The notes under the pieces are model-generated. The model saw only the letters and a program-made list of their open reading frames with translations. It was not told where the DNA came from and did no database searches. Below are positions 1 through 64,000 of a DNA stretch of 64,000 nt, piece by piece. A program made the translations under genes and the position numbers. This DNA comes from Lysinibacillus sp. 2017 (GTDB taxonomy: Bacteria; Bacillota; Bacilli; Bacillales_A; Planococcaceae), in assembly GCF_003073375.1 (NCBI RefSeq), contig NZ_CP029002.1, positions 3,570,001-3,634,000 of the forward strand, read 5' to 3'. Every line of letters starts with the position of its first letter. Within the stretch, counting starts at the first letter, position 1.

Positions 1-260
1 CCCGTTCCGAACTCCCCACCAATTATTTTTGCTGAAAAATAATACTGTGTTCCGTTGAAAGCAACTTGTGTGAGTAACTCATGTACTTCTACTTCTACAC
101 CGAGCTCTTCAAAGGCCTCACGCTTTGCACATTGTTCAATTGTTTCACCAACTTCTTGCTTACCACCAGGAAACACATAATAAATTCGCCCCTCTTTTTC
201 ACGACGAATTAATGCTACTTTTCCGTTTTCTACTATTACTACCGCGCCACGATCTGTCAT
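1..260 (-). CDS. NUDIX hydrolase (partial, 3' end outside window)
   Basis: N-terminal 86 residues of a NUDIX pyrophosphohydrolase; the C-terminus lies beyond base 1. The ATG at 260 follows an AAAGGAG ribosome site at good spacing. The complete NUDIX box is visible: GGKQEVGE, then REAFEELGV, fitting Gx5Ex7REUxEExGU, the Mg-binding catalytic helix. The start resembles short MutT-like proteins that clean up oxidised nucleotides or similar nucleoside diphosphate derivatives; the substrate cannot be told. It is the last gene of a minus-strand run with three GNAT genes. Confidence 0.85.
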   Translation of the reverse strand, partial: MTDRGAVVIVENGKVALIRREKEGRIYYVFPGGKQEVGETIEQCAKREAFEELGVEVEVHELLTQVAFNGTQYYFSAKIIGGEFGT

Positions 261-340
261 ATTTTTTGGATCTCCTTTCGTATTTGAAATGATGCAAGTC
301 TACAAATCGATGCTATTTTGCTATATGAAAACATAAGGTG

Positions 341-880
341 TTAAATTTGGTCAAGACACTTATACCCCATTTCCAATCGTACTTCACCATTCTCTATATC
401 CTCATTTGTATAACTATTTAAATTAAATCCTATTATTTCAAATCCATTTTTCATATAAAAACTGATGGCAGGATAATTTAATGTTTGTGTTTCTAACATA
501 ATTGATCTGGCTTTATATTTGTGAGCCATATCCTTTGAAAAAGTAATTAATTCTTGTCCATATCCCTGCCGTTTATACTGCTCATGAATATGTAATTCTT
601 CAATTCTTAACGTATTGTTCCATTTATGAAATGTTAAAACTAATACACCTACTTCAAAATCATTTTTTATTAGTTGAAAATAATGTGCATCATGATGCGA
701 AAAAAAATTACTCTCTAGCCTTTTATGTAACTTATTCTCTAGTTTCTTTTCTTCAAATTCGAAAGTGAACTTATGATTACCTTGTTTTAGCGAAACACTA
801 TAAAATCTATCTGTACAATACTCATATATTAACTGCTTGCCATTAGGATAATCTTTTTGAAATATCTCCTTAATCTTCAT
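341..880 (-). CDS. GNAT-family N-acetyltransferase
   Basis: 179 residues. The C-terminal half is a GNAT fold: acetyl-CoA loop KRQGYGQEL near residue 111, followed by LETQTLNYPAISFYMKNGF, the usual beta5 region. This half resembles streptothricin/SatA-type acetyltransferases, but that is only a family-level impression and the acceptor is unknown. A GTG 15 bases upstream is in frame, but ATG 880 sits 10 bases after GAGGTGAG, so ATG is preferred. It lies about 100 bases downstream of another GNAT gene on the same strand. Confidence 0.85.
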   Translation of the reverse strand: MKIKEIFQKDYPNGKQLIYEYCTDRFYSVSLKQGNHKFTFEFEEKKLENKLHKRLESNFFSHHDAHYFQLIKNDFEVGVLVLTFHKWNNTLRIEELHIHEQYKRQGYGQELITFSKDMAHKYKARSIMLETQTLNYPAISFYMKNGFEIIGFNLNSYTNEDIENGEVRLEMGYKCLDQI

Positions 881-977
881 TATTGAATATCTCACCTCAC
901 TTTCAACCTCATTCTATAATTTCAATCACTTGAATATCATGATTTTTTGTAGCGTGCAATTGAGTCCACCAGCTTTT

Positions 978-1487
978 CTATTCTTTTAAACACAATTTAT
1001 ATTGCAGCAATTTCACTTCCTTGCCTAAGTAGATTTCACTCCCAATACGGCTTACTTCCGTAAAACCTAGCTTCTCCATCATTTTCCTTGAACGATAATT
1101 TGTTTCATGTGTCTCCCCATGAAATATGGTGATGCCTAATTGTTCAATCGCGTAATCCATTAATTTTTTTACCGTTTGAGTTCCAATTCCAACATGCCAA
1201 AGTTTACTTTCTCCAATTGCAATGCCAATCTCAGCACTGGTATCTTTTATATCTGCTAAATCAACATAGCCAATAAGCTTATTTTCATATTCAATTCCGA
1301 GACGAATAAAATCCTTTGATTGCTTCGTTACACACCAATTCCACCATTGAAATAATTCATCATTGTCTCTATTTTCTGGCCAATCATTCGCTTTACAAAA
1401 TCGTTCATCTTGATTCCAATTTAAAACAACGTTAAAGTCCTCTAATTTTAACTTTCTAAAAGAGATTTGTTTTGAATTTATTTTCAT
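978..1487 (-). CDS. GNAT-family N-acetyltransferase
   Basis: 169 residues, Acetyltransf_3/RimJ-RimL-like. The N-terminus has the family signature ISFRKLKLEDFNVVLNW, and the acetyl-CoA segment is around GESKLWHVGIGTQTVKKL with the later NYRSRKMMEKLGF. Start chosen at ATG 1487, four bases after a perfect AAAGGAGG; an upstream in-frame ATG at 1514 overlaps the stop of the preceding gene (ATGA) but has a poor site. Translationally coupled to the next GNAT gene. Substrate unknown. Confidence 0.87.
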   Translation of the reverse strand: MKINSKQISFRKLKLEDFNVVLNWNQDERFCKANDWPENRDNDELFQWWNWCVTKQSKDFIRLGIEYENKLIGYVDLADIKDTSAEIGIAIGESKLWHVGIGTQTVKKLMDYAIEQLGITIFHGETHETNYRSRKMMEKLGFTEVSRIGSEIYLGKEVKLLQYKLCLKE

Positions 1488-1510
1488 GTTGCCTCCTTTG
1501 TGTAGCTTTT

Positions 1511-2071
1511 TCATTTATCACCCTTTATCTTTCTCTGATCATCATCCTCATTAAACTTCGCAAAGACATGTACATCAAAAGCCTGATCATTTTGATATAT
1601 ATAATTTTTTAACATACCTTCTTTTTCAAATCCTTGTTTTAGCAACAATTGACTGGAACCTTCATTTTTCACAAAAACAATCGCACCAATTCTTGTCAAG
1701 CCCATCTCTTTGAATCCGTATTCCGTAATTTTAGCAACGGCTTCAGAAGCATATCCCGCTCGCCAAAAGTTAGGATGGATATCATAACCCACTTCGGCAC
1801 GTTTATGCGCTGGTGACCATAAGTTAAAGCCGATTGTGCCGATTAAACCTGGAATGCCTTTTCTTTCAATCCCCCAACGAATTCCCCTTTTACTTTGAAA
1901 ACTCGTTGTAAATGCAGAGATTAAATTTTCCGCTTGCTCCAATTGTTCAAATGTTTTCAGTCCGTAATATTTCGTCACCTCTTCATTTGAAAAAATAGAA
2001 TAAATAACATCCACATCGGCAGGAAGAATTTCTCTTAATATTAATCTTTCAGTTCCTAGTATTGGAAACAT
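1511..2071 (-). CDS. RimJ/RimL-type GNAT N-acetyltransferase
   Basis: 186 residues. It opens with TERLILREILPADVDVIYSIFS, the diagnostic start of RimJ/RimL-like acetyltransferases that modify protein N-termini or small amines. AEVGYDIHPNFWRAGYASEA forms the CoA loop, followed by VKNEGSSQLLLKQGFEKEG. AAAGGGGTG precedes the ATG. First gene of a tight minus-strand GNAT pair; divergent from the DUF402 gene at 2149. Substrate not predictable from sequence. Confidence 0.9.
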   Translation of the reverse strand: MFPILGTERLILREILPADVDVIYSIFSNEEVTKYYGLKTFEQLEQAENLISAFTTSFQSKRGIRWGIERKGIPGLIGTIGFNLWSPAHKRAEVGYDIHPNFWRAGYASEAVAKITEYGFKEMGLTRIGAIVFVKNEGSSQLLLKQGFEKEGMLKNYIYQNDQAFDVHVFAKFNEDDDQRKIKGDK

Positions 2072-2148
2072 GTAAGCACCCCTTTTAATATGGTATATAA
2101 TGGTATATAGTGTTATAAAAAATTTATGTATGAGAGTGGTGGAACGAT

Positions 2149-2685
2149 TTGAAGAGACGTTATTTACATCGAAAAGATTGGAAAAGAATAATCAAACGAG
2201 ATTACAAAGAAATGGAAATTGAAAATAAAGACTTTAATGGCTATATAGCACTTTTAACCTTGATTGAAGTGGCCGATCCTCTTCTAACAAAATATTTGGA
2301 TACGGAAGTTTGTATTGCAAATAACCTTTATTCCTGGCTTCAACAGCTACCACTAAATGAAAATTTCGCAATCACAACCATGTTTGATGACAAAGGTGAA
2401 ATTATTCAATGGTATATCGATATTACGTATCAAAATGGCGTTGAAGATGGCCTGCCATTTATGGATGACCTTTATTTGGATATTATTGTTTTACCAACAG
2501 GTGAAATTATTGAAAAGGATAAAGATGAGCTACTTGAAGCGCTTAAAAATCATGAAATTACACAGCAACAATTTGATTTTGCATACCAAATATTCAATCA
2601 AGTTTTAAATCACATACAAACGGATTCATTTAACTATTTTTCGTTAAGTAAGTTGCACCGGAACCTTTTGTTGGACATTGATTAG
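2149..2685 (+). CDS. DUF402 domain protein
   Basis: 178 residues. The central segment GLPFMDDLYLDIIVLPTGEI followed by EKDKDELLEALKNHEIT matches the DUF402 core (acidic DxYLD cluster, then DEDEL helix). This family includes nucleoside di/triphosphatases and a fluoroacetate-induced FomD-like group. The start is TTG at 2149 after GTGGTGG; no ATG in frame lies upstream. Monocistronic, convergent with the TPR gene at 2738. The exact substrate is unknown. Confidence 0.8.
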   Translation: MKRRYLHRKDWKRIIKRDYKEMEIENKDFNGYIALLTLIEVADPLLTKYLDTEVCIANNLYSWLQQLPLNENFAITTMFDDKGEIIQWYIDITYQNGVEDGLPFMDDLYLDIIVLPTGEIIEKDKDELLEALKNHEITQQQFDFAYQIFNQVLNHIQTDSFNYFSLSKLHRNLLLDID

Positions 2686-2737
2686 TGGCTAGGCTTTTAT
2701 CGAATAAATACCTTGCTTAGCACCAAATCTGACAAGC

Positions 2738-3232
2738 CTATTGCCAAGTCTCATCAAGCTTATCTGAGTAAAAATGAAGCGCCTCTTTATATTTTTGAAC
2801 ATTTGAATCTGACGAAGTATTTGCAATGCACTTTAATAAAAGTTCCATCGCAGTTTGATGCTCATTTAAATTATATAAAGTCATGGCATAGAAAACTTGA
2901 AGCGCCTCATTATTTGGGAATACTCTAATAGCCTCTGTAAAAGTTGCCTTGGATTTTTCATATTCACCCAGCGCTCTAAACGTGCTGCCTAAACCTAAAT
3001 AGGCATTCTGCAAATCCTCTTTAGCTAAACCGCCTTGAATCGCCTTTTCATAGTAGGGCACAGCTTTCGCTTCTTCTCCTAAACAATCAAAACTCCATGC
3101 ACATTGATAGTTGATATAAGCATTTTGGAGACTTTGTTCCGCTAACTTTACAAGAATTTGATTCGACTCAAGTAAGTTGTTTTCCTTTCTTAATTGCAAC
3201 GCTAAATATAATTGTTCTTTCTCGTTTACCAT
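2738..3232 (-). CDS. Tetratricopeptide-repeat protein
   Basis: 164 residues, cytosolic and helical. At least three TPR units are visible: NAYINYQCAWSFDCLGEEAKA near residue 37, NAYLGLGSTFRALGEYEKSKA near 77 and a degenerate one, EALQVFYAMTLYNLNEHQTAM, near 111. TPR arrays mediate protein-protein contacts; no catalytic domain is present. The ATG at 3232 follows GGAGGAG. Convergent with DUF402 and divergent from the NUDIX gene at 3347. Binding partner unknown. Confidence 0.85.
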   Translation of the reverse strand: MVNEKEQLYLALQLRKENNLLESNQILVKLAEQSLQNAYINYQCAWSFDCLGEEAKAVPYYEKAIQGGLAKEDLQNAYLGLGSTFRALGEYEKSKATFTEAIRVFPNNEALQVFYAMTLYNLNEHQTAMELLLKCIANTSSDSNVQKYKEALHFYSDKLDETWQ

Positions 3233-3308
3233 TGAATTTAATCTCCTCCAAACATTAAATTATCATTTAATTGATATTAACATAATTTTCAAATAACAAT
3301 CCAAATTT

Positions 3309-3317
3309 TGCTATAAT
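3309..3317 (+). promoter_or_regulatory. Extended -10 promoter of the NUDIX gene
   Basis: TGCTATAAT is a perfect extended -10 element about 30 bases upstream of the start codon; the -35 position has no good hexamer, as is common for extended -10 promoters. Confidence 0.5.
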
Positions 3318-3346
3318 TAATGCTATAAAAAAATGGGAGGTACATC

Positions 3347-3799
3347 ATGTCGCAAGATTTAACATTACATACACCTGATGGCAACTTAAATATTCGTGTT
3401 GCTGCTTGGATTGATCATGAAGACAAACTATTAGTGAGTGAATTTCCAGATGGCACGATTTCACTTCCTGGTGGCCGTATGAAATTTGGTGAAACAAGTT
3501 TACAGGCTGTTATCAGAGAGGTTCAAGAGGAAACGGGTGAACAGTTTGTAAATGCACGATTGTTTGCTATCATCGAAAATTTCTTTTATTACAAAAAGCC
3601 TTTCCATGAAATTTTATTCGTTTATACAGGAGATATTCCGCATAAGGAGCTTTATGAAGGAGTCGATCAAGCTAACCAAAAGCTATATTGGTTGGAGCAA
3701 AGTAAGGTCAATCTGTTAAAGCCGGATATACTAGCGGATCTTGTAAATAAAAATAAGGGGAATGAAATTATTCAATTAGTAAATCGAGAGGATTTTTAA
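3347..3799 (+). CDS. NUDIX hydrolase
   Basis: 150 residues. The NUDIX box spans about residues 42-64 (GGRMKFGE ... REVQEETGE), with all metal-ligand glutamates present. The preceding LLVSEFPDGTISLPGG is the usual strand before the box. Similar proteins hydrolyse nucleoside diphosphate derivatives; nothing in the sequence fixes the substrate. GGGAGG precedes the ATG by six bases. Confidence 0.88.
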   Translation: MSQDLTLHTPDGNLNIRVAAWIDHEDKLLVSEFPDGTISLPGGRMKFGETSLQAVIREVQEETGEQFVNARLFAIIENFFYYKKPFHEILFVYTGDIPHKELYEGVDQANQKLYWLEQSKVNLLKPDILADLVNKNKGNEIIQLVNREDF

Positions 3800-3868
3800 A
3801 ATAGAACACCCACTTTAACCAAATATTCTGATAAAATACTATTATCTTAATCGAAAGGAATGATTGAC

Positions 3869-3901
3869 ATGAAACAGGTAACAAAGGTGATTGAAAAGTA
3901 A
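3869..3901 (+). CDS. 10-residue leader peptide of the downstream GNAT gene
   Basis: Short open frame MKQVTKVIEK preceded by GAAAGGA at good spacing and ending 58 bases before the GNAT start. Its last four codons form arm 1 of the hairpin set described at 3889-3953. Its size, position and pairing pattern are those of translation-attenuation leaders of inducible resistance genes (ermC/cat type, known family behaviour). Expression is inference. A weak promoter (TTTAAC, 17-base spacer, TACTAT) lies at 3814-3842. Confidence 0.6.
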   Translation: MKQVTKVIEK

Positions 3902-3953
3902 ACGGTATTTTCTCTTTTCAATCTCAAGGAAAACGAAAACTATTGAAAAGAGG
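3889..3953 (+). promoter_or_regulatory. Translation attenuator: mutually exclusive hairpins at the GNAT ribosome site
   Basis: Arm 1 GATTGAAAAG (3889-3898, inside the leader peptide) is perfectly complementary over 10 bases to arm 2 CTTTTCAATC (3914-3923). Arm 2, extended to 3912-3922, is perfectly complementary over 11 bases to arm 3 ATTGAAAAGAG (3942-3952), which contains the ribosome site of the GNAT gene. Pairing 2:3 hides the site; pairing 1:2 frees it. Inferred logic: free movement of ribosomes over arm 1 keeps the gene off, while a ribosome stalled early in the leader leaves arm 1 free and turns it on. Confidence 0.7.
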
Positions 3954-3959
3954 ATTAGT

Positions 3960-4499
3960 ATGTATAAAGATAAGGAATTAACAATTCGACCGATCATAGA
4001 AGATGATTTATATCGTTTATGGGAACTCATTTATAAAGAGGAACAGCCTGAGTGGAAAAAGTGGGATGCTCCGTATTATCCGCACCAGTCAAAACCTTAT
4101 GAAGAATTTTTATTATCTAAGGACAAATGGGTTGGCGATGAAAGCTATTGGGTTATTGAAGTCGCAGGTATTGTTCGCGGGATTATCTCGTATTATTGGG
4201 AGCATGAGCCGTCGAAATGGCTAGAGATGGGCATTGTCCTACATGAGGCAGGCTCTTGGGGAAAAGGCATTGGTACACGCGCAATGAATTTATGGGTGAA
4301 CCATTTATTTTCTACGATGCCATTAGTTCGAGTGGGCTTTACCACTTGGTCAGGCAACGAACGAATGATTCGCGTTGGCGAAAAGCTCGGCATGCAAATG
4401 GAAGCAAGAATTCGAAAGGTCCGTTATTACGAAGGCAATTATTATGATTCCATTCGTATGGGGATTTTGCGTGAAGAATGGGAAGCGTTCGATCAATAA
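3960..4499 (+). CDS. GNAT N-acetyltransferase under leader-peptide control
   Basis: 179 residues, RimJ/RimL-like: LTIRPIIEDDLYRLWELIY at the N-terminus, CoA loop SWGKGIGTRAMNLWV near residue 99, and SGNERMIRVGEKLGMQMEARIRK near 130. The start is ATG 3960, eight bases after AAAAGAGG. The upstream open frame from 3891 belongs to the leader region and is not used. The attenuator in front suggests induction by a translation inhibitor, so a resistance-type acetyltransferase is possible, but the substrate is not known. Confidence 0.85.
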   Translation: MYKDKELTIRPIIEDDLYRLWELIYKEEQPEWKKWDAPYYPHQSKPYEEFLLSKDKWVGDESYWVIEVAGIVRGIISYYWEHEPSKWLEMGIVLHEAGSWGKGIGTRAMNLWVNHLFSTMPLVRVGFTTWSGNERMIRVGEKLGMQMEARIRKVRYYEGNYYDSIRMGILREEWEAFDQ

Positions 4500-4510
4500 T
4501 TGAAGTATAT

Positions 4511-4556
4511 AAAAAATCATCTCTTTTAGTTAACAACTTTAAGGAGATGATTTTTT
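4511..4556. terminator. Bidirectional terminator
   Basis: Perfect 13-base inverted repeat AAAAAATCATCTC / GAGATGATTTTTT, giving a hairpin with T-runs on both strands between the converging genes ending at 4499 and 4559. Confidence 0.85.
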
Positions 4557-4558
4557 AT

Positions 4559-5299
4559 TTATAAGTTTTGTATTAGCTTTGCACGTGCCGGCGCTACAAT
4601 GGATTCTATCCTTGGAGCCTTATAACTACTAAGATAATCAGGGGCTTGTTGATAATTGCTTACATCAAATACAAAATCCCCATTCGAATCAATTGCAGGC
4701 ACATAATCAATTAAATAATGAAACAAAATATCTGTTGCATCACTTGGCATATCTGGATCTGGTTTGAAATTTTCTGGTACTTCAGCGGTTACATAGCGGT
4801 ATGTAAACTTAAATTGATTGTCATGAACTTTTTCAAATGCATCATATTCCACTCTTTGCGATTCATAGCCATCATAATAAGTTGTTTTCTTTTGCTCTTC
4901 CGTTAGTGGCAAATTCATTGATATGTCTTTTGCAAGCTGTTGCGTTGCTACCTGATTGACGACGTTTCCTCTTTCATCATACACATACAATTTACCATCG
5001 CCCATATCTGCTAATAAAAAACTTCCGAATGGAATCGCAATCGCATTGCTCAGTAAAGTGACATTATAGGCATCTAGATTTTTGTCGACCTGTTTATCAT
5101 ATAACGTGTCCTCTATCTTAAGCTTTAATTGACCAATACCTAAAAGTGGCATCATGAAGGCAAGCCCCACACTTATAGCAAAAAAGATGAACTTCGTTAT
5201 GAATTGACCGAGACCATATTCATCTTGATCGTAATAGTTAAAATAGAGGCCAACCCCTAATAAAAAGATGATGATAACACGAATTAATGTATTTTTCAC
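4559..5299 (-). CDS. Membrane-anchored protein of unknown function
   Basis: 246 residues, not recognised. Two hydrophobic segments near the N-terminus (about residues 6-19 and 33-54) followed by a soluble domain of about 190 residues rich in acidic and aromatic residues. The start is GTG 5299 after AAAGGG. No signal-peptidase or lipobox motif is obvious, so both segments probably span the membrane with the C-terminal domain on one side. Monocistronic, ending at a bidirectional terminator. Confidence 0.7.
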   Translation of the reverse strand: MKNTLIRVIIIFLLGVGLYFNYYDQDEYGLGQFITKFIFFAISVGLAFMMPLLGIGQLKLKIEDTLYDKQVDKNLDAYNVTLLSNAIAIPFGSFLLADMGDGKLYVYDERGNVVNQVATQQLAKDISMNLPLTEEQKKTTYYDGYESQRVEYDAFEKVHDNQFKFTYRYVTAEVPENFKPDPDMPSDATDILFHYLIDYVPAIDSNGDFVFDVSNYQQAPDYLSSYKAPRIESIVAPARAKLIQNL

Positions 5300-5583
5300 T
5301 TCTGCCCTTTCTAGTTGCTTTCTTCTATAGTTTTATTAATACCTTACCTTCATACTAACTGGAAGTGAAATTTGTTTAAATACAAAAAGATTAATGACCT
5401 TTTCAGCAATCGGCACTAAGCGAGCTGGATCATGCTTTCTTGTTGTTCCTCAGCTAAAGCCTACTACCTCACTATTCCAAAACTCCATAAATTTTTCGCC
5501 ACATATATTAGAATTCTAATTTTCTATTGATAGATTTTACGATAATAGACCATTATTCTACTAATAAGATTATTAAAAGAAGA
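5300..5583. other. Intergenic region with a possible gene remnant
   Basis: No intact gene. On the minus strand 5336-5449 is an open frame of about 38 codons reading KHDPARLVPIAEKVINLF, which looks protein-like but has no start codon and follows a stop. It may be the eroded 3' end of a lost gene. Confidence 0.3.
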
Positions 5584-6447
5584 CTAGTCAACGATAATCT
5601 TGGATTGAATGTATTTCTTTAAGAAATCGTCGTTAGCATTTATTGATAAATAATAGGCGATTTTATACGATTCCATATAATTAGCAATCCCCAACTTCTG
5701 TTCATTATATGCTTTTTCGTAATAGAGATAGTTCAGACGTATTTGCGTACTAATATTCGGTTTATTAGCCCATTCAATCCCTTTTATTGCAATTTCCAAT
5801 GCCTTTTCATAGTTACCATTTTTAGAATATGCATTGGCAATATTAAAAAATACGATAGTCAACTTTTCTTCATTTTCAATTTTTTGATTTTCTTCAACAT
5901 TTGAAAGTATTAATTCAAAATAGTCATTCGCATCTTGTAACATATTTAATTTATTCATCATAATTGCCAAGTTATTGATGATTAAAATCTCTTTATATGT
6001 AAGTTGCTGCTTTTTTGAATGGAACGTAAAAGACAAAGACTTTTCTAGCATTTCATATGATTTATGATGTTCTTCTTTTACGAAACCATAATAAAGGGCT
6101 TCATAAAACAAAATGAGTTGTTGATCCGTTTTTGTGAAAAAATAGGTATTCAGCCGATGTGACTTAATCAGTTGATATAATTCTTCATACTTACGCTGAT
6201 AAAAAAGTGAAGCTAGTTTTTCTTTTAAATCTTGCTTTATATCCAGATCATTCACTGTTTGTATATTTAGTTCATCTAACGAAATACCAAGTCGATTACA
6301 CAACTTTGTTATGAGTTGGATATTGGGAATATGTTTATTGTTCTCGATTTGACTTAACATGCCTTGTGAACAGATTCCATCACACAATTCTTTTTGTGAA
6401 AGACCCTTTAATTTTCGCATGGATTTAATTTTATTCTCTAGGTTCAT
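5584..6447 (-). CDS. PlcR/Rgg-like (RRNPP) peptide-responsive regulator
   Basis: 287 residues, the usual size of PlcR/Rgg/NprR regulators. Residues 5-60 form an XRE-type helix-turn-helix (MRKLKGLSQKELCDGICSQ, SQIENNKHIPNIQLI). The remainder is all-helical with TPR-like units, clearest at FFNIANAYSKNGNYEKALEIA near residue 215; in this family the TPRs bind a secreted and re-imported peptide. Start chosen at ATG 6447 after AGGAG; a longer frame to 6534 would run through the divergent peptide gene. Only 43 bases separate it from the start of the peptide gene at 6491, the arrangement of rgg-shp pairs. Confidence 0.82.
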   Translation of the reverse strand: MNLENKIKSMRKLKGLSQKELCDGICSQGMLSQIENNKHIPNIQLITKLCNRLGISLDELNIQTVNDLDIKQDLKEKLASLFYQRKYEELYQLIKSHRLNTYFFTKTDQQLILFYEALYYGFVKEEHHKSYEMLEKSLSFTFHSKKQQLTYKEILIINNLAIMMNKLNMLQDANDYFELILSNVEENQKIENEEKLTIVFFNIANAYSKNGNYEKALEIAIKGIEWANKPNISTQIRLNYLYYEKAYNEQKLGIANYMESYKIAYYLSINANDDFLKKYIQSKIIVD

Positions 6448-6490
6448 ATGATTTACTCCTATATATCCTATTTTGAAATGAGGTGAGATA

Positions 6491-6556
6491 ATGTTTAAAT
6501 TTGTTATTACTTTCTTAAGTGATTTACCATACAACCTTATTATTCCTTTCCTTTAA
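6491..6556 (+). CDS. Candidate signalling peptide precursor (21 residues) with PapR-like motif
   Basis: Start ATG after GAGGTGAG, an excellent ribosome site, and a strong terminator 17 bases past the stop, so this is a complete minimal gene. The product has a short basic/hydrophobic N-terminus (MFKFVITFL) and a C-terminus SDLPYNLIIPFL. SDLPYNL resembles the PapR heptapeptides that activate PlcR ([AS]D[LM]PF-type, known family knowledge). Divergent from the RRNPP regulator. A -10 TATGAT at 6447-6452 with weak TTTAAT at 6424-6429 could drive it. The pairing with the regulator is inference. Confidence 0.65.
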   Translation: MFKFVITFLSDLPYNLIIPFL

Positions 6557-6572
6557 TTTTATCGTAATTTTG

Positions 6573-6608
6573 CCCTATCAATATAAAAATTGATAGGGTT
6601 TTTATTTT
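6573..6608 (+). terminator. Terminator of the peptide gene
   Basis: Perfect 10-base stem CCCTATCAAT / ATTGATAGGG with a 6-base loop, followed by TTTTTATTTTT on the plus strand. No other plus-strand gene ends here, which supports the short peptide gene as a transcribed unit. Confidence 0.85.
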
Positions 6609-6675
6609 TATCTTAAAAAATATTTGTATTCTAATATTTTGTAGATTGAATGACCTAGTTATCCCACTTATTATT

Positions 6676-6698
6676 TATAATAATCAATGATTATTATA
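6676..6698. promoter_or_regulatory. Perfect 23-bp dyad, candidate operator
   Basis: TATAATAATCA, one central A, TGATTATTATA: a perfect inverted repeat with 11-base arms. It overlaps the -35 position of a plausible promoter (-10 TATAGT at 6712-6717) for the small gene at 6778. Proximity suggests the RRNPP regulator as its binder, but it is unlike the PlcR box and this is inference. Confidence 0.5.
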
Positions 6699-6777
6699 GA
6701 GTGCTACTTTTTATAGTATTCTTCCATCAATGATAATTTCCCTCTATAGATTAATTTAGTAAAGGCGGTGTCTTGAG

Positions 6778-7068
6778 ATGAATTATATAAATAAAAAAAT
6801 TCCCTTTTCAAACCCTTACATCGAAATTGAAATCTTCATTGGGTTGACCAATAAAAAAACAGTGACCGTACTTTTTGATAAATGGTATTTTGAAGTACAG
6901 TTTTTTTTAAATGAAGGCAGTGAGTGTATCGAGAACACTATAGAAATTGCACAATATCATTTTGATACATTAGAAGAAGCTGACTACTTTTTTAATAGCT
7001 TCTCAAATGATTACCAAAAACTTCATTTCCTACTAAATAAACATCTTCCTATTAAACACACATCATAG
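6778..7068 (+). CDS. Small protein of unknown function, possible target of the peptide regulator
   Basis: 96 residues, not recognised. No membrane segment, signal peptide or cysteine motif; rich in aromatic and acidic residues (EEADYFFNSFSNDYQKLHFL). AAGGCGG lies upstream of ATG 6778. The perfect dyad at 6676 sits in its promoter region, so it may be the regulated output of the regulator/peptide pair. No neighbour shares its transcript: 450 bases without a clear gene follow. Confidence 0.6.
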   Translation: MNYINKKIPFSNPYIEIEIFIGLTNKKTVTVLFDKWYFEVQFFLNEGSECIENTIEIAQYHFDTLEEADYFFNSFSNDYQKLHFLLNKHLPIKHTS

Positions 7069-7521
7069 TATTACAAACTTAATCTGTGGTATTAACTATA
7101 TAAATGCTGCTCAAATAAGCATTGGTCATTGCTGTCGTTACCAAACGCGAAAATATCATCGACCGTTAATTTTCGCTCTTATTACGTTGTTACGTTAACA
7201 GGTGATGCTTATTGCATAGATTACTTGTTACAACAGTTCCTTTGAATGATCACCGAAGTAATCAAATAGCTGTCCTTTCTTTGCCTTCCAATTCAACAAG
7301 TGTGCGATATAACCTAAAAAACATACAATTTCCTCGGACAAAAAGCCCCCCTCATCATTCCCCTCCTTTTACTCACTACTTTGATGGGTAATTTTTTTCT
7401 CGTTAACTTCTTGACTTTAAGTTTTGCTGACGAGAGACCATTTACAAATTCTACAATTGATATGCTCACTTTAGTATAATTACAATATTATGACAATTAT
7501 CTAATTTATTGGGAGGCAGCT
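7069..7521. other. Intergenic region, weak short frame only
   Basis: No clear gene in 453 bases. On the minus strand 7228-7341 a 37-codon frame starts at TTG behind AGGGGGG and reads SEEIVCFLGYIAHLLNWKAK, protein-like but without relatives I recognise; it may be a small gene or a remnant. Near 7402 and 7421 two GTT-containing half-sites lie 19 bases apart upstream of the LytTR gene, too weak to call. Confidence 0.3.
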
Positions 7522-8451
7522 ATGATTATTAAAGAAGTATTTTACAAAGGGAAAACATTAATACCAGAATTAAAGCTCAAGCCTGAAATACATGAAATCA
7601 TCGGCATTCAAACGGATGTGCTAAGAAAGCAATCCTTATTAGCCGAATTAAAAATGCAAGACTATATTTATATTTCAAATGCAAATACAGGTGAATATGA
7701 ACGTCATACAGTAAAAGAGCTTTTAAAATTTTTAGCTACTATTACTGGGAGTTTACATAAGATTGATTTTTTAATTGAAAAGTTTGGACTAACGGATATA
7801 CAACACACGAGAATTAAACATATTCCTTATTCAAAGCAAATCTTTATTAAGCAATTACGTGTTTACTTTGCACAGCAACCGACAATCGTTCTAGAAGAAC
7901 CCTATTTTTATCTTGATGAATCGGATCGAAAAATTTTCAGTAGAATTTTAGACGAACTTTCTTCAACGAAAAGATTAGTTATTTTAGCTTCTAATTTAGA
8001 AGATGCCTTAATTTCTTGTCATAAAATCTATCGATTGGATGAGCAAGGTTTAAAGCAATTAGATATTGCAGATTCAGAAGATCAAGAAGAAGCTATAGAA
8101 GAACCTCAACCATTTAAATTAGAAAAAATTTCAACGAGGAAAAACGAAAAAACTATCCTTTTTGATCCACCTGAAATTGATTATATCGAGAGTGTTGAAG
8201 GGACAATATTGGTTCATGTAGGTGGGGAAAATTATTCGTGTGCATTGACTTTAACCGAGCTTGAAAAAAGATTAAAATCATACGGTTTCTTTAGATGTCA
8301 TCGTTCCTATATTGTAAATCTCCAAAAGGTACGAGAAATTATTACATGGACGAAAAATAGTTATAGTTTACGATTAAATATAGGGAAAGATTCAGTTGTA
8401 CCTTTATCGAGAGCGAAACTACAAGATTTACGAGACCTATTGAATATTTAA
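7522..8451 (+). CDS. LytTR transcriptional regulator with degenerate ABC-ATPase domain
   Basis: 309 residues. The C-terminal ~100 residues are a LytTR DNA-binding domain: YIESVEGTILVHVGG, then FFRCHRSYIVNLQKVREI and VPLSRAKLQDLRDLL. The N-terminal ~190 residues follow the layout of an ABC ATPase but with decayed motifs: the P-loop position reads GIQTDVLRKQSLL with no GxxGxGK, Walker B is TIVLEEPYFYLDESD and the H-loop histidine is Asn (LASNLEDA). The family knows such ABC-like LytTR regulators beside ABC exporters; the dead ATPase may sense the transporter. GGGAGG precedes the ATG. The exporter follows after 139 bases. Confidence 0.88.
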   Translation: MIIKEVFYKGKTLIPELKLKPEIHEIIGIQTDVLRKQSLLAELKMQDYIYISNANTGEYERHTVKELLKFLATITGSLHKIDFLIEKFGLTDIQHTRIKHIPYSKQIFIKQLRVYFAQQPTIVLEEPYFYLDESDRKIFSRILDELSSTKRLVILASNLEDALISCHKIYRLDEQGLKQLDIADSEDQEEAIEEPQPFKLEKISTRKNEKTILFDPPEIDYIESVEGTILVHVGGENYSCALTLTELEKRLKSYGFFRCHRSYIVNLQKVREIITWTKNSYSLRLNIGKDSVVPLSRAKLQDLRDLLNI

Positions 8452-8492
8452 TTTCCTAGGAAATAATTCGACAACTTGAACCTCCATTCGGT

Positions 8493-8522
8493 ACAGTTCA
8501 ACGGAAAATAGGTACAATTCAA
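8493..8522 (+). promoter_or_regulatory. Tandem LytTR-type operator
   Basis: ACAGTTCAA, 12 bases, ACAATTCAA. The whole 21-base unit GGTACANTTCAACGGAAAA is duplicated in tandem at 8490-8510 and 8511-8531, and a weaker third copy (CAACTTGAA, 8472-8480) lies exactly 21 bases upstream. Nine-base direct repeats with 12-base spacers are the known binding pattern of LytTR proteins (ComE/PlnC/AgrA type). Lies between the LytTR gene and the exporter. A separate 15-base palindrome, TTACACT-C-AGTGTAA, is at 8555-8569. Confidence 0.75.
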
Positions 8523-8590
8523 CGGAAAACAGCAGTCTTTGTTCATTTCTTCTTTTACACTCAGTGTAACAACTTGAAGGAGTGATGAAG

Positions 8591-9436
8591 ATGAACGTGA
8601 TTTCTGTTCAAAATATTAAAAAGCGCTTCGATAAAAAAGAGGCGTTATCGAATGTTTCTTTTACAATTCCAAAGGGTGAGATTTTTGGCTTTCTTGGTCC
8701 TAGTGGCTCAGGAAAAACGACCCTCATTAAAATTTTGACAGCTCAACTAGAACAAACAGTTGGGCAAGCAATGGTACTTGGTTCACCAGCCAAACAAATG
8801 CAGACTGCCAAACAAAAAAACCGCTTCGGTATTTTAACAGATAATAGTGGCTTATATGATCGTTTAACGATTGAGGAAAATCTAGAAGTTTTCCGTCAAT
8901 TGTACGAACTCCCAAAAAGTTCAGTCGATAAGGTATTGGACTTTGTAAATTTAAAAGAAGATCGAAAAAAACGTGTCAATCAACTATCTAAAGGAATGCG
9001 ACAACGTGTGACACTTGCATGTGCAATTATCCATGAACCAGAATTGCTATTTTTAGATGAGCCGACCTCTGCGCTAGATCCTATGAATACGGCGCATATT
9101 TACAAAGGCTTACGTTATTTAAATGATCGTGGTACAACAATTTTTTTAACGACTCATGATATGACAGAAGCCGAAACACTTTGTGACAGAGTCGCGATTT
9201 TGCACAAAGGTGAAATTCAAGCAATCGGAGCACCACAAGAGTTAAAAAAACAGTATCGAGATGGTGTGATTCATGTGGAATTGAAAGATGGAAAAATTCA
9301 TGAATTATCGATGGATGAACGGTCAGGAACTCAAATTTCGCATTGGCTCGCAACAAATCAGCTCGACTCCATTAAGACAAGTGAACCAAGCTTAGGGGAT
9401 ATATTTATGAAGCTAACAGGGAGTGAATTATCATGA
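8591..9436 (+). CDS. ABC exporter, ATP-binding subunit
   Basis: 281 residues. Walker [10 protein letters not shown] near residue 37, signature LSKGMRQRV near 134, Walker B LLFLDEPTSALD near 155, H-loop LTTHDMTEAE. A C-terminal extension of about 70 residues is typical of drug/antibiotic export ATPases of the CcmA class. ATG 8591 is eight bases after AAGGAG; the upstream GTG and ATG are too close to that site. Partner of the permease, whose start overlaps its stop by four bases. Likely controlled by the LytTR regulator in front. Substrate unknown. Confidence 0.9.
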   Translation: MNVISVQNIKKRFDKKEALSNVSFTIPKGEIFGFLGPSGSGKTTLIKILTAQLEQTVGQAMVLGSPAKQMQTAKQKNRFGILTDNSGLYDRLTIEENLEVFRQLYELPKSSVDKVLDFVNLKEDRKKRVNQLSKGMRQRVTLACAIIHEPELLFLDEPTSALDPMNTAHIYKGLRYLNDRGTTIFLTTHDMTEAETLCDRVAILHKGEIQAIGAPQELKKQYRDGVIHVELKDGKIHELSMDERSGTQISHWLATNQLDSIKTSEPSLGDIFMKLTGSELS

Positions 9437-10140
9437 ACATTTCATACAAAAGAATTCAAGCAATTTTTTTAAAGGACTATAAGGAATTTTCAAGAAACTA
9501 TGCGATTTCCATCATATTATTTTTCCCGATATTATTTGCCTTACTTTATCGCAGTGATGATCCTACACAAACTTTTATGACAGCATTCGTACTTAATTTT
9601 TCATTTGCCATGTTAACAAGCTTTGTTCAGGCATGTCTAATTGCTGAAGAAAAAGAAAAAAATACCCTACGTTCTTTAATGATGACACCCGCTAGTATTT
9701 TTGATGTGCTTTTAGGAAAAAGTGCTTTAGTTTTTGTATTATCAGCTTTTATTCTTGCTGTCACTGTCTATATTTTGGGCTATACGCCTGACAATTATGC
9801 TGTATTTATTGTAGCTGTTATATTATCGATTATTTTGTACACTGCATTAGGTACAATTTGCGGGCTGTTTTCAAAATCAGTCATGGAAGCTTCTTTAGCC
9901 GTATTCCCTGTATTGATCATCTTTACTGCGAGTCAATTTGGAATTATGTTTGAAGACCGTTTTCCATTCTTAGCTATTTTAGAATATTTCCCGAGTGCGC
10001 AATTAGCGAATTTACTTGACCTCATGCAGACAAATTATAAACTTTCCGATACGTTTGAAAGCTTAGGCATTATGCTTATTTGGACAATTGCTGTAACAAT
10101 CATTTCCGTTATCCTTTATAAAAAGCGCTTGATGGACTAA
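9433..10140 (+). CDS. ABC exporter, ABC-2-type permease subunit
   Basis: 235 residues with about six hydrophobic segments (around residues 24-39, 48-66, 98-116, 125-150, 156-172 and 210-228), the ABC-2 permease layout. EEKEKNTLRSLMMTPAS is the conserved coupling-helix region of the family (EEKE...L..L..TP). Overlaps the ATPase by ATGA. Resembles fluoroquinolone-export-type permeases of Bacillales, but the substrate is not shown by the sequence. Confidence 0.87.
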   Translation: MNISYKRIQAIFLKDYKEFSRNYAISIILFFPILFALLYRSDDPTQTFMTAFVLNFSFAMLTSFVQACLIAEEKEKNTLRSLMMTPASIFDVLLGKSALVFVLSAFILAVTVYILGYTPDNYAVFIVAVILSIILYTALGTICGLFSKSVMEASLAVFPVLIIFTASQFGIMFEDRFPFLAILEYFPSAQLANLLDLMQTNYKLSDTFESLGIMLIWTIAVTIISVILYKKRLMD

Positions 10141-10151
10141 TCATTTCTCTA

Positions 10152-10200
10152 AAAATATTAGGCACATGAGTAAAATAGTTTCTCATGTGCCTGATATTTT
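10152..10200. terminator. Bidirectional terminator-like hairpin
   Basis: AGGCACATGAG / CTCATGTGCCT, a perfect 11-base stem extended by AAAATAT / ATATTTT, right after the permease stop. Confidence 0.75.
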
Positions 10201-10346
10201 ATTTATTAAATTTGTCCATTTCCTTTATGAAAAGTTATAGCCCTCATTCATTTTTGAATGCATGCTTCTTTGATTTTGTGGAGTCTATGCGTTTCTCTGC
10301 CCGTGGAAATCATGTTTTTTAAACTTGCATACTACTTTTAAATAGA

Positions 10347-10375
10347 TTGACTTAATCTAGAGCGATGGTTATAAT
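10347..10375 (+). promoter_or_regulatory. SigA-type promoter of the GNAT-NUDIX pair
   Basis: TTGACT, 17-base spacer, TATAAT, 60 bases upstream of the GNAT start. The rest of the 10201-10426 gap shows nothing notable. Confidence 0.8.
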
Positions 10376-10435
10376 TTGAACCCAACAATAGTCTGATATT
10401 TCAAATAAATCAATTCGTAAATTGAGGTGATGACA

Positions 10436-11026
10436 ATGGTTTTACCTATTTTAGAAACTGAGCGACTGCGATTACGTGAGCTTCATATTTTAGATGCAAA
10501 GGCGATGTTTGAATATGCTTCGAAGGATGAGGTCACAAAATATGTACTTTGGGATACACACACCTCGCTTCGCCAAACAAAACAATTTTTAAAACTCATG
10601 AATAAAAAATACCTAGAGGGCTATTTAGCTTGGGCTATTACGCTAAAAGAATCGGGTACATTTGTTGGTACGATTGATTTTGTAACTTTAGATAGGACAG
10701 CTCGCATTGCCGAAATTGGCTATACGATATCGGATAACTATTGGGGCAAAGGCATTGTGAGCGAGGCTACACAGGAACTAATTAATTTTGGCTTTAAGGA
10801 ATTACATTTAGAACGCATTTACGCGCGCTGCTTTGCAGAAAATATCGGCTCTGAGCGCGTAATGCAAAAAGTAGGAATGACCTATGAAGGAACACTGCGT
10901 AAAGGAATCTTTGCAAAAGGCGCGTATCATGATTTGAAAATTTATGCGGTTTTGCGAGAGGATTTTAAAAAGCAAATCGCACAAGAAATGAGGAGGATAC
11001 ATAATGGAAAAATGGGATGTCTATGA
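10436..11026 (+). CDS. RimJ/RimL-type GNAT N-acetyltransferase
   Basis: 196 residues. TERLRLRELHILDAKAMFEYA at the start, CoA loop NYWGKGIVSEATQEL near residue 104, then ENIGSERVMQKVGMTYEGTLRKG. This is the standard ribosomal-protein-alanine-acetyltransferase-like pattern, though most members act on other amines. ATG 10436 follows GAGGTGA; in-frame GTG and ATG just upstream overlap that site. The 3' end overlaps the NUDIX gene by 23 bases, so the two form an operon behind the promoter at 10347. Confidence 0.9.
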   Translation: MVLPILETERLRLRELHILDAKAMFEYASKDEVTKYVLWDTHTSLRQTKQFLKLMNKKYLEGYLAWAITLKESGTFVGTIDFVTLDRTARIAEIGYTISDNYWGKGIVSEATQELINFGFKELHLERIYARCFAENIGSERVMQKVGMTYEGTLRKGIFAKGAYHDLKIYAVLREDFKKQIAQEMRRIHNGKMGCL

Positions 11027-11522
11027 TCAAGATCGCAAAAAATTAGATAAACAAATTACACGTGGTGACGCAATGGAGCCAAACGATTTTCACGTGGTCG
11101 TGCATGTTTGTATTTTTAATTCAAAAGGAGAAATGCTCATTCAGCAGCGTCAGCCTTTTAAACATGGGTGGTCGAATCTTTGGGATCTCACGTGTGGCGG
11201 TAGCGCGGTTGCTGGCGATACGAGTCAGCAGGCTGCTTCGAGGGAATTATCTGAGGAGCTTGGTCTTCAATATAACTTTGAAAACATGCGCCCCCGATTT
11301 ACGATGAACTTCCAAAACGGGTTTGATGATTATTATTTGATTGACTCTGACGTTGATTTGAATTCACTAACATTACAGCAAGAAGAAGTACAAGCAGTGA
11401 AATGGGCAACTCAGGAGGAAATTTTAAAGATGATAGAAGATGGGACATTTATTCCTTACTATGAAAGTATTATTCAGTTTCTTTTTGAAGGAAGAAGAGG
11501 TTATGGATCGATTCGATTATAA
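11004..11522 (+). CDS. NUDIX hydrolase, IPP-isomerase-like subgroup
   Basis: 172 residues. It opens EKWDVYDQDRKKLDKQITRG, the start of the YfcD/IPP-isomerase-like NUDIX group. The box reads GGSAVAGDTSQQAASRELSEELGL: REUxEExGU is intact, but the first glutamate position is Asp, as is common in this subgroup. AGGAGG precedes the ATG. The GNAT gene overlaps its start, suggesting coupled translation. Substrate unknown. Confidence 0.87.
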   Translation: MEKWDVYDQDRKKLDKQITRGDAMEPNDFHVVVHVCIFNSKGEMLIQQRQPFKHGWSNLWDLTCGGSAVAGDTSQQAASRELSEELGLQYNFENMRPRFTMNFQNGFDDYYLIDSDVDLNSLTLQQEEVQAVKWATQEEILKMIEDGTFIPYYESIIQFLFEGRRGYGSIRL

Positions 11523-11612
11523 ACTGGGTGACCTCTTATAAAGAAGGATTTTTCGCTTACTTTCTTAAACTAATAGAAGGTTAAAATAGTCAGCTTGAGA
11601 GGAGTTTTACAA

Positions 11613-12077
11613 ATGAGTGGCATTGAACAGCGATTGAAAGACTTAAGCTTAGAATTGCCAGATGCGACTGCCCCTTTGTATCATTATGTTCCTGTAACCA
11701 TTCATCAAGGAGTGGCCTATATTAGCGGTCAAGTTCCAAGAATAAATGGAGAGATCCCCTATCCTGGGAAAGTTGGGCAAGGTGTGACGATTGAGCAAGC
11801 GCAGGAACTAGCTGAGTATTGTGTGTTAAAGGGACTTAGCTCTTTAAAACAATCGATTGGTTCACTGGATAACGTCGAACAAGTTTTAAAAGTAACTGGC
11901 TACATTCAGACAGCACCGGACTTTTATGAACCATCGAAAGTGCTAGATGCAGCTTCTGCATTACTCGAAAAAATCTTCGAAGAAAAAGGCCGTCATGCAC
12001 GCACAGCAGTTGGTGTTGCAACACTGCCAAGCAACACACCCGTGGAGATTGATTTTATTATTGCCGTTAAAGAATAG
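11613..12077 (+). CDS. RidA (YjgF/UK114) family protein
   Basis: 154 residues, RidA fold. RidA proteins hydrolyse reactive enamines and imines (2-aminoacrylate, 2-aminocrotonate) released by PLP dehydratases. Seen: YISGQVPRINGEI near the N-terminus and the C-terminal HARTAVGVATLPSNTPVEID containing the conserved RxAVG..LP arginine. Slightly longer than classical RidA (about 125), as in the second common subfamily. ATG 11613 after GAGGAG. Eleven bases upstream of a serine/threonine dehydratase gene, so its substrate source is probably encoded next door. Confidence 0.92.
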   Translation: MSGIEQRLKDLSLELPDATAPLYHYVPVTIHQGVAYISGQVPRINGEIPYPGKVGQGVTIEQAQELAEYCVLKGLSSLKQSIGSLDNVEQVLKVTGYIQTAPDFYEPSKVLDAASALLEKIFEEKGRHARTAVGVATLPSNTPVEIDFIIAVKE

Positions 12078-12088
12078 GAGTGCAACAT

Positions 12089-13051
12089 ATGATTTCCTTA
12101 AAAGACGTTCAAGAAGCAAGACAACGAATTCAAAATACAGTTTATACAACACCACTTTTAAAGTCCGAACAACTCTCAACCATTTGCGGCAACAAACTAT
12201 TTTTAAAATCCGAGCACTTACAGAAAACAGGTTCCTTTAAAATTCGAGGTGCGAGTAATATGGCAATCCATGCGATTGAAAATGGTGCCAAGCATGTCAC
12301 AACAGCTTCATCAGGCAATCACGGACAAGCTGTTGCCTATGTTGCCAATAAGTACGGGGTGCCAGCAACAATTGTTGTTCCTGAAAATGTGAGTATGTGT
12401 AAAGTGAATGCTATCGTAGGCTACAATGGCAAAGTAGAAATGTGTGGCACAACTTCGGGAGAACGCTTGCCAAGAGCACAGCAAATCGCCGAACAGGAAA
12501 ACGGGATCTATATTCCACCTTATGACGACCCATTCATCATGGCAGGTCAAGGAACAATCGGTCTTGAAATTTTAGAGCAGCTCGATCATATAGATGCGAT
12601 TATTGTCCCAATCGGTGGCGGCGGACTGATTTCAGGAATCCTTACAACAATCAAAGAAACGAATCCCAAAATTAAAGTTATCGGTGTAGAACCAGCCATT
12701 GCGAACGATACATATTTGTCCATGCAACAAAGGAAGATTACAGCCATCCCTGCTACTAATACAATTGCGGATGGACTTCGCACGAACCAACCTGGTGACT
12801 TAACATTCCCTGTCTTAATGAACTATTTAGATGACCTTGTTCTTGTTACAGAAGACGAAATCCGTTATGCCTTTAGCTTTGTTTTAGAACGCACAAAACA
12901 ACTCATCGAACCATCAAGCGCGACAACAATTGCCGCAGCGATGTTTAATAAGCTGAATCTACATGGCAAAAATATTGTGTCAGTAATTTCTGGTGGTAAT
13001 GTGGATATTGATAAAGTGCAGGAGTTTATTGTGGATACTGCGAGGAAATAA
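12089..13051 (+). CDS. Threonine/serine ammonia-lyase (PLP)
   Basis: 320 residues, fold-type II PLP enzyme converting L-threonine to 2-oxobutyrate (or serine to pyruvate) and ammonia. The Schiff-base lysine is in KTGSFKIRGASN near residue 52; SSGNHGQAVAYVA binds the substrate carboxylate; the phosphate loop is IGGGGLISG near 175. There is no C-terminal ACT domain, so a catabolic (TdcB-like) type rather than an isoleucine-regulated IlvA. ATG 12089 is eight bases after AGGAG. In operon with ridA. Confidence 0.9.
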   Translation: MISLKDVQEARQRIQNTVYTTPLLKSEQLSTICGNKLFLKSEHLQKTGSFKIRGASNMAIHAIENGAKHVTTASSGNHGQAVAYVANKYGVPATIVVPENVSMCKVNAIVGYNGKVEMCGTTSGERLPRAQQIAEQENGIYIPPYDDPFIMAGQGTIGLEILEQLDHIDAIIVPIGGGGLISGILTTIKETNPKIKVIGVEPAIANDTYLSMQQRKITAIPATNTIADGLRTNQPGDLTFPVLMNYLDDLVLVTEDEIRYAFSFVLERTKQLIEPSSATTIAAAMFNKLNLHGKNIVSVISGGNVDIDKVQEFIVDTARK

Positions 13052-13064
13052 TTTTTTGAAATAG

Positions 13065-13102
13065 AAAGTTGCCTAGGAATTTGAGATTTCTTAGGCAGCT
13101 TT
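13065..13102. terminator. Terminator-like hairpin
   Basis: AAAGTTGCCTAGGAA pairs with TTTCTTAGGCAGCTTT around a short loop just past the dehydratase stop; it serves the converging genes on both sides. Confidence 0.65.
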
Positions 13103-13136
13103 GATTAATTTGTAAGTGTACCCGATGCAGTCTTTC

Positions 13137-13913
13137 TCATTCAATAGTAGGTGACTGGTATCCATAAGAATAAGCAAGACAGGCAAAACCACACTTTTCT
13201 AGAATAGGTTTGCTCATTGGGCTGGCATCAACAGTTAAGAAAGGATGTCCCTTTTCGTATGCCTTTTGTGCACGGGCAGCTAGTAGTTTCGTGTAATAAC
13301 CTTTCCCTCTAAACGATGGCAACGTTGAACCTCCCCAAAGACTTGTAAACGAAGAATTTTCCTCTATGTACATCCAAGCCGCGCTAACAAGCTGCCCCTC
13401 TTCATAAATCCCATAAATGTATAATGAATCTGGATTACTTTGTTTGTCTCTCCAAAGTTTATTGCCAAGCTCCGCATGAGATTCATCCCAAATCGCATCT
13501 TCTAGCGCCACAATATCTTGAATACCTTGTTCTTCCGTTATTTCTCTTACATCAGTGTGCAGGTTATTTGTTAGCAAAGGATGCTCATTCGTTATTTCCA
13601 TGACCATTAACGCTTCTGGATCCCCATCTGTAAAACCTTGCTGTTCAAGTAGGTCTTTCAAATTTTCAGGCTGATCGTAGTTATATACTTTCCACTCAAA
13701 ATTCTGCTTAAGATTACTAAAGTAGTTCAACTCATTTTGAATCACTTCTCTTGCGTTATCTGCGTTTACATTAGAAGCAATAATAAACCCCGAGTCACCA
13801 AATTTTGAAACGTGACGCACGACATGTTCGGTTTCCTCTCTTATGTATCCAAGTGTTTGGGCCTCATGTCGAAGTTCTTTGTGGAACAGTGAAATTAATT
13901 TGTTTTTATCCAT
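13137..13913 (-). CDS. GNAT-family N-acetyltransferase, two-domain
   Basis: 258 residues. The N-terminal ~120 residues are a divergent half without CoA motifs; the C-terminal half is a GNAT domain with LPSFRGKGYYTKLLAARAQKA near residue 202 and SKPILEKCGF near 236. Resembles tandem GNAT proteins in which only the second domain binds acetyl-CoA. AAAAGGAG precedes ATG 13913. Monocistronic, substrate unknown. Confidence 0.85.
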   Translation of the reverse strand: MDKNKLISLFHKELRHEAQTLGYIREETEHVVRHVSKFGDSGFIIASNVNADNAREVIQNELNYFSNLKQNFEWKVYNYDQPENLKDLLEQQGFTDGDPEALMVMEITNEHPLLTNNLHTDVREITEEQGIQDIVALEDAIWDESHAELGNKLWRDKQSNPDSLYIYGIYEEGQLVSAAWMYIEENSSFTSLWGGSTLPSFRGKGYYTKLLAARAQKAYEKGHPFLTVDASPMSKPILEKCGFACLAYSYGYQSPTIE

Positions 13914-14067
13914 TGTTGGGCTCCTTTTGAGTTGAAATAAAATGAAAATATCCTTCTACTTGTTTTAATTACACATGAATCTAAAAAATCCCTCTTGGAA
14001 TGTAAATTCTAGAATTCACCATTTTACAGTTCAAATTAAACTTACACATTGAAGTCCATCATTTTTG

Positions 14068-14565
14068 TCATTGACTCGGTACTCGAGGCGTTCTGTAAAT
14101 CAAATTTACTTCCTCATAATCTTCGAGCACAACTATCATCGGTTCTTCATTCTCTAGTAGGTTTTGTAGTTCAACTGAATTTATTTCCGGAACTTTTATC
14201 GTTGTAAGAATATCCAACTGTGCCTCTCCCTTTACGTTGGTTCCCTGAATTTGAAATGGAATAATTGCATCGACTGGAAGCGAAATGATCGATTCAGAAT
14301 ACTGGTGAATGACTACTGTTGCATATTTCTCCTCTTTTTCATTTCCATTATCTTCTTCAAAAAATTCGATAGTAACCGAAAAGTGGTCAGAATCTAATGT
14401 CTCATATTTCGCAATTGGAAGTTTGTATCCCTCAGGTGTACCTTCTATAAAATTACATGAAGTTAGCACAAAACAAATACCAACTACTAATGCAAATAGA
14501 ATAAGAATTAAATAGTTCTTGTTGTACACTTTTACCACTCTTTCTTTGTTAAATTTCATTAACAT
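14068..14565 (-). CDS. Putative lipoprotein
   Basis: 165 residues, not recognised. A hydrophobic stretch (LILILFALVVGICFVLTSC) ends in a lipobox with Cys near residue 37, so a membrane-anchored lipoprotein is expected. The ATG at 14565 has only a weak AGGA site and gives a long charged n-region; the GTG at 14529 would give a standard-length signal peptide, so the true start is uncertain. The soluble part has no known motif. Confidence 0.65.
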   Translation of the reverse strand: MLMKFNKERVVKVYNKNYLILILFALVVGICFVLTSCNFIEGTPEGYKLPIAKYETLDSDHFSVTIEFFEEDNGNEKEEKYATVVIHQYSESIISLPVDAIIPFQIQGTNVKGEAQLDILTTIKVPEINSVELQNLLENEEPMIVVLEDYEEVNLIYRTPRVPSQ

Positions 14566-14647
14566 TTATTTTCCTATTCTATTAAGCATCAGAGACGATA
14601 CGTTATGATATAGCTTTTTAAATACTATATATTTGGTCTATGATAAT

Positions 14648-14687
14648 AAAAAAATCCCCTCTAGAACACAATATCCTAGAGGGGATT
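14648..14687 (-). terminator. glmS terminator
   Basis: AATCCCCTCTAG / CTAGAGGGGATT stem; the minus strand continues into a seven-base T-run. Confidence 0.9.
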
Positions 14688-14724
14688 AATTTACAATATA
14701 TTACATTAAAACTCTATTACACTA

Positions 14725-16524
14725 TTACTCAACAGTTACTGATTTGGCTAAATTTCTCGGTTTATCCACATCACAACGGCGGTGAAGTGCCGCATAGTAG
14801 CTGATTAGCTGTAATGGCACAACAGATACAAGTGGCGTTAATAACTCATGTACGTGAGGGATTACTAGGCGATCGCCTTCTTCCTCCATGCCTTCCATTG
14901 CGATGATGCAAGCGTTGGCACCGCGCGCTACGACTTCTTTCACGTTACCGCGAATGTTAAGGGCTACCGCTTTTTGAGTTGCTAATGCGAATACTGGCGT
15001 ACCTTCTTCGATTAACGCGATTGTACCGTGTTTTAACTCACCACCCGCGAATCCTTCCGCTTGGATATATGAGATTTCTTTTAATTTTAATGCACCTTCT
15101 AGAGATACACAGAAGTCCATATTACGGCCGATGAAGAATGCGTTGCGTGCGATTTTCAAGTAATCTTCTGCGATTTGTTCCAAGTCAACTTTTGAGTCGA
15201 TGATTGTTTGGATACCGTTCGCTACAATTGCTAGCTCTTGTTTTAAGTCAAAATTAAGTGCTACACCTGTTTCTTTCGCTACTGCATACGCTGCCACTGC
15301 AAGTACGGCAATTTGTGCCACATAAGCTTTTGTAGAAGCTACGGCGATTTCTGGACCAGCATGTAATAGTAATGTGTAATCTGCTTCACGAGAAAGCGTA
15401 GAGCCTTGTGCGTTCGTTACAGTTAATGATTGGTAGCCTAGCTCTTTAATTTTCACTAATACTTGGCGACTATCCGCAGTTTCACCTGATTGTGAAATGA
15501 AGATGAATAATGGTTTTTTCGATAGTAATGGCATGTTGTAGCCGAACTCACTTGAAATGTGAACCTCTACAGGGATACCAGCAATTTTTTCGAAATATTG
15601 TTTACCGATTAAGCCGGCATGATAACTCGTACCTGCTGCGATAATATATAAACGATCGGCTTCTGAAATGGCTTTTAAAATGTCCGCATCAATGGTTACG
15701 TCATCGCCTTTTCCATAAGCTTGAATAATTTTACGGATAACAGTTGGTTGCTCATCCATTTCTTTTAACATGTAGTGAGGGTATGTGCCTTTTTCAATAT
15801 CAGACGCATCTAGCTCAGCTTTGAATGGTGCACGTTCAATTACACGGCCATCTAATGTTGAAATTTCTACTTTATCTTTACGTACTAGGACAACCTCTTT
15901 ATCGTGTAATTCGATAAATTGATCTGTTACTTGTAACATTGCCATCGCATCTGAAGCGATAACGTTGAAGTCTTCGCCAACACCTACTAGTAATGGTGAT
16001 TTGTTTTTTGCCACATAAATAGTTTCTACGTCTTCGCTATCAAGTAATGCTAATGCGTAAGAACCGTGTAATAATGACAATGTTTTACGGAATGCTTCAA
16101 CTGTTGTTAAACCATTTTTTGAGAATAACTCAACAAGCTGTACGATTACTTCTGTATCTGTATCTGAGGCCATTTGAATGCCTTTTAAATAAGCTTTTTG
16201 TAATAAGTGATAGTTTTCAATTACACCGTTATGCACTAAAGTAAAACGACCTGAAGCACTTGTATGCGGGTGCGCATTTAAGCGGTTTGGTACACCATGA
16301 GTTGCCCAACGTGTATGTCCAATCCCTACTGCTGCTTCTACGTCATCATTTACTGCTTTACGTAAATCCGCAATACGGCCTTTTTCTTTGAAGATCGTTA
16401 CGCCTTCTTCATTGTGTACAGCAATACCCGCTGAATCATAACCGCGGTACTCTAATTTTTCTAACCCTTTTAATAAAATTTCCTTTGCGTCTAATACGCC
16501 GTTATATCCTACAATTCCACACAT
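14725..16524 (-). CDS. glmS: Glutamine-fructose-6-phosphate aminotransferase
   Basis: 599 residues, full family length. Makes glucosamine-6-phosphate from fructose-6-phosphate and glutamine, the first step to UDP-GlcNAc and peptidoglycan. MCGIVGYNG supplies the N-terminal nucleophile cysteine; the glutaminase domain runs to about residue 235 ([16 protein letters not shown]). Two SIS sugar-isomerase domains follow ([18 protein letters not shown]), and the C-terminus LAKSVTVE is the conserved tail. AGGAGG precedes the ATG. Controlled by the ribozyme in its leader; near glmM, which uses its product. Confidence 0.98.
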
Positions 16525-16699
16525 ATTTTTTCCTCCGATTGTTAGCTCACATCACACTACTTTAGACAATGCAAAAGTAGACTACAAAATCGCCCTTTTT
16601 TGCCTGTTTCGCAATTTTAGGAAACTTTAAAGTGGGTGCAGCTATTTACTCTCGTTTAGTAAATAAATCACAACCGTTTAAAGCCTCTATTATAAAGGT
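16525..16699 (-). other. Leader segment between ribozyme and glmS start
   Basis: About 175 transcribed, untranslated bases between the ribozyme core and the glmS ribosome site. Local inverted repeats are present (for example TTTACTAAACGAGAGTAAA at 16645-16664), and the segment may include the ribozyme's distal P3/P4 helices, whose end I cannot place exactly. Confidence 0.4.
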
Positions 16700-16895
16700 G
16701 ATGTAGCTTTTCATAATTTTTTAGTTTTGATGCCTTTTCATTTTTCTGTGCAAAGAATTACTTCTCTGTTTTAAAAATGAAACATACAATCGGGCATGTG
16801 CGATTGGGAGGTATCCGCCGAATTTTCGATAATCCTCCACCTCGTCAACTAAGGATTGTTTTTCCGCTCAATTTCCTTAGCTCAGGCGCTATAAT
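16700..16895 (-). ncRNA. glmS ribozyme-riboswitch
   Basis: Self-cleaving RNA activated by glucosamine-6-phosphate; cleavage exposes the glmS mRNA to decay. On the minus strand the conserved cleavage context ATTATA/GCGCC is at 16890/16889. P1 CTAAGGA ... TCCTTAG and the catalytic core GTTGACGAGGTGGAGG, TTATCGAAAATTCGGCGG, ATACCTCCC match the B. subtilis ribozyme almost base for base. The 3' boundary is approximate. Confidence 0.93.
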
Positions 16896-16975
16896 TGTTT
16901 TCCGATTTGTTTTTTGCGTCTACTTTCCTCCTTTTTGACGCCACTTATGAATCTATTGTTTTCATAAGCAATTTC

Positions 16976-17004
16976 ATCATACATAAAACCATTTCATCCG
17001 TCAA
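16976..17004 (-). promoter_or_regulatory. glmS promoter
   Basis: On the minus strand TTGACG (17004-16999), 17-base spacer, TATGAT (16981-16976), about 80 bases before the ribozyme cleavage site. Confidence 0.85.
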
Positions 17005-17033
17005 TCAAACGCTAATTTAAAAACGTTTCAAGT

Positions 17034-17069
17034 AAAAAAATGCCCCGCTTCATCGATAAAAACGGGGCA
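17034..17069 (-). terminator. Terminator of the PfpI-family gene
   Basis: TGCCCCG / CGGGGCA stem; seven T residues follow on the minus strand. Confidence 0.88.
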
Positions 17070-17123
17070 CTTTTTGGAAAATTCCCTTTAATGGGTTGTT
17101 ATTATCATATGGAGTCGTTTGTA

Positions 17124-17648
17124 TTAAAGTCTCTTGTCCTTTAATAATTTCACAATTTCTCGGTTGAATGCTGGTAAATCATCTGGTGTACGACTTGTTA
17201 CTAACTGTTCCTGACAAACAAATACTTCTTCATCATGGAATTTCGCACCAGCATATTCTAAATCCACTTTAATCGATTTATAACCCGTTGTATCACGGCC
17301 TTCTAAAGACTTCGCTGTAATTAATAGCTGTGGTCCATGACAAATTGCAAATACCGGTTTCATCTCATCCATGAAATGCTTTGTAAATGCCACAACCCGG
17401 TCATCATCTCGCAGTATGTCTGGTGAAAATCCACCTGGAATAAATAACGCATCAAAATCTTTTGGGTTCACATCTGCAACACCCTTATCAATCTTCACTG
17501 TCGCTTCTCCGCGCTTACCTGTCACCGTTTTGTTTCCTTCTTTGTCAATGGTCACAAGTGTATGTCCTGCAGCTTCTAATGCCTCTTTTGGACTTGTGAA
17601 TTCCACATCTTCAAATTTGTCTGTAATCAATGTCGCAATTTTTGCCAA
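17124..17648 (-). CDS. DJ-1/PfpI family protein (type 1 glutamine-amidotransferase fold)
   Basis: 174 residues, the length of B. subtilis YfkM (general stress protein 18). The nucleophile elbow AICHGPQLL near residue 101 carries the catalytic Cys-His, and ALFIPGGFSPD near 74 forms the oxyanion region. The family includes proteases, glyoxalase III-type deglycases and stress proteins; which applies here is unknown. Start chosen at TTG 17648, eight bases after GAAGGAG, giving MAKIATLITDKFED; the longer frame to 17681 has no ribosome site. Sits alone between glmS and glmM, splitting the usual pair. Confidence 0.88.
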   Translation of the reverse strand: MAKIATLITDKFEDVEFTSPKEALEAAGHTLVTIDKEGNKTVTGKRGEATVKIDKGVADVNPKDFDALFIPGGFSPDILRDDDRVVAFTKHFMDEMKPVFAICHGPQLLITAKSLEGRDTTGYKSIKVDLEYAGAKFHDEEVFVCQEQLVTSRTPDDLPAFNREIVKLLKDKRL

Positions 17649-17732
17649 TGTAAAACACTCCTTCGTCTTTTTAAGGTACAATAGTTTGATTCCCCAAATT
17701 ATTGAGAGTAAAACATCTGTAGTGTTTAAAAA

Positions 17733-17777
17733 TAAAAAAACGCCAGAAACAGATTATACTATCTGCTCCTAGCGTTT
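17733..17777 (-). terminator. Terminator of the cdaA-cdaR-glmM operon
   Basis: Nested stem AAACGC.AG / CT.GCGTTT with inner CAGAT / ATCTG, followed by TTTTTTTATTTTT on the minus strand. Confidence 0.85.
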
Positions 17778-17793
17778 CATTAAACTATACGTT

Positions 17794-19146
17794 TTATTCA
17801 GCTAAACCCATTTCTGCTTTTACAACATCAGCAATGCGGTGAACATAAGTTTCGCATGCTTCTTCAGTCGCTGCTTCTACCATGACACGCACTAAAGGCT
17901 CTGTACCAGAAGGACGTACTAATACGCGACCCTCATTAGCCATTTCTGCCTCTACTTCTGCAATTACCGCAGCAACGTGCTCATTTTGTGTTACAGCATG
18001 CTTATCTGTCACACGCACGTTAATTAGACGTTGTGGGAAGATTGTCATTTCTGCTGCAAGCTCTGAAAGTTTTTTGCCTGTCGCTTTCATGATGCTTACT
18101 AATTGAATACCTGTTAGTAAACCGTCACCTGTTGTATTGTAATCTAAGAATACGATGTGACCTGATTGCTCGCCACCTACGTTATAACCATTTGTACGCA
18201 TTTCTTCGACAACATAACGGTCACCCACGGCTGTTTTCACACTTGTCATTTCATTTTCTTCTAACGCTTTGTAGAAGCCCATATTACTCATTACAGTTGA
18301 AACAACTGTGTTTTTATTTAGACGACCTTTTGCGTTTAAATGCTTACCGATAATGAACATAATTTGGTCACCATCAACAATCGTACCGTTTTCATCTACT
18401 GCGATTAAACGGTCCCCGTCACCATCAAATGCAAGACCTACATTTGCACTGCGTTCTACTACAAATGCTGCTAGCTTCTCAGGATGTGTTGAACCAACGC
18501 CTGCATTAATGTTTAAGCCATCTGGTGAAGCACCCATTGTTGAAATATCCGCCTCTAAATCTGCAAATAAATGTGTTGCTAATGAAGAAGTTGCACCGTG
18601 AGCACAGTCTAACGCGACATGTAAACCTACGAAATCTTCATCTACTGTTTGTTTTAAATAAGAAATATATTTTTGACCACCCTCGAAGTAATCCGATACA
18701 GATCCGATTGCGCCTCCGACTGGGCGTGGTAATGTGTCTTCTTCTGCATCAATGTAGCTTTCAATTTCTGCTTCTTGTGCATCTGTTAATTTAAAGCCAT
18801 CTGGTCCGAAAAATTTAATGCCGTTGTCTGCGACAGGATTGTGTGATGCTGAAATCATAACACCCGCTTCTGCATTCATCACGCGTGAAAGATAAGCTAC
18901 ACCCGGTGTACTAATCACACCTAAGCGCATAACCTCCGCACCGATTGAAAGAAGACCTGCAACTAGTGCACCTTCTAACATTTCTCCAGAAATACGTGTA
19001 TCACGTCCAATTAATACTTTCGGGCGATCTTTTGCATCCTTCGTTAACACGTACCCACCTATACGACCTAGTTTGAACGCGAACTCTGGTGTTAGCTCAC
19101 TGTTAGCGACACCGCGGACGCCATCTGTTCCGAAATATTTACCCAT
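17794..19146 (-). CDS. glmM: Phosphoglucosamine mutase
   Basis: 450 residues, full length. Interconverts glucosamine-6-phosphate and glucosamine-1-phosphate. The phosphoserine loop [12 protein letters not shown] lies near residue 100, the Mg loop DGDGDR near 240, the sugar loop GGEQSGH near 326 and the phosphate-binding [12 protein letters not shown] near 410. AAGGAG precedes ATG 19146. Last gene of cdaA-cdaR-glmM; in relatives GlmM also binds and inhibits CdaA, linking cell-wall precursor flow with c-di-AMP. Confidence 0.98.
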
Positions 19147-19239
19147 TACTTATTCTCTCCTTCAACGCTTGACATCCCATACATTTGTTAATATTCCGCA
19201 ATCTTCACGGATGTATGTTCATGTTTTTGTTAATGCGAT

Positions 19240-20250
19240 TTAGTTTCCCTCTGAGTCGTTGATATTCGAATCCGACTCTACTTCATTATCCGTATCCTCT
19301 GTATCAACAGGCTCACTATATGCATCTGCATGAATAATAACTTTTTCTTGTGATAATTTTGTTGCACCTGTTGGTAAAGCGACTGCAAAATCATAAGAAC
19401 CTGATTCTGTAATTGTTGAGACATCTACCTCAACAACGACATTCTCAAGTACATCAATTGTCGCTTTAGGACCATAAATTGTGATTTTTGAAGGCTCGAC
19501 TGATAAGTGTTCAATCGTTACCCCATCTTTTACTTTCCCTATTTCCTTTATTGTAATCGGGAGCTCTCGACTATATTCATTAATTTCTACTTTTACTTTT
19601 ACTTTCTCTGGGCTAACACGCACATCTAGTTTATTTAAATCTCTATCTAATACTTTTACAGTAGCTTCTTGATCAAATGATTTATTGATTCCTTTATCAC
19701 CAGTAATCGTCGCTTTTACGTAGCTAATACTATCAATGACACTTTTTGCTCCTGTAATCGTTACGCGACTCGGATTAGCAATCATAGAATTAATTATGAA
19801 ATCTTCTGCCACGAGACGTTTATTCATCTCTGGCTCTATACGAAACTCTTCAGTAATCTTTTCTTCTATCTCCACATTGACTGTTCTTGGCTCAATCGAT
19901 ACATTTAGTTTTTCAGAAAAGTTTTCAGACTGTATTGTAACGCTATGCTCTCCAATTAACAATGCGTTTAAATCGACAAATACTTTGAAATCCTTTTCAA
20001 GCTTCGTTTTTAATACAATTGCAGGCGGTCCAGAAATTTTGACATCGACCGTTTCAGGTAAACCCGTTACAAACAAATTATCTTCATCATAATACACCTC
20101 TAGTGGTACATTTGTGATGACATCTGTTTCTGTAGACGCGCCATTTTCATTTTCACGTTTTTCTTCTGTTTGAACGTATAAAAATAAGGCTGCTGCTAAA
20201 AACAATGCCGTTAAACGTAGCATCCATGGACTATCAAATAACTTATCCAT
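19240..20250 (-). CDS. cdaR: CdaA regulatory protein (YbbR domains)
   Basis: 336 residues. One N-terminal membrane segment (LTALFLAAALFLYVQTE, residues 13-28), then about four extracellular YbbR repeats; the conserved PS.VTITG / PSKITIYGPK motifs recur near residues 158 and 252. An acidic low-complexity tail ends the protein (residues 315-336). CdaR modulates the diadenylate cyclase CdaA across the membrane. It overlaps cdaA by eight bases, so translation is coupled. Confidence 0.95.
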   Translation of the reverse strand: MDKLFDSPWMLRLTALFLAAALFLYVQTEEKRENENGASTETDVITNVPLEVYYDEDNLFVTGLPETVDVKISGPPAIVLKTKLEKDFKVFVDLNALLIGEHSVTIQSENFSEKLNVSIEPRTVNVEIEEKITEEFRIEPEMNKRLVAEDFIINSMIANPSRVTITGAKSVIDSISYVKATITGDKGINKSFDQEATVKVLDRDLNKLDVRVSPEKVKVKVEINEYSRELPITIKEIGKVKDGVTIEHLSVEPSKITIYGPKATIDVLENVVVEVDVSTITESGSYDFAVALPTGATKLSQEKVIIHADAYSEPVDTEDTDNEVESDSNINDSEGN

Positions 20251-21079
20251 TCTTCTTCCCTCCCCAATTCCACTTAGAAGCTAAGTTAGAATCTTGTTCA
20301 GGACCAAACCACATTTTGCGAAGTAATTCTTCAAATTCTTGAATAGAAAGATTACGGTGTAAATTGCCGTTTGCTGTAATACTGATTGCACCTGTTTCTT
20401 CAGATACAACAACCGTAATGGCATCCGTTACTTCACTTAAACCAAGTGCAGCTCGGTGACGTGTTCCTAACTCTTTCGAAATAAAGGCACTTTCCGATAA
20501 TGGTAGATAACATGCCGAAGCAGAAATTTTATTTTTTTGGATAATGACCGCGCCATCATGAAGTGGCGTATTCGGAATAAAGATATTAATCATTAATTCA
20601 GAAGTAATGTGAGACTCCATTTTAATACCCGTTTCCACGTATTCATTGAGTCCAGTTTCTTTTTCAATTGAAATAAGCGCACCAATACGACGTTTGGCCA
20701 TGTAGCTTACTGATTTTTTCATTGCCTCTACTAAACGTGTTTGTTCATCATCTTGTTGGTTTATAGTACGTTGGAAAAGCTTTCCTCGCCCAATTTGTTC
20801 GAGTGCTCGACGTATCTCAGGTTGGAAAATAATGATGATGGCCAAGAATCCCCAATCAATGACTTCTTGTAATAGCCAATCAAGCGTATCTAATCCAAAC
20901 ACATACGTTGCAAATTTTGCTAAAACAATAATTAATAACCCTTTCAATAATTGAACGGCTTTCGTTCCTTTAATGAGGGTCAATGCTTTATAAATGACGT
21001 ACCAAACGAGCAGTACATCTAGCAGCTTAAAAATAAGATTTACAGCAGTAATATCTGTAAATTGTTCCATTAATTGCAC
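20243..21079 (-). CDS. cdaA: Diadenylate cyclase (c-di-AMP synthase)
   Basis: 278 residues. Three N-terminal membrane segments (about 13-33, 39-59, 66-84) and a cytosolic DAC domain with the two catalytic motifs, LHDGAVI near residue 171 and TRHRAALG near 203. Makes c-di-AMP from two ATP, controlling potassium and osmotic balance and wall integrity. The start is GTG 21079, seven bases after AGTGGGGG. First gene of the operon with cdaR and glmM. Confidence 0.97.
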   Translation of the reverse strand: MQLMEQFTDITAVNLIFKLLDVLLVWYVIYKALTLIKGTKAVQLLKGLLIIVLAKFATYVFGLDTLDWLLQEVIDWGFLAIIIIFQPEIRRALEQIGRGKLFQRTINQQDDEQTRLVEAMKKSVSYMAKRRIGALISIEKETGLNEYVETGIKMESHITSELMINIFIPNTPLHDGAVIIQKNKISASACYLPLSESAFISKELGTRHRAALGLSEVTDAITVVVSEETGAISITANGNLHRNLSIQEFEELLRKMWFGPEQDSNLASKWNWGGKKNG

Positions 21080-21120
21080 GTGGCATCCCCCACTTTTAAT
21101 AGCTAATCCATATTAGTTTT

Positions 21121-21149
21121 AGTATAGCACAATTCAGTCTGGAGATTAA
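21121..21149 (-). promoter_or_regulatory. cdaA operon promoter
   Basis: TTAATC, 17-base spacer, TGC-preceded TATACT (extended -10) on the minus strand, about 40 bases before the cdaA start. Confidence 0.7.
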
Positions 21150-21247
21150 CTTCCTTTAAAAAAACAAATTACGCACTAAACAGCGCGAAATTATGGCTTC
21201 TCTAATGTCAATTCCCTTGAAAATTATGCTTTTTTATTCCCCAAAGG

Positions 21248-21276
21248 AAAAAGTCTACTCCAGCGAGTAGACTTTG
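21248..21276 (-). terminator. sigW-rsiW terminator
   Basis: AAGTCTACTC / GAGTAGACTT stem with a four-base loop and TTTTT after it on the minus strand. Confidence 0.88.
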
Positions 21277-21317
21277 CCTTCTTTAATAGAACGTCATTTT
21301 CCAGTAAAAGTTTCGGA

Positions 21318-21929
21318 CTATTGAAACAATCCAACGACTTCATTAAAGCTTTTTTTAATTTTGTACCAAAGCCATCCAAACGCCTCATCTATTTCATGCA
21401 CTTGTCCTGTCACAACTGCCGTTGATGCCATATAATTGCCGTTAATCACTGTTACATTGCCATCCACTTCTCCTTCAATGACAATATCTCCATTTTTCAC
21501 AACAATATCCCCTTTGATAACCTCTCCAGCTGGTACTGTTACTGTTTGACCATCCACTACAAGATTCGGTTGTTTCGTTACAGAAAATTGATCGTCATTC
21601 GGGTAGCTTCCGAGTAATGCAGCACTCATAAACAAACAAAATACAGCTGCTGCCACTAACATCGGATGCTGACGGAACCACTGTTTAATCCCAGCAGAAC
21701 TTTTACGTTTTGGTAACCGACTTATTACTTGATCCTCGAAGCTAGGAGGGGCGGTAATATGTGCTGCACTTTTGATAAACGCAACCGTGTCACTTAATTC
21801 ATGCATATGTTGTTGGCAATTTGAACATGTTTGTAAATGTCGTTTAAGTGTTTGCTCATGCTCTCGACTTATATCACCATCTAAATATTCGTGCATATAA
21901 TCCACGAATTGTGATGCACACGTATTCAT
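21318..21929 (-). CDS. rsiW: Anti-sigma-W factor
   Basis: 203 residues. The N-terminal ZAS domain has HEQTLKRHLQTCSNCQQH (HxxxCxxC zinc site near residues 30-37). One membrane segment (LVAAAVFCLFMSAALLGS, about 89-107) is followed by an extracellular region where regulated proteolysis would begin. It holds SigW inactive until envelope stress triggers PrsW/RasP-type cleavage. It follows sigW after 13 bases with AGGAGG before its ATG. Confidence 0.95.
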   Translation of the reverse strand: MNTCASQFVDYMHEYLDGDISREHEQTLKRHLQTCSNCQQHMHELSDTVAFIKSAAHITAPPSFEDQVISRLPKRKSSAGIKQWFRQHPMLVAAAVFCLFMSAALLGSYPNDDQFSVTKQPNLVVDGQTVTVPAGEVIKGDIVVKNGDIVIEGEVDGNVTVINGNYMASTAVVTGQVHEIDEAFGWLWYKIKKSFNEVVGLFQ

Positions 21930-21942
21930 GCGTATCGTCCTC

Positions 21943-22506
21943 CTATAAATTGTTTAACTGCTTGCGTAAAGCTTCTCGTCCACGATGGATACGTGTTTTC
22001 ACAGTACCGAGTGGCATATCTAAAATTTCACTAATCTCTTGAAGTGATAATTCCTCAATATATTTTAAAACGATTACCGAACGATATTTATCAGGCAAGC
22101 GACTAATTTCATACTGAATACGATCTTGAAGCTCCATTTGTTCTACAGCCTCTTCTGGAAGCTGTTCGTCTGCAGCGATTTGTGAATACATATCTAACCC
22201 CTCTGTACCCGCAACTTCTGCATCTAAATAATAATCTGGCTTCTTTTTTCGAATGCGGTCGATACATAGATTCGTCGCAATCCGATAGAGCCAAGTCGAA
22301 AATTTTCGTTTTTGGTCGTACGAATGAAGATTAATATATGCACGAATAAAAGCCTCTTGTGCAATATCTTCAGCTTCTTGTTTGTTGCCAAGCATACGGT
22401 AACACACCTGGTACAGCTTGTGCTGGTAGAGGTTAACAATATCGGCATATGCGTTTTGATCACCTTTAAGCACTTGTTTTATTCTTTTATTCACTAACGC
22501 ATCCAT
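21943..22506 (-). CDS. sigW: ECF RNA polymerase sigma factor SigW
   Basis: 187 residues. Region 2 (QEAEDIAQEAFIRAYINLHSY ... FSTWLYRIATNLCIDRIRKKK) and region 4 (LPDKYRSVIVLKYIEELSLQEI ... PLGTVKTRIHRGREALR) of an ECF sigma. SigW drives the antimicrobial and envelope-stress regulon. Its own promoter upstream carries the SigW consensus, so it is autoregulated as in B. subtilis. Operon with rsiW. Confidence 0.96.
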   Translation of the reverse strand: MDALVNKRIKQVLKGDQNAYADIVNLYQHKLYQVCYRMLGNKQEAEDIAQEAFIRAYINLHSYDQKRKFSTWLYRIATNLCIDRIRKKKPDYYLDAEVAGTEGLDMYSQIAADEQLPEEAVEQMELQDRIQYEISRLPDKYRSVIVLKYIEELSLQEISEILDMPLGTVKTRIHRGREALRKQLNNL

Positions 22507-22543
22507 TTGTCTTTCCTCTCCACCTTTTTAGCTGTTCTATATT

Positions 22544-22568
22544 TACGTATGGGTTTTAAAAAGGTTTC
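22544..22568 (-). promoter_or_regulatory. SigW-dependent autoregulatory promoter
   Basis: On the minus strand GAAAC (22568-22564), 16-base spacer, CGTA (22547-22544), the SigW consensus with exact spacing. A vegetative extended -10 (TGCTATAAT, 22625-22617) lies further upstream and could give basal expression. Confidence 0.88.
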
Positions 22569-22661
22569 GTTTTAAATAAATAAATTCTTTTTAACCATCG
22601 TTAAATACGTACTATCATTATAGCAAAATTTTTTCTGCTTGATTGGGTATTTTCCGAATAT

Positions 22662-23567
22662 TCATACCAAAGTTTCACCAAATAATGATCCTATCAGCGC
22701 AACTGCCACGTCTGCTGTTTTATTAAGCTCATCTAAAATCGGATTCACCTCAACAAATTCAGTAGATGTCAGTAATCCTGACTCTTGAATCATTTCCATA
22801 GCTAAATGACTTTCACGATACGTAATTCCTCCAGCTACGGGAGTCCCCACTCCAGGAGTGTATAGTGGATCTAACGCATCTAAATCCAGCGATAAATGCA
22901 AACCATCAATTTGTCGTGCACGGAAATATTTCATGGTTTCTTCCATTACATGTGTCATCCCTAAGCGGTCAATCTCATGCATTGTATATATTTTAATCCC
23001 ACACTCTTTAATTAATGCTCTTTCTCCTTCATCTATCGAACGTCCACCAATAATAACAATGTTCTCCTGTTTAATTTTTGGCGCCATATGTAAAATTGAC
23101 GTTAAACGCTCATGACCAAGGCCCAGACTTGTTGCAAGTGGCATCCCATGAATATTGCCTGACGGTGTCGTATCTGGTGTATTTAAATCGGCATGTGCAT
23201 CAAACCAAATCACACCCATATTTTCATATCTTGTCGACAGCCCTGCTAGCGTCCCAATCGCGATACTATGATCGCCCCCTAAAACAAGTGGCATTCGCTG
23301 CTTTTGTAAAACAGCCTGAACCTTCTCTGCTAATGCGGTACTTACATTAACAACCTCATCTAAATTAAGGAGCTTCTCATCTTGTTGTTCGGTAACAGCT
23401 GGATCTAATACTTGAATATTGCCTTCGTCTTCTACATCGTAGCCAAGCGCCGCTAATCTAGCTTGCAATCCTGCATAACGAATCGCACTTGGCCCCATGT
23501 CCACCCCTCGTCGTTGTTGTCCATAATCACATGGTACCCCAATAATTGAAACATATTTATTTTCCAT
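22662..23567 (-). CDS. rocF: Arginase
   Basis: 301 residues. Hydrolyses arginine to ornithine and urea using a dimanganese site. Metal ligands visible: GGDHS near residue 99, DAHADLNT near 123, SLDLDALDP near 225; GGITYRE completes the fold. ATG 23567 is nine bases after AAGGGG; an ATG immediately next to that site is rejected. Situated between sigW and the tRNA cluster, as in B. subtilis relatives. Confidence 0.96.
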   Translation of the reverse strand: MENKYVSIIGVPCDYGQQRRGVDMGPSAIRYAGLQARLAALGYDVEDEGNIQVLDPAVTEQQDEKLLNLDEVVNVSTALAEKVQAVLQKQRMPLVLGGDHSIAIGTLAGLSTRYENMGVIWFDAHADLNTPDTTPSGNIHGMPLATSLGLGHERLTSILHMAPKIKQENIVIIGGRSIDEGERALIKECGIKIYTMHEIDRLGMTHVMEETMKYFRARQIDGLHLSLDLDALDPLYTPGVGTPVAGGITYRESHLAMEMIQESGLLTSTEFVEVNPILDELNKTADVAVALIGSLFGETLV

Positions 23568-23684
23568 GTTTGTCATCCCCTTAGATCTGCTTATTATGTT
23601 TCATACAGGCTCAGCTCTTCTCAGCTCATAATTCTCACTCTATTGAAATTTCGAGATTCAGCATGGATTTTCCTTTTTAAACGC

Positions 23685-23721
23685 AAAAAATCCTTTACCT
23701 AATTTTCATTAAGTAAAGGAT
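23685..23721 (-). terminator. tRNA cluster terminator
   Basis: ATCCTTTAC / GTAAAGGAT stem followed by TTTTTT on the minus strand, about 45 bases past tRNA-Lys. Confidence 0.85.
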
Positions 23722-23764
23722 TGGATTTTTATATTTAAGTGCACTTCGTATATTTAAATAAAAG

Positions 23765-23837
23765 TGAGCCATGTAGGATTCGAACCTACGACCCTCTGAT
23801 TAAAAGTCAGATGCTCTACCAACTGAGCTAATGGCTC
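23765..23837 (-). tRNA. tRNA-Lys (TTT)
   Basis: GAGCCAT acceptor pairs with ATGGCTC; anticodon loop CTTTTAA gives TTT. The CCA end is not encoded. Last gene of the cluster. Confidence 0.96.
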
Positions 23838-23851
23838 ATAAAAAGAAAAAA

Positions 23852-23926
23852 TGGCTGGGGAACCTGGATTCGAACCAGGGCATGACGGAATCAAAATCCG
23901 TTGCCTTACCGCTTGGCTATACCCCA
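23852..23926 (-). tRNA. tRNA-Gln (TTG)
   Basis: TGGGGTA / TTCCCCA acceptor, anticodon TTG in loop TTTTGAT, GTTCGAATC T-arm, encoded CCA. Confidence 0.96.
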
Positions 23927-23939
23927 AACATTTAAAAGA

Positions 23940-24023
23940 TGGTGGAGAGGGGCGGGTTCGAACCGCCGAACCCTAAGGAGCGGATTTACAGTCCGCCGCG
24001 TTTAGCCACTTCGCTACCTCTCC
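23940..24023 (-). tRNA. tRNA-Tyr (GTA)
   Basis: GGAGAGG / CCTCTCC acceptor, anticodon GTA (CTGTAAA), long variable arm typical of bacterial tRNA-Tyr, encoded CCA. Confidence 0.96.
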
Positions 24024-24051
24024 GACACAATATAACACTGTTAAAAATAGA

Positions 24052-24127
24052 TGGTGGAGGATGACGGGCTCGAACCGCCGACCCCCTGCTTGTAAGGCAG
24101 GTGCTCTCCCAGCTGAGCTAATCCTCC
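24052..24127 (-). tRNA. tRNA-Val (TAC)
   Basis: GGAGGAT / ATCCTCC acceptor, anticodon TAC (CTTACAA), GTTCGAGCC T-arm, encoded CCA. Confidence 0.96.
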
Positions 24128-24174
24128 ATACTAACAAGTGTTATCAATATTCTTTTATGTAGCCTTAATAAAAA

Positions 24175-24249
24175 TGGTGACCCGTACGAGAATCGAACTC
24201 GTGTTACCGCCGTGAAAGGGCGGTGTCTTAACCGCTTGACCAACGGGCC
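24175..24249 (-). tRNA. tRNA-Glu (TTC)
   Basis: GGCCCGT acceptor with ACGGGTC (G-T pair), anticodon TTC (CTTTCAC), encoded CCA. First gene behind the promoter at 24283. Confidence 0.95.
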
Positions 24250-24282
24250 ATTTATAATGACGTTCTCTTTAAGACAATATTT

Positions 24283-24311
24283 ATAATATCATCATTTTTA
24301 TAGCAGTGCAA
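24283..24311 (-). promoter_or_regulatory. Internal tRNA promoter (upstream of tRNA-Glu)
   Basis: Minus strand TTGCAC, 17-base spacer, TATTAT, about 35 bases before tRNA-Glu. Confidence 0.75.
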
Positions 24312-24368
24312 CCCTTTTTTAAAACTTTTTCAGAAAAATATTCTTCTTTATAAAAAAGCAAAAAAAAA

Positions 24369-24444
24369 TGGCTCCGAAGGCAGGACTCGAACCTGCGACC
24401 TGCCGGTTAACAGCCGGATGCTCTACCAACTGAGCTACTTCGGA
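24369..24444 (-). tRNA. tRNA-Asn (GTT)
   Basis: TCCGAAG / CTTCGGA acceptor, anticodon GTT (CTGTTAA), GTTCGAGTC T-arm, encoded CCA directly followed by nine T residues on the minus strand. Confidence 0.96.
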
Positions 24445-24493
24445 ACGCTATTATTATGTATGTACTTGAGTGCTTCTCTTTAGTACATTTTTT

Positions 24494-24521
24494 ATTATAG
24501 CAAGGTTTTAAATTTATACAA
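24494..24521 (-). promoter_or_regulatory. tRNA cluster promoter (upstream of tRNA-Asn)
   Basis: Minus strand TTGTAT, 16-base spacer, TGC-preceded TATAAT, about 50 bases before tRNA-Asn. Confidence 0.75.
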
Positions 24522-24539
24522 GCGATTTTTTTAAATAGT

Positions 24540-24695
24540 TTAAAAACATTTCAATATTTTTAGATTATTTAAATTAAACGAGAAGATATATGCATTTACT
24601 CCTACTAATGTAATCAATGAAGTAACTACAATTAAAGATACATAAAGCGCCTTACTTACTGTATAGTAACCCTTTTTCATCTTCAACATACGCAT
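24540..24695 (-). CDS. Possible 51-residue membrane peptide or gene remnant
   Basis: Minus-strand frame starting ATG 24695 (or 24680) with an upstream AAAGGA. The product has one hydrophobic segment, ALYVSLIVVTSLITLVGVNAY, after a basic N-terminus, like a signal peptide. Immediately upstream another short frame ends in YAIQWIPSIPFNKRD and looks protein-like but is cut off by stops, so the region is probably decayed coding DNA. Not recognised. Confidence 0.3.
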   Translation of the reverse strand: MRMLKMKKGYYTVSKALYVSLIVVTSLITLVGVNAYIFSFNLNNLKILKCF

Positions 24696-24699
24696 ATGA

Positions 24700-25158
24700 T
24701 ATTAATTTTTCCTTTTCTAATTAACAATATTTCCATTAATATCACGTTTATTAAATGGAATAGATGGAATCCATTGTATAGCATAGATAAAACCTCTGCT
24801 AACCTTTTAAGCTTATAAGCTCTTATTGGAGTTCTCCGTTGTCTTTATCGATAAACCATTTCTGTATGCATGATAGTCATTAAGTTAGTTCTTATGGTCT
24901 TTACAAAGCTATTTTAACGACTAATCAATCACTTTGAATTAACAAGATCCTTATACATACCAGGATCTTCCCATCACCTCTCTATTTGTTCTATTGATGG
25001 AGTAGGTTGTTTTATATGATTCTTCGTTATTCAACGTATAACAACCCGAATTCAGCGCTTGTTACATACAGTATTCTTTTCTGCCTTTTTCATTCCTTAA
25101 TTTCAATTCAGTACCACTGCTTATTTAGATTTTCATAAATGTTTCAAATTTTTCATAA
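24700..25158. other. Gap between rRNA operon and tRNA cluster, decayed sequence
   Basis: No intact gene or RNA recognised. Contains a minus-strand protein-like fragment at about 24720-24800 (see the frame at 24540) and a small hairpin AAGATCCT / AGGATCTT near 24945-24970. Confidence 0.4.
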
Positions 25159-25196
25159 TAAAAAGAAGCCACCGATTTTATAATCGTTAACTTCTT
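25159..25196 (-). terminator. Second rrn terminator
   Basis: AAGAAG / CTTCTT with inner GATT / AATC; a T-rich run follows on the minus strand. Confidence 0.6.
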
Positions 25197-25246
25197 CTTA
25201 GATATCTATTTAAACTACATTATGTACAATAAACTTTTAGAAAAAA

Positions 25247-25286
25247 TAAAAAAGCCACTACTGACTGAATCAGCAGCGACTTCTTG
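25247..25286 (-). terminator. rrn operon terminator
   Basis: GTCGCTGCTGA / TCAGTAGTGGC imperfect stem followed by TTTTTTATTTTTT on the minus strand, directly after 5S. Confidence 0.85.
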
Positions 25287-25288
25287 AG

Positions 25289-25403
<115 letters not shown>

Positions 25404-25527
25404 CTTGTACACGGATGTACTGGCGTCTACGTTGTCACAGGACGTGACGTTCTTAGTAGACGTTCCTTTTAGAAAGAATTGTTCTTTCAAAACTGGATAA
25501 ACGTTTCATTGAGTTGTGCAATAAAAT

Positions 25528-30331
<4,804 letters not shown>

Positions 30332-30487
30332 GTTAGTTTGAAAGCTCATTTGCTTTGCTAGCGTATCAACTAAAAGTTGATATCTATTTTTGCTTCATTT
30401 AAGAAGCTTTGTTTCATTAACGTTGCTTGTTCAGTTTTCAAGGTTCATTTTATTTCGTTTGTCGCAATATCTCTTGGCGACTTACTT

Positions 30488-30517
30488 ATAATACCACCGC
30501 ATTGTTATATCCGTCAA
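30488..30517 (-). promoter_or_regulatory. rrn promoter
   Basis: Minus strand TTGACG, 18-base spacer, TATTAT, about 150 bases upstream of 16S; the transcribed leader carries the GAAAACTGAACAAGCAACG antitermination-like box. Confidence 0.75.
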
Positions 30518-30589
30518 CACTTTTTCATAAGTTTTTTTATAGAAGTTCATTATTTGCGTTTAAATCTATTGGGAAGTGGGTATTATAAT

Positions 30590-31234
30590 ATGTTCAAAAC
30601 GTTGGTGTCACTAGTTTTATGTGTATTTTTGGTCCTTTTCTACTTCGAAGAAAAAAACAGTATTATTTCTACATTTCAATTGACTGAAGCGCCTACCATC
30701 ATCACAAAAGGTCATTATGGCTATAGTTTAATCGTTGAACTTAGCTATTCACATCAAGGATTAGCAGAATGGATTGCCACTCTTCACGAGCCTTATCCGC
30801 TATTTCTAATAGAAAACGATTGGATGATGAGAAGTCCAGAAATAGTAAAACAACTAATCGAAAAAAATATCGAAGTCGGTCTCCTCGGTTCACCAAATGA
30901 ACAGTATGAAGATAGCACTTTACTAGAAAAACAACTCGCACAGTTTCAAAGTGCATTCAATCAATTACCTCTTTGGTTTGCAACAACAGATTATAATGTA
31001 ACACCTGCACTTCAAAAGACATTACATGACCACGGGATTAATACAATCGCTCCCTCTATATCTATTACCGCGCCAAGCTTACAATTATCAGATGGTGAAT
31101 TTATTAGTATTCCATTACATCGAGGACAAAGTATTTCTTTTGAATCTATTAATGAATTTATACAACAGCATCCGTTTCTCTCTATAGAAGAAAATATATT
31201 CGGTTATAAAATTTCAACAAAGCGATATCCTTAA
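30590..31234 (+). CDS. Degenerate PdaB-like polysaccharide deacetylase homologue
   Basis: 214 residues. N-terminal membrane segment (LVSLVLCVFLVLFYF) then a NodB-like fold: PYPLFLIENDWMMRSPEIVKQLIEKNIEVGLLGS follows the ATFF...W...P..V..I...GHEIG pattern of PdaB. The metal-binding residues are missing: the TFDD-type motif reads IVELSYSH, and the SxGxRH stretch reads GLLGSPNEQ. It occupies the pdaB position (between the rrn operon and kbaA, opposite strand). Probably a non-catalytic sporulation protein; that role is inference. ATG 30590 has only a weak ribosome site; the longer frame to 30377 runs into the rrn promoter. Confidence 0.7.
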   Translation: MFKTLVSLVLCVFLVLFYFEEKNSIISTFQLTEAPTIITKGHYGYSLIVELSYSHQGLAEWIATLHEPYPLFLIENDWMMRSPEIVKQLIEKNIEVGLLGSPNEQYEDSTLLEKQLAQFQSAFNQLPLWFATTDYNVTPALQKTLHDHGINTIAPSISITAPSLQLSDGEFISIPLHRGQSISFESINEFIQQHPFLSIEENIFGYKISTKRYP

Positions 31235-31268
31235 AAATTGAACTACCTATAACAATAAAATTAATAAA

Positions 31269-31305
31269 ATGGCCGTCCAAAAAGTATTTCCCTTTGGACG
31301 GCCAT
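31269..31305. terminator. Bidirectional terminator
   Basis: ATGGCCGTCCAAA / TTTGGACGGCCAT, a perfect 13-base stem between converging genes. Confidence 0.9.
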
Positions 31306-31311
31306 TACTTA

Positions 31312-31992
31312 TTATGCTTTCGCTGTTTTCGCTAATTCTTTACGCGCTTTACGACGTTCTTCTAATTTTTTTCGATCTGCTTCTGATTGTGAATTATATT
31401 TTGGCAGCATTAAAATTTGGTATGCATTTACCGCAACAAGTGGGAATAATAATAACGCAACATAGATATCAATATTAGCTTGTCTTCCCATTAATGCAAT
31501 AATCCATTCCAATGATGTGATTACAATCATAAAGAAAATGGTTGAAACAAGTACATGTGGTTTTTGTGTCATCTTGATTTTTTTAATAGCTGTGGCAATT
31601 GCCGAACCAACTAATACAACTAATAAAAATCCGTAAACAATCCAATCTGTCGCTTTATCTGCACCCGGAGCGAATCGGAAAACAATTATATCCACAAGCA
31701 CGATGATAATTAATACTGTTTGCACCCAATTCCAAAGTGTTAAAGATTTAAAAACATTTACGCCAACTTGGTGTATCGTTAAATAAGCAAAAAAGCCAGC
31801 TTGTGCCATTACACTCATTGTCATCCCTAAAACAATATTCCATACAACCGCAGCTAAAAATTCAACAATTTCTCCGTTCACTAAATATGGTTGGTAAAAG
31901 TCCCAACGAATAATTAACGAAGCTACTGCATTTACGATACCACCGATTAATAACGCCCAAAAAGCGAATTTAACCCAGTTTCTTATTGTCAC
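31312..31992 (-). CDS. kbaA: KinB-signalling pathway activation protein
   Basis: 226 residues with about six membrane segments and a basic C-terminal tail (KLEERRKARKELAKTAKA), slightly longer than B. subtilis KbaA (198). KbaA promotes KinB input to the sporulation phosphorelay. Recognised from sequence (WNWVQTVLIIIVLVDIIVFRF) and from its place between gerD and the pdaB position. The start is GTG 31992, nine bases after TGGGGGA; the frame extends to 32037 without a better site. Confidence 0.85.
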   Translation of the reverse strand: MTIRNWVKFAFWALLIGGIVNAVASLIIRWDFYQPYLVNGEIVEFLAAVVWNIVLGMTMSVMAQAGFFAYLTIHQVGVNVFKSLTLWNWVQTVLIIIVLVDIIVFRFAPGADKATDWIVYGFLLVVLVGSAIATAIKKIKMTQKPHVLVSTIFFMIVITSLEWIIALMGRQANIDIYVALLLFPLVAVNAYQILMLPKYNSQSEADRKKLEERRKARKELAKTAKA

Positions 31993-32138
31993 GACTAATT
32001 GTCCCCCAATTTTTAATATACTTGTATATTTTATCAAGTGAACTTAAAAAAAGCGACCTTCTGCCAAAGTTGTTACATACTTTTTATAAAATTGTGAACA
32101 ATAAACGAAAGCGCTTTAGTATAGAAAGGACTGATTCA

Positions 32139-32750
32139 ATGAAGTCGCGCGCGATTTGGCTTATCTTTTCTCTTTTATTTTTAGCCAGCTGTAGTGATGC
32201 CAAAACAACGACGCTTTCTTATGACGAAGTTAAAAAAATTATGGTTGATGCTGTACAAACGGATGACGGAAAAAAGGCGATTCGGCAGCTTTTTGAGGAA
32301 AAGAGTTTTCGTGAATTGCTTGTTTTAGATACAGAGGAAGTGAAAAAGGCGACGGAGGAAACACTCCTATCTGATGAAGCCAGTGAATTTTGGATTAAAA
32401 CCTTTGAAGACCCGAAGTTTAAAGAATCCTTTGCGAAGAGCATGAAAAAGCAACAACAGGATCTTATGAAGGATCTTATGAATGACGCTTCGTACCAAGA
32501 AGATTTAATTTCTTTTTTTAACCAACCTGAAATGCAAAAACAGTTAGAAACCATTTTAAAAGGGACAACAATGCGAAAAGAAATTGAAAAAACCGTTATG
32601 GAGACAATTGAAAATCCACTTTTACAAACCAAATGGCAAGAGTTGATTAAAAAAAGCGGGGAAGCTTCGTCATCTGGCAAGGGTTCTGAAAAAGAATCTG
32701 GGGAAGAATCAAAAAAACAAGAAGACAGCAAGGAAAAAAGCTCCCAATAA
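32139..32750 (+). CDS. gerD: Spore germination lipoprotein GerD
   Basis: 203 residues. Signal peptide with lipobox LASC (Cys19), then helical repeats with the conserved SYDEVKKIMVDAVQTDDGKKAI and FEDPKFKESFAKSMKKQQQDLM stretches of GerD. GerD clusters nutrient germinant receptors in the spore inner membrane. A charged Ser/Glu/Lys tail closes the protein. AGAAAGGA precedes the ATG. On the opposite strand to salA and kbaA, as in B. subtilis. Confidence 0.93.
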   Translation: MKSRAIWLIFSLLFLASCSDAKTTTLSYDEVKKIMVDAVQTDDGKKAIRQLFEEKSFRELLVLDTEEVKKATEETLLSDEASEFWIKTFEDPKFKESFAKSMKKQQQDLMKDLMNDASYQEDLISFFNQPEMQKQLETILKGTTMRKEIEKTVMETIENPLLQTKWQELIKKSGEASSSGKGSEKESGEESKKQEDSKEKSSQ

Positions 32751-32751
32751 A

Positions 32752-32783
32752 AAACACGCCATTGTCCGACAATGGCGTGTTTC
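32752..32783. terminator. Bidirectional terminator between gerD and salA
   Basis: AAACACGCCATTGT / ACAATGGCGTGTTT, a perfect 14-base stem with a three-base loop. Confidence 0.9.
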
Positions 32784-32790
32784 GTCTTGC

Positions 32791-33846
32791 TTATTTATCT
32801 AATTCCGCAATCACTTGCTCTGCGAGTTGTAAATAAATTTTACCTGTTGTGTGGTCAGCTGCATAAATAGATGGCGCGAAATCTTCGTCCGTCCAATCTG
32901 GTTGACCTAATGGAATTTGGCCTAAAAGTTTCGTACGTAATTCATCGGCTAATTTAGGACCGCCACCTTGACCGAACAAATACTCTTTTTCGCCTGCTTT
33001 ATTTTCATACCATGCCATATTTTCGATAACACCTAAAATTTCATGGTTTGTTTGTAATGCCATTGCACCTGCACGTGCTGCAACAAATGCTGCTGTTGGG
33101 TGAGGTGTTGTTATAATGATTTCTTTTGATGCCGGTAACATTTGGTGAATGTCTAGTGCTATGTCACCTGTGCCTGGAGGTAAATCTAATAGAAGATAAT
33201 CTAATTCGCCCCACTCCACGTCTCGGAAGAATTGATCTAATACTTTACCAAGCATTGGACCACGCCATACGATTGGTGCGTTGTTTTCAACGAAGAAGCC
33301 CATTGAAATTACTTTTACCCCTAGACGTTCTACCGGATAAATGCGATCTTCTTTGACAACTGGCATTTCTGTAACGCCCATCATGTCAGGGACAGAGAAA
33401 CCATAAATATCAGCATCGATTAAACCTACTTTTTTACCAAGGCGTGCTAATGCAACTGCCATGTTTACTGAAACCGTAGATTTACCTACGCCACCTTTAC
33501 CAGATGCGATCGAAATGAATTTCACGGTTGATAATGGTGATAAAATATCTTGAGCTTCCGCTTCAGTAGCTTGTCCACGGAATGATTGTAATACATCTTG
33601 AGATAACTCTTCGAAACGAATACCAACTGAAGCGGCGCCATTTTCTTTTAGCACTTCAACAATTTTCATTTGAAGTGTCATTTGTTCAGGCGTATTTGTT
33701 TTAGCGATTGCAATACGAACACTGACATGACCTTTTTCTGCTTTAATCGAAACGTTTGTTACACCTTTTGTTTCTGCTAATGATTTATGTAAAAACGGAT
33801 CTTGTAATTGACCTACTAGTTCTAGAACTTGTTGCTCGTTTAACAC
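32791..33846 (-). CDS. salA: Mrp/NBP35-type P-loop ATPase (SalA)
   Basis: 351 residues, B. subtilis SalA length. N-terminal MIP18-like domain (residues 1-85), then a deviant Walker A GKGGVGKSTVSVN near residue 113 and switch LDLPPGTGDIALD. Family members carry Fe-S clusters or, for SalA, regulate scoC. The CxxC Fe-S motif of classical Mrp is not seen. Start chosen at GTG 33846, eight bases after AGGGGAG, giving MLNEQQVLELVGQLQDPF that aligns with SalA; the ATG 30 bases upstream adds residues across the ribosome site. Confidence 0.92.
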   Translation of the reverse strand: MLNEQQVLELVGQLQDPFLHKSLAETKGVTNVSIKAEKGHVSVRIAIAKTNTPEQMTLQMKIVEVLKENGAASVGIRFEELSQDVLQSFRGQATEAEAQDILSPLSTVKFISIASGKGGVGKSTVSVNMAVALARLGKKVGLIDADIYGFSVPDMMGVTEMPVVKEDRIYPVERLGVKVISMGFFVENNAPIVWRGPMLGKVLDQFFRDVEWGELDYLLLDLPPGTGDIALDIHQMLPASKEIIITTPHPTAAFVAARAGAMALQTNHEILGVIENMAWYENKAGEKEYLFGQGGGPKLADELRTKLLGQIPLGQPDWTDEDFAPSIYAADHTTGKIYLQLAEQVIAELDK

Positions 33847-33919
33847 ATCAAACACTCCCCTAAATGAAATATCCATAGTTAGTATATCATAATCGTTTCG
33901 TATTGCTATTATAGGATGC

Positions 33920-34633
33920 CTAATCGATTTTTACATTGATAAAATTTTCAATACCCCGTGCAATCGCAAACGCCATTTTGTCTTGATAGCTATCTGTTGC
34001 AAGTAATTTCCGCTCTTCTTCATTACTAATAAATCCAGTCTCTACTAACGCGGCTGGTACTTCAACCTTCTTTAATAAGTATATTTGTTTAATCGATAAT
34101 GCTTCACGGTCCGTATTTTCCATTGTCTCTCGGATCGTCTGTTGAATTGCCTTAGCTAAATTTTCACCATTCGGATGTCCACTTTCATGATAAAACACTT
34201 GCGCCCCTCGCCATTTACTATTCGGAATCGCATTTGCATGAATGGTAATAAATAAATCCGGTTCATGTTTCTTCACAAGTGCTTCTCGTAAAAAGATATC
34301 CTGCTTTTTGCGTTCCCGATTCGTAGAAAACTGTTCACTCGGTGCATGTTCACTTAATACATCGCCATCTGTTGAGCGTGTTAAAATTACCTCTGCACCT
34401 AAACGCGTTAATTGCCGTGCCACCTTTTTCGTAATCGCGAGCGTAATATCTTTTTCAATGACATCTCCGTTTGATGCGCCACCATCTTGTCCTCCATGTC
34501 CAGCATCCAATACAATTTTCACGCCACCTAATGGCTCTGGTAAAAAGAATCGTTTATCGGATGCGCTCGTTTCGTATACTACGACCATCATCGAACAAAA
34601 AATCACAAATATAAGTGCTAGCCAACGTCGCAA
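33920..34633 (-). CDS. cwlD: N-acetylmuramoyl-L-alanine amidase CwlD
   Basis: 237 residues, identical in length to B. subtilis CwlD. N-terminal membrane/signal segment, then an Amidase_3 domain: VLDAGHGGQDGGA (zinc His), IEKDITLAI (Glu), TIHANAIPN (His), ALVETGFISN (catalytic Glu). CwlD removes stem peptides from spore cortex so that muramic lactam can form. The start is TTG 34633 after AAAGGGCGGTG; that ribosome site and start lie in the right arm and T-run of the upstream operon's terminator (see 34631). Confidence 0.93.
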   Translation of the reverse strand: MRRWLALIFVIFCSMMVVVYETSASDKRFFLPEPLGGVKIVLDAGHGGQDGGASNGDVIEKDITLAITKKVARQLTRLGAEVILTRSTDGDVLSEHAPSEQFSTNRERKKQDIFLREALVKKHEPDLFITIHANAIPNSKWRGAQVFYHESGHPNGENLAKAIQQTIRETMENTDREALSIKQIYLLKKVEVPAALVETGFISNEEERKLLATDSYQDKMAFAIARGIENFINVKID

Positions 34634-34677
34634 AAAAACACCGCCCTTTTTGCCTACTATACGCAAAGGAGCGGTGG
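34631..34677 (-). terminator. Terminator of the ABC exporter operon, overlapping the cwlD start
   Basis: Minus strand CACCGCTCCTTT (34676-34665) pairs with AAAGGGCGGTG (34649-34639), one bulge, followed by TTTTTTT. The right arm is the cwlD ribosome site, and the last T is the first base of its TTG start. Confidence 0.75.
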
Positions 34678-34689
34678 TTTATTCACAGT

Positions 34690-36495
34690 TTAAGCCATTA
34701 GCTGACGCTGCAATGTTGCATAAAAGCCGTCATGATTCATTAAACTCTCATGATTTCCTTGTTCTAAAATTTGTCCATCTTTTAAAACAAGGATTTGATC
34801 TGCATTTTCGATCGTTTTTAAACGGTGCGCAATGACAAAGCTTGTACGGCCCTGCATTAAGTTATTTAAGCCCTTTTGAATGTGAACTTCAGTCATCGTA
34901 TCCACGCTTGACGTAGCCTCATCCAAAATTAAAATATCTGGATCTTCCAATATCGCACGAGCAATCGCAATTAATTGGCGCTGTCCTTGACTTAAATTCA
35001 AGCCCCCACTTGTCAGTACCGTATCGTAGCTATCCGGTAAATACTTAATGAAGTTATGTGCATAGGCAATTTTGGCTGCCTTTTCGACTTCTTCATCCGT
35101 TGCCGTCAACTTTCCAAATCGGATATTTTCTCGTACCGTTCCCGAGAATAAATACGTATCCTGCAATACAACCCCCACATGATCACGTACATTTGTCATT
35201 TTATACTGTTCAATGGGCTCACCATCAAGTAAAATGCGTCCACCCGTTGTATCATAAAAACGCGTTAATAGTTGAATAATCGTCGTTTTCCCTGATCCAG
35301 TTGGCCCTACAATCGCAATGGTTTCTCCAGCTTTTGCATGGAAGTCAATTCCGCGCAGTACAGGCTTTCCTGGTTCGTACGCAAACTCAACACCTTCAAA
35401 TGTGACATCACCAGAAAGTTTATTTTTTGCTTTTGCCTGTTCCACATCCGCTACTTCTCGTGCCTCATCTAAAATTTCAAATACACGTTCTGAACCGGCA
35501 ATTGCTGACTGGAAAGTGTTGAGTAAGTTTGACAGCTGATTAATCGGGCGGAAAAATTGGCGCGTATACGTGACAAATGAGGCAATAACCCCAATAGATA
35601 GTCCACTTGTAACCGCCATGATTGCCCCGACACCAATAACCAAACTTAACCCTAAATTATTCATAAAGTTATTGATTGGTCCCATGAAGCCTGAAATCGT
35701 ATCTGCACGCATCGCAGAGCTACGTAATCTTTCATTGGCTTCATTGAATTCTTCCATCGTCTTTGTCTCTTTACCGAACAGTGTAATAATATCAGCATTC
35801 GATATCGTTTCTTCGATATAACCATTTAACTGACCTAAATCACGTTGGCGCGCTTTATAGTTCACACTACTTCGTTTAATAATTTGCTTTGTTGCCCAAA
35901 CGATTAATGGAATAACAATTAATGTCACAAGCGCTAAACGCCAGTCTAAATAAAACAGGGCAAATGCTGTACCGACAATCGTTAAAAAGGACGAGACGAT
36001 TTGAATAACACTTTGCGACAATGCCGCATTTAAGTTTTCCACGTCATTTGTCATACGGCTCATTAAATCGCCTTGCTGTTTTTTATCATAGAACGATAAT
36101 GGCAATGATTGATACTGCTCAAATAGTTGTTGGCGAACACGACGAATCGTCTTTTGTGATACGCGAATCATCACAAATGTTTGAAGCCATGTCAGTAATG
36201 AAGAGGCGATATATACACCCGCTAAAATTAGCGCCATACGAATCGCACCAGATACATCAAACTTTACAATATAGTCATCAATCGTTTTCCCGATTAAAAA
36301 CGGTCCTACTAAACTTAGTAATGTACTAATAATAACGAAGAGTACAACACTACTAAGTTCTAGTTTTTGAACACGTAAATAACTCCAAATTCTTAGGAGT
36401 GTTTGTTTTTGGTTTTTTGGCTTCACAATAGGGCCGCCGTTAAATCTTCCACCTGGATGCCCCATTGGAGGGCGTGGTGCTTGTTGATTACTCAC
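34690..36495 (-). CDS. Heterodimeric ABC exporter, catalytic half (YfiC-like)
   Basis: 601 residues. Six membrane segments in residues 55-330, then a nucleotide-binding domain: Walker A GPTGSGKTT near 391, signature LSQGQRQL near 492, Walker B ILILDEATSSVD near 515 with the catalytic Glu intact, H-loop AHR. GTG 36495 overlaps the end of the partner gene by eight bases. Likely exports drugs or lipids like BmrCD/YfiBC; the substrate is unknown. Confidence 0.9.
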   Translation of the reverse strand: MSNQQAPRPPMGHPGGRFNGGPIVKPKNQKQTLLRIWSYLRVQKLELSSVVLFVIISTLLSLVGPFLIGKTIDDYIVKFDVSGAIRMALILAGVYIASSLLTWLQTFVMIRVSQKTIRRVRQQLFEQYQSLPLSFYDKKQQGDLMSRMTNDVENLNAALSQSVIQIVSSFLTIVGTAFALFYLDWRLALVTLIVIPLIVWATKQIIKRSSVNYKARQRDLGQLNGYIEETISNADIITLFGKETKTMEEFNEANERLRSSAMRADTISGFMGPINNFMNNLGLSLVIGVGAIMAVTSGLSIGVIASFVTYTRQFFRPINQLSNLLNTFQSAIAGSERVFEILDEAREVADVEQAKAKNKLSGDVTFEGVEFAYEPGKPVLRGIDFHAKAGETIAIVGPTGSGKTTIIQLLTRFYDTTGGRILLDGEPIEQYKMTNVRDHVGVVLQDTYLFSGTVRENIRFGKLTATDEEVEKAAKIAYAHNFIKYLPDSYDTVLTSGGLNLSQGQRQLIAIARAILEDPDILILDEATSSVDTMTEVHIQKGLNNLMQGRTSFVIAHRLKTIENADQILVLKDGQILEQGNHESLMNHDGFYATLQRQLMA

Positions 36496-38227
36496 TTAAC
36501 GTCACCCCTTTTTCTGCCTGTGTTTTTGCCATTTCTTTATAAAGCAGACTTATTTTTAATAATTGGTCATGGGTTCCTTGTGCAACAATTCGTCCATCAT
36601 CCATCACGAGGATTTGATTTGCATGACGAATCGAAGAAATTTTCGATGATACGATGAATTTCGTTGCATGCTGGAACTCTTTATCGATTGCACGTTGAAT
36701 ATTTTTTTCTGAAATACTATCAACCGCGCTCGTTACATCATCTAATATTAAAATTTGTGGCTTACGAATAAATGCCCGTGCCATTGCAAGACGTTGCTTT
36801 TGTCCTCCTGATAAGTTGGTCGCACCTTGTGTTAATTCATGTTCAACACCTGCTGGCAACTTCTCAACAAATTCTGCCGCACTCGCTGCTTGTAAGGCTT
36901 CAAGTAATTGGCTATCTGTTGCTGCATCATCCCCGTAGCGAATATTTTCAGCAATTGTTTTAGAAAATAATGTCGCCTTTTGTGGTGCATAACCAATCGA
37001 TTGTCGTAGTTGTTCTAAGTCATACTGTTGAATTGGAACCCCATCAATTTTGATAACACCGCTATCTACGTCGAATAGTCGCGGAATCATTTTTACTAAA
37101 GAAGACTTCCCGCTGCCAGTCATCCCGATAATTCCTATGGTTTCACCAGCATTGACATGGAAGTTTAAATTTTTCAATACAGCTTCCGTTCCTTCAATAT
37201 AAGAGAAGTTTACATTTTCAAATGTGACACTCCCCTTTATATCTTTTACTTCAGGTGTTGTTGGGTTTGTTAGTTCTGTCGTTTCTTCTAACACTTCCAC
37301 AATACGCCCAGCACTCGGAATCGCACGCGCTAATTGAATGAGCACATTCGATGAACTCATTAACCCTTGCATGACCATCATTAAATAGTTAATAAATGCC
37401 AAAATGACACCGACTTGAAGCGTATTATTGTCTACTTTAATAGCACCCATCCAAAGTGCCGCGACAATCCCTAAATTGACGACGAACATTGTCAAAGGTC
37501 CCAACACGCCAATAATTTGATCGGCTGTCATGTTACGCTTCATTAATTGGGTATTCACATCTGTAAATTGCTCAATTTGATGATTTTTACGATTGTATGC
37601 TTTAATGACGCGGATCCCCGCTAAGTTTTCTTGGACTTTCGTATTCACTTGGTCAACGACACGCTGCACTTTATGAAACAGCTTGCCTGAAAGCATCGTG
37701 AAATAATACATACAAAATGCCAGAATCGGCACAACGACCAATAAAATTGGAAATAGTTCACGCGCCGTTAAAAATACAATGACAATTGCACCGACAAACA
37801 TCATTGGACCACGCACAAAAACTTTCAGCAGCATCGTTAACGCACGCTGAAGCATTTCAATATCGCTCGTTAAATTTGTAACGAGTTTACCAAGTGTAAA
37901 TTTATCTTTACTTCTATTTGAAAAATACGTAATCGTTTCATATAAATCATGGCGAAGGTCTGTCGAAACATTGACCGCTGTACGCGACGCATAAATCGAA
38001 CAGCCTACACCTCCGATTAATCCAATAAATGATGTTGCTAACATCAATCCGAACATTTTTAAGATATACGTCGTATCACTCTCTGCAATCCCTTTATCGA
38101 TAATATGTTGTAAGATTGTAGGTTGCACTAAGTCCATACTTACTTCGAGTACCATCATAACGGGTGCAATAATTGCAAATAATAAATACGGCTTCACATA
38201 CTTTGATAATTTCCATACTGCCTGCAT
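36488..38227 (-). CDS. Heterodimeric ABC exporter, degenerate half (YfiB-like)
   Basis: 579 residues. Six membrane segments, then an NBD with Walker A GMTGSGKSS and signature LSGGQKQRLAMA. Walker B reads ILILDDVTSAVD, with Asp in place of the catalytic Glu, and the H-loop is SSK rather than a histidine. One non-hydrolysing site is the known hallmark of asymmetric exporters such as BmrCD and TM287/288. Follows the small gene at 38261 by 33 bases; probable three-gene operon. Confidence 0.9.
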   Translation of the reverse strand: MQAVWKLSKYVKPYLLFAIIAPVMMVLEVSMDLVQPTILQHIIDKGIAESDTTYILKMFGLMLATSFIGLIGGVGCSIYASRTAVNVSTDLRHDLYETITYFSNRSKDKFTLGKLVTNLTSDIEMLQRALTMLLKVFVRGPMMFVGAIVIVFLTARELFPILLVVVPILAFCMYYFTMLSGKLFHKVQRVVDQVNTKVQENLAGIRVIKAYNRKNHQIEQFTDVNTQLMKRNMTADQIIGVLGPLTMFVVNLGIVAALWMGAIKVDNNTLQVGVILAFINYLMMVMQGLMSSSNVLIQLARAIPSAGRIVEVLEETTELTNPTTPEVKDIKGSVTFENVNFSYIEGTEAVLKNLNFHVNAGETIGIIGMTGSGKSSLVKMIPRLFDVDSGVIKIDGVPIQQYDLEQLRQSIGYAPQKATLFSKTIAENIRYGDDAATDSQLLEALQAASAAEFVEKLPAGVEHELTQGATNLSGGQKQRLAMARAFIRKPQILILDDVTSAVDSISEKNIQRAIDKEFQHATKFIVSSKISSIRHANQILVMDDGRIVAQGTHDQLLKISLLYKEMAKTQAEKGVTLSE

Positions 38228-38260
38228 ACTAAAAGATTCACTTCCTCGTCGTTTTCAAAA

Positions 38261-38545
38261 TTACTCTGCTTCTTTCTCTGGTTCTTCCACTAACTCATCT
38301 AATCGAAATAACACAACAAACTCATCCATAATGGCTTCCGTTGCTTTTAACTCCCCTGCGATCACTGGATGAATCGATTGCAGTTCTGATGACTCTAATT
38401 GTTTTTTTAATGTATCGCGCTTTGTAACAAGTTGACGGTAAAATTCTAATGCACGCCCACGACGGAAAGTTTGAGCACCTCTTCTTCTATGCTCACCATG
38501 TTCTCCATCTTTCTCGTGATGTCTATCTCGTCCTTCTTCTCTCAT
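38261..38545 (-). CDS. Small conserved-type protein of the ABC exporter operon
   Basis: 94 residues, function unknown. The N-terminus is rich in His, Arg and Glu (HHEKDGEHGEHRRRGAQ), followed by a helical core FRRGRALEFYRQLVTKRDTLKKQLE and KATEAIMDEFVVLF. Short proteins of this kind precede YfiBC-type exporters in Bacillales (recalled, not searched) and may be regulators or adaptors; the core could form a coiled coil. GAGGTGA precedes the ATG. The palindromic operator at 38575 lies just upstream. Confidence 0.65.
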   Translation of the reverse strand: MREEGRDRHHEKDGEHGEHRRRGAQTFRRGRALEFYRQLVTKRDTLKKQLESSELQSIHPVIAGELKATEAIMDEFVVLFRLDELVEEPEKEAE

Positions 38546-38574
38546 TTCCGTTCACCTCACATCTATCGAATACA

Positions 38575-38596
38575 ATTGTATACCTTTGTATACAAT
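38575..38596. promoter_or_regulatory. Perfect 22-bp palindromic operator upstream of the ABC exporter operon
   Basis: ATTGTATAC CTTT GTATACAAT: 9-base arms, 4-base centre. An overlapping ATACAATTGTAT palindrome shares one arm, giving three TTGTAT-type half-sites. A MarR/OhrR or GntR-type repressor would fit; no such gene is adjacent. It sits about 30 bases before the first gene of the operon. Confidence 0.6.
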
Positions 38597-38715
38597 AATA
38601 CGAGATTTTTTCTTATAAGCCATAGTAAGATTGAACATTAGTACTGTTTTTTTATTGTACTTACTTCTGAAAAATCGCTAGTATGAATTAAACGATGTAA
38701 GCAAAGGGTGTCTTT

Positions 38716-39762
38716 ATGAAAAAAGTTACAAGTGAAGTAATACAATTTCGTGGGTCGCATTATGCATTTGGGTTAAAACAAGCTGAAGCGCTGATGGGAT
38801 CCGCATTATTCCAAAACCGAGAGGCTCTCTATCTACGCCTTAAGAGAAAGTTTGTTGTTGATGTACCACAAGTGAAAGCCTTATTAACCAACTACGCACC
38901 AAGTATTATTGAAGAAATTCAAGGTTTGGCAGATGGGTTACAGTTAACTGAACAGCAGGCGTACCTTCATTTTGGAGGCTATTATGCTGCCTATCCAAAG
39001 AGCGGTTGCTCAATTGTAACGGGCCAAGATTATATGATTAGAAATTATGATAATGATCCATTTAGCTACGACGGTCGTTATGTGTTCTATGCCCCTACCG
39101 ATGAAGGCTATGCAACAATGGGGCCAACCATGCAAGTAACGGGCCGAATGGATGGCATGAACGAAAAGGGTCTCGTCATGGGCTATAATTTCGTCAATAC
39201 AAAAAACAGTGAAGACGGCTTTGTATGCAATATGATCGGTCGCATCGTTTTAGAAAGTTGTGCCAATGTTTCTGAAGCAGTTTCCTTATTGAAGGAACTT
39301 CCGCATAAACATTCGTTCAACTATGTATTACTTGATTCATCTCGTGAAGCCCTTGCAGTCGAAGCCTCTCCACGCCGTGTGGAAATAAGATCTGCAGCTG
39401 CTTGTACGAACCATTTTCATATTTTAAAAGAAGAAAATCGTTACCGCATGGAGGATTCGAAAGCGCGTGAAGACGTTATTATGACCGCGCAATCCCACAC
39501 ACTTGGCCTTAAAGAAGCCTTTCAATTAATGAACAGCTCCGATAACGGCGTATTTGCTACAAAATACGGTGCATGGGATGGCACGCTTCATACAGCTGGT
39601 TACTTACCTGAGCAGCTAAAATCACTATTTGTACTTGGCGGGGATGCCCTTCCATTGGTCATTGATTTTAATAATTGGCTACAAGGAACGGACTTCACCT
39701 TCACAAAAATAAAAGGACGTCTCGCTGCGAACAGCGGCTTCGCAAATGAAATATCTATGTAA
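38716..39762 (+). CDS. C45-family acyltransferase/peptidase (AAT-like)
   Basis: 348 residues, Ntn-hydrolase related to acyl-CoA:6-aminopenicillanate acyltransferase. The would-be N-terminal nucleophile is the Cys in KSGCSIVTG near residue 98, followed by the conserved RNYDNDP motif; VMGYNFVNTKNSEDGF and YVLLDSSREALAVEASP are typical of the fold. Autocleavage before Cys is expected in active members. AAAGGG precedes the ATG. Monocistronic; natural substrate unknown. Confidence 0.82.
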   Translation: MKKVTSEVIQFRGSHYAFGLKQAEALMGSALFQNREALYLRLKRKFVVDVPQVKALLTNYAPSIIEEIQGLADGLQLTEQQAYLHFGGYYAAYPKSGCSIVTGQDYMIRNYDNDPFSYDGRYVFYAPTDEGYATMGPTMQVTGRMDGMNEKGLVMGYNFVNTKNSEDGFVCNMIGRIVLESCANVSEAVSLLKELPHKHSFNYVLLDSSREALAVEASPRRVEIRSAAACTNHFHILKEENRYRMEDSKAREDVIMTAQSHTLGLKEAFQLMNSSDNGVFATKYGAWDGTLHTAGYLPEQLKSLFVLGGDALPLVIDFNNWLQGTDFTFTKIKGRLAANSGFANEISM

Positions 39763-39765
39763 ACA

Positions 39766-39806
39766 AAAAACTCTTTCCCAGAAATATTCCTGGGAAAGAG
39801 TTTTGT
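39766..39806. terminator. Bidirectional terminator after rpsI
   Basis: AAAACTCTTTCCCAG / CTGGGAAAGAGTTTT stem with T-runs on both strands. Confidence 0.9.
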
Positions 39807-39834
39807 ATTCTGCAAATATAGTTGAATCCGAAGA

Positions 39835-40227
39835 TTAACGTTTTGAGAACTGAGGTGCACGACGAGCGCCGCGTAAACCTGGTTTTTTACGTTCTTTCAT
39901 GCGAGAATCACGAGTTAATAGACCTGCAGCTTTTAAAGCAGCACGGAAGTCTGGATCAACTTGTAATAATGCACGAGCGATACCATGACGGATTGCGCCA
40001 GCTTGACCTGTGAATCCACCACCGTTTACGTTAACGTGAACATCATAAGAGCCTTTTGTTTCAGTAGCTACTAATGGTTGGTTGATGATTAAGTGTAAAG
40101 TTTCGTATGGTAAGTAATCACCGATTTCACGGTTGTTGATTACAATGTTACCTTCGCCTGGTACTAAACGTACGCGGGCAGTTGAGCTTTTACGGCGACC
40201 TGTGCCGATGTATTGTACTTGTGCCAA
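39835..40227 (-). CDS. rpsI: 30S ribosomal protein S9
   Basis: 130 residues. [19 protein letters not shown] at the start and the basic C-terminal [12 protein letters not shown] that reaches the P-site tRNA. Cotranscribed with rplM 29 bases upstream. Confidence 0.98.
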
Positions 40228-40256
40228 AGTTATTTCCTCCTATTATAATTTATTAA

Positions 40257-40694
40257 TTAACCGCGTAGCTCGTAAGCTTCTGGTTTTTGTGCAGCGTGTG
40301 GATGTTCAGCGCCAGCATAAACGTTCAGTTTAGTGAACATTTGACGACCTAAAGAGTTCTTTGGAAGCATCCCTTTAATTGCTAATTCAAGCATTTGAGT
40401 CGGGTATTTTTCTTTCATTGTTGCAGCAGTACGAGTTTTTAAACCACCAGAGAATTGAGTATGGTGACGGTATAATTTCTTTTGTAATTTATTACCTGTT
40501 AACTCGATCTTTTCTGCATTAATGATGATCACATGATCACCAGTGTCAACGTTCGGTGTGAATGTTGGTTTATTTTTACCGCGTAAGATAGCAGCTACTT
40601 CAGAAGCTAAACGACCTAAAGTTTGGCCTTCTGCGTCTACTACTAACCATTTACGCTCTACTTCGTGACCTTTAGCCATGAAAGTTGTACGCAT
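40257..40694 (-). CDS. rplM: 50S ribosomal protein L13
   Basis: 145 residues: [31 protein letters not shown] and [16 protein letters not shown] are L13 signatures. TAGGAGG precedes the ATG. Behind an L13-type RNA leader and a strong promoter of its own. Confidence 0.98.
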
Positions 40695-40705
40695 GTTTGT
40701 ATCCT

Positions 40706-40790
40706 CCTAATCGATATAGATTACCGTTATTTTTCATTATATACACTTATAAGTTTTCGGGGCTTATCTTGTGGTGGTAATGAAAATACC
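40706..40790 (-). ncRNA. Ribosomal protein L13 leader
   Basis: The rplM 5' UTR on the minus strand contains CCACAAGATAAGCC and GAAAACTTATAAGTG, resembling the Bacillota L13 leader, which is thought to bind L13 or S9 for autogenous control. Boundaries approximate. Confidence 0.65.
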
Positions 40791-40797
40791 ATACATC

Positions 40798-40826
40798 ATC
40801 ATATAATGTATCTCGTTTAAAGTCAA
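40798..40826 (-). promoter_or_regulatory. rplM-rpsI promoter
   Basis: Minus strand TTGACT, 17-base spacer, TATGAT. Confidence 0.85.
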
Positions 40827-40931
40827 GATATTTAATTGAACGCCTGGAAAGGTTGTTAACCCTATTCACATTGCCTTTTTCACTGTAAATATCTCTTTAT
40901 TACGAAACTTTTTAAAAAATATTTTTGGAAT

Positions 40932-41672
40932 TTAATAAAATACTTTTTCTAAATATAGCCCATGTGCCGATGCTGTTTTCCCCGCTTGTCCGCGGTCTTT
41001 AGAAATGATTGTCGCAGCTAATGAAGATGCTTCACGCTTCCCTGTTCCAACTTCCCAAAGTGTACCTGCAATAATACGTACCATATTATATAGGAAGCCC
41101 GTTCCTGCAATGGCCATATGTAGCTCTTCACCGTGCCACTCAAGTTGTAACTCATGCACGGTGCGTATCTTATCAACAACACTCGTATTTGCCGCGCAAA
41201 AACAACTAAAGTCATGTGTTCCAATAATCGCTTCAGCCGCTTTCTCCATCGCTTCAACATTTGGTTTCAAACCATTCGTTTCCACTGCATAATGACGTCG
41301 AAACGGGCTTTGTACTGCGCTACAATCCCAAATATAACGATAGCGTTTCCCCGTCACATTAAAACGTGCGTGAAAATCATCCGCCACTTCCTCAACATGT
41401 AACACGCGAATATCACGTGGAAGCTGTACATTCAATGCCTTCATATATCTGTCAGCAGGAATCGCGAGCGGCGTATCAAAATGAATCGATTGCCCTGTGG
41501 CATGGACACGCGCGTCGGTACGACCACTCGCTGTAATTTTCACGTGGGCACCCTTATGCATGGTTTCAAGCACTTTTTCAATTTCAAGTTGGACCGTACG
41601 CTCACCAGGCTGTACCTGATAACCAGCAAACAGCGTACCATCATAACTAATCGTCGCTTTTAATCTTGTCAT
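40932..41672 (-). CDS. truA: tRNA pseudouridine(38-40) synthase
   Basis: 246 residues. SGRTDARVHATGQ carries the catalytic Asp near residue 53, and RIIAGTLWEVGTGK closes the active site. Modifies the tRNA anticodon stem. AAAAGGAG precedes the ATG; 17 bases after ecfT in the same operon, as in B. subtilis. Confidence 0.97.
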   Translation of the reverse strand: MTRLKATISYDGTLFAGYQVQPGERTVQLEIEKVLETMHKGAHVKITASGRTDARVHATGQSIHFDTPLAIPADRYMKALNVQLPRDIRVLHVEEVADDFHARFNVTGKRYRYIWDCSAVQSPFRRHYAVETNGLKPNVEAMEKAAEAIIGTHDFSCFCAANTSVVDKIRTVHELQLEWHGEELHMAIAGTGFLYNMVRIIAGTLWEVGTGKREASSLAATIISKDRGQAGKTASAHGLYLEKVFY

Positions 41673-41689
41673 GTCTATACTTACTCCTT

Positions 41690-42487
41690 TTAACTACGTA
41701 ACATCCACAGTACACCCGCAATAAGTACTAAAATGAATAAGCTTAGTGTGTCTTTCATTGTCCAATTCAGCTGACGATATCTCGTACGCCCCTCACCACC
41801 ACGGTAACCACGTACTTCCATCGCTGTTGCTAAATCCTCAGCACGTTTAAATGCGCTAATAAATAGCGGGACTAAAAGCGGGACTACCGCCTTTAAGCGA
41901 TCTTTCAATGGACCTGCACTCAAATCCGAGCCACGTGCCATTTGTGCTTTCATAATTTTATCCGTTTCGTCCATTAACGTTGGAATAAAACGAAGTGCAA
42001 TCGACATCATTAATGCCAATTCATGTACAGGGAGTTTTAATTTTTTAAATGGATTTAATAATGTTTCTAACCCATCCGTAATCGAAATCGAAGACGTTGT
42101 TAATGTTAAAATCGATGTCATAAATACGAGCACTAAAAAACGTACGGAAATGAAAATACCTTGTCGCAAACCTTCTTCATAAATTTTCATAAAACCAAGA
42201 TCTAAAAGAACTGCGCCTTCTTTTGTCATCAACAAATGCAGAATGAGTGTAAACGCCATTAAGAAAATAACTGGCTTTAATCCATTGATTAAAAAATATA
42301 AACGGATGCGAGATAGCATAATAATAAGTAATGTGAATACTAATAGTACCGCATAGGTCGTGATATTATTCGCTAAAAAGACAATGACAATAAACGTAAA
42401 AACGAATAATAACTTCGAACGTGGATCTAATTTATGAACGAACGAATTACCAGGGATGAAGCGACCGAAAATCATTTTCTCCATCAT
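41690..42487 (-). CDS. ecfT: ECF transporter T component
   Basis: 265 residues with about five to six membrane segments; FGRFIPGNSFVHKLDPRSKLL is the conserved start, and the coupling motifs A-R-G appear at KAQMARGSDLSAG and ATAMEVRGYRGG. EcfT links the two ATPases to interchangeable vitamin-binding S components. ATG overlaps the ecfA2 stop (ATGA). Confidence 0.95.
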   Translation of the reverse strand: MMEKMIFGRFIPGNSFVHKLDPRSKLLFVFTFIVIVFLANNITTYAVLLVFTLLIIMLSRIRLYFLINGLKPVIFLMAFTLILHLLMTKEGAVLLDLGFMKIYEEGLRQGIFISVRFLVLVFMTSILTLTTSSISITDGLETLLNPFKKLKLPVHELALMMSIALRFIPTLMDETDKIMKAQMARGSDLSAGPLKDRLKAVVPLLVPLFISAFKRAEDLATAMEVRGYRGGEGRTRYRQLNWTMKDTLSLFILVLIAGVLWMLRS

Positions 42488-43356
42488 TGGTCTTCACGCC
42501 CCTCTCGGATAGCTTGACCCAGTTCGATTGCCAGCTCTTCTTCAGTTAAGCAAATTTTGGATAGCTTTTTATTCATCATTTTTTCGATTTTTTGTTGGAA
42601 GCGTACGATGCGCGGAGGCTCTAAACGATAGTTTGACAATGTCTCTATATCTGTAAACAATTCGCGTGGCTCTCCTGTTAATACACAACGGCCCTCATGC
42701 ATAATGGCTATTTTATCCGCATAACGTGCTGCATCTTCCATACTATGCGTGACTAGAATGGTTGTTAGTCCTCGTTTTTGATGTAAATCATAAAACAAGT
42801 CCATAATTTCCTTTTGCCCTCGCGGATCTAGTCCAGCCGTTGGTTCATCTAGTACGATAACTTCTGGCTCCATTGCGAGTACACCTGCAATCGCAACACG
42901 ACGCATTTGTCCACCTGATAAATCAAACGGTGACTTTTCTAATACACTGTCAGGTAACCCAACAAGTGTAATCAGTTCACGCGCACGTTTTTCTGCTAAT
43001 TCTTCCGAAACTCCAAAGTTCATCGGACCAAACATAATATCCTTTAACACCGTTTCTTCAAACAGCTGATGCTCAGGAAACTGAAATACTATGCCAACCT
43101 TTTGACGGATAGGCTTTAACTCTTTTGCCTTTTTATTTGCTACAATCATTCGGTCACCAATTTTCACAGTACCGCTTGTAGGTTTTAAAAGTCCGTTGAA
43201 ATGTTGTAATATCGTCGATTTACCTGATCCCGTATGACCAATAATTGCTTGGTATGTACCACTCTTTACCGATAAATCTACATCATGTAGTGCGTATTTT
43301 TCAAATGGTGTCCCTTTTGAGTAAGCATAACTTACTTGTTGAAGTTGGATGTCCAT
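42484..43356 (-). CDS. ecfA2: ECF transporter ATPase A2
   Basis: 290 residues. Walker A GHTGSGKSTIL near residue 38, signature LSGGQMRRVAIAG, Walker B VIVLDEPTAGLDPRG, H-loop THSMEDA, plus the C-terminal extension typical of EcfA. Overlaps ecfA1 by 25 bases and is coupled to ecfT. Confidence 0.95.
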   Translation of the reverse strand: MDIQLQQVSYAYSKGTPFEKYALHDVDLSVKSGTYQAIIGHTGSGKSTILQHFNGLLKPTSGTVKIGDRMIVANKKAKELKPIRQKVGIVFQFPEHQLFEETVLKDIMFGPMNFGVSEELAEKRARELITLVGLPDSVLEKSPFDLSGGQMRRVAIAGVLAMEPEVIVLDEPTAGLDPRGQKEIMDLFYDLHQKRGLTTILVTHSMEDAARYADKIAIMHEGRCVLTGEPRELFTDIETLSNYRLEPPRIVRFQQKIEKMMNKKLSKICLTEEELAIELGQAIREGREDQ

Positions 43357-44183
43357 AAATCATTCACCAGCTCTTCTTCTGTCATATGTTGGCCTACCAG
43401 CTGAACACCTTGCGCTTGTAAGAGTCGTGTCATTTTCATAGCAAAAGGTAGATCTAAACCAAATTCGGTTAACTGGTCCCCTAACGCGAAAATTTCTGAT
43501 GGTGTCCCTTCTGCATACTTCTTCCCATCATTCATAAAAATTACACGGTCTGCTAAAAGTGCTTCTTCTAAATCATGCGTAATTGATAAAACCGTTAAGC
43601 CGATTTGTTCACGTAGTGCCTGTACAATCTTAAGTACTTCGTCTCGCCCTTGTGGATCAAGCATCGAAGTCGCTTCATCTAATATTAAAATTTGAGGGTG
43701 CATCGCTAAAGCGCCAGCAATCGCTACTCGTTGCTTTTGTCCACCTGATAAATGGTGTGGTTCATGATTTAAGAAGCTTTCCATCTTCACTTGTCGTAAT
43801 GCCTCTTGCACACGCTTTACCATTTCTTCATATGGAACACCGTTGTTTTCCAATGAAAATGCAACATCGTCTTGCACAGTAGCCCCTACAAATTGATTAT
43901 CTGGATTTTGAAATACCATTCCTATTTGTGAGCGAATTTCCCATAAATTCTCTTCTGTTAGTACATCTCGCTTTATACGTACTTCACCTTGCTCTGGGAA
44001 TAATAAACCGCTCATCAATTTCGCCATTGTTGATTTTCCAGAACCATTATGACCAACAATTGCAATCCATTCTCCTTTATTAATCGAGAATGTCACATTT
44101 TGCACTGCTTTATATGCTGTTGGTTCGTCTGGTGTATATGAAAAAGTTACATCATTAAATGATAAAATTTCAGTCACGCTCAT
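43332..44183 (-). CDS. ecfA1: ECF transporter ATPase A1
   Basis: 283 residues. Walker A GHNGSGKSTMAK near residue 43, Q-loop FQNPDNQFVGATV, signature LSGGQKQRVAIAG, Walker B ILILDEATSMLDPQG. Forms the energising dimer with EcfA2. GAGAGGAG precedes the ATG. First gene of ecfA1-ecfA2-ecfT-truA. Confidence 0.96.
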   Translation of the reverse strand: MSVTEILSFNDVTFSYTPDEPTAYKAVQNVTFSINKGEWIAIVGHNGSGKSTMAKLMSGLLFPEQGEVRIKRDVLTEENLWEIRSQIGMVFQNPDNQFVGATVQDDVAFSLENNGVPYEEMVKRVQEALRQVKMESFLNHEPHHLSGGQKQRVAIAGALAMHPQILILDEATSMLDPQGRDEVLKIVQALREQIGLTVLSITHDLEEALLADRVIFMNDGKKYAEGTPSEIFALGDQLTEFGLDLPFAMKMTRLLQAQGVQLVGQHMTEEELVNDLWTSNFNK

Positions 44184-44267
44184 CTTTACTCCTCTCTATC
44201 TCTGCTCTACACATAACTTACACGTTTTCTTCACGTGTTGCTAGCTTTTCCTGGGAAATTATATCAA

Positions 44268-44295
44268 CATATATAAAAATAAAGCACGTTTTCAA
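44268..44295 (-). promoter_or_regulatory. Candidate promoter of the ecf operon
   Basis: Minus strand TTGAAA (44295-44290), 16-base spacer, TATATG (44273-44268), about 85 bases before ecfA1; a TATAAT follows at 44263. If used, the leader unit at 44386-44570 is a separate transcript. Confidence 0.5.
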
Positions 44296-44354
44296 ACAAG
44301 TCTGACGGATGAGGTCACCTATTTAAACGTACTTTATGTTTGCATATGTATGTA

Positions 44355-44381
44355 GGAATTTAGGGGCTCAACCCTAATTCC
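44355..44381 (-). repeat. Hairpin sharing a GGG-TTGAGC-CCC loop with the upstream one
   Basis: GGAATTAGGGTTGAGCCCCT with its closing arm; the hairpin at 44439-44468 has the same TTGAGC element between G3 and C3 runs. Possible shared binding site in the leader RNA. Confidence 0.4.
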
Positions 44382-44385
44382 ATTA

Positions 44386-44481
44386 AATAAAAAAGCGCGC
44401 ACCTCATTCAGAGAAATGCGCTTGTCATTACATTTACAAAATAGATGGGTGCTCAAGCCCACTATTTGTTGAATGAGGTGC
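44386..44481 (-). terminator. Long-range terminator/attenuator upstream of ecfA1
   Basis: Minus strand GCACCTCATTCA (44481-44470) is perfectly complementary to TGAATGAGGTGC (44410-44399), followed by GCGCTTTTTTATTT. An internal hairpin AAATAG ... CTATTT lies in the loop (44439-44468). A competing short stem AAGCGC / GCGCTT shares the same T-run. The first arm lies inside the small frame at 44462-44524. Confidence 0.65.
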
Positions 44482-44524
44482 GGAGAGCTAAACGAGACGC
44501 CAGCATAAATGCTCCGCTCATCAT
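44462..44524 (-). CDS. Possible 20-residue leader peptide
   Basis: Minus-strand frame with two adjacent ATG codons reading MSGAFMLASRLALRTSFNK (second ATG), ending in the hairpin region. A TATAAT at 44570-44565 could start its transcript. The ribosome site is weak (CTGAGCG). Its last codons form one arm of the terminator stem, so translation could affect termination. Inference only. Confidence 0.4.
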   Translation of the reverse strand: MMSGAFMLASRLALRTSFNK

Positions 44525-44642
44525 AACGCTCAGCTTATTTATTGTCGTATAAATCGTTAAATAAATTATACCTCAGCAAAATCTATGATATTTGCAAGGC
44601 TTGAATTTTTTCAACTAGTGTTTAACACTGGCGAAAAAAACT

Positions 44643-44687
44643 AAAAAAGAGGGGTGCGGGTTCAACCGGTGAACCGGACACCCCTCT
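44643..44687 (-). terminator. Terminator of the ribosomal protein operon after rplQ
   Basis: AGAGGGGTG / CACCCCTCT with inner GGTTC / GAACC and TTTTTTAG on the minus strand. Confidence 0.9.
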
Positions 44688-44710
44688 ACCCATTTCATTG
44701 TCGCTTAGAA

Positions 44711-45088
44711 TTAAACTAATTCGATAATTACTACTGGTGCGCCGTCTCCACGACGAGGACCTACTTTAAGAATACGAGTGTAACCACCTTGACGCTCTGC
44801 ATAACGCGGTGCAATATCGTCAAATAATTTTTGAAGTGCGAAAACAGTTTTTTCTTCTTCGCCTTCTCCAACTGTTACTAGCTCACGACGGATGAATGCA
44901 GCCGCTTGACGACGTGCGTGTAAATCACCGCGTTTACCTAAAGTAATCATTTTTTCAACAGCTTTACGAGTTTCTTTAGCGCGCGCTTCAGTAGTTTCGA
45001 TGCGCTCGTTGATAATTAAATCAGTAGCTAAGTCACGTAGTAATGCCTTACGTTGAGAACTTGTACGACCAAGTTTTCTGTAACCCAT
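44711..45088 (-). CDS. rplQ: 50S ribosomal protein L17
   Basis: 125 residues: [24 protein letters not shown] and the C-terminal [22 protein letters not shown]. Last gene of the alpha operon, 55 bases after rpoA. Confidence 0.98.
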
Positions 45089-45143
45089 GGACGTTTCCCT
45101 CCTTTAAATGTATCTGATCTAGCTATATTTTATAAGTTTTCGC

Positions 45144-46088
45144 TTAGTCTTCTTTACGTAATCCTAAACCAAGCTCTTCTAACTTATGCTTAACTTCTTC
45201 TAAAGACTTGCGACCAAGGTTACGTACCTTCATCATGTCGTCTTCTGACTTGTTAGCTAACTCTAATACCGTATTGATACCAGCGCGCTTTAAGCAGTTG
45301 TAAGAACGAACAGAAAGATCAAGTTCTTCGATAGTCATCTCTAATACTTTTTCTTTTTGATCTTCTTCTTTTTCGACCATAATTTCAGCAGTTTGTGCCT
45401 CATTAGTCATGCCTACAAAGATATTTAAGTGTTCAGTTAAAATTTTCGCTCCAAGTGAAATCGCCTCTTTAGGACCGATGCTTCCATCTGTCCATACATC
45501 AAGTGATAACTTGTCGTAGTCAGAATTTTGTCCAACACGAGTATTCTCTACTTGGAAGTTGACGCGTGAAACTGGAGTGTAAATAGAGTCGATCGGGATC
45601 ACGCCGATAGGAAGATCCTCACGTTTGTTTTGATCAGCAGGAGTATAACCACGACCACGTTGTGCGTACATACGCATACGTAGGTGACCATTTTTAGCGA
45701 TTGTTGCGATATACAGTTCTGGGTTTAAAATTTCTACATCACTGTCATGTGTAATGTCAGCAGCAGTAACCGTTCCGTCACCTTTTATGTCAATCTCAAT
45801 GACTTTTTCTTCGTCAGAGTAGATTTTTAAAGCTAGCTTTTTCACGTTTAAGATAATTGAAGCAACATCTTCTACAACGCCTTCTACTGTTGAGAATTCA
45901 TGTAGTACGCCGTCAATTTGAATTGACGTTACAGCAGCTCCAGGTAATGAAGACAGAAGGATACGACGTAGTGAATTTCCCAAAGTGTTACCATATCCGC
46001 GCTCAAGCGGTTCTACAACAAATTTGCCATATTTAGCATCTTCGCTAATCTCCACTGTTTCAATCTTTGGTTTTTCAATTTCGATCAT
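45144..46088 (-). CDS. rpoA: RNA polymerase alpha subunit
   Basis: 314 residues. N-terminal dimerisation/assembly domain ([25 protein letters not shown]) and the C-terminal domain that contacts UP elements and activators ([16 protein letters not shown] ... [14 protein letters not shown]), joined by an acidic linker near residue 235. Confidence 0.98.
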
Positions 46089-46231
46089 TCCAATTTACCC
46101 TCCTTCAAAACATCTAATGTATAGGTTTATACCATCATAGTTGTCAATCTAAGTTAGATTTAATAATGCACAAGACAAATGTACAAGAAACATGATGTAC
46201 CTAGAAGTGTTATACCTCTAAGCAGCACCTA
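46089..46231. other. rpsK-rpoA spacer with palindrome
   Basis: 143 bases, longer than other gaps in the operon; contains the perfect palindrome AATCTAA-G-TTAGATT near 46145-46162. Could hold an internal promoter or a regulatory stem; none is clear. Confidence 0.35.
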
Positions 46232-46639
<408 letters not shown>

Positions 46640-46647
46640 TTACTTAA

Positions 46648-47013
46648 TTATTTTTTCTTGTTCGCTACAGTTTTACGAGGACCTTTACGCGTACGCGCAT
46701 TGTTCTTCGTATTTTGACCACGAACAGGTAAACCACGACGGTGACGGATACCGCGTAATGAAGAGATTTCCATTAAACGTTTGATGTTTAAAGAAATTTC
46801 ACGACGTAGGTCACCTTCTGTTTTGTATGAATCTAATTGTTCACGGATTTGATTTAATTGATCTTCTGTTAAGTCTTTAACGCGGATGCTTTCGTCAATA
46901 CCAGCAGCTGCTAATACTTTTTGAGAAGTCGTTTTACCAATACCGTAAATGTAAGTTAATGAAATTACAACGCGTTTATCGCGAGGAATGTCAACACCAG
47001 CAATACGTGCCAT
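46648..47013 (-). CDS. rpsM: 30S ribosomal protein S13
   Basis: 121 residues: [21 protein letters not shown] and [25 protein letters not shown] tail contacting the P-site tRNA. Confidence 0.98.
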
Positions 47014-47037
47014 TCGTTAGTGCACCTCCTTGATTAA

Positions 47038-47151
<114 letters not shown>

Positions 47152-47188
47152 CTAACCTAACCTCCTTAATAGTCCGGAGTGCAAAAGA

Positions 47189-47407
47189 TTATTTAAAACG
47201 GTATGTGATACGACCGCGAGTTAAATCATAAGGAGATAACTCAATAGTAACCTTATCTCCAGGTAGGATACGGATAAAGTGCATACGAATCTTTCCAGAT
47301 ACGTGTGCAAGCACAGTGTGCCCATTTTCTAATTCTACCTTAAACATCGCGTTTGGCAAAGTCTCAACAACTGTCCCTTCGACTTCAATTACATCGTCTT
47401 TCGCCAT
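47189..47407 (-). CDS. infA: Translation initiation factor IF-1
   Basis: 72 residues, one OB fold: [22 protein letters not shown] and [15 protein letters not shown]. First gene of the infA-rpmJ-rpsM-rpsK-rpoA-rplQ segment; 422 bases separate it from adk. Confidence 0.98.
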
Positions 47408-47829
47408 CTTCTCGACTCCCTTCTATATGTTAATTCTCAAAAAACTCATGTGAGCTCTTGCAACTGTTTTCTCCTAAATAAGAAGCAACTCGTTTCAACA
47501 TATGTTTTGGATTGCATGAGAGATGTTCAATAAGACGCTCGTCTGGTTTCGCTTCACACAATCCATGGAATATACAGTATCTAATTAATGGAACTGTATC
47601 CCTTATGTTAACACGATAGCCGGAATGTCTTGGATGAGAGATTCATACCCGTTACACAGATGCTTCCACGAAACCCATTATACCTTGAAAAGATGTCATC
47701 ACACAGTGAAGTGCTCAACCTTTGCAGTATATAGCGGGTACTATATGCTTTTGCAACTCTCAAAAAATTATGTTTCGTTGTTGCCTCCGCATTGACTACC
47801 GCGGAAGCTGTCTAGCGTCCAGACGGATA
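47408..47829 (-). other. adk-infA gap: map absent; open frame and promoter-like elements
   Basis: The map and KOW-protein genes found here in B. subtilis are missing. On the minus strand 47430-47642 is a 70-codon open frame (for example LCEAKPDERLIEHLSCNPKH, then VASYLGENS) with no convincing start; it reads protein-like and may be a remnant or small gene. TATAAT at about 47682 and the hairpin ATACAGT / ACTGTAT near 47570-47600 could belong to an infA promoter and leader. A GC-rich stem CCGC-AGCTG / CAGCT-GCGG spans 47800-47839 after adk. Confidence 0.45.
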
Positions 47830-48504
<675 letters not shown>

Positions 48505-48544
48505 CTACGCGGGTCAGGAAACAAAATTGTCTCCCAAACCTGCA

Positions 48545-49840
48545 TTATTTCATAAAGCCTTTATAATGACGTTTCACTAATTGAGACTCTAATTGCTTCA
48601 TCGTTTCTAGTGCAACACCAACTACGATAATCATACTTGTTCCCCCGATTTGAGCCGAAGCTGGCAGGTTCATGAAGTTAATGAATAAAATCGGCATTAC
48701 AGCAATAACTACTAAGAATAGAGAACCAACAAATGTTAGTCGATAAAGGACTTTTGTTAAGTAAGCTTGAGTGTCATTACCTGGGCGAATACCCGGGATG
48801 TAGGCACCTTGCTTTTTCAAGTTATCAGCCACATTTTCCGGATTCACTTGAATGAATGCGTAGAAATATGCAAAAGCAATAATTAATACAACATAAATTA
48901 ACATCCCTACTGGTTTTGTATAATCAAAAGTGTTTGAGATGAATGATGTTACGTTATTATCACCAAAGAATGTCGCTAAAGTTTGTGGTGTTACAATAAA
49001 CGCTACCGCGAAGATTACCGGAATAACCCCTGCAGCATTTACTTTTAAAGGTAAGTGAGTTTGTTGTGCACCAATCTTAGGCGAATTACCAGCAACTCGT
49101 TTTGCGTATTGAATAGGGATTTTACGTAACGCTTGTTGAATGTAAATAACCCCAATAATAACTGCAAGTAGCACTAAAACTAATAAAGCTAGGATGACAA
49201 TCTTAATGAAAAGTTGATCTCCTGCTCCCTCAATTTGTTGTGCATAAATTTGATTTACTGCATTAGGAAACGCAGCGACGATCCCAGCGAAGATAATAAT
49301 AGAAATACCATTACCAACACCATAAGCAGTAACTTGTTCAGCTAACCACAATAGGAATGCTGTACCTGCTGTTAAAACAACAGCAATTGTTAAATACGAT
49401 TGAATACTAGTATCTGCAATCAATGATCCGCCGTACATTTGGTTAAACCCAAATGACATAGCGAAAGATTGAATAAATGCTAGAACAATCGTGAAATAAC
49501 GAGTGAATTGAGCTAACTTACGTCGGCCAACATCACCCTGTTTAGACCATTCGGCAAACTTTGGTACAACGTCCATTTGCAATAACTGCGTAATGATTGA
49601 GGCTGTGATGTAAGGCATAATCCCCATCGCGAAGATCGAGAAGTTTTTCAATGCACCACCGCCAAACGTATTAAGGAAACCTACTAAGTTAAACTCATCA
49701 GTTGCCTTTAATACATCTGCGTTAACGTTAGGTACCGGGATGAATGTCCCGATACGAAAAACGATTAACATTAATAATGTGAAGATGATTTTATTTCGTA
49801 TATCTCGAACGCGCATAAAGTTAGAGATTGTCTGAAACAT
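48545..49840 (-). CDS. secY: Protein translocase subunit SecY
   Basis: 431 residues, ten membrane segments. Channel-forming core of the Sec translocon; [16 protein letters not shown] (TM2 region) and [20 protein letters not shown] near residue 345 are conserved. Shares one base with the rplO stop (TAATG), so translationally coupled. Confidence 0.98.
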
Positions 49841-50280
49841 TAAATCACCTCAGTAGTTCCGCCAGCGTTTTCAATTGCTTCTTTAGCAGAAGCAGAGAAT
49901 TTGTGAGCTTTGACTGTAAGCTTAACGTTTACAGTACCATGACCTAGAATTTTGATTCCAGCTTTTTCATTGCTCACGATACCAGTTTCTAATAATAATG
50001 CAGGTGTTACTTCTGCACCTTCTTCGAAACGGTTTAACGCATCAATATTTAAGATAGCGTATTCTTTACGGTTAATGTTCGTAAAGCCACGTTTAGGTAA
50101 ACGACGGAATAAAGGGTTTTGACCACCCTCGAATCCAGGGCGAACACCGCCGCCAGAACGAGAATTTTGACCTTTAGTACCTCTACCTGCAGTTTTACCA
50201 TTACCAGAACCGATACCACGACCTACGCGATTGCGTACTTTACGCGATCCTTCTGCTGGTTTTAACTCATGAAGTTTCAT
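49840..50280 (-). CDS. rplO: 50S ribosomal protein L15
   Basis: 146 residues: [22 protein letters not shown] and glycine-rich [18 protein letters not shown]. Standard spc operon position. Confidence 0.98.
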
Positions 50281-50312
50281 ATGAGAGCACCTCCTTGTTC
50301 AATAATGTGAAA

Positions 50313-50492
50313 TTAAATTTCTTCAACTGTAACTAAGTGAGCTACTTTTGTTAACATACCACGGATAGCAGCATTATCTGCTTGTTCCACAGTTTGATTT
50401 AATTTACGTAATCCTAATGCCTCAACAACTTTACGTTGGTTTGGTTTAGTACCGATCACAGATTTTGTAAGGGTGATTTGTAATTTAGTCAT
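50313..50492 (-). CDS. rpmD: 50S ribosomal protein L30
   Basis: 59 residues: [19 protein letters not shown] and [12 protein letters not shown]; lies between rpsE and rplO. Confidence 0.97.
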
Positions 50493-50505
50493 TATAATTC
50501 CCCCC

Positions 50506-51006
50506 TTATCCTAATAACTCTTCCACTGATTTACCGCGTAGTTTTGCTACATCTTCTGCGCGTTTTAATTCAGTTAAACCTGCTACAGTTGCGCGCACCA
50601 TGTTAATTGGTGTGCTTGAACCAAGAGATTTTGAAAGAATATCAGTAATACCCGCTAGTTCTAGTACGGCACGTACTGGACCACCAGCGATAACTCCTGT
50701 ACCAGGAGCTGCAGGTTTGATTAAGATTGAACCTGCACCGAAGCGACCTTGCACTAAGTGTGGAGTAGTTCCACCCACGCGTGGTACTTCGATTAAGTTT
50801 TTCTTCGCGTCTTCAACAGCTTTGCGGATTGCGTCTGGAACCTCTTGGGCTTTACCAGTACCGAAACCTACATGACCATTTTTATCTCCAACTACAACTA
50901 ATGCAGTGAAGCGGAAGCGACGACCACCTTTAACAACTTTAGCAACACGGTTAATTGTAACAACGCGTTCTTCAAGTTCTAATTTGTTTGCGTCAATGCG
51001 ACTCAT
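50506..51006 (-). CDS. rpsE: 30S ribosomal protein S5
   Basis: 166 residues. N-terminal double-stranded RNA-binding fold ([20 protein letters not shown]) and C-terminal [19 protein letters not shown]; affects decoding fidelity. Confidence 0.98.
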
Positions 51007-51027
51007 GAAGTATGTCCCTCCTTCTTA

Positions 51028-51387
51028 TTAAAATTCTAAGCCGTTTTCACGTGCAGCTTCAGCTAAAGCTTTCACACGACCATGATATAAGTAACCGCTA
51101 CGGTCAAATACCACAGTAGTAATATTTTTTTCAGCAGCGCGTTTAGCGATTGTTTCACCGATTTTAGTAGCAGCTTCAATGTTTGATACTAACTCTTTGA
51201 AATCTTTTTCTTGAGTATTAGCAGAAACTAAAGTTACACCAGCTACATCGTCGATTAGTTGTGCATAAATGTTCTTATTAGAACGGAATACGTTTAAACG
51301 AGGACGTTGTGCAGTACCCGAAATTTTAGAACGAACACGCCCATGACGTTTTTTACGAACTTGATTTTTGTCTTGTTTCGTAATCAC
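51028..51387 (-). CDS. rplR: 50S ribosomal protein L18
   Basis: 119 residues: [20 protein letters not shown] and the C-terminal [20 protein letters not shown]; binds 5S rRNA. Start chosen at GTG 51387, eight bases after AAAGGAG; an in-frame GTG three codons upstream overlaps that site. Confidence 0.97.
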
Positions 51388-51428
51388 AGAGGTCACTCCT
51401 TTCTAGATTGATGCGGTTTTAGGCCGCA

Positions 51429-51968
51429 TTATTTACCTGTTTTACCTTCTTTACGGCGAACGAATTCACCTTCGTAACGAATACCTTTACCTTTATAAGG
51501 CTCTGGCGGACGTACGTCGCGGATGTTAGATGCTAATGCACCAACACGCTCTTTAGAAATACCTTTAACGATGATTTTAGTGTTTGAAGGAACTTCAACC
51601 TCTAAACCTTCTTCAGGTGTAAACTCAACTGGGTGAGAGAAACCTACGTTCAATACAAGCTTTTTGCCTTGTAATTGAGCACGGTAACCTACACCAATAA
51701 GTTCTAGAGAGCGAGAGAAACCTTCAGAAACACCAGTTACCATGTTAGCTAATAACGCACGAGTTGTACCGTGGTTAGTACGGTGTTCTTTCGAATCAGA
51801 AGGACGAACAACTGAAAGCATGTTGCCTTCTTGTTCGATTTTCATATCTTGATTAAATTGACGAGTTAATTCGCCTTTTGGACCTTTAACAGTAACTAAG
51901 TTGCCTTCAGCGACTACTACAGTTACGTTAGCAGGTACCTCGATACTTTTTTTACCTACGCGAGACAT
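51429..51968 (-). CDS. rplF: 50S ribosomal protein L6
   Basis: 179 residues: [17 protein letters not shown] and the C-terminal [22 protein letters not shown]. Two repeated alpha/beta domains. Confidence 0.98.
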
Positions 51969-51999
51969 TTATATTGCACCTCCGTTCTTTTCTTACTAA

Positions 52000-52398
52000 T
52001 TACCAAATGTATGCTAAGATTTCTCCGCCAACTTGTTTAGCGCGAGCTTCTTTGTCAGTTAATAAGCCATTTGAAGTTGATACTAAAGCGATACCAAGAC
52101 CATTTAATACTTTTGGTACTTCAGTTGTTTTAGCATATACACGTAAACCTGGTTTTGAGATACGTTTAAGACCAGTAATTACGCGCTCGTTATCTTTACC
52201 ATATTTTAAGAAAATACGGATGATACCTTGCTTGTCGTCTTCTACATATTCAACATCACGTACGAAACCTTCACGCTTTAAAATTTCAGCGATCTCTTTC
52301 TTTACGTTAGAAGCAGGAACTTCTAACTTCTCGTGACGTACCATGTTTGCATTACGAATGCGTGTAAGCATGTCTGCAATTGGATCAGTCATTGTCAT
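52000..52398 (-). CDS. rpsH: 30S ribosomal protein S8
   Basis: 132 residues: [16 protein letters not shown] and the C-terminal [25 protein letters not shown] precedes ATG 52398. Confidence 0.98.
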
Positions 52399-52428
52399 GA
52401 AAATTTACCTCCTTCCCAAATTAGGGGA

Positions 52429-52632
<204 letters not shown>

Positions 52633-52637
52633 TTAAA

Positions 52638-53177
52638 TTACTTTTGGAACGGCATACCGAACTGTGTTAATAACTCGCGAGCTTCTTCGTCAGAATTCGC
52701 AGTAGTTACGATAACGATGTCCATACCGCGTACTTTTGAAACTTTATCGTAATCAATTTCAGGGAAAATTAATTGTTCTTTAACACCTAAAGTGTAGTTA
52801 CCGCGACCATCGAATGCTTTTTTAGAAACACCACGGAAGTCACGTACACGTGGAAGTGCGATAGCGATTAATTTATCCAAGAATTCATACATACGCTCAC
52901 CGCGTAATGTAACTTTAGCACCGATTGCTTGACCTTCACGAAGACGGAAACCAGCGATTGATTTTTTTGCTTTTGTTACAACTGGTTTTTGACCAGTGAT
53001 AATTGTTAATTCTTCAACAGCTACATCTAAAGCCTTAGAGTTTTGAACAGCGTCACCAACACCCATGTTGATTACGATTTTGTCTACTTTAGGGATTTGC
53101 ATAACTGATTTATATTCGAATTTGCTCATAAGAGCAGATGATACTTCGTTTAAATATTTTTCTTTTAGGCGGCTCAT
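52638..53177 (-). CDS. rplE: 50S ribosomal protein L5
   Basis: 179 residues: [40 protein letters not shown] and the C-terminal [19 protein letters not shown]. Binds 5S rRNA. Confidence 0.98.
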
Positions 53178-53205
53178 GTGTGTACCTCCCTTCTTAGTTT
53201 ACTTG

Positions 53206-53514
53206 TTAGTCGATTACTACACCGGATTTTTTTGCAACACGAACTTTATTGCCATCTTTGATCTCAAAACCTACACGAGTCGGCTCGCCAGATTTAGGAT
53301 CGATTAGCATTACGTTCGAAATGTGGATTGCAGCTTCTTGAGATACAATACCACCTTGTGGGTTCAATTGGTTAGGTTTAACGTGTTTCTTAACGATGTT
53401 TACCCCTTCAACAAGAACGCGGTCTTGTTTTGGGAAAGCAGCTAAGATAACGCCTTCTTTACCTTTGTCTTTACCAGTAATTACTTTTACTTTATCGCCC
53501 TTTTTAACATGCAT
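53206..53514 (-). CDS. rplX: 50S ribosomal protein L24
   Basis: 102 residues with the KOW motif [21 protein letters not shown] 53514 follows AAGGAGG; the frame's upstream extension covers that site and is rejected. Confidence 0.97.
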
Positions 53515-53551
53515 TTTGTGTCGCACCTCCTTGATTGGTACTGTCATGAAA

Positions 53552-53920
53552 TTAAAGAACTTCTGGAGCTAGAGAAACGATTTTCATGAAGTTGCCATCA
53601 CGTAATTCACGTGCAACTGGTCCGAAAATACGAGTTCCGCGTGGTGATTTATCATCTTTGATGATTACGCAAGCATTCTCGTCAAATTTGATGTAAGTAC
53701 CGTCTTTACGACGAGCACCTGTTTTAGTGCGAACGATAACAGCCTTAACAACGTCACCTTTTTTGACAACGCCACCTGGTGTTGCTTTCTTAACGGTACA
53801 AACAACGACATCACCGATGTTAGCAGTTTTACGTCCAGAACCACCAAGTACTTTAATTGTTAAAACTTCACGTGCACCTGAGTTGTCAGCAACTTTCATA
53901 CGACTTTCTTGTTGAATCAC
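53552..53920 (-). CDS. rplN: 50S ribosomal protein L14
   Basis: 122 residues: [20 protein letters not shown] and [20 protein letters not shown]. Standard position. Confidence 0.98.
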
Positions 53921-53967
53921 TTAGGTTACCTCCCCTCGGAAATTATATTTTATTCCGAAATGTGTTA

Positions 53968-54231
53968 TTAAATAATAACCGCTTTTTCTACAACTTCAAC
54001 TAAACGGAAGCGCTTAGTAGCTGATAGCGGGCGAGTTTCCATGATACGTACGATATCACCGATTTTCGCAGTGTTTAGCTCATCATGAGCCTTAAACTTT
54101 TTAGAGTATTTTACACGTTTGCCATAAAGCGCATGCTTTTTATGTGTTTCGATTAAAACAGAAATTGTTTTATCCATTTTGTCTGAAACAACGCGGCCTG
54201 TGTAAACTTTGCGTTGATTGCGCTCAGTCAT
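53968..54231 (-). CDS. rpsQ: 30S ribosomal protein S17
   Basis: 87 residues, OB fold: [19 protein letters not shown] and [19 protein letters not shown]. Confidence 0.98.
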
Positions 54232-54249
54232 ACTTAGAACCCTCCTTTA

Positions 54250-54874
<625 letters not shown>

Positions 54875-54875
54875 A

Positions 54876-55532
54876 TTATTTGCCTCCTTCCACAGAGTTC
54901 TTTTTAGTTGGAAGAACTTCGCCACGGTAGATCCAAACTTTAACGCCTAGTTTACCGTAAGTTGTATCCGCTTCAGCATGTGCATAATCAATGTCAGCAC
55001 GTAATGTATGAAGTGGGACAGTTCCTTCACTATAGTGTTCAGCACGCGCGATATCAGCGCCACCTAAACGACCAGATACTTGTGTTTTAATACCTTTAGC
55101 ACCCGAACGCATTGTGCGTTGGATTGCTTGTTTTTGAGCACGACGGAATGATGCGCGGTTCTCAAGTTGACGAGCGATATTTTCTGCTACTAGACGAGCA
55201 TCTAAATCAGCACGTTTAATTTCAATAATATTGATGTGTACACGTTTACCAGTTACATCAGATAAGTATTTACGTAAGTTTTCGACTTCCGTACCACCTT
55301 TACCGATTACCATACCTGGTTTAGCAGTGTGAATTGTAACATTTACGCGATTTGCTGCGCGTTCGATTTCTACTTTAGATACAGATGCATCTTTAAGTTG
55401 AGTTTCGATATATTTACGAACTTTGATATCTTCGTGTAAAAGATCTGCGTAGTCTTTTTCAGCGAACCACTTTGACTCCCAGTCACGAATAATACCAACA
55501 CGTAGTCCTATTGGATGTACTTTTTGACCCAC
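54876..55532 (-). CDS. rpsC: 30S ribosomal protein S3
   Basis: 218 residues. KH domain ([19 protein letters not shown] near residue 75) and C-terminal domain ending [10 protein letters not shown]; lines the mRNA entry tunnel. Confidence 0.98.
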
Positions 55533-55535
55533 GGA

Positions 55536-55880
55536 TTATCCCTCCTTCTTCTCAGATACCACGATTGTAATGTGGCTTGTACGTTTGTTAATTGCCGATG
55601 CACGACCTTGTGCACGCGGACGGAAACGTTTTAATGTTGGACCTTCATCAACAAAGATTTCAGATACAACTAAGTTGTTCATATCTAACTCGTAGTTATG
55701 TTCAGCGTTAGCAACTGCAGATTTTAATACTTTCTCAACGACTGGAGACGCCGCTTTTGGAGTATGACGTAAAATTGCAACTGCTTCACCGATTTGCTTT
55801 CCTCGAATTAAGTCTACTACTAGACGAACTTTACGAGGAGCGATACGAACTGTACGAGCGATAGCTTTAGCTTGTGTCAT
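55536..55880 (-). CDS. rplV: 50S ribosomal protein L22
   Basis: 114 residues: [21 protein letters not shown] and the exit-tunnel loop [20 protein letters not shown], where macrolide-resistance changes occur in other bacteria; the loop is ordinary here. Confidence 0.98.
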
Positions 55881-55902
55881 TAGGATTTACCTCCTCTCAA
55901 AA

Positions 55903-56181
55903 TTAGCGTCTTGTTTTCTTGTCATCTGCACCGTGACCTTTGTAAGTACGTGTTGGTGCAAACTCACCTAGTTTATGACCTACCATATCTTCAGTTACGT
56001 ATACAGGAACGTGTTTACGTCCGTCATATACAGCGATTGTTAAACCGATGAAGTTAGGGAAAATCGTAGAACGGCGAGACCAAGTTTTAATTACTTGTTT
56101 CTTTTCAGAAGCCTCTTGCGCTTCCACCTTTTTCATAAGGTGATCGTCTGCAAAAGGGCCTTTTTTCATGCTGCGACCCAT
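55903..56181 (-). CDS. rpsS: 30S ribosomal protein S19
   Basis: 92 residues: [20 protein letters not shown] and [16 protein letters not shown]. Confidence 0.98.
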
Positions 56182-56241
56182 TTAGGAACCTCCCTCCGTG
56201 ATACCACCACGGTTCGCCTATGGAACCGTAGTTTTAACACA

Positions 56242-57072
56242 TTATTTTTTACGTCCGCGAATAATAAATTTAGATGATTTATTTTTCTTGTTACGAGTTT
56301 TGTAACCAAGAGCTGGTTTGCCCCATGGTGTCATTGGAGATTTACGTCCGATTGGAGAACGTCCTTCACCACCACCGTGTGGGTGATCGTTAGGGTTCAT
56401 TACAGAACCACGAACTGTTGGGCGTTTACCTAACCAACGATTACGACCTGCTTTACCAATGTGGATAAGTTCGTGTTGTTCATTACCAACTTGACCGATT
56501 GTAGCACGGCAAGTAGCAAGGATTAAACGTACTTCACCAGATTGTAAGCGAACGATTACATATTTACCTTCACGGCCTAATACTTGTGCAGAAGTACCAG
56601 CTGAACGTACTAATTGTCCACCTTTACCAGGTTTCATTTCGATGTTATGGATTGTAGTACCCATTGGAATGTTAGCTAATGGTAAAGCGTTACCCACTTT
56701 GATGTCCACTTCTGGACCTGAAACGATCATTTGACCTACTTCAAGACCTTTTGGAGCTAGGATATAACGTTTTTCACCGTCAGCATAGTTAATTAATGCG
56801 ATGTTCGCAGAACGGTTTGGATCGTACTCAATTGTAGCAACGCGTCCTGGAATGCCATCTTTAAGACGTTTAAAGTCGATAACACGGTATTGTTTCTTGT
56901 GACCACCACCGTGATGACGAACAGTAATTTTACCCTGGTTGTTACGACCAGCTTTGCGTTTAGTTGACTCTAATAAAGACTTTTCAGGTTTATTAGTAGT
57001 GATTTCGGCAAAATCAGATGATGTCATGTTACGACGACCAGCTGAGGTTGGCTTATACTTTTTAATCGCCAT
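56242..57072 (-). CDS. rplB: 50S ribosomal protein L2
   Basis: 276 residues: [40 protein letters not shown] with the conserved His near the peptidyl-transferase centre. Confidence 0.98.
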
Positions 57073-57111
57073 TTGTTTTCCCTCCTTCTTTAGGGTTGAG
57101 TTATATTAAAA

Positions 57112-57396
57112 TTAGATTTCGAATAATTCGATTTCTTTAGAATCAGCAGTTAATTTAACAATCGCTTTACGACGTTTGTTAGTGTATCCACCGAATTTAC
57201 CAACGCGTTTAAACTTACCTTTGTAGTTCATTACGTTTACTTTCTCAACTTTAACGCCGAAGATTTCTTCTACTGCGTCTTTAACTTGAGTTTTGTTAGC
57301 GCGAGTGTCTACTTCAAAAGTATACTTTTTCTCTGCCATAATTTCTGAAGAACGCTCAGTAATGACTGGACGTTTTAAAATATCACGTGCTTCCAT
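57112..57396 (-). CDS. rplW: 50S ribosomal protein L23
   Basis: 94 residues: [20 protein letters not shown] and [19 protein letters not shown]; docking site for trigger factor and SRP at the tunnel exit. Start abuts the rplD stop. Confidence 0.98.
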
Positions 57397-58019
57397 TATC
57401 CAAGCACCTCCTCAACTTTTTTCACAGCGTCTTGAGTGAAAACAACTTTATCGTGACCTAATAGGTCTAATACGTTGATTCCTTCAGCTGTTAACACTGT
57501 AACACCAGGGATGTTACGAGCAGATAAAGCTACATTTTCGTTAACTTCAGCAGTTACGAATAATGCTTTTTTGCTGATTTCTAATGCAGTTAATACTGCT
57601 TTGAAATCTTTAGTTTTTGGTGCATTTAATGTTAATGCATCAAGTACTACGAAGTTTTGTTCTAATACTTTAGCAGATAAAGCAGATTTAAGTGCTAAAC
57701 GACGAACTTTCTTAGGTAGTTTGTATGCGTAACTACGTTGTGTAGGACCGAATACAACACCACCACCACGCCATTGCGGAGAGCGGATCGAACCTTGACG
57801 AGCACGACCAGTTCCTTTTTGACGCCATGGCTTACGACCACCACCAGCAACTTCTGAACGGTTTTTAACTTTGTGATTACCTTGACGTAAAGATGCGCGT
57901 TGAGCAACAATTGCGTCGAATAATACAGCTTCGTTTGGCTCGATTCCGAAAATCGCATCGTTTAATTCGATTTCGCCAACTGAAGCACCTGTTTGACTAA
58001 GTACTGAAACCTTTGTCAT
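57396..58019 (-). CDS. rplD: 50S ribosomal protein L4
   Basis: 207 residues: [20 protein letters not shown] and [20 protein letters not shown] tunnel loop. Confidence 0.98.
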
Positions 58020-58046
58020 TCCTGTTTCCTCCTTTCTTTAAGAGAA

Positions 58047-58676
58047 TTATTTTGATTTAATAGCAGATTTAACTGTTACTAATGCTTTTTTAGAACCAGG
58101 AACATTACCTTTTACTAATAGTAGGTTACGTTCAACATCAACCTTAACGATCTCAAGGTTTTGAATTGTTACAACAGTACCACCCATTTGACCAGGTAAT
58201 TTCTTTTGTTTAAATACGCGGTTCGGAGCAACTGGACCCATTGAACCAGGACGACGGTGGTAACGAGAACCGTGGGCCATAGGACCACGAGATTGACCAT
58301 GGCGTTTAATTACACCTTGGAAACCTTTACCTTTAGTAATACCTGTTACATCAATTACATCGCCTTCTGCGAATACTTCTACCTTGACTTCTTGACCAAC
58401 TTCGTAAGAAGCAACTTCTAAGTTGCGGAACTCACGGATGAAGCGCTTAGGAGCCGTGCTTGCTTTCGCTACGTGGCCTTGTTCAGGTTTGTTAGAAAGC
58501 TTAACGCGCTTGTCTTCGAAACCAACTTGGATTGCTTCGTAGCCGTCAGTTTCAACAGTTTTCTTTTGTAAAACTACGTTTGGAGTAGCTTCGATTACTG
58601 TTACTGGGATAAGATCTCCGTTTTCAGCGAAAACTTGAGTCATACCAATTTTTCTACCTAAGATTCCTTTAGTCAT
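58047..58676 (-). CDS. rplC: 50S ribosomal protein L3
   Basis: 209 residues: [20 protein letters not shown] and [20 protein letters not shown] loop near the peptidyl-transferase centre. Confidence 0.98.
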
Positions 58677-58727
58677 TTGTCACACCTCCTGTAAATTTTA
58701 AAAAATGTTTATATTTGTTTTTTACCA

Positions 58728-59216
<489 letters not shown>

Positions 59217-59371
59217 TTAATAATGTTTAATTCTTTATTTTAATACGTTCGCTCTTTTTGAGCCGTTTTCTAGTATATAAGACTATTAGCTTGAAAGCAA
59301 CCGAAAAGAAATAAAACCTTTTTAGATAAAATATTCAGAAAAATTAGATTCCCTAATTTCCTATAGTTACA

Positions 59372-59406
59372 AAAAAACGTCACTCTCTTTTCACTGAGAG
59401 TGACGA
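59372..59406 (-). terminator. Terminator of the YuiF-type transporter gene
   Basis: CGTCACTCTC / GAGAGTGACG stem followed by seven T residues on the minus strand. The 165 bases between it and the S10 promoter hold nothing else recognised. Confidence 0.9.
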
Positions 59407-59411
59407 CTATA

Positions 59412-60731
59412 TTATAGGAAGAAAACCACTGCAAGCCATCCAAAAAGGATTTGCGGAATGTTATAAAAAAGGAATGTTGGTACGCATGTATCCCAGATAT
59501 GATTGTGTTGTCCATCGACATTTAAGCCTGATGTTGGTCCGAGCGTTGAGTCTGATGCTGGAGAACCTGCATCTCCAAGAACACCCGCTGTACCGATTAA
59601 ACAAATAATCGCTAAATCACTTAAACCAAGTTCTACACCTAAAGGAACAAAGATTGCTGCAATAATTGGAATGGTTGCGAAAGAAGAACCAATACCCATC
59701 GTAACGATTAAACCTACTACTAACATAATGAACACTGCCACACTTACATTACCACCGAATATATCCATTGCATTCGCCACAAGCGGTTTAACGTCTCCTG
59801 TTGCGTTAATAACAGCTGAAAATCCATTGGCTGAAATCATAACAAATCCTACGAACGCCATCATACGCATACCGTCAGATAGCACTTGATCGGCTTCTTT
59901 TATTTTTAATGCACCGGTTATATATAAAATAGCAATTCCGACAATTGAACCAATAATCATTGAATCCGTCGGAATTTGAACGGCCAATGAAGCAACTAAC
60001 GCAATCGCAGCAAAAATGAGATTACGTGTTTTCACTTCTTTTTCTTGTTCGTTTGACGTTGCCACTTCTATGTTTTCATACTTACGAGGCTTACGATATG
60101 CAAAAAACGCTCCCAGAAGCCCTACAGCCATCCCTAAAGCAACGATAGCCATTGCCTTAGGAACATCACTCATTGTAACGTCAACGCCCGCTATGCCCAT
60201 CTGTGTGACCACTATGTCTTGATAAATTAAGCCAAAACCAAAAGGTAAGAACATATAAGGCATTACTAAGCCAAATGTTAAAATACATGCGATTAAGCGA
60301 CGATCAATTTCTAGCATATTCATTAGCTTAATCATAGGAGGTACAATTAATGGAATAAATGCAATATGCACGGGCACTAAGTTTTGAGACATAATGGCAA
60401 GTGCTAGTAATACTAAAAAGATAAGCGCTTTTGCTAAGCCTTTCTTTTGTGAATCCCCTTCACGTTGTACTAACTTTAAAATAGCTTTAACTAATACTTC
60501 AGGAATCCCTGTTCGCGAGATTGCTAATGCAAAGCCACCAAGTAACCCATAACTAAGTGCAATTGTTGCGCCTCCACCAAGACCATCAACAAATGCTTGA
60601 ATTGTATCCATTATATTTAAACCACCAGCAAGGCCACCAACAATGGCTCCAATTGTTAGCGATAAAACGACGTTAATACGCAGTAAACTTAAAATAAGCA
60701 TAATGCCAACTGCTACTAAAACTGCATTCAT
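59412..60731 (-). CDS. Na+/H+ antiporter-family transporter (YuiF-like)
   Basis: 439 residues, about 11-12 membrane segments, ion-transporter superfamily. Conserved motifs: AIMSQNLVPVHIAFIPLIVP near residue 112 and GDAGSPASDSTLGPTSGLN near 397. B. subtilis YuiF relatives are annotated as Na+/H+ antiporters or amino-acid transporters; the true substrate is not fixed by sequence. ATG 60731 preferred over GTG 60740. Monocistronic. Confidence 0.85.
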   Translation of the reverse strand: MNAVLVAVGIMLILSLLRINVVLSLTIGAIVGGLAGGLNIMDTIQAFVDGLGGGATIALSYGLLGGFALAISRTGIPEVLVKAILKLVQREGDSQKKGLAKALIFLVLLALAIMSQNLVPVHIAFIPLIVPPMIKLMNMLEIDRRLIACILTFGLVMPYMFLPFGFGLIYQDIVVTQMGIAGVDVTMSDVPKAMAIVALGMAVGLLGAFFAYRKPRKYENIEVATSNEQEKEVKTRNLIFAAIALVASLAVQIPTDSMIIGSIVGIAILYITGALKIKEADQVLSDGMRMMAFVGFVMISANGFSAVINATGDVKPLVANAMDIFGGNVSVAVFIMLVVGLIVTMGIGSSFATIPIIAAIFVPLGVELGLSDLAIICLIGTAGVLGDAGSPASDSTLGPTSGLNVDGQHNHIWDTCVPTFLFYNIPQILFGWLAVVFFL

Positions 60732-60818
60732 ATCTCTCACTTCACTTTCGTGTGCTAAATTACTAATGTGTTAAAGTTACAAGAAATTAGCGCTTGAGTC
60801 AACGAAATCAGACGAATT

Positions 60819-60851
60819 AAAACCGTCAATCAAGAAAAAATTGACGGTTTT
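60819..60851 (-). terminator. Terminator of the BceAB-type operon
   Basis: AAAACCGTCAAT / ATTGACGGTTTT stem just past the permease stop. Confidence 0.85.
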
Positions 60852-60857
60852 AGGGGT

Positions 60858-62840
60858 TTATAAAGCTTGTTTAATAATTTTTTTGTAATAATTAATCGTT
60901 AATGCTGCAAATACCACATACATCACTACGTATAATGACATCGTAATAATTAGGGGTGTGAGGAGCTCAGTACCAAATAGGAACCAACCTGACTTAACCG
61001 CAAAGTAGCTATGAAGTAGGCCAATTAGTAGCGGTACACCAAAATTAAATAATTGTTTGAACATAATGCCGCGCAAAATTTCCTGCTCCGTGAAGCCAAT
61101 TTTACGTAGCACTGTATAGGAACTTGCCTCTTCATCCGCTTCAGACATTTGTTTAAAGTATAAAATACTACCTGTCGCCAGTAGAAATGCCAAACCTAAA
61201 AATGCTGTCGTAAAAATCAATGTGCCATATAAATTTAAATTATCTTCAATCATTGATTGCTTAGAACTCATTTCCCTCACTTTTCCATCAGCCTCTGATT
61301 GAACTAAAATATTGGCACCAGTGTCTCTATATAGTTTTTCTACTTGTTTATACGTTTTGTCGTCTGCATCAATTAAATTAATCGACGTTTGCTCTTTAGT
61401 AGTATAACCAACCGTATTCTCTTCATTTAATGCTTGCAGCTGTTCAAAAACTGTATCCTTTACAATGGCAACAAATCCACCCGCTGTAATTTTCCAAGCT
61501 ATAAATGTCGTGTCGTTTACTTCTTTAATATGCAATGGGAATTCATGTTGTTGATGTAAAAACGTCAAATCAAATGGCGCTTTTAACGGCATAATATTGG
61601 ATTGAAATCCGCCATACCCTGTAATAATTGCTTCTCCCTCAGCAAGTTGTGCATCCGGGTCAAGCTGCTGATAATCAGATAGCGAAACCATTACGACATC
61701 TGCCAATGTATCATCACTTAGCATACCTATCGCTTCTTCTGAAAAAATAGCTGCCATATCAACTTGTGCACTTGTTAAGTGAAATGTTTTTTTTTCAAAA
61801 TCAATATCTTGTTGTCCTAATGCATCAACAAATACCTGTTCACGTCCATCTACAGCGATATAATCTGCTGGCACTTGATTCTCCGCTGAAGTACCTGCTG
61901 AATAGTAACTAATATACGAAAGTGTCGTAATCGTAAGTGATACCGCCGTTAGTACAGTAATCAATGTTAGTGATTTTGCGTTGCCTTTCATGCGGTGCAT
62001 AATCGGTGTTAACGCTAATACGTCTGATAAATTCAAATGTCCCTTTTTACTCATACGGAATAAATTCAAAACAAATGCTACTGAATAACGGAACACAAAA
62101 TAGGTTCCACCGATCGTCGTCGCTAAAATAACAATCATACTTAAAAATAAGTTTGTCGTTTTCCCCGTAAATAAATTCATACTAGCATAATAGCCATAGC
62201 CTATTAACGCCAAACCAAATGCACCCATGATCATGTGGAATGCACTAAATCGCTTTACACGCTCGTCCGCTTGGTTCGATGCAGTAAATAATGCTAATAG
62301 CGTCGACTTACGTACCATAAATGCCATTTGCACTAAAATAATGACCAATAAAAGACCAAATACTATTAATGTATTTACAATCGCTACCTTACTAAAGGTC
62401 ATCGTAACAATCACATCAAATTTTAATAACTTCAACAAAATCATTGCAAATAAACGTGAGCTTAACAGTCCTAAGACCATGCCAATACTTACAGCACCAA
62501 TAAACAATAAAATATTTTCTAAGGCAATTAAACGTGTCACAAGTCCCTTTGTCATCCCGATTAATTGGTACAAGCCAATTTCCTTGCTACGACGCTTAAT
62601 AAATAAGTGATTAGCGTACAGTACAAAGAACAGCACAATGAAATATAGCATATACGAAGCTGCTTCAAATCCACTCGATGCCGTACCACTCGCTTTAGTC
62701 GCCTCAATAATAGATTCATTATATTGCAATGTCACAAACGAGAAAAACAAAGTTACGCTGAAAATAAGCGCAAAAAAGTATAAATAGTAATGTTTCATGT
62801 TTTTCTGCATGCTTTTAAACACGAGCTGACTAAGCTTCAC
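60858..62840 (-). CDS. BceB-type ABC transporter permease
   Basis: 660 residues. FtsX-like permease with ten predicted membrane segments and a large extracellular loop (about residues 310-520) between TM7 and TM8, the hallmark of peptide-antibiotic (bacitracin, lantibiotic) detoxification and sensing permeases. Start taken as GTG 62840 behind GGCGGTGAG; another GTG at 62849 is possible. Overlaps the ATPase gene by 11 bases. Pairs with the sensor kinase at 63706 by family rule. Confidence 0.9.
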
Positions 62841-63591
62841 CTTGCTCACCGCCTAAAACACTTTGCGTACTTAAAATTTGTTGGAAGAAATCCGTACGCG
62901 ACTTATCACCTTTATAAAGCTCAGTATAAATTTGCCCATCCTTTAAAAACAGTACACGTGAACAGAAGCTTGCCGCTACTGCATCATGCGTCACCATCAT
63001 TATCGTTACTTTCTTTTCTTCATTTATTTCCGATAAATTATTTAGCAAAGCGGTTGCTGCTTTTGAATCCAGTGCTCCTGTTGGCTCATCAGCAAATACG
63101 AGTGATGGATTCGAAATGAGTGCACGAGCTGCAGACGTACGCTGCTTTTGTCCACCTGAAATTTCATTTGGATATTTCGCTAAAATATCGTAAATACCCA
63201 GAACTTTTACAAGCTCCTGCAAACGCTTCTCCGCTGCTGCTTTTGGAATCGTACTTAATGAAAGTGGCAATAAAATATTTTCCTTCACTGTTAATGTGTC
63301 TAATAAATTATAGTCTTGAAAGATAAACCCCAGTTCGTCACGTCGAAATTTTGCGAGTGCTCGTTCCTTCATGCCTTGTAATTTTTGCCCATTAATTTCA
63401 ACAAGACCATCTGTTACTTGATCAATAGAACATAACACATTTAGTAATGTTGTTTTCCCAGAACCTGAAGGACCCATAATGCCTACGAATTCGCCCTTTT
63501 CTACTTCTAAATCAACGCCCTTTAACACTTCCTGTGCAAGTGCTCGTTTTCCATATATTTTTTTCACTTTACGTGCGGTTAAAATACTCAT
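62830..63591 (-). CDS. BceA-type ABC transporter ATPase
   Basis: 253 residues, BceA length. Walker [13 protein letters not shown] near residue 41, signature [15 protein letters not shown] near 143 (BceA-type variant), Walker [14 protein letters not shown]. With the permease it protects from cell-wall peptide antibiotics. ATG 63591 follows GAGAGG. Confidence 0.92.
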
Positions 63592-63672
63592 TTCCAATCA
63601 GCCTCTCTAATTATCTCTTTTGTTCTCTTTATTGTACCCACTATTAACAACAAAATCGTTTGATTTACATGA

Positions 63673-63720
63673 CAAAAAACGCCCGCAAAGTGACGATGTT
63701 GTCACTTACGCGAGCGTTTG
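63673..63720 (-). terminator. Terminator overlapping the 3' end of the sensor kinase gene
   Basis: AAGTGAC / GTCACTT core extended by CGC and AACGC / GCGTT pairs, with TTTTTT after it on the minus strand. One arm covers the kinase stop codon, separating the kinase transcript from bceAB. Confidence 0.82.
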
Positions 63721-64000
63721 ATAATATTGATTTGATTTTGGGAATAGCACTTTAACATTCGTTCCAATAGTTTCCGTCGATTCAATAATAAGCTTAATAT
63801 TAAGAGAATCTGCAGCTTGCTTTGCTAAATAGAGCCCCATACCTGTCGCTGCGCTAGTTTCACGGCCGATCGTACCCGTATACGATTTGCGAAACACACG
63901 CGGTAAATCTTCTTTTTTAATCCCTACGCCGTTATCTTCTATGACGAGTACTAGCTGATCATTGTCAAACTGCGTAAATAACTTTATCTCACCTTCAACA
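63706..64000 (-). CDS. Sensor histidine kinase, C-terminal part (BceS-type; 5' end outside window)
   Basis: The last 97 residues of an HATPase_c domain. G1 box IEDNGVGIKKEDLPRVF and G2 box ATGMGLYLAKQAADSL are intact; the frame runs open to the window edge. Given the adjacent BceAB-type genes this is probably the intramembrane-sensing kinase that receives the flux signal from the transporter. Confidence 0.85.
   Translation of the reverse strand, partial: VEGEIKLFTQFDNDQLVLVIEDNGVGIKKEDLPRVFRKSYTGTIGRETSAATGMGLYLAKQAADSLNIKLIIESTETIGTNVKVLFPKSNQYYQTLA

Follow-up and report, generated by a model that had tools for sequence, protein, structure and literature searches.

A PlcR-like receptor and a leaderless PapR-type peptide gene form a candidate quorum-sensing circuit in Lysinibacillus sp. 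2017

In Lysinibacillus sp. 2017, a regulator gene and a frame of only 21 codons diverge from start codons 43 bases apart (6448-6490). Does this arrangement encode a peptide signal and its receptor and, if so, of which kind? An earlier note on this DNA, made from the letters alone, had proposed such a module. We therefore examined the locus within its window, that is, the whole stretch of DNA analysed (64,000 nucleotides of contig NZ_CP029002.1), whose numbering is used throughout. The two genes and their signals are as follows.

5584..6447, minus strand: PlcR-like HTH-TPR receptor or regulator, 287 aa (HTH_3, PlcR sequence matches, Foldseek).
6480..6486, plus strand: ribosome binding site of the peptide gene, GAGGTGA, from the sequence.
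6491..6556, plus strand: putative leaderless 21-aa signal peptide precursor with core SDLPYNL, conserved and under purifying selection beside both orthologous regulators.
6572..6599, plus strand: stem resembling an intrinsic terminator, with a T-rich tail behind it, that would end the peptide transcript.

The regulator contains an HTH_3 domain above the Pfam cut-off (E 1.7e-13), and TPR models scored below theirs. No NCBIfam model reached its cut-off, and there was no Rgg match. Among solved structures, PlcR was recovered with E 6.2e-12 by the sequence alone and 4.4e-16 with a three-row profile, and was the sole protein spanning both the HTH and TPR parts by sequence; designed TPR proteins gave lower E-values, over a short TPR stretch only. 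A model was then computed with AlphaFold2 from a 24-row alignment (mean pLDDT 90.3, pTM 0.72). With this model, Foldseek ranks 1 to 5 were all PlcR entries (TM 0.64-0.74), the first being the PapR7-DNA complex. ComR, Rgg2 and PrgX ranked below PlcR, and Rgg2 also below ComR. The predicted receptor fold is of PlcR type, and neither NCBIfam nor Foldseek indicated an Rgg-type receptor. At 287 aa, the protein has the HTH plus TPR fold of RRNPP receptors of 250-500 aa; the HTH_3, PlcR and Foldseek matches support the RRNPP-type regulator of the earlier note. The Pfam model RNPP_C, however, failed at E up to 10 to recognise any of this clade's three receptors, which we counted against a signalling reading. 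It did match all three other RRNPP-like regulators scanned (L036, L002 and the L172 regulator described below). PlcR-like in sequence and predicted fold yet without an RNPP_C match, the regulator is best described as a divergent PlcR-like lineage of RRNPP receptors. In the PlcR alignment, N202 of the regulator stands opposite PlcR N201, and R85 opposite PlcR K89. A docking model of PlcRa has contacts at K89, Q161, N205, K208 and Y280 (PMC3519770), and N202 and R85 may line the peptide pocket.

Strong orthologs of the regulator were found in two other genomes (60% and 57%) among 261 genomes of the family, own included. A profile search of the same set returned these two and one distant match (E 2e-27). 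In a sample of 398 genomes from the class, nothing outside the own genome scored better than E 1.8e-31, far weaker than the orthologs' value of about 1e-158. On GTDB contigs, the ortholog hosts are Viridibacillus soli YIM B01967 and Lysinibacillus contaminans DSM 25560. The scan of these contigs, which requires one of two exact peptide patterns and can miss orthologs, returned 64 loci, the next best segment reaching 52% over 52 residues. Within the genus, 3 of 16 genomes matched the regulator at E 1e-10, the two others than the own at only 27-35%. In a tree of 76 regulators, restricted to lengths of 240-340 aa, the three regulators formed one clade (support 100/100, stem 1.02). Their presence in three genera and absence elsewhere would point to transfer or loss. 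A phage or plasmid origin was considered and set aside: two scans of viral contigs returned no relative. Plasmid and phage records (126 and 6 matches, respectively) were each below 60% identity.

Both orthologs adjoin a 22-codon frame of the form MLDFxITxLSDLPYNxI... with a good ribosome site. The V. soli peptide, MLDFLITILSDLPYNLIHFFKF, is encoded divergently, 36 bases from the regulator start. In L. contaminans, the peptide MLDFFITLLSDLPYNYIQFLIK is encoded about 130 bases past the regulator stop on the same strand; this receptor-peptide tandem is also the order of plcR-papR. Thus, the divergent layout, which had been likened to rgg-shp pairs, holds in the window and V. soli but not in L. 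contaminans. Retention of the short frame beside orthologous regulators had been set beforehand as a check, and the frame was kept beside two of two. Since both orthologs adjoin the same peptide, the pair is more than a chance neighbourhood.

The first 17 codons of the three peptide genes were compared pairwise. Differences at codon positions 1/2/3 numbered 6/0/9, 3/1/9 and 5/1/6, and random substitution trials matched the observed peptide identity in 2, 44 and 2 of 5000 for the three pairs. Twelve peptide residues are invariant, and seven of these have varying codons. The few second-position differences and the varying codons argue that the peptide gene is real and selected as a protein. A degenerate DNA pattern of the core occurred in 16 of the 261 genomes (reversed control: 4). 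Each place was read: 13 were frames without the peptide and were discarded, and the peptide frame was present only in the three regulator genomes. The co-occurrence of the peptide frame with this regulator, which the earlier note had asked for, was found in these three of the 261 genomes. Three loci are too few to follow covariation between core and receptor. No literature on this regulator-peptide pair was found in the searched library, which lacks most subscription papers, and the string SDLPYN turned up in a single, unrelated paper. A contig of another assembly (L109 of G072, fragmented and with 8% contamination) is 98.6% identical to window 6889-8564; it lacks 5653-5750 and 5780-6888, a gap that takes in the peptide gene, the promoter of the 96-aa gene described below and the greater part of the regulator.

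In the window, the peptide gene has 66 bases and encodes MFKFVITFLSDLPYNLIIPFL. Its good ribosome site and own terminator, both claimed earlier, were found again (GAGGTGA at 6480-6486; stem at 6572-6599); a terminator scan gave 2 in 3 kb against 0.8 expected. A small precursor gene with a ribosome site beside the receptor is what an RRNPP system has. The likeness of SDLPYNL to PapR heptapeptides also held, the invariant core SDLPYN(L/Y) being in register with ADLPFEF of PapR7; CSIPYEY of PapRa7, which lies inside its precursor, fits less tightly (PMC3519770).

Regulators more distantly related to ours adjoin longer frames with hydrophobic leaders, some of which end in LPYQH, LPFRH, LPFKH, LPYEH or LPFEH; others end in DLGSLD or PPEYTHG. 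Going by these LPY- and LPF-type endings, the core fits this receptor branch, and the odd feature is the leaderless precursor of 21-22 residues. Nine loci of halophilic Bacillaceae (L038, L039, L041, L042, L043, L055, L058, L061, L068) also contain distantly related regulators; the divergent frames beside these have leaders and 49-53 codons and end in DLG(S/T/A)(L/I/M)D, possibly a separate pheromone family. In Enterococcus rivorum (L046, 4835-4897, minus strand), a 29% relative of the regulator adjoins a divergent leaderless frame of 20 codons, MNLFTTILISITPYGNAGGI, with a TTG start and a strong ribosome site.

Where might the receptor bind, and what might it control? The candidate elements lie downstream of the peptide gene.

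6619..6638, no strand assigned: proposed receptor box AATATTTGTATTCTAATATT before the 96-aa gene, the sole exact AATATTNGNATTCNAATATT in the own genome.
6646..6674, plus strand: promoter-like TTGAAT-17-TATTAT of the 96-aa gene, a fair match (9 of 12).
6676..6698, no strand assigned: perfect 23-bp dyad just after the -10-like hexamer.
6778..7068, plus strand: 96-aa protein of no known family, probable target, with box and promoter upstream.

The earlier note had taken the 23-bp dyad as the operator. The dyad exists and is unlikely to be there by chance: when the surrounding 2.2 kb was shuffled 500 times, only one shuffle held a perfect dyad with arms of at least 11. It has one exact place in the own genome, the next having 3 mismatches. 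As an operator it was rejected: no copy was seen among the palindromes found at the orthologous loci, with which the window shares another palindrome instead. This palindrome, AATATTnGnATTCnAATATT, is the likelier operator. Half of the dyad repeats 43 bases downstream (window 6683-6695, ATCAATGATTATT; 6726-6738, ATCAATGATAATT), so the 96-aa gene may also be under the control of another regulator. The sole other perfect dyad in the window with arms of at least 10 has 15-bp arms (32752-32782).

The own genome has a single exact AATATTNGNATTCNAATATT, at 6619-6638. L. contaminans has two, one preceding the peptide gene and the other a ThiF-like gene at a distance of 2 kb. The promoters of the 96-aa gene and of L. 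contaminans thiF share 34 nt at 88% (BLAST, E 6e-6). Box and -10-like hexamer are 30 nt apart at the 96-aa gene (TATTAT), 30 nt at thiF (TAATAT) and 27 nt at the L. contaminans peptide gene (TATAAA). A 16-bp box core, searched at up to 2 mismatches, has four places in the own genome, two of them in the locus, and six in L. contaminans, where the two best also belong to the locus. Against a reversed control, these counts (own 4/2, L. contaminans 6/3, V. soli 2/7) show no clear excess, so the argument for the box rests on position. At up to 3 mismatches, the box matched five places in the window (1.06 expected; 0 of 100 shuffles reached 5) and two in the L. contaminans locus L031 (0.26 expected; 5 of 200 shuffles reached 2). 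Two further results were counted against the signalling reading: the V. soli locus has no core box within 2 mismatches, the best copy having 3, and among the palindromes listed for the window and V. soli none is a box immediately before the peptide gene. Promoter-like matches were not above chance, either in the window region (16 versus 16.8 expected) or in further scans (11 versus 10.8 and 8 versus 18.0 expected). Rfam gave nothing at gathering score in 4400-8600.

The 96-aa protein had no family in Pfam, NCBIfam, PHROGs or PADLOC, and its best PDB match had E 0.6. At E 0.01, it matched in 7 of 261 genomes, own included; the relatives are three genus members at 29-35%, two weak ones and a near-identical fragment (L109). 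Its model, of modest confidence (pLDDT 71.4), has four strands and two helices. The gene is the probable target in the window, as had been proposed, but the box-linked gene differs in L. contaminans, so that at least one putative target is specific to a species. There, it encodes a ThiF-domain protein whose best solved relative is MccB (E 1.4e-18) and for which no NCBIfam model reached its cut-off. Relatives of this protein at E 1e-25 were found in 2 of the 261 family genomes, G189 being one, and the own genome has none. In V. soli, a broken class-V aminotransferase gene lies downstream of the peptide gene, and no box was found before it. Circuits of this kind may plausibly control modified peptides. 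Around the locus in the window, the gene at 4559-5299 is present in 3 of 16 genus genomes, own included, and 7522-10140 holds a LytTR-domain protein followed by frames that look, by eye, like an ABC ATPase and a membrane protein.

A RiPP-like cluster of G189 (L172, 3685-10217) contains a similar pair (9181-10217). Its RNPP_C-HTH regulator is divergent from a 34-codon frame ending in LDLPFVH. The cluster further comprises a ThiF gene, a radical-SAM methyltransferase of RiPP type (TIGR03975, E 8e-173) and the 18-codon frame MRIVKVKPTTKRLLVNRS in two identical copies. It shares with our locus an HTH regulator with a divergent short frame and a DLP-type core, and with the L. contaminans locus a ThiF gene nearby. 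It differs in that its regulator hits RNPP_C at 136.7 bits and its frame has 34 codons with the core at the C-terminus.

Altogether, we consider it likely that the locus is a locally acting quorum-sensing circuit of the PlcR-like type, whose signal has a PapR-type core but comes from a precursor without a leader. The regulator would be the cytoplasmic receptor. The 21-codon gene would supply the ligand, its invariant core SDLPYN(L/Y) being the counterpart of ADLPFEF, the heptapeptide of PapR. After export and trimming, the peptide would re-enter the cell and occupy the TPR domain. Once loaded, the receptor would recognise the 20-bp palindrome AATATTnGnATTCnAATATT, which precedes the -35 region, and activate the neighbouring target, the 96-aa gene in the window and, in L. 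contaminans, the MccB-like ThiF gene and the peptide gene itself. The PlcR-like sequence and predicted fold, the conservation and coding selection of the peptide, the co-occurrence and the common box-promoter DNA form the observed base; from it we infer that the peptide is processed, exported, taken up again and bound, that the receptor activates and does not repress, and that the circuit depends on cell density.

The direction of control has a rival reading. As proposed for some RRNPP members, the receptor could be a repressor and the palindrome its repression site, the peptide relieving repression. The distance from box to promoter is no proof of activation, and a fair promoter (9 of 12) follows the box. 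However, the box lies ahead of the -35 hexamer and not over the promoter, as PlcR boxes do, which have a sigma-A -10 downstream (PMC2464732), and PlcR is an activator. Repression thus seems unlikely to us, and since the box is ahead of the -35 as in PlcR, we read 6619-6638 as a putative activator site.

How would the peptide gene itself be read? Two further elements bear on this question.

5504..5523, no strand assigned: second proposed box TATATTAGAATTCTAATTTT, with 2 mismatches to the exact L. contaminans box, 60 bases past the regulator stop.
5527..5556, plus strand: promoter-like TTGATA-18-CATTAT, antisense to the regulator and directed at the peptide gene.

A box copy lies just 3' of the regulator in all three loci. 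In V. soli it has 3 mismatches (L030, 5458-5477); in L. contaminans it is exact and overlaps the regulator stop codon, and we propose that it serves the tandem peptide gene. Window 5505-5537 matches the L. contaminans peptide promoter over 33 nt at 85% (BLAST, E 0.001). Over 16 nt, the DNA after the second box gave 10 identities with that promoter in the plus orientation against 6 in the minus orientation in both the window and V. soli (P about 0.015 each), a length chosen after looking and two sites that are not independent; over 30 nt with shifts, P was 0.15 and 0.50. No intrinsic terminators were found between the second box and the peptide gene on that strand. The likeness of the downstream DNA, the lack of a terminator and the lack of a box before the peptide gene weakly suggest that the peptide gene is read from the second box, antisense to the receptor. 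A fuller version, which we regard as doubtful, is a self-limiting quorum circuit in the divergent loci: the loaded receptor, at 5504-5523 in the window, would start a transcript of about 1 kb running antisense through the receptor gene into the peptide gene, making signal and receptor production mutually exclusive, with a PapR-type core, a leaderless precursor and a receptor lineage invisible to RNPP_C.

The lack of a classical cleavable signal, which had been noticed before, was borne out, since no obvious leader was seen on inspection of the three short, hydrophobic precursors. The peptide could then be a cell-autonomous co-factor that binds the receptor inside the producing cell, an internal timer instead of quorum sensing. 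The V. soli and L. contaminans precursors, which begin MLDF without a basic residue ahead of the core, fit this idea; SHP-like precursors are described with basic N-termini (PMC10075063). However, a missing leader does not exclude export, because the short non-Sec precursors SHP and ComS are exported by PptAB (PMC7564271), and we judge an internal timer decidedly unlikely. That the frame is instead a leader or a membrane-active small peptide and not a ligand is highly improbable: it is short and hydrophobic and lies at the 5' end of the regulator in two of three loci, but the L. contaminans copy is on the other side with its own box-promoter, the invariant part is in register with the PapR core (PMC3519770), and the frame was found only in regulator genomes.

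The quorum-sensing reading leaves the question of which known system the pair resembles. With PlcR-PapR and PlcRa-PapRa of the Bacillus cereus group it shares the best fold and the full-length sequence match, the tandem order in L. contaminans, the heptapeptide core in register (ADLPFEF, more loosely CSIPYEY; PMC3519770) and a palindromic box ahead of the -35 (PMC2464732). It differs in the precursor, which has 21-22 aa and no obvious leader, whereas PapR and PapRa, of 45 and 93 aa, carry signal peptides (PMC3519770). Nor is the core C-terminal as in PapR: 5-7 further residues follow SDLPYN(L/Y). The box is also another one. The PlcR box TATGnAnnnnTnCATA, at up to 1 mismatch, had three matches in the window against 3.6 expected, none in the locus, and three in L031, none at the peptide or thiF promoter. 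Exact boxes occur here only at the locus, whereas PlcR has 28 boxes and 45 genes. The pair is not filed as a PapR system because the signal peptide, the C-terminal core and the PlcR box were looked for and not found.

With Rgg-SHP and ComR-ComS of streptococci it shares the short hydrophobic precursor without a Sec leader and, in the window and V. soli, the divergent layout. ComS of S. thermophilus is leaderless and likewise carries LPY (PMC12445099, table); by analogy, the mature peptide here could be the whole C-terminal SDLPYNLIIPFL. In contrast, the receptor is closer by fold to PlcR than to ComR or Rgg, and two of three precursors lack an N-terminal basic stretch. RopB-LCP resembles our pair in having no secretion signal, and an L. 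sphaericus LCP has a C-terminal extension (PMC10518010), but most LCPs are encoded as signals of only 8-10 aa and are paired with RopB-clan receptors, whereas here a 21-22-aa precursor accompanies a PlcR-like receptor. The pair would work like a cross of the PlcR-PapR and the SHP or ComS systems.

In the RRNPP_detector paper, only the Rgg and PrgX subfamilies are named as exceptions to Sec export (PMC10075063). A leaderless PapR-type core beside a PlcR-like receptor would bridge the Sec-exported and the leaderless classes. Both halves of the pair escape the usual detection, the peptide having no leader for signal-peptide programs and the receptor no RNPP_C match. The MccB-like target in L. contaminans and the DLPF-ending pair beside the G189 RiPP cluster hint at control of modified peptides. 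Finally, the pair offers a test of how leaderless pheromones exit from Bacillales cells.
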